A DNA stretch of 33,701 nt from Selenomonadaceae bacterium (GTDB taxonomy: Bacteria; Bacillota; Negativicutes; Selenomonadales; Selenomonadaceae), in assembly GCA_017470715.1 (NCBI GenBank), contig JAFUYE010000085.1, positions 1-33,701 of the forward strand, read 5' to 3'. The stretch's first letter is position 1; each line of letters begins with the position of its first letter. The notes beneath the pieces are model-generated. The model did no database searches. It was not told where the DNA came from and saw only the letters and a list, made by a program, of their open reading frames with translations. Shown here piece by piece: positions 1 through 33,701 of the stretch. A program made the position numbers and the translations under genes.

Positions 1-1996
1 CAACCTGAGGGTAAACAGTGCCGAATTTGTGTCGACTCGTGCTCGGCGTTTCCAGTCGCGTGTTGTTCAAAAGATAGCTTTCAAATTCGTCGCGATTGTA
101 AAGATTGTACGCAACAATTTCGCCGCTCTCTTTGACGATAATGTAGCCGCCGTCAGCTTCGTCGCGCCCGTTCCAAATTTTTGCGGGTCGCAAGCCCAAG
201 GCAACCGCGCAGAGAAATTTTTTCAGCTTGTGGCGATAAAGTTTCGGGTTGCTGAAATTCAACGGGTTATAATTTTCCAGTATAGTGGCAATGTTCGCGC
301 AGTCGGAAATTCTTTTGTGGTAATGAATCTTCAGCATCGCGGCAAGGATTTTTTCAAACTGCGTATCGATAAACTTCAGGTTGTCCGCAAAAATTTTGTT
401 CGGGACTTCGACGAATTCAAGGCAGGGAATTTTCGCCAAACGTTCCCGAAGACCGGAAGTCGAATTAATTTCTTCGGCAAGTGCGTCGTTCATGTCGGGA
501 ATTTTGAAACGAAAATTCGTCGCCTGCGAAGCGTTTAACAACGTCGGCGGATTGCCTATGTCGGACTTAATCGAGTAGCAACAAATTCTGTCGTAGTTCG
601 TGTACGGGTCGTGAACTTTGACTTCAATGTCGGCTTTGCGATTGGCGGGCGATTTAATTTTCGTCAAGTTCAATGCGTCCATGATTTCTTTTGCGCCGTC
701 AATTTCAAAAGACGAATTACCGCCGTTGTTTATGCCGTGCAAAATTTTTTCCGCCATGTTCGCAAGTTCGTCAGTGTTGATTGTGCAGACGCGGTCATTG
801 TTTAAATAAAGTTCGACAAAATTTTTTTCATTGCGCCGCCGAAATTCCAGCTTGAAAGATTCGTTGTCTTCGCGGATAACTTGCAGGACGGGCAGCCAGC
901 AATCGTCTTTAACGTCGGCTTTGATTTTTCCGTCGGCAAGCAGTCTCAACAACGCGTAAAGTTCGCTCCATTCGCCTTTATTGCCTCTCATCGGTTCAAG
1001 CACGCTCCTTATTTCGGTCGCAATCGCCTCGACAACGTTGACCGAAACCGCGTTGCCGAATTGCTTGTAAAGTTGTGTGTCGGGCAAAATCAATCGAAAA
1101 TCTTCGTCGAAGCCTTGAAGTCGCGCCCATTCACGCGGCGTGAGTTTGCGAATATTTTCCGTGTTAATCGTGCCGTGAATTTTCGTCGTCGGAATCGTGG
1201 AGTGCGGGCGTGCGTCGACGATTAAATTTCGTTCGCGTCCCATGCCGCCGCAAACCAAAGCATTCGACACGCCGTCAAGATTTTTTATTTCGTAGCCGAA
1301 GCCGTTACCTTTCGACTCGTGACGTTGACGGTGCCTGCGAAGAGTTTCCAAATAAACGTCGCTCAAATAATATTTCGCGGGAATCGGCGCGTAGTCCAGC
1401 ACGTCGCAAATCGAAAAAATTTCGTCCGTCGGTGCGGGGAAATTGAAATTTTTCGGCGCAATGTCGTTTCGGAAACACACCAGATAAATTCGTTCGCGAT
1501 TTTGCGCAAGCCCGAAGTCACGGCTGTTCAAAACTTTGGCGAAAACTTTGTAGCCGATTTGCTCAAACGCCGCGCAGATTATTTTGAACGTGCGACCTTT
1601 GTCGTGATTGACCAGCCCTTTGACGTTTTCGCAGAAAATAATTTTCGGCTTGTGACGTTCGCAAATTCGCACAACGTCCAGAAACAACGTCCCGCGACAA
1701 ATGCCGTGATAATCGTCGTCGAAGCCGCCGCGCTTGCCCGCAATCGAAAACGCTTGACACGGGAAGCCCGCAAGACAAATGTCGAATTTGGGAATTTCGT
1801 CCGCGTCAACTTTGGTAATGTCGCCCGCAAATTTATCGCCGAGAGATTTTACGTCGGAAAAATTTGCCGCGTAAGTTTTTCGTGCGGAAGCGTCAATTTC
1901 GCTGACGAAAACGGTTTCAACTTCGTCACCGAAAGCGCGTTCAAAACCTTTGCGAATCCCGCCGATACCCGCGAACAATTCAATCATTTTGTACAT
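1..1996 (-). CDS. Fused C5-cytosine DNA methyltransferase / HpaII-like restriction endonuclease (3' end beyond window)
   Basis: The minus-strand frame from ATG at 1996 has no stop down to position 1, giving at least 665 codons. Residues 1-325 form a C5-cytosine methyltransferase: motif I ELFAGIGG (6-13), the catalytic PCQ loop (C80), ENV (123-125), QNRER (165-169) and GNAV (314-317). After about 20 residues, in the same frame, comes GNKGEWSELYALLRLLADGK (338-357), then a YSIKSD stretch (474-479) followed by a PPTLLNAS-like segment. I recognise these as the HpaII restriction endonuclease family (about 360 residues), so only a short C-terminus should be missing. The likely target is CCGG, inferred from the family. 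An SD-like AGAGGTG precedes the start, and the gene overlaps the 3' end of vsr by 13 bases, so the two are probably translated together. Modification and cleavage are normally separate proteins in HpaII-type systems, so a single chain is unusual. The methyltransferase call is very safe; the endonuclease call rests on remembered motifs. Confidence 0.85.
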   Translation of the reverse strand, partial: MYKMIELFAGIGGIRKGFERAFGDEVETVFVSEIDASARKTYAANFSDVKSLGDKFAGDITKVDADEIPKFDICLAGFPCQAFSIAGKRGGFDDDYHGICRGTLFLDVVRICERHKPKIIFCENVKGLVNHDKGRTFKIICAAFEQIGYKVFAKVLNSRDFGLAQNRERIYLVCFRNDIAPKNFNFPAPTDEIFSICDVLDYAPIPAKYYLSDVYLETLRRHRQRHESKGNGFGYEIKNLDGVSNALVCGGMGRERNLIVDARPHSTIPTTKIHGTINTENIRKLTPREWARLQGFDEDFRLILPDTQLYKQFGNAVSVNVVEAIATEIRSVLEPMRGNKGEWSELYALLRLLADGKIKADVKDDCWLPVLQVIREDNESFKLEFRRRNEKNFVELYLNNDRVCTINTDELANMAEKILHGINNGGNSSFEIDGAKEIMDALNLTKIKSPANRKADIEVKVHDPYTNYDRICCYSIKSDIGNPPTLLNASQATNFRFKIPDMNDALAEEINSTSGLRERLAKIPCLEFVEVPNKIFADNLKFIDTQFEKILAAMLKIHYHKRISDCANIATILENYNPLNFSNPKLYRHKLKKFLCAVALGLRPAKIWNGRDEADGGYIIVKESGEIVAYNLYNRDEFESYLLNNTRLETPSTSRHKFGTVYPQV

Positions 1997-2424
1997 GAGC
2001 GCACCTCTGATTTTCGACGGGCGACAGTTTCGGAAATTATGCGGACACATTCGTCGACGTTCGATTTAATTTGCTTGCCGAAAAAGCGCAGAACCGTCCA
2101 ACCTTCCGCCGACAAATGTTCGTTGACTTCGCGGTCGCGGGCAATGTTGCGTTCAATTTTCGGAATCCAAAAATCTTGCCGGCTTTTGAAATCGTGCTTG
2201 CGATTTTCCCAGTCGAAGCCGTGCCAAAATTCCGAGTCGCAGAACACGGCAATTTTCAGCCGCAGAAAAACCACGTCGGGGCAGCCGAAAATTTCGCGGA
2301 CATTTTTGCGGTAACGAAAACCCGCGTGCCACAGAGCCCGCCGCAATTTCAATTCAATCTGCGAATCTTTGTTGCGGACATGTTGCATGTTTTTTCGCCG
2401 TTGAGCGGGTGTTAATCTGTCCAT
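1984..2424 (-). CDS. vsr: Very short patch repair endonuclease Vsr
   Basis: This 146-residue protein has the usual Vsr length and order: an N-terminal MQHVRNKDSQIELKLRRALW segment, the CPDVVF stretch with the metal-binding Asp, FWHG, and a WxxKIxxNxxRD-like block (WIPKIERNIARD), ending with GWTVLRFF. Vsr nicks next to T:G mismatches that arise when 5-methylcytosine deaminates, and so protects methylated sites from mutation. It sits directly upstream of, and overlaps by 13 bases, the C5-methyltransferase fusion, which is the usual partnership. The ATG at 2422-2424 follows a strong GGAAGGAG Shine-Dalgarno sequence, and a sigma-70-like promoter lies upstream at 2454-2482. HpaII-type systems are known to carry a vsr gene, which supports the HpaII reading of its neighbour. 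Confidence 0.93.
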   Translation of the reverse strand: MDRLTPAQRRKNMQHVRNKDSQIELKLRRALWHAGFRYRKNVREIFGCPDVVFLRLKIAVFCDSEFWHGFDWENRKHDFKSRQDFWIPKIERNIARDREVNEHLSAEGWTVLRFFGKQIKSNVDECVRIISETVARRKSEVRSCTK

Positions 2425-2453
2425 AAATTGAACTCCTTCCGAAAGTTTTCCGG

Positions 2454-2482
2454 ATTTTACCGGCTTGATAAAATTCCGGCAA
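2454..2482 (-). promoter_or_regulatory. Candidate promoter of the vsr/R-M operon
   Basis: On the minus strand a -35 box TTGCCG (2477-2482) and a -10 box TAAAAT (2454-2459) are separated by 17 bases. They lie about 30 bases upstream of the vsr start codon. The promoter is divergent from the 6S RNA promoter about 40 bases away. Confidence 0.5.
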
Positions 2483-2519
2483 TGCCCGCAAAAATTTTCG
2501 TCAACCGGCTTGTCAAGAC

Positions 2520-2548
2520 TTGTAACAAAAAAATTTTCGTGATATTAT
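2520..2548 (+). promoter_or_regulatory. Candidate promoter of the 6S RNA
   Basis: TTGTAA (2520-2525) and TATTAT (2543-2548) are separated by exactly 17 bases. A start about 7-8 bases downstream would fall just before the predicted 5' strand of the 6S RNA closing stem. Confidence 0.55.
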
Positions 2549-2555
2549 CCGTTGC

Positions 2556-2745
2556 GAAGAAGGAAAACTCTGGAGTGTTCGAGGACTTGGTTAATGTCTA
2601 ACCTACACTAAATTTAGGGAACCTGATTTGATTCGGAAGATGGAGAATTGTCGGCATGACGAATAACAGAGACCGAGCTTAAGGAACCCACCTGCGAGTA
2701 CTGCAGGTTTAGACATTTGAAGGAGCCGACATTTTGGATCCCTTT
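2556..2745 (+). ncRNA. ssrS: Probable 6S RNA (SsrS)
   Basis: A non-coding stretch of about 190 bases has its own sigma-70 promoter and terminator. Its ends can pair: TCTGGAGTGTT near 2569-2579 with GACATTTTGGA near 2728-2738 forms about 11 pairs (including G-U), the long closing stem expected of 6S RNA. The 5' GTGTTCG resembles the conserved GTTCG of the family. Inside are small hairpins such as GGTTA...TAACC (near 2589-2603) and ACCTGC...GCAGGT (near 2690-2708), with a large internal region that could form the open bubble. 6S RNA binds the sigma-70 RNA polymerase holoenzyme as a promoter mimic. The call is by shape and fragments, not by a covariance model; another structured small RNA is possible. 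Confidence 0.65.
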
Positions 2746-2751
2746 TTCAGG

Positions 2752-2784
2752 AAGGATTGCCGATGATTTCGTCGGCAGTCCTTT
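2752..2784 (+). terminator. Rho-independent-like terminator after the 6S RNA
   Basis: A 12-pair hairpin, AAGGATTGCCGA (2752-2763) with TCGGCAGTCCTT (2772-2783), has an 8-base loop and is followed by a weak T-rich stretch. It lies between the RNA and the lipoprotein gene, so some read-through into that gene is possible. Confidence 0.6.
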
Positions 2785-2826
2785 CTCGTTTAGAGGACAA
2801 AAATTTTTTGAGGAGAGGTGGAAATT

Positions 2827-3837
2827 ATGCGTTGCAAAAAAATTTTTCTCTGTATCATGTTGATTCTTTTTGCGGCGACTTTGAGCGGTTGCAACGGAAC
2901 GGCTATTAAAAATACCGTCAAAAGCGCGGGCAAATCCGTCGGCAAAACGGTAAAAAAAGTGCCCGGTGCCGTAAAAGAAGAGGTTCGAGATCAAGCCGTC
3001 GAGATGGCTTACGACGCAGTGACGGGCAACAATCAACCGACTCACAACAATCAGCCGAATAACAATCGCCCGTCGAATACTTCGCCTCCCGCACGCACGC
3101 CCGCAAAACCGTCGAGACTTGCCGGAGCAGGTGCGGTTGCAGTAGGCGGCGCTGTTGCCGCGAATGAATTTTTGTCCGAAGACAGGCACTGGATAAAAGA
3201 CAACAACAGCGGTGCTTACGTCTGGAACCCCGAACCGCAAGACGGCGAAAGCGTTCATTGGGACGGCGAGGTCGTTCGCAGCGAAGGCAACCTTTATGCG
3301 CACGGAACCGGCACGCTCACTTGGTACAAAGACGGTCAAGTTATTCAAGTCGACGAAGGTACCTTCGAGCGCGGCAGACATCAAGGCAAATTCAAACACA
3401 CGTTCAAAAGCGGCAGAGTCGATTACAGCGACTGGAATAACGGCGTGGAAATTTCTGCTCCGAACTCGTCCACAAATTCGGCGGAAGACAGCGCGTGGAA
3501 AACTTTCAGCGATTATCATCAGGCAATAACCGACAAAAAATACAGTCAAGCCTATGACGTTTTGACTTCCGAACAAAAAGGTAAAGTCGGCGGTTTCGAC
3601 AGCTATTCCGCAGGCTATTCAAACACGCTGAGCAGTGAAGTAAGCAAATTGTCTACGGTCAACGCGTCCGACAATTCCGTTACGTTTAATTACAAATTGA
3701 CTGCCCGCGACAGAATTCAAGGCAACAAAGTCAAAATTCAGATATTCAAAGGACAAGTCACGCTGATTAATTTCGAGGGACGTTGGTTTATCGATTACGC
3801 AAAATCAAGCAAAGTCGACGAGTATCTTGAAAGATAA
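2827..3837 (+). CDS. Putative lipoprotein with MORN-like segments and NTF2-like C-terminal domain
   Basis: A 336-residue protein. Residues 1-22 are a lipoprotein signal with lipobox LSGC (19-22), so it should be anchored in a membrane on the outer face. A basic and then Asn/Pro-rich linker follows (about 30-100). A central part with repeated glycine/aromatic turns (VHWDGEVVRSEGNLYAHGTG and a following EGTFERGRHQGKFKHTF stretch) resembles MORN-type repeats. The C-terminal 110 residues start SAWKTFSDYHQAITDKKYSQ and end with a GRWFIDYAK strand, like NTF2-like or DUF4878-type domains of secreted proteins. The ATG at 2827 is chosen because AGGAGAGG (2811-2818) sits 8 bases before it; a GTG at 2818 lies inside that Shine-Dalgarno. 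The function is unknown. Confidence 0.8.
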   Translation: MRCKKIFLCIMLILFAATLSGCNGTAIKNTVKSAGKSVGKTVKKVPGAVKEEVRDQAVEMAYDAVTGNNQPTHNNQPNNNRPSNTSPPARTPAKPSRLAGAGAVAVGGAVAANEFLSEDRHWIKDNNSGAYVWNPEPQDGESVHWDGEVVRSEGNLYAHGTGTLTWYKDGQVIQVDEGTFERGRHQGKFKHTFKSGRVDYSDWNNGVEISAPNSSTNSAEDSAWKTFSDYHQAITDKKYSQAYDVLTSEQKGKVGGFDSYSAGYSNTLSSEVSKLSTVNASDNSVTFNYKLTARDRIQGNKVKIQIFKGQVTLINFEGRWFIDYAKSSKVDEYLER

Positions 3838-3901
3838 TTGACGCACAGTCGATTACATAAGCGAACGTTTTATTCAATAAAAATTTTCTGAGGTGAAGAC
3901 A

Positions 3902-4357
3902 ATGGCAGTAAAAATCAACAATACAGCAGTTCCCGCGTCACCGTTTGAACTTTTGCGCGGCACGAGCGATCATCCGCACGACAAAGAATTGACTTTCGAG
4001 ACCGAATTAATGGAGCAACAGAGCGAAGGCGTGTCCCATGAAGAAATGGAAGCCATGCTCAAAAAAATCGACGAACAGGCTGCGCGATTGGGCAAAACGC
4101 CGACTTACGACGAACTTAAAGCTTATCGGTCGCTGATTAAAGAATTCGTCGGCGCGGCGGTCAGCAACATGTACGAAGTGCACACGTCCGCCGGTTGGGA
4201 CAGAATGGGCAGACAGCGCGTCTATACCACCGTGCGAAAAATCGACCGCAAACTTGAAGATATGGCGGAAAAAATTCGTCTGGGGCAATCGGCGCAACTT
4301 GACGTTATCGCGGCACACGACGCAATTCGCGGAATGCTTGTCGATTTGTACATGTGA
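3902..4357 (+). CDS. yaaR: YaaR family protein (DUF327)
   Basis: This 151-residue protein matches the YaaR/DUF327 family: a poorly conserved N-terminus, then a helical region with AMLKKIDEQAARLGKTPTYD, ELKAYRSLIKEFVGA and a C-terminal LEDMAEKI segment ending at MLVDLY. Members sit next to holB in Bacillota and have no firmly known biochemical role. The ATG at 3902 is preferred over a GTG at 3893 because GAGGTG (3890-3895) acts as the ribosome site. Its TGA overlaps the holB start (TGATG), so the two are translationally coupled. The position immediately before holB supports the call. Confidence 0.88.
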   Translation: MAVKINNTAVPASPFELLRGTSDHPHDKELTFETELMEQQSEGVSHEEMEAMLKKIDEQAARLGKTPTYDELKAYRSLIKEFVGAAVSNMYEVHTSAGWDRMGRQRVYTTVRKIDRKLEDMAEKIRLGQSAQLDVIAAHDAIRGMLVDLYM

Positions 4358-5358
4358 TGGAAAATTTTAAATTGAGTTGGGCAAATTTGTTCGGGCACGC
4401 GGCGACGGTCAATTTGCTCAAAAAAAATATCGCCGACGGAACTTTTCCTCACGCCGTGATTTTTTCGGGCATTGAAGGTATCGGCAAACGTTTGACGGCT
4501 GAAATCTGCGCGGCAGCTTTGTTGTGCGAAAACCCTGCGAACGGCGAACCCTGCGGCACGTGCGAAAATTGTCATCAAGTCGCGGCGAAAAGTTATCCCG
4601 ATTTTTACGTCGTCGAGCCCGAAGAGACCAAGACCACGCGCAATATCAAAATCGGTCAAATTCGCGAAATGCAAGCGCAAGCGTCGTTGAGCCCGATAAA
4701 TTCTTCGCGGCGTGTCGTGATTATCGACGGGGCGGAATTCATGAACGTTGCGGCGGCAAATTCCATGCTGAAAACTTTGGAAGAACCGACGAGCCAAACA
4801 ATTTTTATTTTGCTGACGGCGAACCGCTCCGGCTTGCTCATGACGATTCGATCGCGGTGCAGGACAATAAATTTCGCGAAACTTTCTGCGGAAGAAATTC
4901 GCGACGAATTGATTCGGCGGGACGTTGACGAGGCGACGGCTCAAAGTTTGTCGATAATCGCGAACGGAAGTTTCGGGCGGGCACTTGCGCTCAAAGATTC
5001 GGACTCCGCACAAGTGCGCGAACTTGCCTTGACGACGTTGGAAAAAATTTGCCGCGAAGAATTCACGAGCGAAGACGTTTTCAAACTTGGTGAGGACATC
5101 GACAAATGGCCGCGAGAAAAATTTTCGGACTTCCTGACGCACGTGCAGAAAATTTTGCGCGACGTGTGGACTGCCGACATTTCCGAACCGATTAATTCAG
5201 ATTTGTCGGAACGCCTGCGCGGGCTGAAAATTTCCGAACGGAAAATTTTTTCGTCGATTGAAACGGGCACGCAATTTCACAAACGTTTGAAGTCGAACGC
5301 GAATTTGCGCCTGCTTGCCGAAGCGTATCTTTTTAATTTGCGTGAACTGTTGAGGTGA
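4357..5358 (+). CDS. holB: DNA polymerase III delta prime subunit
   Basis: A 333-residue clamp-loader subunit. It shows an AAA+ P-loop-like GIEGIGKR (38-45), four cysteines of the zinc module (C57, C66, C69, C72), a Walker B-like VVIIDGAEFM segment, LEEPTSQTIFILLTAN and the sensor SRC motif. Delta prime helps open the beta sliding clamp and load it on primed DNA. Its start overlaps the stop of yaaR. In other Bacillota the next gene is the PSP1-domain gene yaaT; here that gene is 12 kb away (17602) with a foreign-looking block between. The P-loop ends in KR rather than KS/KT, which is common in delta prime proteins that do not hydrolyse ATP. Confidence 0.93.
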   Translation: MENFKLSWANLFGHAATVNLLKKNIADGTFPHAVIFSGIEGIGKRLTAEICAAALLCENPANGEPCGTCENCHQVAAKSYPDFYVVEPEETKTTRNIKIGQIREMQAQASLSPINSSRRVVIIDGAEFMNVAAANSMLKTLEEPTSQTIFILLTANRSGLLMTIRSRCRTINFAKLSAEEIRDELIRRDVDEATAQSLSIIANGSFGRALALKDSDSAQVRELALTTLEKICREEFTSEDVFKLGEDIDKWPREKFSDFLTHVQKILRDVWTADISEPINSDLSERLRGLKISERKIFSSIETGTQFHKRLKSNANLRLLAEAYLFNLRELLR

Positions 5359-5364
5359 CCGAAT

Positions 5365-5850
5365 TTGTTTGAACACATTACGAAAGATTTTATTCGCACG
5401 CATGAATTTCAAGCCGACGTTGCGCCCGTCGAATTTGCCGCGCAGAGTTTCCGACTCAACTTGAATCAGAAATTGCCGCCGTCGCCCGACGAGTTGCAAG
5501 ACGAGCTGAGGAGAAATTTTGTCGAAATCTTTGCGACGACGTTTCAAAAAAATTACGCGCAGTTGGACAGCTGTTGCAGTATCAGCGAAGCCGCCATGCG
5601 AAAATATCTTAACGGCAGTCGTCCGATTGATTTTTCCGTCGTTGCGAAATTTTGTATCGGCGCGAAAGTTTCCGTCGAAAAGACTTGCGAACTTGCCAAA
5701 CTTTGCGGGCACATCATCAGTCCCGAACTTTATCGGCTTGACGCGATTGTTATCGATACAATCAAATGCGGCGAATCAATTCATGATTTTTACAACACGA
5801 CGATTGAATTAGGATTGGGCAGCTTTTGGAAGCGCGACAAACGACTTTAA
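5365..5850 (+). CDS. HTH-like putative regulator at the left edge of the inserted island
   Basis: A 161-residue protein with no family I can name. Residues about 60-110 look like a helix-turn-helix of the XRE type (NYAQLDSCCSISEAAMRKYL, then NGSRPIDFSVVAKFC). The helical tail resembles the regulator at 25483-25908: both carry an xxGxxxS/PxxT...GH..LYR-like stretch. The start is a TTG at 5365; no ATG lies in frame before residue 78, and GAGGTG overlapping the holB stop gives a good ribosome site. So it is coupled to holB although probably not part of the core cluster. It may control the next gene through the dyads at 5864-5887; that is inference. Confidence 0.6.
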   Translation: MFEHITKDFIRTHEFQADVAPVEFAAQSFRLNLNQKLPPSPDELQDELRRNFVEIFATTFQKNYAQLDSCCSISEAAMRKYLNGSRPIDFSVVAKFCIGAKVSVEKTCELAKLCGHIISPELYRLDAIVIDTIKCGESIHDFYNTTIELGLGSFWKRDKRL

Positions 5851-5863
5851 AAAATTTTTCGCT

Positions 5864-5906
5864 TGGGACAAGTTGTCCAACATGTCCCGATTTTTTTTTG
5901 TACAAT
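5864..5906 (+). promoter_or_regulatory. Nested palindromic operator and -10 box before the helicase-peptidase gene
   Basis: GGACAAGTTGTCC (5866-5878) is a perfect dyad with 6-base arms. It is nested in a wider dyad, GGGACA (5865-5870) and TGTCCC (5882-5887). A T-run then leads to a -10 box TACAAT (5901-5906). No good -35 box is found at 17 bases, which suggests an activated or tightly controlled promoter. The neighbouring HTH-like protein is the obvious candidate binder. Confidence 0.5.
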
Positions 5907-5943
5907 CGGCACCGTAAACAAAAACTTTCGGAGGTAACAAATC

Positions 5944-8595
5944 ATGGCACGCAAGAAAAAATTCAACTGGGGCAACTTCCCCGTCAAGCTCCTCAAGGCG
6001 ATTCTCTACAGCGACAAAACGTCGAAACGTCCGCCGTTCGACAGCGACGATGCCGATATGCTCGCGCCGTACATGCCGTATCCGAACGATTATTTTTTCA
6101 AGTATTACCGCGAAGAAATCGAAGACAATTTCCTTTGTGAAGTCGGGCGGCTCACTTCCGTCACTCGCGCACTCGAAGAAATGAATTACGGCGATTTTCA
6201 CGTCGGCGACCCCGCGAAGATGATGGCGACGCTCAAAAAAGCAACGTTGACGCCCGCAGTTATCAACGCCATTGAAGCGGAATTTCTTTCAATCGGCACG
6301 GATGACGATTTCAAATTCAAAACGAAATTTCCCAAACCCGCGACAATCGACCTGCAAAAAAGTTCCGGCGACGAGGCAAATGTTTCACTCCGCACGTATC
6401 AGGAACGCGCCGTGCTTGACATGCGGAAACATTTTGTCGACGAAAATAAACGCGCAGGAATTCTGCAAATGCCGACGGGTTCAGGCAAAACTTTGACGGC
6501 GGTTTACTTCCTGCTGACGGAAATGACTGCTCGCGGTTACCAAATTATTTGGCTGGCACATCGCTCAATGCTTATCGAACAGGCGGCGAACGTTTTCTAC
6601 AAATTCGCCCCGCTGGTCAAGAAAAATACCGACTTCACGCCGCCGAAAAAATTCAACATGATTTGCGTGTCAAGCGACCACTGCAATTCGTCAATGATTA
6701 ATCGCAAAGACAATCTTGTTGTGTCAATGGTGCCGAGCCTCTATTACAACAAACGTCGTCTGCGCTCCGTCCTGCAGGACAAAGTTATAATCGTCGTCGA
6801 CGAAGCACATCACACGGTTGCGCCGACTTACCGCACGATTATCGAAACGATTCGCAAATTCCGCCCCGACGCAAAACTTTTGGGCTTGACGGCGACACCG
6901 ATTCGCGGCACCGAAAAAGAGACGAAAACGCTTTGGAAAATTTACGAGAGCGACAAGCCCGTATTTGAACTGACGATGAATCAGCTGATTAGTTCCGGCA
7001 CGTTGGCGAAACCGATTCCCAAAACGATTGAAACGAACGTCGACATTGAAACGATTATCGACGAAAAAGAAATTGCGCACATTCAGCGTATGCACGAAAT
7101 GCCCGAAAGTCTCATCAACAAAATCGCCCGCACGAACGTCCGCAATGATTTAATCGTCGACGAATATGTCAGGCACGCCGACAAATACGGCAAGACGATA
7201 ATTTTCGCGCTGAACGGAATTCACTGCATGGCACTTGACGAAGCCTTGAGAGCACGCGGAATCAAAAGCGGATTCGTCTACACGCTCAACAAGGACAACG
7301 CCTCGACGATTGAACGTTTCCGCGACAACAATCACCCCGATCATATCGACGTTTTAATTAACATCAACATGTTGACCGAAGGCAGCGACATTCCCGACAT
7401 TCAAACGGTTTTTCTGACGCGCCCGACATCAAGCGACGTGCTGTTAATGCAAATGGTTGGTCGCGGCATGAGAGGCGTTGACGCAGGCGGTACCGAAACC
7501 GTCAATATCGTCGACTTTTGCGACAAGTGGTCGGACATTACCCGCTGGTTCAATCCGAAACTTTTATTCCCCGACGACGGCGGTGTAATTGACCCGATTG
7601 AAAAGCCGACTTATGAACGCGTCGAGTACACGCTTTGGCCTTGGGATTTGATTCGTGCCGTCATGCGCGGGATAACTTACAAAGGCGCGCAGGTTGTCAA
7701 GACCGATACTGTTTTGCCGAGCGGCTGGTTCAACATCACCGACGCAGAAGGCAACGACGAACAGATTTTGATTTTCGATAATCAGCTTGACGGTTACAAA
7801 AAACTTTTCGAGGACGTGAAATATATCGCCGACAATCTCAACGATAACAATTTCGACGCACGCCAACTCCTGCTTGCTTACTTCAGCAATTTGGGCGTCA
7901 TGCCGCTTGAAGACGATCTGCGCGACATTGTGACGTTCTTCCGCAACGAAAACACGTTCCCCGAAATTCAAACCTTCGACGAACGCGACAAAATCGACCC
8001 GTACAAAGTTGCCAACGGCTTGAAAAACAAAACTCAAACGTTCATGGCGACGCTCAACCAAATCAAAAACATTTACGGCGAACATCGCGAAATGATTGAC
8101 AATCTTTACGGCGGCTACGAAATTTATCAAGACAAAGTCGTCAACTTCATGCAGTACCCGAACGGCGTTGCTCCGCTGGGCACGGTGATTGAGGAAGCCG
8201 AAAAAGAATTTTATCCTCTGTCGCCGCAACCGATTCCCGATTCGCTTGATAAACTTTTGGACGAAGTTGTCCGCGAACAAATTGCAAACCTCGGCAGCAA
8301 TTTCGTCAGGCCGTCGGTTTATTGGACGGACAAAGCTTATCGCAGTTACTTCGCGACGTACAATTATCGTGAGACGCGGGAAAAAGATTTCATCATGGTC
8401 AACAGAATTCTCAATTCGGCAAGCGTGCCGCGTGAAGTGCTCAAATTCCTGCTGTATCATGAATGCCTGCATCAGCGTTCGGCGAAACACGGCGTCGAGT
8501 TCCGCGAACTTGAGGCGCGTTATCCGAACTTCCACGACTGCGAAAACTTTTTGGACAGAACTTTTCCGGATTTCGTCAGTGACGCGGCAAGATGA
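5944..8595 (+). CDS. Superfamily 2 DEAD/DEAH helicase with C-terminal HExxH metallopeptidase-like domain
   Basis: An 883-residue protein. The helicase core shows a Q/R-TYQ lead-in (SLRTYQERAV), Walker A MPTGSGKT (176-183), DEAH (286-289), LLGLTATPIRG, and the C-terminal RecA-like domain with TEGSDIPDI and motif VI MQMVGRGMRG. Residues about 560-780 are a long unassigned helical region. Near the C-terminus YHECLHQRSAKHG contains HECLH (839-843) followed by a histidine eight residues after it and a Glu further on, as in zincin peptidases of the SprT/WLM kind. It would act on nucleic acid in the cytoplasm, perhaps also cleaving bound protein; this is inferred from motifs. GGAGGT lies 7-8 bases before ATG 5944. 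A terminator follows, and the next gene is convergent. Confidence 0.85.
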   Translation: MARKKKFNWGNFPVKLLKAILYSDKTSKRPPFDSDDADMLAPYMPYPNDYFFKYYREEIEDNFLCEVGRLTSVTRALEEMNYGDFHVGDPAKMMATLKKATLTPAVINAIEAEFLSIGTDDDFKFKTKFPKPATIDLQKSSGDEANVSLRTYQERAVLDMRKHFVDENKRAGILQMPTGSGKTLTAVYFLLTEMTARGYQIIWLAHRSMLIEQAANVFYKFAPLVKKNTDFTPPKKFNMICVSSDHCNSSMINRKDNLVVSMVPSLYYNKRRLRSVLQDKVIIVVDEAHHTVAPTYRTIIETIRKFRPDAKLLGLTATPIRGTEKETKTLWKIYESDKPVFELTMNQLISSGTLAKPIPKTIETNVDIETIIDEKEIAHIQRMHEMPESLINKIARTNVRNDLIVDEYVRHADKYGKTIIFALNGIHCMALDEALRARGIKSGFVYTLNKDNASTIERFRDNNHPDHIDVLININMLTEGSDIPDIQTVFLTRPTSSDVLLMQMVGRGMRGVDAGGTETVNIVDFCDKWSDITRWFNPKLLFPDDGGVIDPIEKPTYERVEYTLWPWDLIRAVMRGITYKGAQVVKTDTVLPSGWFNITDAEGNDEQILIFDNQLDGYKKLFEDVKYIADNLNDNNFDARQLLLAYFSNLGVMPLEDDLRDIVTFFRNENTFPEIQTFDERDKIDPYKVANGLKNKTQTFMATLNQIKNIYGEHREMIDNLYGGYEIYQDKVVNFMQYPNGVAPLGTVIEEAEKEFYPLSPQPIPDSLDKLLDEVVREQIANLGSNFVRPSVYWTDKAYRSYFATYNYRETREKDFIMVNRILNSASVPREVLKFLLYHECLHQRSAKHGVEFRELEARYPNFHDCENFLDRTFPDFVSDAAR

Positions 8596-8624
8596 GCTTT
8601 GAGCTTTGAGCTTTTAGCTTTCAG
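8594..8624 (+). repeat. AGCTTT word repeat after the helicase gene
   Basis: Four imperfect tandem copies of the word (T)GAGCTTT/TAGCTTT lie directly at the stop codon of the helicase gene. The same word family recurs at 22283-22363 between sdhC and sdhA, with its inverted partner there. Confidence 0.6.
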
Positions 8625-8641
8625 GAACGGCAAAAAAAATC

Positions 8642-8669
8642 AGCCTCCGACATGCGCGGGGGCTTTTTT
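8642..8669 (+). terminator. Terminator of the helicase-peptidase gene
   Basis: AGCCTCC (8642-8648) pairs with GGGGGCT (8658-8664), one G-U pair included, with a 9-base loop, followed by a run of T. It lies just before the stop codon of the convergent DUF499 gene. Confidence 0.7.
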
Positions 8670-8676
8670 GTTTGCG

Positions 8677-11412
8677 TCAATCAAAACGAAAATCCGTTAC
8701 TTCAGATTCGCGGCAAGCGTTTTCGACAAGTTCTTGATAATCTTTCGGCACGCCGTCGGGCACGGAAATTTTAACCGATAACTTAATCGACGCTTGAGAG
8801 TTCGGCAAGTTCGTCAAAACATTTACGATTTCCCGTGCACAAGTTTTGATTTCTTTAACGTAATAGGTAGATGAAAGTTGCTTGTTCAGCGAAAAATTTT
8901 TCGGCAACGGATTGGCTTTGACTTCGGGTTGTTCGTCGACAATTTCGGGTTCGGGCGGCTGAATAATTTCTTCGGGTTGCGGTTCGGGTTGCGGCTCAGG
9001 TTCGACGGGTGATTTTTTCGCGTCGATAAATTTCTGCGCGGCTTCGGCTTTAATCAAAATTTTTTCGTCGTCGACCGTCGCGTTGACTTCGCCGAATTGC
9101 AGATTGGAAAGATTTTTGTCGTCCGCCAAACCGAAGACTTTATCTTTCACGCCGCTCCGAATTGCATTAATCAAAACATTTTTATCGACAGGACGCGGCA
9201 TGTAATAAAATTTCGTGCAGTACTCCCAAACCTGCTTGACGTTGACGCAATCCAACTTCAAATTGTCGAGTTGTTGTTTGAGCGCGTTGCCGCCCAAACC
9301 GGTCAACAACAATTCGTTTTGAGTAAAATATTTCCACGCCGCCGAAATGTTGTCTTCGTTCGCGCAGGAAATTTCCGCAGATTCAAGCGGCAGTTGTATA
9401 TTCAGCGTGTCATCCGAATCGGGATAAATCAATCGGCAATATGTCTGCGAAATTTTTGCGGCAAAAGTTTTCGTCGCTGCGGCACGGTTATTTTCCGCGT
9501 CTTTGAGCTGGGCTCTGTCGGTGTTTATTCTGTCGATTTCGTTTAAAACGTCCGTCCACGCTTTGAAGTCGCGCACGGCAGTTTTCAAGTCGTCAATTTT
9601 TTTCGCGTCCGCCGCAAGGAACAGCAACATATTTTTACATTCCCGATGCGTCGTCCCGCGTTCGTCCAAAAATTTTCGGGCAACTTCAGCCGCGTCCGAA
9701 GAATTTTTCGGCGACAAAATTATCAACCGCGCAGTCGCTTCGTCGGGCACGTCCGCAGGATTTTTCGGACAAACATAAACCGCTTTGAAATTGTCGTGTT
9801 GCCATTTGCGAAGTCGGTTTTCAATCTCGGTAAAAATTTCCGCGTCCGAATATTTTTCGCGTTTGTCGTCAACCATCTTGCGCAATGTCGCCGTGACGCC
9901 AAACCAATATTTTGTTTCCTTCGCGTACAGATAATAAAGATTCGTCCGCAGTTTCGACAACGCGTCGTTGTACACGGCGATATTGTCAATGTCTTTCGGC
10001 TGAATCGTGCACAGATGAATTTCGTTTTCGTCGACCGCCTGATTGACGCCGTCGCGGCTGACCGGAGCCGTTGCCATAAAAATCGAACGCGAAAGTTTCC
10101 GTGCCGCGTGCAATCTGTCGAAACGCAAATTCTGACGCTCAAGTTCGCGAGACTTAGAATTGTCGCCGTCAATTTCCGAAGTAACTATCGTGTCCCAATG
10201 CCCCATGAGTAAATTTGCAATTTCCGAATGAACTTCCGGCGCGTCCAACGGCATATCGCACGGCATTATCATTGTCGAACGGTCGCCGCGTTGCCACAGG
10301 TTGTAAATGACTTTTGCCATCAAGCGCAAAATGCCGCGTGTCCGTTGAAAATTTTCAAGGTTCGTCCACTTTTCGTAGAAGAAATCAAAAAGTTTCGGGT
10401 GTATCGGGTAGCACGACAGCAATTTTGCTTTGTAATCGGTTTGATAACTGCCGTAGGGAAAATCGGTTTTGTTTTCGACGTACATGCGATAAAACGCCGA
10501 ACAAACCTGTTCGCGCTTGTCTTCGTCACATTTGCTGAACAGGCGGCGACGAACAATTTCGTAGCCTTCTTCGCTTGAAACGGTTCGCCAAACAAATTGC
10601 ATGCGTCCGAAATATCTTTCGACCTGATCGCAAATTTGCTTGCTCAACGCGTCGCGACCGATTTCAACTTCGGATTCGGGAATTGACGCGACGACAACAG
10701 TATTCGGACTTGAATTCGCCGCCTCGGTCAATTCCTGAATAAAACTCAACAGGTTGCCGAACGTGCCGCCGTCGGTTATTTCGCCCGAACTTAATTTGCG
10801 TCCGTAGGCAACAATCTCGTCAATCAAAATCAGACACGCGCCCGCCTCGTCGAAAATTTTTTGGAGCAACTGTACACCGGGTGAAGTCTTTTGCTCGTCG
10901 TTTTCGCGAATCATTTCGTAAAGTTCCGGCTTGCCCGTCGAGTGTGCCAACTGTGCCGCAAGTTCGCCCCAAAGCGTCGACTTCAACGGATTCGACCACG
11001 TGCCGACAAAAACCGCCGTGTGGACTTTCGGCAACGTCGCAATGTTCGCCGCTTTCAAAACTTCACGGACAACAGGGGAATTTTCCGCCGTGACTTTGCC
11101 GCCGAACAAATGATAAAGCGCAAGCAAGCTGTGAGTTTTGCCGCCGCCGAATGCCGTTTTTAATTGGATGACGGGTTCGCCGTTGCCGTTCGTCACACGC
11201 TTTAAAATTTCTGCCAAAAGATTTTTCAGCCCGTCGGTCAGATACGTTCGCGAAAAAAATTCCACGGGCTCCGTGTATTCGGGACGACCTTTTTTCTCGA
11301 AGACAACGCTTGCCAAATTAACCGCCCACTCGGCTTGACTGTATTCGCCGCCGGTAACGTCGGGGTGCGGTGTCATCACACTTCGCCACGACGGTAAAAA
11401 ATTTTCGTTCAT
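8677..11412 (-). CDS. DUF499 family ATPase
   Basis: A 911-residue protein with Walker A AFGGGKTHS (about 88-95), Walker B LILIDE (194-199), and the N-terminal blocks (PSWR, FFSRTYLT) I associate with DUF499 (COG1483-type) P-loop ATPases. BREX BrxC/PglY proteins are related P-loop ATPases. A Pro/Glu linker (PEPQPEPQPEE, near 805-815) separates a C-terminal domain of about 80 residues. DUF499 genes are commonly found beside DUF1156 methyltransferases and helicases in predicted defence loci; the molecular role is not established. It is the last gene of the minus-strand operon, starting 13 bases after the methyltransferase stop. GGAGG sits 7 bases before ATG 11412. Confidence 0.85.
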   Translation of the reverse strand: MNENFLPSWRSVMTPHPDVTGGEYSQAEWAVNLASVVFEKKGRPEYTEPVEFFSRTYLTDGLKNLLAEILKRVTNGNGEPVIQLKTAFGGGKTHSLLALYHLFGGKVTAENSPVVREVLKAANIATLPKVHTAVFVGTWSNPLKSTLWGELAAQLAHSTGKPELYEMIRENDEQKTSPGVQLLQKIFDEAGACLILIDEIVAYGRKLSSGEITDGGTFGNLLSFIQELTEAANSSPNTVVVASIPESEVEIGRDALSKQICDQVERYFGRMQFVWRTVSSEEGYEIVRRRLFSKCDEDKREQVCSAFYRMYVENKTDFPYGSYQTDYKAKLLSCYPIHPKLFDFFYEKWTNLENFQRTRGILRLMAKVIYNLWQRGDRSTMIMPCDMPLDAPEVHSEIANLLMGHWDTIVTSEIDGDNSKSRELERQNLRFDRLHAARKLSRSIFMATAPVSRDGVNQAVDENEIHLCTIQPKDIDNIAVYNDALSKLRTNLYYLYAKETKYWFGVTATLRKMVDDKREKYSDAEIFTEIENRLRKWQHDNFKAVYVCPKNPADVPDEATARLIILSPKNSSDAAEVARKFLDERGTTHRECKNMLLFLAADAKKIDDLKTAVRDFKAWTDVLNEIDRINTDRAQLKDAENNRAAATKTFAAKISQTYCRLIYPDSDDTLNIQLPLESAEISCANEDNISAAWKYFTQNELLLTGLGGNALKQQLDNLKLDCVNVKQVWEYCTKFYYMPRPVDKNVLINAIRSGVKDKVFGLADDKNLSNLQFGEVNATVDDEKILIKAEAAQKFIDAKKSPVEPEPQPEPQPEEIIQPPEPEIVDEQPEVKANPLPKNFSLNKQLSSTYYVKEIKTCAREIVNVLTNLPNSQASIKLSVKISVPDGVPKDYQELVENACRESEVTDFRFD

Positions 11413-11425
11413 GTTGTCGCCTCCG

Positions 11426-14128
11426 TTAAAAATCGAAACTCTGTTGACCTTTGGATTCGTCGACAGGTTTTTTCTGCGAAAAATCTGCGCGGGATTTCAA
11501 AATGTCTTGCCACTCCGAAACAAGCTCGTTGTAGCCCGTCGCTTCCTTCGCGTTTCTGTTTTCGAGGAAGTTGTAAAGCCAGTACGCCAAATTTTTCAGG
11601 CTTTCAAGATCGCCGTCGAACGCCGCAAGCAATTCGCCGCAACCGTCAATGCCCAGCTTTTTGAAAACCAAAATCGCCGATTGCACCCAAAGCCAAGCAC
11701 AATTTCCGTCGACCAAAGTTTTCAGCCAATCGCGATTGAGTTGCTTGTTTTCGTCGAGTAACGGCATTTCGTCACGGTCGCGCAACCGAACTTCGCCTTT
11801 GCCCGAAATCACCGCGCCGATTCGATTCAGGGCGTCGACCGAAACATTTTTCGCACGCGTCAAAACGTCAGCCTCGCCGAACGGAATATCGTTAAAGCCG
11901 TCCTGCATGAACAGCTTGACGCAAACTTGACTTGCCGCGTCGAGTTGATTGATTTGCTTGTTGATGAATTCGTCGACCTCGCGGTTGATTATCGCCAGTG
12001 CGTCGCGAATTGTTACGGGCGTGTCGGTCATGTCCGCGATTTTGTCGTAGCGCGAATAAACCGCGATACCCGGTCCGATTGCCGCTTGTGCCATGTCGAC
12101 GGGCGCGATTGTCGCTTTGGTCAACTCGGTAAGCGCGGCGCGAAGTTCGTCCTTGAGCGTGACCAGAAAATCTTTTTTGCTCAGGAATTTATTTTCGGGC
12201 GGACGTTTGCGGCACACCAAAACAATCGACGACGCCAACGCATTTGATTCGTGTGAACGCATTCGACTTTTCATTTCGGTACGCATTGGCCAAGTGCCCG
12301 TGATTTGAAAACCTGCGCGGATAATTGCGTTTAACATTGTTTCCCAGCCCGTCGACGTGCCGTCAACCGAATCTTTTTGTTTGAAGGCGTAATAAATCGT
12401 TACGGGAAAATCTTCGCGGGCAATGTCGTAAATATTTTTCAACGCAACCGACATGCCGTCCTCGAAAAAATTTTTCGCCGCTGATTGGTCGCCGTTGTGT
12501 CGCGCAGGTTCGGCAATGAGTTCAGAATTTTTGTCGACGCCGCGTCCGAAAAGTTGAGGATAAATTCCGTTCAGCGAACGACGCATCCACACATAAAAAA
12601 AATCCGATAAGTTCGCGTAACCGATGTTGTCGTAATACGGCGGGTCACTCGAAACGATTACCGGTTTATCAAACGAAAATTTTTCTGTCGCGCTGTGTTG
12701 ATTGACTTCGCCGACAATCTTCGCGGGAGAAATTTTTACGGCTCTATAAATCCAGTCAATCATGTTATCAAAACAGCCGCTTGAACTGCTAAACGGATTA
12801 GCTTCCGCATAATCCCACGTCATGTTAATTGATTGACGCCCAAATATATGTACAGGTATATCGCGTGTGCTGTGCCATAAGCAAATTGCGTTTCCATAAT
12901 CAGCCAACTTGTCAACCAAAAAAGACAGGTACACTGCGATGGCGTCGGAATAATTTTTGTCGCCGCCGTCGTCGATAACCTGTCGTTGAATTTCGGGGAT
13001 TAAATCGCTGAACGTCGTCAAGGCAGTAAGTTGCCGATTGGTGAATAAGTCCGAAAATTTTTCCATGCCGTAAGGCGGAGTCGTTAAATATCGCGGTGAG
13101 TAACCAATTTTTTCTTCGGGATAATCGTCGGGCTTATCAACGTCGGCAATTCGTTCGTGAGTTTCGTCGGGCGCAAGATAAATTCTGCCGTTCTTACCTT
13201 CGGCGACAATCGCCATAAGTTGGGCGGACATGTTGCCGGCTTTTGCCTGTTCGCGGACGTGAGCAAGCGCGTTGTTCGTGCCGCAAAAAAGACAGCGTGC
13301 GCCGTTGCGATTGACTGTGCCGTCCTGCGGTGTACCTTCGCGACGGATTTCAAATTTGATTTTGTCGCCGTCGATAATCGGTTCGACGAAAACATTTTGC
13401 TTGGTCGAGAGCTTGAACGAATGAACGAGCGGCATACGGTGCCCGCAAGCCGGATTGGAGCACGGGACAGTACGAGCCCACAGCCACGCGATAACGGTTT
13501 TGCCGTCAATCTTCGGATAGAGTTCGCCGATTTCGCCGGCGGCTTTGGACTTCAAAAGTTTGCCGTAATACAAAATGTCTTCGGCGAGACCTTCGGCACC
13601 TTGATAACCGCCGACAAGTTTGTTTGAATTCGGATTGACGGGCGGACGATTTTTAAACTGCGCGGGAAGTTCAATCATGGCTTTGTTAATCATGACGGCG
13701 ACGGGATTCAAATCGGACGCGAACGCCTTCAAGCCGAGCCGTTGAGCTTCAAGCGGTATGGTTCCGCCGCCTGCGAACGGGTCGAAAACTGCGGGCAAAT
13801 CTTCACCGACAGAATTTTTAATTTCCTTGAGAGCCTGAGCAAAAATTTGTTCGTCACCGCTGTTCTCCCACTTGACTAGCTTGCCGATAAAATTAAACAG
13901 TCGTTGACGTTCGGCGTCCTGCTTTTCGGGCGTCGGGAATTTTTCGGGATGTTCGGACGGGTCGTCGACGAGTGACGCGAAAAGTACCGCCCGCGCAGTT
14001 GCCAACGGACGGCGTGCCCACCACAGGTGAAGTGTCGACGGGTGCCCGTGACGGATAGATTTTTCCCGCGCAGATTCGGCGTTAATCACGTCGAGCGGGA
14101 TTGCCACTTCGATAAGTTTTTTCTTCAG
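11426..14128 (-). CDS. DUF1156 DNA methyltransferase with zinc ribbon
   Basis: An amino-methyltransferase of about 900 residues (adenine-N6 or cytosine-N4). The N-terminus contains SIRHGHPSTLHLWWARRPL, typical of DUF1156. The SAM-binding motif is DPFAGGGTIPLEAQRLG with SDLNPVA following. A zinc ribbon is seen as CSNPACGH and CLFCGTN. The catalytic motif is SSDPPYYDNIGYANLSDFFY. The family usually begins KKKLIEVAxPL; here that stretch lies upstream of the first standard start (GTG 14107). A CTG at 14126-14128, nine bases after AAGGAG (14138-14143), fits better and is used here; GTG 14107 is the conservative alternative. It is third in the operon after the small membrane protein, whose stop codon overlaps the ribosome site. 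The likely role is modification of host DNA in a defence system. Confidence 0.88.
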   Translation of the reverse strand: MKKKLIEVAIPLDVINAESAREKSIRHGHPSTLHLWWARRPLATARAVLFASLVDDPSEHPEKFPTPEKQDAERQRLFNFIGKLVKWENSGDEQIFAQALKEIKNSVGEDLPAVFDPFAGGGTIPLEAQRLGLKAFASDLNPVAVMINKAMIELPAQFKNRPPVNPNSNKLVGGYQGAEGLAEDILYYGKLLKSKAAGEIGELYPKIDGKTVIAWLWARTVPCSNPACGHRMPLVHSFKLSTKQNVFVEPIIDGDKIKFEIRREGTPQDGTVNRNGARCLFCGTNNALAHVREQAKAGNMSAQLMAIVAEGKNGRIYLAPDETHERIADVDKPDDYPEEKIGYSPRYLTTPPYGMEKFSDLFTNRQLTALTTFSDLIPEIQRQVIDDGGDKNYSDAIAVYLSFLVDKLADYGNAICLWHSTRDIPVHIFGRQSINMTWDYAEANPFSSSSGCFDNMIDWIYRAVKISPAKIVGEVNQHSATEKFSFDKPVIVSSDPPYYDNIGYANLSDFFYVWMRRSLNGIYPQLFGRGVDKNSELIAEPARHNGDQSAAKNFFEDGMSVALKNIYDIAREDFPVTIYYAFKQKDSVDGTSTGWETMLNAIIRAGFQITGTWPMRTEMKSRMRSHESNALASSIVLVCRKRPPENKFLSKKDFLVTLKDELRAALTELTKATIAPVDMAQAAIGPGIAVYSRYDKIADMTDTPVTIRDALAIINREVDEFINKQINQLDAASQVCVKLFMQDGFNDIPFGEADVLTRAKNVSVDALNRIGAVISGKGEVRLRDRDEMPLLDENKQLNRDWLKTLVDGNCAWLWVQSAILVFKKLGIDGCGELLAAFDGDLESLKNLAYWLYNFLENRNAKEATGYNELVSEWQDILKSRADFSQKKPVDESKGQQSFDF

Positions 14129-14142
14129 CGTAACCAGCTCCT

Positions 14143-14352
14143 TTATGGATTAAGTGCAAGATAAGTTATCGTGGTGACGATTGCGCTGACGATAGCCGAC
14201 TGCATGATTCCGTTGCGAAATCTCAAGCGGCGAATTTCATTTTGCAACTCAATGACGGATTCGCGAGTTTTCGGCGGTGAAGTGTCAAGCTTGGCGGACA
14301 ACTTGTCGATTTTGTTTTCGAGCCTGTCAATACGTTTGTTGATGTCATACAT
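14143..14352 (-). CDS. Small coiled-coil protein with C-terminal membrane helix
   Basis: A 69-residue protein. Residues 1-45 are a charged heptad-like coiled coil (DINKRIDRLENKIDKLSAKL, then ESVIELQNEIRRLRF). Residues about 49-66 (MQSAIVSAIVTTITYLAL) form one hydrophobic helix at the C-terminus, suggesting a tail-anchored membrane peptide that oligomerises. ATG 14352 is preferred over a GTG at 14361 because AGAGGTG (14359-14365), overlapping the helicase stop, is six bases away. It lies between the helicase and the methyltransferase, each junction tightly coupled, so it belongs to the operon. I know no family; phage holin-like or effector-like roles are guesses. Confidence 0.7.
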   Translation of the reverse strand: MYDINKRIDRLENKIDKLSAKLDTSPPKTRESVIELQNEIRRLRFRNGIMQSAIVSAIVTTITYLALNP

Positions 14353-14357
14353 ATCAA

Positions 14358-17300
14358 TCACCTCTGCAAGGCAATTCGCTCAAGAATGATTTTTCCCTGC
14401 CGAATCAATGACGAAATCCGAAAGTTGACGCTGACGGCTGCGGGGTCGGGCGACATTGCGAACGGATTCTGCAAATAAGTGACGCTGACATTTTCACCGA
14501 CGGCAACGAGCGCGAGAATAAAATTTTTCGGCGAATCAAGCGCGGTCAAAATTTCGTGACGTGTGACGGTGACGGTATCGGCATCTGCGCGGCGTCCCTT
14601 GACTTCGATAAATCGGCGGTGACCGGCGGGCGTGACGGATTCAATGTCGTAACCGAGATTTTCGCGGCTCACGTCGGCGGGCGTGTTGCCGAGTTCGCGC
14701 TCAATTTTGATGACGGCATTCATTGCAATTTCTTCGACGCGGGCACGAGCATCGTTGTCGGCGGAAAATTTTTCGGGCAAGCAACCTGCGGGCACAATCA
14801 GCGCGGCAGTGACGATTTCGGGCGTTGACGCGGAAATATTTCGTTCACGGTCAATTTCGGCGAGCCGCAACTCCAAACGTTCGGCAAGTTCGTCGCCGTC
14901 CTTGGTGAACTTGTCGGCGTCGAGTTTGTTGGTGTAATAAAGTTCGTCCGCCTGTTCGTAGTTGTAGTCGATTTCGTCCTGCAAACCGTCGCGGGCAGCC
15001 TTTCTGATTTTGTCGAGCACGGGAAGAATTTTCGTTTTGACGGCTTGAAGTTCCGGCTCAACGAAATTTTTTTGCGTGAAGTCAATCGCAAGCTTTTCGA
15101 CGTTGCCGAGATTTTTTGCGGCGGACAAAATTTTTTCGCGTTCGTCGGCGGTCGGTGAACGATAGCGCAAATCGGCGTTCGTCGAGAAATTTTTTCCGTC
15201 AAGCGAAATTTCAAAGGCGCGAAGTCGTTCGCTCAGCGTGCAGGGTCGCCCGTCATGAATTTCCGTCTTGACGAAAAATATCAGCCGAAAAATTTTCCCG
15301 CTGTCGTTGTCGTCGATAAAAATTGCTCCGCGCCGCAAATTGTCACCGAATTTTTTCAGCGTCAGATTTACAACGTCATTCAACAGCGGGTGCCCGAACG
15401 TCAAAAAATTGCTTGCGGGTTCATTCGTGAATGAAAATCTTTCGTCGCAAAAAATTTTGTTTGGAAGTTCGGACGGCATTTGAATAATTTCGTAACGCCC
15501 GCGATTAAGCCGAATCAATCGCCCGCCAAATTTGTTGAACGCGGCGACGAAAAATTTTTCCAAAAATCGCGGATTGAGCTTGCCGATGTCGGCTTGACGG
15601 AAATTTTTAATCGTGTCGAGATTAATTTTGTCGTCGATCAACGCCCGTTCGCGCAGAAGATTTTGCAAAGTTTTTTTGTCGAAACTTTTTTCGACGACGC
15701 CTGTCAATTTTTGAATCACGTCGGAATCGTCACCGTGCCGAATCGCCTCCGTGAGCAATTCGCGCAAAGGTTTGTTGTCGAAAGAAATTTTGCCGAGTAT
15801 GTCGAAAACTTTTCCGTCAAGCGCGGATTTTTCTTCGGAAATTTTTTGCAACAACCGCAGATAAACTTGACCTTCGCGGGTGTCGCTTGCAACCAAATTC
15901 CACAGCCGACAAATATTTTTCTGCCCGATACGGTGAATTCGCCCGAAACGTTGCTCAAGCCGATTGGGATTCCACGGCAAATCGTAATTAATCATCAGGT
16001 GCGCAACTTGCAGGTTGATGCCTTCGCCGGCGGCGTCCGTTGCAACGAGCACGCGAACATTTTCGTCGTGACGGAATTTATCTTCGACGTTGCGCCGTTC
16101 GCCGTGATTCAAGCCGCCGTGAATTGTCGCAACCGCGTTGTCGCCGAACAGTGCCGAAATTTTTTCGCGCAGATAATTCAGCGTGTCGCGGTGTTCGGTG
16201 AAGATAATCAACTTTTCATGGCGCGGAAAATTTTCGTTGTCTTCAAGCAGTGCTTTCAGTTCGAGCCATTTTCTGTCGACGCCGTCACGTAAAACTTTTT
16301 CCGCCACGGTCGAAAGTTTTTGGAGCGTTTGAATTTCCTGCCGCAGTTCGTCGATTGAACTTGCCGCCGTCATGTTCGCCGACAAATCATCTTCGCGTTG
16401 TTCAGATTCGTCGGTCGGAAAATCTTCGTATTCGTCAAAATCTTCCGCGTCGATTGTTTCCGTCTGCGAAAATTCTTCGGCGTCCAACAGTTCCTGAAGT
16501 CGTTTCGTCCTGCGCGTCAACGATTGATAAATTGCCAGCGGTGACGAGGCAAGTCGGCGTTGCAAAATCGTCATTGCGAAACCGACAGAATTTCTTCGGG
16601 ACGTGTTGAGAGTTTCTGCGCGATTGAAACCGTCGGCGACATAAGCGGTAACCAGTTCGTAAAGATTTTTTTCCTGCGGCGACAGCGTGTAGTTGACGGT
16701 GTAGGCTTTTCGTGCGGGGAACAGCGGCTTGCCGTCGAACGTGATTAAATCTTCCTTGACGAGCCGCCGCATCAAATCCGAAATGTAAACGCTGTGATTG
16801 ATTCTCTGCGCGCCCGCGAAACGGTCGGGGTCAACGAGCGACATGAACGCATAAAAATCTTTATCCTTGCCGTTGTGCGGTGTTGCCGTCAAAAGCAGAA
16901 ATCGCCGCGTAATTTTGCCGAGCCGCCAACCGAGCCGAAATCTTTTTGTGCGACTGATTTTTTTGCCTTGAACGCTTGCAGACATTTTATGAGCTTCATC
17001 GCAAACGATTAAATCCCAATCGGCGGCGCACAATTTATCCTGCAGTTTTTTGTTGCGAACGAGCTTGTCGATACCCGCTACAAAAAATTTTCCCGTCGAA
17101 ACATTTTCGTCCGTCAAAATTTCAAAACGCAGTTGAAACTTTTGCGACAGTTCGTCTTGCCACTGTTCGACGAGTGCGGCGGGACAAACGATTAACACGT
17201 TTCGCAACTGTCCGCGCAGAAATAATTCTTTGATAAGCAAGCCGGTCATGATTGTTTTGCCCGCGCCGGGGTCGTCCGCCAAAACGAAACGCAACGGATA

Positions 17301-17465
17301 CCGCACGAGCAATTTCTCATACACCGCCGAAATTTGGTGCGGCAACGGCTCAATCTGCGACGCATGAACTGCCAAGTACGGCTCCGCAGGGCACGCGTGT
17401 TTGATTCTGTACGCCTCCGAAGTCAAGCGAAAGGTTTCCGAATCCGAATCAAATTTTAAACGCAT
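14358..17465 (-). CDS. SNF2-type helicase with C-terminal DUF3883 (nuclease-fold) domain
   Basis: A 1035-residue protein. The N-terminal SNF2 ATPase has LPHQ, Walker A DDPGAGKT (64-71), DEAH (156-159) and LLLTATPHNG. The second RecA domain carries IHGGLNHGER, ATDAAGEGINLQ, and QRFGRIHRIGQK. The last 130 residues contain LGYDIESV and RFIEVKGRR, the DUF3883/NOV_C signature with a PD-(D/E)xK-like EVK motif. This architecture is seen in DrmD-like helicases of defence loci. The start is taken at ATG 17465 with GGAGG (near 17473); upstream in-frame starts lack a ribosome site. It is first in the operon and its promoter abuts that of the PSP1 gene. It would translocate on and remodel DNA; cleavage is possible but not shown. 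Confidence 0.88.
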   Translation of the reverse strand: MRLKFDSDSETFRLTSEAYRIKHACPAEPYLAVHASQIEPLPHQISAVYEKLLVRYPLRFVLADDPGAGKTIMTGLLIKELFLRGQLRNVLIVCPAALVEQWQDELSQKFQLRFEILTDENVSTGKFFVAGIDKLVRNKKLQDKLCAADWDLIVCDEAHKMSASVQGKKISRTKRFRLGWRLGKITRRFLLLTATPHNGKDKDFYAFMSLVDPDRFAGAQRINHSVYISDLMRRLVKEDLITFDGKPLFPARKAYTVNYTLSPQEKNLYELVTAYVADGFNRAETLNTSRRNSVGFAMTILQRRLASSPLAIYQSLTRRTKRLQELLDAEEFSQTETIDAEDFDEYEDFPTDESEQREDDLSANMTAASSIDELRQEIQTLQKLSTVAEKVLRDGVDRKWLELKALLEDNENFPRHEKLIIFTEHRDTLNYLREKISALFGDNAVATIHGGLNHGERRNVEDKFRHDENVRVLVATDAAGEGINLQVAHLMINYDLPWNPNRLEQRFGRIHRIGQKNICRLWNLVASDTREGQVYLRLLQKISEEKSALDGKVFDILGKISFDNKPLRELLTEAIRHGDDSDVIQKLTGVVEKSFDKKTLQNLLRERALIDDKINLDTIKNFRQADIGKLNPRFLEKFFVAAFNKFGGRLIRLNRGRYEIIQMPSELPNKIFCDERFSFTNEPASNFLTFGHPLLNDVVNLTLKKFGDNLRRGAIFIDDNDSGKIFRLIFFVKTEIHDGRPCTLSERLRAFEISLDGKNFSTNADLRYRSPTADEREKILSAAKNLGNVEKLAIDFTQKNFVEPELQAVKTKILPVLDKIRKAARDGLQDEIDYNYEQADELYYTNKLDADKFTKDGDELAERLELRLAEIDRERNISASTPEIVTAALIVPAGCLPEKFSADNDARARVEEIAMNAVIKIERELGNTPADVSRENLGYDIESVTPAGHRRFIEVKGRRADADTVTVTRHEILTALDSPKNFILALVAVGENVSVTYLQNPFAMSPDPAAVSVNFRISSLIRQGKIILERIALQR

Positions 17466-17505
17466 AAATTTTTCCTCCGTCGAAATAAAAATTTTCGTCA
17501 TTGAT

Positions 17506-17534
17506 ATTATAACCGTTCGCAATCGCCGCGTCGC
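17506..17534 (-). promoter_or_regulatory. Candidate promoter of the minus-strand defence operon
   Basis: A perfect -10 box TATAAT (17506-17511 on the minus strand) lies about 40 bases before the helicase start. The -35 position (17529-17534) reads GCGACG, only a partial match. It is back to back with the PSP1 promoter. Confidence 0.45.
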
Positions 17535-17540
17535 TTGTGT

Positions 17541-17569
17541 TTGCCAATTCGCGGGCAATGCGATATAGT
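17541..17569 (+). promoter_or_regulatory. Promoter of the PSP1 gene
   Basis: TTGCCA (17541-17546) and TATAGT (17564-17569) are 17 bases apart, 33 bases before ATG 17602. It would let the PSP1 gene be expressed although it is separated from holB by the island. Confidence 0.6.
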
Positions 17570-17601
17570 TTACGGAAAATTTTTGAGGAGAAATTAATTA
17601 C

Positions 17602-18768
17602 ATGCAAATATTAGGAGTCAGATTGAAAAAGGCGGGTCGAATTTTATTTTTCGAGCCCGACGACTCGGAAATTGTCAAAGGCGATTGGGTTATCGTCGAA
17701 ACTTCGCGGGGCGTCGAGTGCACTCAAGTCGTCATTGCGCCGCGTGAATTGCCCAAAGCTGCCGAAACTCCCGAATCCGAACCGGGCGTGCCGTTGCAAA
17801 AAATTCAGCGCAAAGCAACCGAAGCCGATTTGCTCAAGCTTGAAGAAAATCACCGCGAAGAACTTCGGGCGTTCGACATTTGCTTACAAAAAATCGCCGA
17901 ACATGGTTTGCCGATGAAACTTATCAACGTCGAGTTTACTTTTGACGTGAACAAAATAATTTTTTTCTTCACGGCGGACGGACGTGTCGACTTCCGTGAA
18001 CTTGTGCGCGATTTGGCGGCAATTTTCCGCACGCGAATCGAATTGCGACAAGTCGGCGTTCGTGACGAAGCAAAACTTTTGGGCGGCATGGGCGGTTGCG
18101 GTCGTCCGTTGTGTTGCGCGTCATTTTTGGGCGAATTCATTCCCGTTTCAATCCGCATGGCAAAAGATCAAAATTTGTCGCTCAACCCGACGAAAATTTC
18201 CGGCGTGTGCGGGCGGCTGATGTGCTGTCTCAAATACGAAAACGATTTGTACTGCGAAAATTGTCCCGCGCAGAATACGAACGTCACACTTCGCCCGAAA
18301 GTCGGCAGTCGCGTCATTGTGGCGGACGGCGAAGGCAAAGTTGTTTCCGAAAATTTTGCGCGTCGAAATGCAACAATTCTTTTGGACACGAATCGAATCG
18401 TCGTCGCAAGTTGGGATGAAATTTTGCCCGTCAACGAAGACGACATGGAAGCCGTCGACGAAAACACGCCCGTTGAGCCGGAAAAATCGCCCGAAGAATT
18501 TTCGCCGAAGCCTGTCCGTCATGAACGCCGCGAACGTTACGAACGCCCCGAACGTTATCCGCGAAAGGAGCAATCCGAACAGAGCGAACGTCCCGAACGT
18601 TACGAGCGAACCGAACGTTACGAGCGACGCCCGCGCAGGACGGAGACTTTCAATCGCCGTTACAATCGCAACGAAAATTCCGAGCGCGTCACCCGCAACG
18701 AACGCCCGCCGAGACCGCCGCGCACGGACAAACCGCGTCGCCCGCCGAGACGAGATCCGAAAAAATGA
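17602..18768 (+). CDS. PSP1 domain (YaaT/RicT family) protein with Arg/Glu-rich tail
   Basis: A 388-residue protein. Residues 1-285 match the PSP1/YaaT family: MQILGVRLKKAGRILFFEP at the start, ECTQVV, and the cysteine-rich core KLLGGMGGCGRPLCCASFLG followed by GVCGRLMCCLKYE. In Bacillus subtilis this family (YaaT/RicT) is part of the Y-complex that acts with RNase Y in mRNA maturation. The C-terminal 100 residues are a low-complexity tail with repeated ERYERPERYP-like units, then basic and Pro-rich, not part of the core and probably disordered or RNA-binding. A GAGGAG sequence precedes ATG 17602. The gene overlaps the next one by four bases and would normally follow holB directly. Confidence 0.9.
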   Translation: MQILGVRLKKAGRILFFEPDDSEIVKGDWVIVETSRGVECTQVVIAPRELPKAAETPESEPGVPLQKIQRKATEADLLKLEENHREELRAFDICLQKIAEHGLPMKLINVEFTFDVNKIIFFFTADGRVDFRELVRDLAAIFRTRIELRQVGVRDEAKLLGGMGGCGRPLCCASFLGEFIPVSIRMAKDQNLSLNPTKISGVCGRLMCCLKYENDLYCENCPAQNTNVTLRPKVGSRVIVADGEGKVVSENFARRNATILLDTNRIVVASWDEILPVNEDDMEAVDENTPVEPEKSPEEFSPKPVRHERRERYERPERYPRKEQSEQSERPERYERTERYERRPRRTETFNRRYNRNENSERVTRNERPPRPPRTDKPRRPPRRDPKK

Positions 18769-19496
18769 TTGAACTGCGCGAAGGTGAACGACTTGATGAT
18801 TTAATGCGTTCGGGTCGCGTCATAATTCAAGACCGCAACGAATTTTGTTTTTCGACGGACGCGGTGTTAATCGCGCACTTCCCGCGTCTGAAGAAAAATT
18901 TTCGCGTGATTGACTTGGGCACGGGCAACGGCGTCATCCCGCTGTTAATTGCCGACAACGTCAAAGAAATCTGCGCGGTTGAATTGAATTCGCGAGCAGC
19001 TGAACTTGCACGACGCAACGTCGAACTCAACGGGCTGAGCGAAAAAATTTCCGTCGTCGAGGGCGATTATCGTCGACACCGTGAAATTTTCAAGCCGGAA
19101 AGTTTTGATCTTGCAATCGCAAATCCGCCGTACACGCCCGTTAAAAACGGTGAGCCTAATAAACTTTCGTCTGTGGCGCGAGCACGACACGAATTCACCG
19201 CCACGCTTGAAGATGTCGTGACTGCGGCGCGTTTCGTCTTAAAATTTCGCGGGACATTTTGCATGATTCATATGGCATCGAGGCTTTGCGAAATTGTCGA
19301 CGCTCTGCACCGTCACCAAATGGAAATGAAACGCCTGCGCCCGATACAGCCGAAAGTTAACCGCGACGCGAATTTAATCATGATTGAAGCGATTGTCGGC
19401 GGAAACACGGGCAATCTGCAAATTTTGCCGCCGTTGGTCGTGCACAATCCCGACGGCTCATACACCGACGAAATTCACAAGATTTACGGCACATAA
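18765..19496 (+). CDS. TrmN6-like tRNA1(Val) adenine-37 N6-methyltransferase family protein
   Basis: A 243-residue class I SAM methyltransferase with VIDLGTGNGVIPLL (48-61), AVELN as the acidic loop, and the catalytic NPPY (120-123). The N-terminal RSGRVIIQDRNEFCFSTDAV is typical of the YfiC/YabB group, which methylates N6 of A37 in tRNA1(Val). The position after a PSP1 gene is the usual Bacillota arrangement (yaaT-yabA-yabB). The start ATG overlaps the PSP1 stop (ATGA). The exact tRNA substrate is inferred from the family. Confidence 0.88.
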   Translation: MIELREGERLDDLMRSGRVIIQDRNEFCFSTDAVLIAHFPRLKKNFRVIDLGTGNGVIPLLIADNVKEICAVELNSRAAELARRNVELNGLSEKISVVEGDYRRHREIFKPESFDLAIANPPYTPVKNGEPNKLSSVARARHEFTATLEDVVTAARFVLKFRGTFCMIHMASRLCEIVDALHRHQMEMKRLRPIQPKVNRDANLIMIEAIVGGNTGNLQILPPLVVHNPDGSYTDEIHKIYGT

Positions 19497-19540
19497 ATTC
19501 AAACTCAAACAAATGAACGAGCACGGCAACGCGACAACAC

Positions 19541-19702
19541 GGGCGCACACGACGTGCGCCCGCCCGCGGTATTTCGCGTGATGCGAAATATGCGGGACAA
19601 ATTTGGTGACGAGACGGCCGGTTCATCGCGATAACATAATCCTCGCCCGCCGCGCAGGCGCAGTTTTCTTTGCTACTTTCTTTGTCTGCACAAAGAAAGT
19701 AG
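19541..19702 (-). repeat. Composite hairpin element, copy A (inverted relative to copy B)
   Basis: Three perfect hairpins in a row: GGGCGCAC/GTGCGCCC (19541-19561), TATTTCGC/GCGAAATA (19570-19590) and CTACTTTCTTTGT/ACAAAGAAAGTAG (19673-19702). Read on the minus strand, the third hairpin is followed by CAAAGAAAAC and later the second. That is the same order and similar words as copy B at 20811-20917. The two copies flank fumA in opposite orientation. Confidence 0.65.
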
Positions 19703-19818
19703 ATTAACCAAACGCAACGGCAATGAAAAAATCTCACGTCACGCGACAACAAAAATCGCAAAATTTACTGCGGCTGAAAATTTCTCGTGACTATAACACC
19801 ATAAATGCCAAAAATTTT

Positions 19819-19856
19819 CCTGCACAGTTTCAGCGAAGTTTGCAGGATTTTCTTTT
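19819..19856 (+). terminator. Terminator-like hairpin upstream of fumA
   Basis: CCTGCA (19819-19824) pairs with TGCAGG (19841-19846) around a 16-base loop, followed by ATTTTCTTTT. It could end transcripts of the PSP1/TrmN6 unit. The short stem and large loop make it weak. Confidence 0.35.
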
Positions 19857-19925
19857 GACGCGGCAAATATCCAAAGCATTAACGGAAAATTTTTTGACCG
19901 CAATTATATTTCAGGAGGGATTACT

Positions 19926-20768
19926 TTGAGAGAGCTGGACGTTAAACTCATCACCGAGAACGTCGCCGAAATGTGTAAGGAGGCGGCTTATTATCTGCCG
20001 GACGATGTTTATCGCGGACTCAAGCGCGGACGCGAAACCGAACAATCGCCCGTCGGAAAAATCGTTCTCGACCAAATCATCAAGAATGCCGAAATTGCAC
20101 GTGCGGAAGATCGTCCGTATTGTCAAGATACGGGCATGACGATTGTGTTCCTTGAAGTCGGGCAGGACTTGCACATTGTCGGCGGCGACCTCGAAGAGGC
20201 GATTAACGCGGGTATTGCCAAAGGTTACACCGAAGGTTACTTGCGCAAGTCGGTTGTCGGCGAACCGTTGTTTAATCGCGTCAACACGAAGAACAACACA
20301 CCCGGCGTCATCTACACGAAAATTGTCCCCGGCGACAAATTGAGCATTACAATCGCGCCCAAAGGTTTTGGCTCCGAAAACAAATCGGGCGTCAAAATGC
20401 TTGTTCCGGCTGACGGCGTCAAAGGCGTCAAGAAAGCTGTCATGGAAATTATTCTTCATGCAAGCATGAATCCGTGCCCGCCGATGGTTGTCGGTGTCGG
20501 TATCGGCGGAACAATGGACAGAGCCGCGCTGTTGTCGAAAAAAGCTTTGACGCGCTCAATCGACGAACGTAACCCGATGCCCGAATACGCAAAACTTGAG
20601 CAGGAACTTTTGGACATGATTAACGCAACGGGTATCGGTCCGCAACTTGGCGGTACAACTTCCGCTTTGGCAGTCAATGTCGAATGGGGTCCCACGCATA
20701 TCGCAGGCTTGCCCGTCGCCGTCACAATTTGCTGTCACGCAATGAGACATTCGCACAGAGTTCTTTAA
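19926..20768 (+). CDS. fumA: Class I fumarate hydratase, alpha subunit
   Basis: A 280-residue alpha subunit of the oxygen-sensitive iron-sulfur fumarase that interconverts fumarate and malate. It shows RPYCQDTGM (first cluster cysteine C66), [15 protein letters not shown] (second cysteine region), [13 protein letters not shown] and the C-terminal [10 protein letters not shown]. The start is a TTG at 19926, six bases after AGGAGGG. The beta subunit is the next gene on the same strand, 237 bases away, separated by a hairpin element rather than adjoining as usual. With the sdh/frd genes downstream it forms the malate-fumarate-succinate segment. The gene symbol follows common use for two-subunit fumarases; L(+)-tartrate dehydratase is the related alternative. 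Confidence 0.92.
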
Positions 20769-20810
20769 TTCGGCGGATTTTTTGGCGTTGACGATTTGGC
20801 GTTGTTGAAT

Positions 20811-20917
20811 GTTACTTTTCTTTTGGCGCAAAAGAAAAGTAACCAAAAGAAAACAGCCCGCTTATTTCGCATCACGCGAAATGCGACGGGCGCAAATGCT
20901 TGCCAGCGCGCATTTGC
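20811..20917 (+). repeat. Composite hairpin element, copy B
   Basis: Three hairpins: a perfect 15-pair stem with a GCG loop, GTTACTTTTCTTTTG/CAAAAGAAAAGTAAC (20811-20843); ATTTCGC/GCGAAAT around ATCAC (20864-20882); and GCAAATGC/GCATTTGC (20892-20917). Between the first two is CCAAAAGAAAAC. The element lies between fumA and fumB and is related to copy A at 19541-19702. No T-run follows the first stem, so it is not an ordinary terminator. Confidence 0.65.
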
Positions 20918-21005
20918 CACGTCCTGTGCGGCCTCAAATGTCGGCAACGTCGGTAACGTCATCATTTAACAAGCGTAAAAATTTTTTCAAAGGAGAGTTG
21001 ATAGA

Positions 21006-21578
21006 ATGGCCGAAAGTATCAGAATTACTACGCCGTTCACGGAAGATGTGTCGCGCAAACTTCGTGCAGGCGACAGCGTCCTCATCACAGGCACGATTAT
21101 CAGCGCAAGAGATGCCGCACATAAAGTTATGACAGAAGCTCTTGCACGCGGTGAAAAATTGCCCGTCGATTGGACGAATCAAATCGTCTACTATTTGGGA
21201 CCCACACCGGCAAAACCCGGCGACCCGATTGGTTCATGCGGTCCGACAACTTCGGGCAGAATGGACGCTTACACGCCAACAATGCTTGATCAAGGCATTA
21301 AAGGCATGGTCGGCAAAGGTTCCCGCACGAAAGAAGTCGTCGAGTCCATGAAGAAAAACGGCGCAACTTATTTCGCGGCAGTCGGCGGCGCGGCGGCATT
21401 AATCGCCAAATCCGTCAAAAAGTACACCGTGCTTGCTTATCCCGAACTCGGTCCGGAAGCGGTTGCGGCTCTTGAAGTCGTCGACTTCCCCGCCATTGTC
21501 GTTATCGACTGCGAAGGCAACAACTTCTACGAAATCGGGCAAAAAGATTATCGCCACTTCGACATTAATCAAATCTAG
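21006..21578 (+). CDS. fumB: Class I fumarate hydratase, beta subunit
   Basis: A 190-residue C-terminal domain subunit of two-subunit class I fumarase. Typical blocks are LRAGDSVLITGTIISARDAAH, YLGPTPA, GSCGPTTSGRMD, GKGSRTKEVV and AVGGAAALIAK. It completes the active site with the alpha subunit upstream. AAAGGAG precedes ATG 21006. The gene ends in a run of AGGGAAA words that form a spacer hairpin before sdhC. Confidence 0.92.
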   Translation: MAESIRITTPFTEDVSRKLRAGDSVLITGTIISARDAAHKVMTEALARGEKLPVDWTNQIVYYLGPTPAKPGDPIGSCGPTTSGRMDAYTPTMLDQGIKGMVGKGSRTKEVVESMKKNGATYFAAVGGAAALIAKSVKKYTVLAYPELGPEAVAALEVVDFPAIVVIDCEGNNFYEIGQKDYRHFDINQI

Positions 21579-21640
21579 GGAAAAGGGGAAAGGGAGAAGG
21601 GTTTTAAACTTGTCCCTTCTCTCTTGTCCCTTGTCCCTAC
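21577..21640 (+). repeat. AGGGAAA / TTGTCCCT inverted word repeat between fumB and sdhC
   Basis: Tandem purine words (AGGGAAAAGGGGAAAGGG and more) are followed, after TTTTAAACT, by tandem TGTCCCTT words. The two arms are complementary enough to form a long imperfect hairpin. It starts within the stop codon of fumB. Confidence 0.6.
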
Positions 21641-21658
21641 AAAAACAAGGAGGTCAAA

Positions 21659-22282
21659 ATGATTCACACAACTTTTTACGTGCGGCGTCTGCACTCACTG
21701 TGCGGCTTGCTCGTCTTGGGGCTGGTATTGTTTGAACACATCTTCACGAACTCAATGGCGATTCTCGGTCCCGAAGGATTGAACACCGCGCTCGAAATGA
21801 TGGAACTCATTCCCAAACCGATTTTCATGGGTCTTGAGCTCGGCGGCATCGCAATTCCGCTTTTGTTCCACGGCATTTATGGCATTTACATTGCTCTGCA
21901 AGCGAACAACAACCCCGGTCGTTTCGGTTACCTTCGCAACTGGAATTTCACACTGCAACGCTGGACGGCTTGGTTCCTCGTAGTCTTTTTGGTTTGGCAC
22001 GTCGGTTATCTCCGCTTCTATGTCAAAGGCGTCACCGGCACTCCGATTTCTTTTGAGCTGTTGCAAAACTTCTTCCAAAATCCGGTCGTCGTCGTGCTTT
22101 ACGTTATCGGCATGTGGGCGGCGATTTTCCATTTCTGCAACGGCATTACAACTTTCTGCATGACGTGGGGCATCACCAAGGGTCCGCGTGCGCAAAACGT
22201 TATCAGCTATATCAGCATGGGACTTTGCGCGCTTTTGTGCTTGATTACGCTCGTCTTCATGAGCAGCTACTTCATGTACTGA
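21659..22282 (+). CDS. sdhC: Succinate dehydrogenase/fumarate reductase cytochrome b558 subunit
   Basis: A 207-residue membrane protein with about five hydrophobic helices, like Bacillus subtilis SdhC. Candidate haem ligands are H27, H71, H114 and H158, the spacing expected for two haems b (di-haem type B). It anchors the flavoprotein and iron-sulfur subunits and exchanges electrons with menaquinone. AAGGAGG precedes ATG 21659. It is first of the sdhCAB/frdCAB set. Direction of use (succinate oxidation or fumarate reduction) cannot be told from sequence; fumarate reduction is likely in a fermenting Negativicute. Confidence 0.9.
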   Translation: MIHTTFYVRRLHSLCGLLVLGLVLFEHIFTNSMAILGPEGLNTALEMMELIPKPIFMGLELGGIAIPLLFHGIYGIYIALQANNNPGRFGYLRNWNFTLQRWTAWFLVVFLVWHVGYLRFYVKGVTGTPISFELLQNFFQNPVVVVLYVIGMWAAIFHFCNGITTFCMTWGITKGPRAQNVISYISMGLCALLCLITLVFMSSYFMY

Positions 22283-22363
22283 TTTTTAGCTTTCAGCTAT
22301 CAGCTGTCAGCTTTCAGGAAAATTCGTCACCCTAAAAGCTCAAAGCTTAAAGCTTAAAGCTCA
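22283..22363 (+). repeat. AGCTTT/AAGCTTAA inverted word repeat between sdhC and sdhA
   Basis: The left arm has words TAGCTTTCAGCTATCAGCTG and more; the right arm has AAAGCTCAAAGCTTAAAGCT and more. They are roughly complementary across AATTCGTCACCC, so a long imperfect hairpin can form. The left arm shares its word with 8594-8624. Confidence 0.6.
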
Positions 22364-22379
22364 ACAAGGAGATTCGGTT

Positions 22380-24209
22380 ATGGCGAAAGATATGACTAAG
22401 AAACAAATTATAATCGTCGGCGGCGGCATTTCGGGCTTGCTTGCCACGATTAAAGTTTGCGAACTTGGCGGCGAAGTTTTACTGTTTTCGTATTGCCCCG
22501 TCAAACGTTCGCACTCACTTTGCGCGCAGGGCGGCATTAACGCTTGCATGGACACCAAAGGCGAACACGACAGCGTTTACGAACATTTTGACGACACTGT
22601 TTACGGCGGCGACTTTTTGGCTGACCAAATCGCGGTTAAAGGCATGGTTGAAGCTGCGCCGAAACTGATTAAAATGTTCGACCGCATGGGCGTTCCCTTC
22701 ACGCGTACTTCCGAAGGTGTTTTGGACTTGCGCAACTTCGGCGGACAGAAAAATAAACGTACCTGCTTTGCCGGTTCGACGACGGGTCAACAAATTCTCT
22801 ACGCGCTTGATGAACAGGTTCGCCGTTGGGAAGTCAAAGGCTCCGTCAAAAAATATGAGTTCTGGGAATTCATCAAGATTATCAAGAACAAAGAAGGCAT
22901 TTGCCGCGGTATCGTCGCGCAGAGCATGAACTCAATGGAAATTCGTGCTTTCCGTGCCGACACGGTTATTCTTGCAACGGGCGGTCCCGGTCAAGTTTTC
23001 GGTCGTTGCACGGCGTCGACAATTTGTAACGGCTCGGCGGTTTCGGCTGTCTATCAACAGGGCGCGGAAATTGCAAACCCCGAATTTATTCAGATTCACC
23101 CGACGGCAATTCCGGGTTCCGACAAAAACCGTTTGATGTCCGAAGCTTGCCGCGGTGAAGGCGGACGCGTTTGGGTATGGCGTGAAAATCCTCAAACTCA
23201 CGAAAAAGAACGTTGGTATTTCCTTGAAGACATGTACCCCGCTTACGGCAACTTGGTTCCGCGTGACGTGGCAAGCCGTGCGATTTACAAAGTCTGCGAA
23301 CACATGAAACTTGGCATTAACGGCGAACACCGCGTGTATCTCGACTTGTCGCACATTGACGGCGATTATCTGTTGCGCAAACTCGGCGGCATTTTGGAAA
23401 TGTATTCGGAATTCGTCGGCAAAGATCCGCGTGAAGTTCCCATGGAAATTTTCCCCAGCGTCCACTATTCAATGGGCGGCATTTGGGTTGACAGATTGCA
23501 CAACACCAATATTCCGGGCTTGATGGCGTCGGGCGAATGCGATTACCAATATCACGGCGCAAATCGTCTCGGTGCGAACTCGCTTTTGAGCGCGGCTTAT
23601 TCGGGAACAGTTTCCGGTCCCGAAGCAATGAAATGGGCGAAGACCGGCAACAAAGGTTCCGAACTCACCGACAACGAACTTGAAGCGGCGCGGCAGGAAG
23701 TTCAGAACGAATACGATAAAATTTTGCAGATGAACGGCTCCGAAAACGCGCACAAACTGCATCACGAAATGGGCGACTTGATGTATAAATACGTTGCGAT
23801 TGAACGCGATAACAACGGTTTGGATGCGTGCTTGGTCGAACTCAAAAAGATTCTTAAACGTTGGGAAGACATTGGAATCACCGACCGCGGCAACGTCGCC
23901 AATCAGGAAGCAATGTTCGTTCGTCAACTGCGCAACATGATTCTTTACGCAATGGCTATCACGAAGGGTGCCCGTATGCGTGACGAGTCTCGCGGTGCTC
24001 ACGCAAAAATTGTTCTCGAAAACGGCAAGCAGAAACACGACAAGGACGGCGAACTTGTTTTCATGGGACGCGACGACAAAAACTTTATGCGCGTCACAAT
24101 CGTCAACTACGACAAGAAAACCGAAGAGCCGATTGTCACTTACCGCGATTTCGATCACTCGCTGATTAAACCGCGTGCCCGCAACTACGCTGTCGCGAAG
24201 AAAGAATAG
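22380..24209 (+). CDS. sdhA: Succinate dehydrogenase/fumarate reductase flavoprotein subunit
   Basis: A 609-residue flavoprotein. The dinucleotide motif IIVGGGISGL is at 11-20, and RSHSLCAQGGINA follows with H45 as the expected covalent FAD attachment site. Also visible are HPTAIPGS, a substrate-binding RGEGGR (SEACRGEGGRVW), HYSMGGIWVD and GANRLGANSLLSA. It oxidises succinate or reduces fumarate and works with the iron-sulfur subunit at 24311 and the cytochrome b at 21659. ATG 22380 follows AAGGAG. Length and order match the Bacillota SdhCAB type. Confidence 0.95.
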   Translation: MAKDMTKKQIIIVGGGISGLLATIKVCELGGEVLLFSYCPVKRSHSLCAQGGINACMDTKGEHDSVYEHFDDTVYGGDFLADQIAVKGMVEAAPKLIKMFDRMGVPFTRTSEGVLDLRNFGGQKNKRTCFAGSTTGQQILYALDEQVRRWEVKGSVKKYEFWEFIKIIKNKEGICRGIVAQSMNSMEIRAFRADTVILATGGPGQVFGRCTASTICNGSAVSAVYQQGAEIANPEFIQIHPTAIPGSDKNRLMSEACRGEGGRVWVWRENPQTHEKERWYFLEDMYPAYGNLVPRDVASRAIYKVCEHMKLGINGEHRVYLDLSHIDGDYLLRKLGGILEMYSEFVGKDPREVPMEIFPSVHYSMGGIWVDRLHNTNIPGLMASGECDYQYHGANRLGANSLLSAAYSGTVSGPEAMKWAKTGNKGSELTDNELEAARQEVQNEYDKILQMNGSENAHKLHHEMGDLMYKYVAIERDNNGLDACLVELKKILKRWEDIGITDRGNVANQEAMFVRQLRNMILYAMAITKGARMRDESRGAHAKIVLENGKQKHDKDGELVFMGRDDKNFMRVTIVNYDKKTEEPIVTYRDFDHSLIKPRARNYAVAKKE

Positions 24210-24291
24210 GAACTAGGAACTAGGAATCAGGAATCAGGAATCAGTTTCTAATCCCTACTAGTCCCTAGTTCCTACTTCTTAGTTCCTAAGC
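24210..24291 (+). repeat. GGAACTA/GGAATCA inverted word repeat between sdhA and sdhB
   Basis: Tandem seven-base words (AGGAACT twice, AGGAATC three times) are followed after AGTTTCTAATC by the complementary TAGTCCCTAGTTCCTACTTC and TTAGTTCCTA. The arms form a long imperfect hairpin. The word differs from those in the neighbouring spacers. Confidence 0.65.
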
Positions 24292-24310
24292 GACTGAAAG
24301 GAGCTTAAAA

Positions 24311-25057
24311 ATGGCTGATAAAGTCAGATTTATTATTGAGCGGCAGGACGGTCCGAACGAAAAACCTTACACGCAGGAATTTGACGTGGATTATCGTCCC
24401 GGCTTGAACGTCGTTGCCGCGCTCATGGAAATTCAAAAAAATCCCGTCACCGTCGACGGCAAAAAAGTTCCGCCCGTCGTCTGGGAATGCAACTGCCTTG
24501 AAAAAGTTTGCGGCGCGTGCATGATGGTTATCAACGGTATGGCTCGGCAGGCTTGCTGTGCGCTCGTCGACGAAATCAAGCAACCGATTAAACTTCAACC
24601 TGCGCGGACGTTCCCCGTTATCCGTGACTTGCTGATTGACCGTACCCGCATGTTTGAAGCGTTGAAAAAAATTCAAGGCTGGGTCGAACTCGACGGTTCT
24701 TGGGATGTCAAAGACGCGCCGATTCAAAATCCGTACACCGCCGCGACTGCTTACGAAATTTCGCACTGCATGACTTGCGGTTGTTGTCTGGAAGCTTGCC
24801 CGAATGTGGGGCCGCAATCGGACTTCATCGGTCCTGCGCCGACGGTTCAAGCGTATCTGTTCAATCTTCACCCGCTCGGAAAATTCGACGCGCCCAAACG
24901 TCTCAATGCGCTCATGGAAAAAGGCGGCATCACCAGTTGCGGCAACAGCCAAAACTGCGTCGAAGTCTGCCCGAAGTCAATCAAGCTCACGACTTACCTT
25001 GCGCAACTCAATCGCGACGTGAATGTTCAGGCGTTGAAAAATATTTTCGACAACTGA
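24311..25057 (+). CDS. sdhB: Succinate dehydrogenase/fumarate reductase iron-sulfur subunit
   Basis: A 248-residue protein with all three cluster motifs. The [2Fe-2S] ligands are C62, C67, C70 and C82 (NCLEKVCGAC then C). The [4Fe-4S] motif is C153, C156, C159 and C163 followed by Pro. The [3Fe-4S] cluster has C210, C216 and C220 followed by Pro. It passes electrons between the flavoprotein and the cytochrome b. AAAGGAG precedes ATG 24311. A terminator follows at 25078, so it ends the operon. Confidence 0.95.
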   Translation: MADKVRFIIERQDGPNEKPYTQEFDVDYRPGLNVVAALMEIQKNPVTVDGKKVPPVVWECNCLEKVCGACMMVINGMARQACCALVDEIKQPIKLQPARTFPVIRDLLIDRTRMFEALKKIQGWVELDGSWDVKDAPIQNPYTAATAYEISHCMTCGCCLEACPNVGPQSDFIGPAPTVQAYLFNLHPLGKFDAPKRLNALMEKGGITSCGNSQNCVEVCPKSIKLTTYLAQLNRDVNVQALKNIFDN

Positions 25058-25077
25058 TAAACAATTTAACGCAAAAA

Positions 25078-25110
25078 ATTTTCCCCGTCACAATTTGGCG
25101 GGGATTTTTT
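25078..25110 (+). terminator. Terminator of the sdhCAB operon
   Basis: TCCCCG (25082-25087) pairs with CGGGGA (25099-25104) and is followed by TTTTTT; an A-run precedes the stem. Confidence 0.75.
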
Positions 25111-25240
25111 GTTGCGTAATGAAAAATTTTTAGCTCGTTCCAATTTCAAGGCGAAGTTTTTTAATTAAATTCTCGGACGCCGTGACGATTATTTTTCTGC
25201 AAGTAAGTTGTTCGACAAAATTTTTCGGAGGCTGATTATC

Positions 25241-25432
25241 ATGAAAGAATTGTTCAAAGTTCTCGGTCAAGCGGCACTCGGCGACAAATTTGCGGACTTG
25301 AAACGACTTAAAACCGTGCGCGACGAATTTCGCCGTTTTGACGACCAAAAGTTGATTGACATTTGCAGACACGACGCCGGAATTAAACGCAGAGTTGCGG
25401 TTTTTGTTTTGCAGGAACGTCGCCGCGTTTGA
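25241..25432 (+). CDS. Small hypothetical protein
   Basis: A 63-residue basic protein starting MKELFKVLGQAALGDKFADL and ending VFVLQERRRV. CGGAGG (25226-25231) nine bases before ATG 25241 supports translation. No domain is recognised. It lies alone between two terminators, so it is its own transcription unit. Confidence 0.55.
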   Translation: MKELFKVLGQAALGDKFADLKRLKTVRDEFRRFDDQKLIDICRHDAGIKRRVAVFVLQERRRV

Positions 25433-25453
25433 AAAATTCTTCGGAAAAAAATT

Positions 25454-25481
25454 TCCCCGTCACAGTCGGCGGGGATTTTTT
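25454..25481. terminator. Bidirectional terminator between convergent genes
   Basis: TCCCCGTC (25454-25461) pairs with GGCGGGGA (25468-25475), with T5 following on the plus strand and an A-run before it that serves the minus strand. It separates the small gene (plus) from the XRE-like gene (minus). Confidence 0.75.
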
Positions 25482-25482
25482 A

Positions 25483-25908
25483 CTATAACGTTTCAAGATT
25501 CATGTTCGACAAAAGTTCGTTCGTCTCGGCAACGGTTTTGTGATTCGTCAGCGCGAAAGCAATTACGTCGTCCCAAACGTTGCGCGAATACAATTTGTTG
25601 TGACCGGCGTAGTACAAAAGATAATCCGTTTCTTTCGGCGACAAACCCATTGCCAAGGCAAGCGATAAAATTTTTTTGCGTGCGGGGTGTAATGTTTTTC
25701 CGCTAAAAATTTTTTTGGCGTAACCTTCGTCAAGTTGCGAATCGCGAATCACCTGCGCAATCACCAAATTTTTTTCGGCAACCAATTTTCGCAGATAATC
25801 CTTGAGCGTGAACTCCCGAAAATTTTCCGCGTTCGTCGCCAAAAATTTTTCAACGTCCGTGGCGTCTTTCAATTCGTTTGCAAGTTGCTCGGTGTCTTTA
25901 GCGGGCAT
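25483..25908 (-). CDS. XRE-like HTH regulator divergent from a Ser/Thr kinase
   Basis: A 141-residue protein. Residues about 36-92 form a helix-turn-helix-like segment (LKDYLRKLVAEKNLVIAQVI, then LDEGYAKKIFSGKTLHPARK, then ILSLALAMGLS). A helical tail contains YYAGHNKLYSRN. The C-terminal layout resembles the regulator at 5365-5850. ATG 25908 is chosen because GGAGG (25917-25921) lies eight bases upstream; a further ATG at 25923 would overlap that site. Its promoter spacer holds a palindrome (25943-25956), so autoregulation is likely. The divergent kinase gene is the natural partner. Confidence 0.75.
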   Translation of the reverse strand: MPAKDTEQLANELKDATDVEKFLATNAENFREFTLKDYLRKLVAEKNLVIAQVIRDSQLDEGYAKKIFSGKTLHPARKKILSLALAMGLSPKETDYLLYYAGHNKLYSRNVWDDVIAFALTNHKTVAETNELLSNMNLETL

Positions 25909-25935
25909 TGCGTTCGCCTCCAAAATTTTTGTAAA

Positions 25936-25964
25936 ATGTTAGCGTAAATTTTTACGAAAGGCAA
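25936..25964 (-). promoter_or_regulatory. Promoter of the XRE-like gene with palindrome in the spacer
   Basis: On the minus strand TTGCCT (25959-25964) and TAACAT (25936-25941) are 17 bases apart. The dyad CGTAAATTTTTACG (25943-25956) fills the spacer. A protein bound there would block the polymerase and could also affect the kinase gene on the other strand. Confidence 0.5.
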
Positions 25965-25973
25965 GGCGCGACC

Positions 25974-27539
25974 ATGAAAAAAGACGTTGCACAGTTTCTC
26001 GAATTCGCTTACAAAAAACTTGACCTGCTGAAGAAATCTGAGCGCGGCGAAGTTTGGCGGGCTGTGTCGAATCAAAGCGGCGAACTTGTCATAATCAAGC
26101 GCGTCAACGAAATCGGTTTGCCTTATGAAGCGTTGAAAAAATTCCGCTTCACTTTGCCCGCGAAAATTTTTTTGTGCGCGGTTGACGAAGACGAATCGGA
26201 TACGGTTATCGTCGAAGAATTTATTCACGGCGAAAATTTGTTGACGCGGCTCGAACAAAAAATTTTCTTCAGCGAAGACGAAGCCCGAAAAATTTTGTTG
26301 CAGATGTGCGACGGGCTGAAAGAACTTCACGCGCAGAAAATTATTCACAGCGATATTAAGCCGTCGAATTTGATTTTGCAGGGCGACCGAATTCGGCTGA
26401 TTGACTTCGACGCGGCACGAATTTTTAAGCCCGAAAAAAATTCCGACACGCAACTTTTCGGCACGAAGGGTTACGCGCCACCCGAACAATACGGCGGCAG
26501 GCAGACCGACGAACGCAGCGACATTTATTCGCTCGGCGTCACTATGAAAGTTTTGCTCGGCGACAATCTGCGCGGACAACTCGAAAAAATTTTGGACAAG
26601 TGCACGGAATTTGACCCGAAAAATCGTTTTCAAAACGTCGACGAACTCAAAGCCGCGTTGACTGCCGAAGTTGCCGAAGAACCCGCAGACAGCACGGATT
26701 TTACTGCGACAAATTATTTTTCAAACGTCGACGAACGCAAGATCATTTCGACTGCCGACGAATCACCGCGTCGAAAAAATTTTTGGTTGACCGGAATAAT
26801 TTTCGTGGCGGCGGCAATTTTTTTGTTTGCAAATGTCCCGACACTCAATCGCGACGAAAATTTTTCGGAACCCGTCGAAAATGTTTCGCCCGTCGTCGAA
26901 GAAAATTTAATCGTCACGCCCGCGCAGGTTGACGAAAAAACTTCTGCGGAGACTTCCGAATTCAAATTGCCGACAATCGCCGCGCCGCAACAAAATTTTC
27001 AACTGCCGAATTTGCCCGAAACTCGACAATCGCGCCCGTCACGTCAACAAAATTTTGACTTGCCCGCAATGACGATTCCGCAACTGCAACCTGTGACGCC
27101 AGTCGAAGAAATTCCGCAACCGATTAATCCGCAACCCGTCACGCCCGAAAAAAATTATTCTGGATTAATCAAGACGGAATTTTTCCTGAATGATTCGCCG
27201 TTCAATCAATTTGAGCACGTTGGCACGCCGACAAAAATTTCCCGCGACGAATGGCGACAAACTTCAGCACGCCTGCACATAGTCAACGACAGCGGCAAAG
27301 TTTGGAATAATCCGCGTGTGAAATTTATTCTTGGGCAAAATCGGGGCGGCCAATTCACCGACACGAAAATTTTGCCCGCGCTGGGCGTCGACGAATCAAC
27401 TGACGTTATAATTCCGTTTAACCTGATGAATGTTTCCGACAGACCGAACACTTCCGCTTACATACAAATTTGGCTTGAGGGCGACGGAGCACAATCCGAC
27501 GAAAAATATTGGTGCACGTGGTTTGATTTGACCGACTGA
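25974..27539 (+). CDS. Membrane-bound Hanks-type serine/threonine protein kinase
   Basis: A 521-residue protein. The kinase domain occupies about 1-235: ATP-binding lysine in VIIKR (K42), catalytic loop HSDIKPSN (125-132, D127), metal-binding DFD (144-146), APPEQ and SDIYSLGV. The HRD arginine is replaced by Ser and the DFG glycine by Asp. One membrane helix lies at about 270-288. The extracellular part has a Pro/Gln-rich linker (about 310-395) and a C-terminal beta-like domain with WNNPRVKFILG. It likely senses an external signal and phosphorylates cytoplasmic proteins. It is divergent from an XRE-like regulator, with 65 bases between the starts. No PASTA repeats are seen, unlike PrkC. Confidence 0.9.
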   Translation: MKKDVAQFLEFAYKKLDLLKKSERGEVWRAVSNQSGELVIIKRVNEIGLPYEALKKFRFTLPAKIFLCAVDEDESDTVIVEEFIHGENLLTRLEQKIFFSEDEARKILLQMCDGLKELHAQKIIHSDIKPSNLILQGDRIRLIDFDAARIFKPEKNSDTQLFGTKGYAPPEQYGGRQTDERSDIYSLGVTMKVLLGDNLRGQLEKILDKCTEFDPKNRFQNVDELKAALTAEVAEEPADSTDFTATNYFSNVDERKIISTADESPRRKNFWLTGIIFVAAAIFLFANVPTLNRDENFSEPVENVSPVVEENLIVTPAQVDEKTSAETSEFKLPTIAAPQQNFQLPNLPETRQSRPSRQQNFDLPAMTIPQLQPVTPVEEIPQPINPQPVTPEKNYSGLIKTEFFLNDSPFNQFEHVGTPTKISRDEWRQTSARLHIVNDSGKVWNNPRVKFILGQNRGGQFTDTKILPALGVDESTDVIIPFNLMNVSDRPNTSAYIQIWLEGDGAQSDEKYWCTWFDLTD

Positions 27540-27586
27540 AAATTTTTTTGTCGAGGGTACCTGAGCGGTACTTAGCGGGCGAAATA

Positions 27587-27604
27587 TTTTTTTGTACAAT
27601 CGGC
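27587..27604 (+). promoter_or_regulatory. -10 region shared with the helicase-peptidase promoter
   Basis: T7-GTACAATCGGC, with -10 TACAAT (27595-27600), is identical over 18 bases to the sequence at 5893-5910. No clear -35 is present. It should drive the small membrane protein at 27620. Confidence 0.4.
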
Positions 27605-27619
27605 GCGGGAGTGATGATT

Positions 27620-27784
27620 ATGCCGCTTTTAATACTTATCGCGCTGATAGCATTTGCATGTATATTTCCGGCAATCGGCGAAAAGCTTCTTGTGGTGGGG
27701 ATGATTATTTTGCTTTTTACAAATCCGGGGGTTTTTCTAGTTGCGATAATGATTCTTATGTTAGGTGCGTATCTGTTCCATTAA
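27620..27784 (+). CDS. Small membrane protein with two hydrophobic helices
   Basis: A 54-residue protein, nearly all hydrophobic: LLILIALIAFACIFPAIG, then LLVVGMIILLF and VFLVAIMILMLGAYLF. GGGAG (27607-27611) eight bases upstream supports ATG 27620; an in-frame ATG at 27614 is possible. It has a -10 box close upstream and a strong terminator behind, so it is a separate unit. The role is unknown. Confidence 0.55.
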   Translation: MPLLILIALIAFACIFPAIGEKLLVVGMIILLFTNPGVFLVAIMILMLGAYLFH

Positions 27785-27800
27785 GTATTGGAAAATCAAT

Positions 27801-27834
27801 GGCTCGTTCCGAATTCGGAGCGGGCTTTTTTTTT
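27801..27834 (+). terminator. Strong rho-independent terminator
   Basis: GCTCGTTCCG pairs with CGGAGCGGGC (ten pairs, two G-U) around AATT, followed by nine T. Confidence 0.85.
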
Positions 27835-27835
27835 A

Positions 27836-27866
27836 ATGCGTAATTCGTAATGCGCAATGCGTAATG
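27836..27866 (+). repeat. GCGTAAT word repeat before the ilvB promoter
   Basis: Imperfect tandem words (TGCGTAATTCGTAATGCGCA, then ATGCGTAATG) follow the terminator directly. They are of the same kind as the repeats at 24210-24291 and 29712-29741, but with another word. Confidence 0.5.
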
Positions 27867-27874
27867 AAAAATTT

Positions 27875-27903
27875 TTGTCAAAAGCAACGTGGCGTTGTAT
27901 AAT
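27875..27903 (+). promoter_or_regulatory. Promoter of ilvB
   Basis: TTGTCA (27875-27880) and TATAAT (27898-27903) are 17 bases apart. The spacer contains the palindrome-like GCAACGTGGCGTTGT, overlapping the first base of the -10, so an operator is likely. Confidence 0.75.
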
Positions 27904-27941
27904 CTGCAAAGTTTATTTTTGGGAGGGCAACGTGACGTTGC
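27884..27941 (+). promoter_or_regulatory. Two operator-like palindromes at the ilvB promoter
   Basis: GCAACGTGGCGTTGT (27884-27898) lies between -35 and -10. The perfect dyad GCAACGTGACGTTGC (27927-27941) lies just past the expected start of transcription. Both are variants of GCAACG-TGR-CGTTGY. The second and eight bases after it are repeated exactly before ilvN at 29773-29795. Confidence 0.5.
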
Positions 27942-28022
27942 ATCCAATTTGTTCGGGCGTTTCGACAATCGTATTTGTTGCCGCGTTCGAGCGTGAAATA
28001 TTTTTCGGGAGGTTAAAGAGTT

Positions 28023-29714
28023 TTGAAGATGAACGGAGCAAAGGCACTCCTTGAGAGCCTGAAACGAGAAGGCGTCGATTTGGTGTTCGGCTACCCCGGC
28101 GGCGTCGTGCTGAAACTTTACGACGAGATTTATAAAATGAAGTTCCCGAACATTTTGACGGGACACGAACAAGGCGCGGTTCATGCGGCGGACGGTTACG
28201 CACGGGCAAGCGGCAAAGTCGGCGTCGTTATCGCCACAAGCGGCCCCGGTGCGGCGAATTTAATCACGGGCATTGCGACGGCGAACATGGATTCAATTCC
28301 GCTGGTTTGCATCACGGGACAGGTCGCCAATCCCGCCATCGGCAAAGATTCGTTTCAGGAAGTCGACGTTTGCGGCATCACGACGCCGATAACCAAACAC
28401 AATTACCTTGTCAAGGACGTGACCGAATTGCCCCGCGTCGTCAAGGAAGCGTTTTTCATTGCGCAAACCGGTCGTCCCGGTCCCGTGTGCATTGACATTG
28501 CGGCGGACGTGTTTAACACCGAATTTGATTTTGAATATCCCGACAAAATTAATCTGCGCGGCTACAGCGGAAAATATCCCGTCGAAGAAAAATCCGTTGA
28601 TGAAGTCGTCAAAGCGATTGAAACTTGCGAACGCCCGTTGATTTTTGTCGGCGGCGGCGTCACGGGTTCCGATACTTCAGACGACCTGCGCAAGATTGTC
28701 AAGCGACTCGGCTGCCCGTCGACTTCGACGCTTATGGGGCTCGGTTGCCTTGATGCGGACACTGACGGATTTTTGGGATTCGCGGGTATGCACGGCTCAT
28801 ACGGCGCGAACATGGCAATTCAAAGTTGCGACTTGCTGATTTGTATCGGTATGCGTTTCAGCGACAGAGTAACCGGTCGCGTCAAAGATTTTGCGCCGAA
28901 CGCGAAGATTGTTCACTTTGAAATTGATCCTGCCGAAGTCAACAAAAATGTTCAAGCAGATTTGAAAGTTATCGGTGACTTGCGTTATTCGTTGCCGATA
29001 CTGCGCAACAAGCTTGACGAATCGTTGACGAATTTCGCCGAAAAATTTTCCGCGTGGAAAGTTCAAGCCGTCGACAAAGGCGAAGAACATCCTTTCAACT
29101 GGACGGACGACGGTGACAAAATTAAACCGGGCGCGTTGATTTCGCGAATCAGCAATTTGTGCGACGACAACACAATCGCCGTGACGGATGTCGGGCAACA
29201 TCAAATGTGGGCGGCTCAATTTTTCAAGGCACGCAAACCGCGACAGTTTTTGACTTCGGGCGGTCTCGGCACAATGGGCTACGGTCTTCCTGCGGCAATG
29301 GGCGCGAAACTTGCCTGCCCCGATAAAAATGTCGTGCTGTTCACGGGCGACGGTTCAATCATGATGAACATTCAAGAACTCGCGACGATTGCCGACAACG
29401 ACATTGATATAAAAATTGTCATCGTGCACAATTTTATTCTCGGCATGGTCGGGCAGTGGCAACGTCTGTTTTACAATCACCATTATTCGGCGTCGGAACT
29501 CAAATGCAAGCGCGACTTCGTCAAAATCGCCAACGCAATGGGCATGCGCGGCTATCGGCTCACGAAGCCCGAAGAATTGGAAGACGAACTTGTCGAAATC
29601 ATGTTCTCGAAGGGCGCGGCTTTGATTGATGTTTTCGTCCCCGAAGATGAAAACGTTTTGCCGATGGTGCCCGGCGGCAAGCGACTTGACCAAATGGTTT
29701 TGGGAAGCAATTAG
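28023..29714 (+). CDS. ilvB: Acetolactate synthase large (catalytic) subunit
   Basis: A 563-residue ThDP enzyme making acetolactate (or acetohydroxybutyrate) from pyruvate (and 2-ketobutyrate), the first step of branched-chain amino acid synthesis. Visible are GYPGG, the catalytic Glu in TGHEQGAVHAADGYAR (E49), GPGAANLITGIATA, and the ThDP motif GDGSIMMN at about 441. The start is taken as TTG 28023, ten bases after GGGAGG (28007-28012); ATG 28029 is further from the ribosome site. The regulatory subunit ilvN follows after a spacer of unusual structure. Confidence 0.94.
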   Translation: MKMNGAKALLESLKREGVDLVFGYPGGVVLKLYDEIYKMKFPNILTGHEQGAVHAADGYARASGKVGVVIATSGPGAANLITGIATANMDSIPLVCITGQVANPAIGKDSFQEVDVCGITTPITKHNYLVKDVTELPRVVKEAFFIAQTGRPGPVCIDIAADVFNTEFDFEYPDKINLRGYSGKYPVEEKSVDEVVKAIETCERPLIFVGGGVTGSDTSDDLRKIVKRLGCPSTSTLMGLGCLDADTDGFLGFAGMHGSYGANMAIQSCDLLICIGMRFSDRVTGRVKDFAPNAKIVHFEIDPAEVNKNVQADLKVIGDLRYSLPILRNKLDESLTNFAEKFSAWKVQAVDKGEEHPFNWTDDGDKIKPGALISRISNLCDDNTIAVTDVGQHQMWAAQFFKARKPRQFLTSGGLGTMGYGLPAAMGAKLACPDKNVVLFTGDGSIMMNIQELATIADNDIDIKIVIVHNFILGMVGQWQRLFYNHHYSASELKCKRDFVKIANAMGMRGYRLTKPEELEDELVEIMFSKGAALIDVFVPEDENVLPMVPGGKRLDQMVLGSN

Positions 29715-29741
29715 GAATTTGGAATGAGGAATTAGGAATGA
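29712..29741 (+). repeat. GGAATTA word repeat after ilvB
   Basis: AGGAATTTGGAATGAGGAAT and TAGGAATG form imperfect seven-base tandem words starting at the ilvB stop codon. No inverted partner follows. Confidence 0.45.
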
Positions 29742-29845
29742 AGAAATATTTTCTTGCGGTACTCGTCGAAAAGCAACGTGACGTTGCATCCAATTGGAGT
29801 AACCCGCGACGTTATCGTTGCGTCCGCGTAAAATCTCTGCACTGA
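29738..29845 (+). pseudogene. Duplicated ilvN 5' end, frame broken off after 11 codons
   Basis: ATG 29738 opens a 35-codon frame beginning MKKYFLAVLVEK, nearly identical to the start of ilvN (MQKYFLAVLVEN). The DNA from 29744 to 29772 matches 29873-29901 with one or two changes, exactly 129 bases apart. After the eleventh codon it enters the GCAACGTGACGTTGC palindrome and loses all likeness to ilvN, then meets TGA at 29843-29845. It may be a leftover of an insertion or a tandem duplication. It may also be translated as a short leader peptide, as its AGGAATTAGGA lead-in is a weak ribosome site. Confidence 0.6.
29773..29821 (+). promoter_or_regulatory. Operator-like palindromes before ilvN
   Basis: GCAACGTGACGTTGC (29773-29787) is repeated from the ilvB leader. 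The related GCGACGTTATCGTTGC (29806-29821) follows, and then CGTAAAATCTCTGC, whose TAAAAT could be a -10 box. A second promoter with its own operator for ilvN is possible. Confidence 0.45.
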
Positions 29846-29866
29846 TAAACGTAAGGAGGATTTACC

Positions 29867-30367
29867 TTGCAAAAATATTTTCTTGCGGTGCTCGTCGAAA
29901 ACAAACCCGGTGTTTTGACGCACGTTTCGGGATTAATCAGCCGCCGCGCTTTCAACATTGAATCAATTTCCGCAGGCTACACCGAAGAGCCGTCGATTAC
30001 GCGGATAAATATCGTCGTCAGCGTCGAATCCGAAAACGAACTTGATCAAGTCGTCAATCAGCTCAGCAAACTTATCGACGTGATTAAAATCGTCAACTTG
30101 AGTAAATCCCCGTCGATTGAGCGCGAACTCGTCATGATTAAAGTCCGTGCCAACAAGGAAACCCGCGCAGATTTGGTCGGCGTCGTGGATATTTTCCGTG
30201 CAAAAATCGTCGACGTTACCAGTGAAAACGTCGTTATCGAATTGACGGGCAGCCAAAATAAAATCGACGCGATTTGTGAAGTCTTGAGCGATTACGAAAT
30301 TGTCGAGATTGCGCGCACGGGAACAATCGCCCTGTCACGCGGTCCGATACCCGTTAAACAAATGTGA
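29867..30367 (+). CDS. ilvN: Acetolactate synthase small (regulatory) subunit
   Basis: A 166-residue protein with an N-terminal ACT domain (FLAVLVENKPGVLTHVSGLI, RRAFNIESISAG) and the C-terminal dimerisation part ending IALSRGPIPVKQM. It binds valine and controls the catalytic subunit. The TTG at 29867 follows AAGGAGGA (29853-29860). The stop overlaps the next start (TGATG). Its first codons are duplicated upstream at 29738. Confidence 0.94.
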   Translation: MQKYFLAVLVENKPGVLTHVSGLISRRAFNIESISAGYTEEPSITRINIVVSVESENELDQVVNQLSKLIDVIKIVNLSKSPSIERELVMIKVRANKETRADLVGVVDIFRAKIVDVTSENVVIELTGSQNKIDAICEVLSDYEIVEIARTGTIALSRGPIPVKQM

Positions 30368-31614
30368 TGCCAAAAATTTTTCTGATAATCTTCACGGCGA
30401 TCTTAATTTGCGGTTGCGGAAACAAAATTCAATCCGTGCCGCCGTTGCCCGTAACGTTTGAAACTTCAAGCGAACAAATTGACACGGATATTTATTTCGA
30501 CGCGACTGTTTCAATGCGCGGCTTCACGACGAACCCGACGAACAATGTTTACATGACGTTGCCGGATTTGCTCGGCGACATGTGCGGCAGTTTCGGCGCG
30601 GTGAAATTTTTCGGCTTCGGTGAACAGATTTTCCGGTTGGATAACAGAAATTATCGCCGATTTATGTCGCCCGACGTTTACATTGAGCCGATAACTTCCG
30701 TAGCAAATGTCGTTGATCGTGCGGACGCAAGTCACCTGTCGATTGTCGTCACGGATTTGTTTGAAAGTGATTCGGATTGGTCTTTCGTCACGCAAAAGAT
30801 TCGCGAAAAATTTTTTGCCGCTCATCTGACGGTTGCCGTTATCGGAATTCGCAACCCGTTCGGCGGTGAAATTTTCGACGTGGGCTTGAGCGCGGCGAAG
30901 TTCAATTACAATTCTTTCGACGACCCGAATCGTTATCGCCCGTTTTATCTGTTGGTTTTGGGACGCGACGACGCCGTTAAAAATTTTCTGCGCAAGTTCA
31001 ACGAACGTCAAACTTTGCCGAACGACACCGGCTATCTGTTGCTGACGGAAAATTTATCGACGGCGGATTTTTCAACATTTGAACTGAGCGAAGTCGAAAA
31101 TTTTTATTCCGATGACACGTTGGGACTTGACGGGCGCATTAAAGAATTCGGCTTGGACAATTTTTCGGACGCGGCGTCGTTCGTGGTGAATTTTGATTAC
31201 GAACCGACTTTGGGCACGTGCCCGATTGATTTTTCGCAGGTTGAAACGTTCACGGAAATTTTTGCCGCAGACGGCGAAAATTGGTCACCGCGTGAACAAA
31301 ACGACGTTCGCGCAACTTTGCTCAAGGACGACAGACAATCGGATTTATTCCTTGCAAAAGTTTCGTTGACGCCCGAAAAATCTTTATCGGAAGGTAAAGC
31401 AAATTTCGTTCGCGTAAAAATTTCGCCGACGGAAAACGGCTTGCAATTACCCGCGTGGGTTGAATCGTGGAGCGTGACGGTCGACGGCTCGGCAAGAAAT
31501 TTCGACGGATCAAAAACTATAAACTTGTCGCGAATACTCAGCTCGCTGAAAAATTCGCTGATTGAAACGTCACGCCCGAAACTTTTGGAAATAAATTTCG
31601 TCGTCATACCGTAA
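30367..31614 (+). CDS. Putative lipoprotein with von Willebrand A-like domain
   Basis: A 415-residue protein. The signal ends in ICGC (14-17), a lipobox. A vWA-like fold is suggested by DATVSM (45-50), a DxTxS variant of the metal site, and by the strand-loop SIVVTDLFESDSDW about 80 residues on. The C-terminal 200 residues are beta-rich with no family I recognise. ATG 30367 overlaps the ilvN stop (TGATG), so it is translationally coupled to ilvN although no link to amino acid synthesis is known. It would sit on the outer face of the cytoplasmic membrane or in the periplasm. Confidence 0.75.
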   Translation: MPKIFLIIFTAILICGCGNKIQSVPPLPVTFETSSEQIDTDIYFDATVSMRGFTTNPTNNVYMTLPDLLGDMCGSFGAVKFFGFGEQIFRLDNRNYRRFMSPDVYIEPITSVANVVDRADASHLSIVVTDLFESDSDWSFVTQKIREKFFAAHLTVAVIGIRNPFGGEIFDVGLSAAKFNYNSFDDPNRYRPFYLLVLGRDDAVKNFLRKFNERQTLPNDTGYLLLTENLSTADFSTFELSEVENFYSDDTLGLDGRIKEFGLDNFSDAASFVVNFDYEPTLGTCPIDFSQVETFTEIFAADGENWSPREQNDVRATLLKDDRQSDLFLAKVSLTPEKSLSEGKANFVRVKISPTENGLQLPAWVESWSVTVDGSARNFDGSKTINLSRILSSLKNSLIETSRPKLLEINFVVIP

Positions 31615-31619
31615 AAAAA

Positions 31620-31654
31620 TCCCCGAAACTCTTCGTGAGCGTCGGGGAATTTTT
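31620..31654. terminator. Bidirectional terminator
   Basis: TCCCCGA (31620-31626) pairs with TCGGGGA (31642-31648), with an inner ACTC/TGAG stem and TTCG loop. ATTTTT follows on the plus strand and an A-run precedes for the minus strand. It serves the lipoprotein gene and the convergent small gene. Confidence 0.85.
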
Positions 31655-31862
31655 ACTGTTCGATTTCCGCTATGTCCAAAAGGTCGGTGACGGTAACGGT
31701 GTCGGTCGGCTTTCTTTTCGACAGAAAATTTATCAAGATGATTGCGGAGTTCAGCGCGTCAACTTCCGGATTGTCTTGCAAAAACAGTTCGTCGTGAAAA
31801 CTCGCCAACATTTTTTCTTGATTAATCGTTCGGAGCACGTTGAGTATTTTTTTCGCTTTCAT
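31653..31862 (-). CDS. Small hypothetical protein
   Basis: A 69-residue protein, MKAKKILNVLRTINQEKMLA at the start and TVTDLLDIAEIEQ at the end, rich in helix-forming residues with an acidic tail. GGGAGGTG lies seven bases before ATG 31862, and a full sigma-70 promoter is upstream, so it is likely real. No family is recognised. Confidence 0.7.
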   Translation of the reverse strand: MKAKKILNVLRTINQEKMLASFHDELFLQDNPEVDALNSAIILINFLSKRKPTDTVTVTDLLDIAEIEQ

Positions 31863-31881
31863 TTGCACACCTCCCGCGCAG

Positions 31882-31910
31882 ATTATATTTTGCCGAAAAA
31901 ATTCTTGCAA
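31882..31910 (-). promoter_or_regulatory. Promoter of the small minus-strand gene
   Basis: TTGCAA (31905-31910) and TATAAT (31882-31887) on the minus strand are 17 bases apart, about 20 bases before ATG 31862. Confidence 0.7.
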
Positions 31911-31921
31911 GGTATGTTCGG

Positions 31922-31949
31922 TTGATTTACCGAAAAAGTTTGCTACACT
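31922..31949 (+). promoter_or_regulatory. Candidate promoter of the DASS transporter
   Basis: TTGATT (31922-31927) and TACACT (31944-31949) are 16 bases apart and 23 bases before ATG 31973. It is divergent from the promoter of the small gene 12 bases away. Confidence 0.5.
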
Positions 31950-31972
31950 GTCCGAAAAAAGGAGTGACGTTT

Positions 31973-33517
31973 ATGACCGACAAAAATTCCGATGCGCAAC
32001 GAATTCACGAAGCGGAAAAAGCATTTGACCGACGACGACGAACTTTCGGGCTGATTGTCGCGCCGATTTTGGCTGTGATAGTTTTTTTGACGCCGATTGA
32101 CGCGTTGACTTTGGAGGCACATAAACTTTTGGCAATTATGATTTTGGTCGCGCTGTGGTGGATAACTGAGCCCGTGCCGATACCGGTAACGTCGCTTATC
32201 GGCCCGACACTCGCGGTTGTGACGGGCGCGATTTCGGCAAAAGAAGCGTTCGCGGCATTTTCAAACCCGATGATATTTTTGTTTATGGGCGGATTCATTT
32301 TGGCAAAAGCAATGATGATGCACGGGCTTGATAAACGTTTCGCGTATTGGTTGCTGTCGCGTTCGTGGGTCGGTTCCAATCCGCGCAGAATTTTTTTGGC
32401 AATAGGTTTGGCAACGGCTCTTTGTTCCGGCTGGGTGAGCAACACGGCAACTGCGGCGATGATGTTCCCGATTTGTCTCGGCTTGCTTGATTCGATTAAA
32501 GAAATGTTTGCCGTCAACGGTCGCAAAATCAATTTGAGCGAATACAAATACGCGACGGGCTTAATGTTGATGACTGCTTACAGCGCGTCAATCGGCGGAG
32601 TGTTGACACCAATCGGTACGCCGCCGAATTTAATCATGCTCGGATTTTTGGACTCAATGGAAGGAATTCATATTTCGTTCTTCGAGTGGATGATTTGGGG
32701 ATTCGCCGCAATGTTTTTTTATTTCGTGATAGCTTATGTCGTGCTGTGGAAATTATTTCCCGCCGACGTTGACAAAATTGACGGAGCCGAAGAATTTATC
32801 CGCGAAAAAATTTCCGACCTCGGCGATTGGACGCGTGCGCAGAAAAATACATTGTTCGCGTTTATGACTGCGGTCGTGCTGTGGATTTTGCCGGGCTTTT
32901 TAAATATGTTTCTCGGCGCGGAAAGTCCCGTGTTGAAAACGTACAATGAACTTTTCCCCGAAGCGATTGCGGCAATGGTCGGCGCGTTGATGTTGTTTTT
33001 GTTGCCCGTGAATTTTTCCAAACGCGAATTTACAATCAGCTGGAAAAACGCGGCGGCGGGTATCGAGTGGGGCACGTTGATTTTATTCGGCGGCGGTCTC
33101 GCAATGGGCGGCATGATGTACAAAACCGGCTTGTCGCAGTGGATTGGTGATTTAATCGTCAACGCAATGGGCGGTGCGGTCTCGCAAGTGATTTTAGTCG
33201 CGGTGTTCTCGGTGCTGGCGTTGTTGCTGTCGGAATTGACCAGTCACACGGCGGCAACAAATATGATTGGTCCGCTCGCGATAACGATTGCCGTTTCTGC
33301 GGGATTGAGCCCGATTCCTGTTTCGGTCGGCATTGCGTTGAGTGCGTCGCTCGGATTTATGTTGCCCGTGTCGACACCGCCGAACGCGATTGTTTATGCA
33401 AGCGGCTACGTTCCGATAACGAAGATGATTTCGACGGGCGTTTACATTGATTTTATCGGGATTGCGTTCGTCACGATACCGATTGCAATTTGGCTCGTCG
33501 GATTGGTTGTCGGCTGA
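31973..33517 (+). CDS. DASS (SLC13) family sodium:dicarboxylate symporter
   Basis: A 514-residue inner-membrane protein with about 11-12 hydrophobic segments. DASS signatures are the first sodium/substrate motif WVSNTATAAMMFPI, TPIGTPPNLIMLG, and their C-terminal repeats LTSHTAATNMIGPL and LPVSTPPNAIVYASGYV. The family imports succinate, fumarate, malate or related anions with sodium, which suits the fumarase/fumarate reductase genes nearby. ATG 31973 is chosen because GGAG (31961-31964) is eight bases before it; upstream TTG 31922 is in the promoter. The exact substrate cannot be read from sequence. Confidence 0.92.
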   Translation: MTDKNSDAQRIHEAEKAFDRRRRTFGLIVAPILAVIVFLTPIDALTLEAHKLLAIMILVALWWITEPVPIPVTSLIGPTLAVVTGAISAKEAFAAFSNPMIFLFMGGFILAKAMMMHGLDKRFAYWLLSRSWVGSNPRRIFLAIGLATALCSGWVSNTATAAMMFPICLGLLDSIKEMFAVNGRKINLSEYKYATGLMLMTAYSASIGGVLTPIGTPPNLIMLGFLDSMEGIHISFFEWMIWGFAAMFFYFVIAYVVLWKLFPADVDKIDGAEEFIREKISDLGDWTRAQKNTLFAFMTAVVLWILPGFLNMFLGAESPVLKTYNELFPEAIAAMVGALMLFLLPVNFSKREFTISWKNAAAGIEWGTLILFGGGLAMGGMMYKTGLSQWIGDLIVNAMGGAVSQVILVAVFSVLALLLSELTSHTAATNMIGPLAITIAVSAGLSPIPVSVGIALSASLGFMLPVSTPPNAIVYASGYVPITKMISTGVYIDFIGIAFVTIPIAIWLVGLVVG

Positions 33518-33570
33518 AAAAAATTCTGTCGCGTATTTGTGAACTACTTTTTCTTTGTTGCCTTGAATTG

Positions 33571-33701
33571 TCAAACGAAGTGCAACGGGGTAGAAAACCA
33601 CACTTCCCACGGTGATTTGTAACCCAAACATTTTCGCGGTCTCTGATTTAACTGCTCAACCACTGCCTGCAAATCCGTCTCGCTCAACTCGTTGAAGTCA
33701 A
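33571..33701 (-). mobile_element. IS30-family transposase, C-terminal part (continues beyond window)
   Basis: On the minus strand the last 43 codons of a transposase are visible, ending LNQRPRKCLGYKSPWEVWF and then STPLHFV before TGA (33571-33573). The NQRPRKxLGxKxPxEV block is the well-known end of IS30-family transposases. Only the 3' end is in the window; the terminal inverted repeat should lie somewhere in 33520-33570 but I could not define it. Confidence 0.8.

Follow-up and report, generated by a model that had tools for sequence, protein, structure and literature searches.

The window analyzed here is the whole of contig C55 (33,701 bp) of its genome. An earlier note on this DNA had described a frame free of stops from 1996 to 1, and this was borne out: the minus-strand frame 2..2050 reads open for 683 codons, with no stop up to the contig end. 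With the start of the methyltransferase taken at 1996 (MYKMIELFAG), the fused methyltransferase-endonuclease ORF occupies 2..1996 on the minus strand and runs open into the contig end; because the window is the entire contig, the 3′ end of the gene is missing. Its first part (residues 2-329; 1010..1993, minus strand) belongs to the C5-cytosine methyltransferase family by its match to PF00145 (E 4.7e-91, 306 bits against a cut-off of 22). The motifs PCQ, ENV and QxRxR define this family, and the window protein carries PCQ at 79-81, ENV at 123-125 and QNRER at 165-169, followed by GNAV at 314-317, in columns that are invariant or nearly so across 64 aligned fused proteins. About five more residues than in M.HhaI follow PCQ, at residues ~94-101, which form the lowest-confidence part of the fused-chain model. 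As the earlier note had described, HpaII-like sequence comes after GNAV, a short linker (LEPMRG) leading to NKGEW.

The second part (residues 339-663; 8..982, minus strand), which lacks its last residues at the contig end, belongs to the HpaII endonuclease family by its match to PF09561 (RE_HpaII; E 3.1e-90, 303.5 bits against a cut-off of 25). The match runs from profile position 1 to 344 out of 359, which leaves the C terminus about 15 residues short. Columns for D, D and SxKS are invariant in 49 aligned endonucleases, and PADLOC models concur (MTase_II plus REase_II). The two profile matches confirm the fusion that the earlier note had proposed. With R and M domains within one open frame, the ORF qualifies as Type IIC: the gene is a fused chain of a methyltransferase and an HpaII-like endonuclease, both activities being predicted. 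By analogy with the family only, its specificity would be CCGG. A structure model of the fused chain (pLDDT 87.6, pTM 0.63) contains two confident domains whose relative placement is unsure. For the endonuclease half, sequence comparison at E up to 1 returned no relative of solved structure, and HinP1I, the best Foldseek match (E 0.013, TM 0.24-0.32), was set aside as too weak. No known RNA elements reached gathering scores in the window.

Upstream of the fused gene, and overlapping its start by 13 bases, lies a gene for a Vsr mismatch endonuclease (1984..2424, minus strand; TIGR00632, E 3.9e-42). Enzymes of the Vsr family act in the repair of T:G mismatches that arise from deaminated 5-methylcytosine.

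Distribution and origin of the fusion

The earlier note had suggested a potentially new layout. The fusion itself is real; the layout is not unique, since both domains were present in 119/119 other relatives among the best 120 of 8000 scored in a protein search, the window itself being the 120th. Seven among these best 120 are publicly named "HpaII family restriction endonuclease". The search admitted only proteins 0.55-1.75 times as long as the query, and by this length filter it cannot tell how common split systems are. Within the genus of the window, the fused frame was found in 14/66 genomes; across the loci L001-L104 it was found in 19/104, 16 of them distinct. Loci taken as duplicates on the strength of an agreeing contig or agreeing coordinates (L005, L006, L007, L018, L020, L064, L098, L100, L105, L111 and L119-L121), were left uncounted.

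A quick tree of the endonucleases with 213 rows (130 fused, 83 split), from which endonucleases shorter than 230 residues or scoring below 150 bits were left out, gave 19 changes between the fused and split states, at least 13 of them forced by starred branches, although long branches make its details unsure. Fifty-five rows, the window's included, form one clade (clade A; SH-aLRT 100). As clade A is a single lineage, its genes are not independent fusions; the 11 that were first aligned are 64-88% identical.

The split relatives in the genus (L002, L003 and L010) have adjacent M and R genes in which the M stop overlaps the R start (ATGA). This overlap reads CTTGAATGA or a near copy, and the same place in fused clade A genes reads CTTGAACCnATG or a near copy. 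In two other comparisons the break looks even simpler than in clade A, namely fused L099 (GGATATGCC) against split L076 (TGATAATGCC) and fused L051 (TTGGAAATGG) against split L048 (TTAGAGAATGG). No fused gene beside L051 was found among 299 genomes of the family of its genome, 14 of which gave strong matches. Plasmid and phage collections yielded 7 and 6 records, respectively, with relatives at 27-36% identity.

Several further arrangements were observed among these loci. In L007/L024, the methyltransferase half is 88.6% identical to that of the window (2-1996) and the endonuclease half only 50.3%, a mosaic divergence that hints at an exchange at the junction. Contigs classed as viral (L094-L104, including L099) carry HpaII-type systems, one of them fused. 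A second, weaker C5-methyltransferase match follows the endonuclease gene in L028, L031, L045, L076, L090 and L097. In the split systems L011, L025, L034, L038 and L040, the Vsr gene stands after R, not before M.

The junction block and the inner ATG

The junction contains a Shine-Dalgarno-like block, TAAGGAG (1005..1011, minus strand), embedded in the coding frame as the rare codons ATA AGG, and an in-frame ATG (Met336; 989..991, minus strand), a predicted internal start that occupies the position of the separate endonuclease's start codon in split relatives. Both elements are kept in all 14 distinct genes of the clade with DNA sequence, and the clade A genes first aligned all (11/11) have ATA and AGG there. 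In ten ORFs of the window, AGG accounts for 1.5% of the 401 Arg codons; in fused genes, a count that includes the 11 aligned genes, it accounts for 7.2% of 513. Among the 281 invariant columns of these 11 genes, 61 use one codon throughout; only three of the 61 use a codon of ≤15% usage, and two of these three are the adjacent ATA AGG pair. The six-codon window 329-334 ranks top of 614 for synonymous conservation, and for seven or eight codons the best window starts at 327 and overlaps with it; since these genes are related by descent, columns were compared with other columns of the same genes.

Anti-SD pairing, computed over the 19 bases upstream of every Met codon, points to the same site. 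The best linker Met has the strongest pairing in its own gene in 16/16 distinct fused genes, and in 14/16 it beats all 122 pooled control Met codons. In all three genes found later, the linker Met was again the strongest (controls as strong: 0/8, 0/4 and 0/6). At the protein level, this Met occupies -3 in all but one of the clade A proteins (46/47), the exception having it at -4, and the residue after it varies within clade A (A, R, T, K, N or S). In the other clade, a linker Met is present in 63/70 scored linkers and absent in 7; one of these seven, P0065, is a mis-parse, which brings the Met-less linkers to 6/69. The linker count as a whole leaves out P0114, P0119 and P0120. A ribosome-binding block and a start codon conserved beyond protein constraint, as are looked for in a gene within a gene, are both found at the junction.

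The distance from TAAGGAG to the ATG is 13 nt in clade A and 8 nt in L051, L054, L070 and L099. At nine of the eleven window starts inspected the SD spacing is 5-11 nt, the other two having no SD core. At 13 nt, initiation at the inner ATG of clade A is likely weak, or else the block does something else. Internal initiation at this site is predicted, and free endonuclease in some amount is a probable product of the fused gene.

Two other readings of the junction deserve consideration. The first, which we regard as unlikely, is that of a plain bifunctional enzyme made as the full chain only, which methylates as a monomer and cuts as a dimer, the Met and the SD-like block being a relic or a protein constraint and the G-tract described below being noise. 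Control by assembly has been proposed for single-chain (Type IIC) enzymes in section 14 of a published article (PMC12707154), some fused proteins have no linker Met, and Met336 lies within a conserved LEPM context, all of which would fit such an enzyme. Against it, the rare ATA AGG pair stayed fixed in all of the first aligned genes while most synonymous sites drifted (61 of 281 columns kept one codon), the linker Met is kept in 47/47 clade A proteins despite its variable neighbor, and long G runs were found only in clade A, at one site, when fused and non-fused regions were compared. The second reading, to which we assign a rather low probability, holds that ribosomes pause at the SD-like block and do not initiate there, so that the methyltransferase can fold before synthesis of the endonuclease begins. 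It draws on the same conservation at the junction and on the 13-nt spacing in clade A, which is poor for initiation, but it leaves the kept ATG unexplained, as it does the 8-nt spacing in the four genes named above, where the block resembles the retained start region of a split gene.

The 3′ G-tract and the frames of relatives

The contig end (1..10, minus strand) falls just upstream of the place at which 13/13 relatives of the clade have a tract of G7-G13; the tract itself lies outside the window. In 10/10 clade A genes whose DNA reaches the site, G7-G13 occurs 935-986 bases into the endonuclease part, and three later clade A genes have G9, G13 and G9 at 971, 971 and 991 of that part. In all 13 clade A genes with DNA covering it, the tract precedes the invariant last strand of the endonuclease. 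A structure model of the L004 endonuclease (pLDDT 93.1, pTM 0.89) puts GGG in the turn that leads into the last long strand. G runs stay at 5 or below in the other fused genes (5 distinct) and in 90 endonuclease regions that are not fused, some of them partial, and the 33.7 kb window contains no G or C run longer than 5.

Five of the 13 genes are in frame with the terminal strand (L004, L015, L017, L024 and L158) and eight are out of frame (L014, L016, L019, L021, L023, L074, L167 and L171). When 47 clade A proteins were scored by script, 16 were in frame, 10 in the second frame and 10 in the third, with 11 unscored; P0013, one of the latter, was assigned to the second frame by eye. The resulting counts of 16, 11 and 10 are about equal (chi-square p 0.43). 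The cleanest allele pair is L158 (in frame) and P0003 (out of frame), identical (100%) over 657 aa and then following different frames of the same DNA. Further clean pairs of in- and out-of-frame alleles are L015/P0021 (99.8%), L016/P0015 (99.7%) and L017/P0028 (98.9%). Over the stretch shown, the partner's tail matches letter for letter what this downstream DNA encodes in the other frame for L158/P0003, L015/P0021 and L016/P0015, and for L017/P0028 it does so with a few changes. L014/P0016 (98.4%) was dropped as a clean pair owing to another frame change upstream of the tract. A long in-frame homopolymer with in- and out-of-frame alleles, the hallmark sought in a phase-variable gene, is seen here in relatives of the window gene, whose own contig stops short of the tract; the alleles come from metagenome assemblies, in which long homopolymers are error-prone.

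The strand at stake is strongly conserved. Its terminal N and R are invariant in 49/49 aligned in-frame endonucleases (alignment A3, which left out the out-of-frame clade A alleles), and it is kept in 82/83 split-system tree rows (72 by script and 10 by eye). Out-of-frame alleles lose this conserved NxQxRF strand, a loss that would be expected to stop cutting. P0009, nested in clade A, is in frame without a tract, which is likely a loss, and P0040 shows no GGG.

A 75-base query from L004 was used to look for the missing end of the window's gene. Its best match, 41 bases at 93% (E 5.8e-11, against E 0.1 for the second best), lies at the extreme end of another contig of this genome, C102. The last bases of C102 read IDLNLQIRFKNNPRVD-stop. 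The end of the fused gene thus seems to lie at the end of C102, with the assembly apparently breaking where the tract is expected. The window's genome has two other contigs, C30 and C31, that start in G/C runs (20 and 21, respectively). From its relatives, we infer a tract in the allele of the window too.

G runs of this kind are not confined to the fused gene. Searches for G10 k-mers gave 29 hits in the window's genome, 282 in genome G003 and 0-7 in 14 genomes of other families searched, with at least one hit in 23/24 genus members searched. Seventeen such loci (among L131-L157) were viewed; eight frames were scanned and seven had a Pfam match, namely GT92 glycosyltransferase, WbqC, TylF methyltransferase, flagellin, GNAT acetyltransferase, RTX-repeat and DUF1919 proteins. 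These loci may represent a large phase-variable repertoire.

Given how common G10 runs are in the genus, the tract could be neutral, and one explanation, to which we give little credence, is that it is a by-product of genus-wide G-run bias or of assembly error with no regulatory meaning. The spread of G10 hits through the genus, the susceptibility of homopolymers to assembly error and the existence of a clade protein that does without the tract (P0009) would all be expected under it. It is harder to reconcile with a tract at the same site in 13/13 genes of a clade whose first 11 members are only 64-88% identical, with a 33.7 kb window devoid of such runs, and with three frames filled about equally, as slippage predicts. 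Slippage without selection at the tract is a further possible reading. Finally, that the fusion is a frameshift or lost-stop artefact of the window's assembly has virtually no probability: only a few bases at the junction separate the fused gene from split relatives in the genus, but the counts of relatives with both domains and of genus genomes with the fused frame refute it, and the joining of two frames by sequencing error, which the earlier note had raised, is excluded in practice by a linker of the same length (±1 residue) in 47/47 scored clade A proteins.

Proposed mechanism and comparison with known systems

The earlier note made the good point that a chain that both methylates and cuts needs internal control. 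More interesting are two features beyond that note: the conserved junction with its RBS-like block and ATG, and a 3′ G-tract in relatives that sets the frame of the endonuclease end alone. The reading that we favor, and consider fairly probable, is that of a fused gene in whose relatives frame slippage at G7-G13 is predicted to switch restriction while methylation likely stays constant, with, less surely, an inner start. Slippage would shift the frame of the endonuclease's last strand and so turn restriction on or off, and methylation would likely remain constant whatever the tract length. With less confidence, TAAGGAG and the ATG at the junction would let ribosomes start inside the gene and release free endonuclease; of the two products of this one gene, the long chain would then methylate and the short one cut. 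The T:G mismatches left by deaminated 5-methylcytosine would be repaired by Vsr. The fuller picture of a self-governing gene, with M always on, an end G-run that flips only restriction and a pre-fusion inner start that yields a second, free endonuclease, is offered more tentatively, as somewhat short of an even chance.

Type II systems must keep cutting behind methylation. In the fused gene the order of parts would take care of this: with M first and the tract at the far 3′ end of R, slippage would only disarm or rearm the nuclease and leave the genome protected. If true, this would provide a cheap population bet-hedge between phage defence and DNA uptake. Furthermore, recurrent fusion with retained start signals would offer a natural series of two enzymes merging without losing separate dosage. 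We would regard as new the combination, in a C5-type fusion, of a predicted inner start with a tract at the end of R.

The closest known system is the HpaII R-M family itself (PF09561 plus PF00145, often with Vsr), which comprises the same two enzyme families as the window gene; split relatives have the gene set vsr, M, R in this order, and the HpaII system of H. parainfluenzae presumably has its own vsr gene. In the window, by contrast, M and R form one chain, and further additions in clade A are the block at the junction and the G-tract at the 3′ end.

An engineered counterpart, RM.Eco29kI, is described in a paper published in 2011 (PMC3039593), in passages of which natural m5C fusions are remarked upon as something that could exist. 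Like the window gene, it combines a C5-methyltransferase and a Type IIP endonuclease in one polypeptide, and according to the same passages both activities survived the joining; unlike the window gene, it is man-made, places R before M and uses a GIY-YIG nuclease (PMC3039593). An unpublished observation mentioned there by the authors, that removal of the R stop with M's inner Met codon left in place gave M alone, is a useful precedent for starts inside such fusions (PMC3039593). The open-access literature searched, mostly as listings and passages and with REBASE and subscription journals outside its scope, named no natural m5C M-R fusion.

The window gene is not of Type IIG, a class with adenine-type methyltransferases, as its methyltransferase is of the C5 type; all 12 natural enzymes in the table of the RM.Eco29kI paper have the adenine type (PMC3039593). 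Phase-variable Type IIG enzymes are established, as passages on the Campylobacter cj0031 group (PMC6321876) and on H. pylori JHP1272, in which homopolymer tracts set the frame (PMC3936762), describe. These are single-chain R-M enzymes like the window gene (PMC6321876; PMC3936762). They differ from clade A in being Type IIG; the only long G run found in clade A is in the last part of R, and M is therefore predicted to be untouched.

Internal in-frame starts, too, are established among defence genes. Work on Rpn reports, from experiment, a shorter C-terminal product made from an internal in-frame start (PMC10327210), and Cas11b is described as being made from an internal start (PMC11899642). Rpn and Cas11b share with the window gene a short C-terminal product from an internal in-frame start, which in the window gene is a prediction only. 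Unlike theirs, the predicted short product of the fused gene would comprise the entire nuclease domain, kept from what was formerly a gene of its own.
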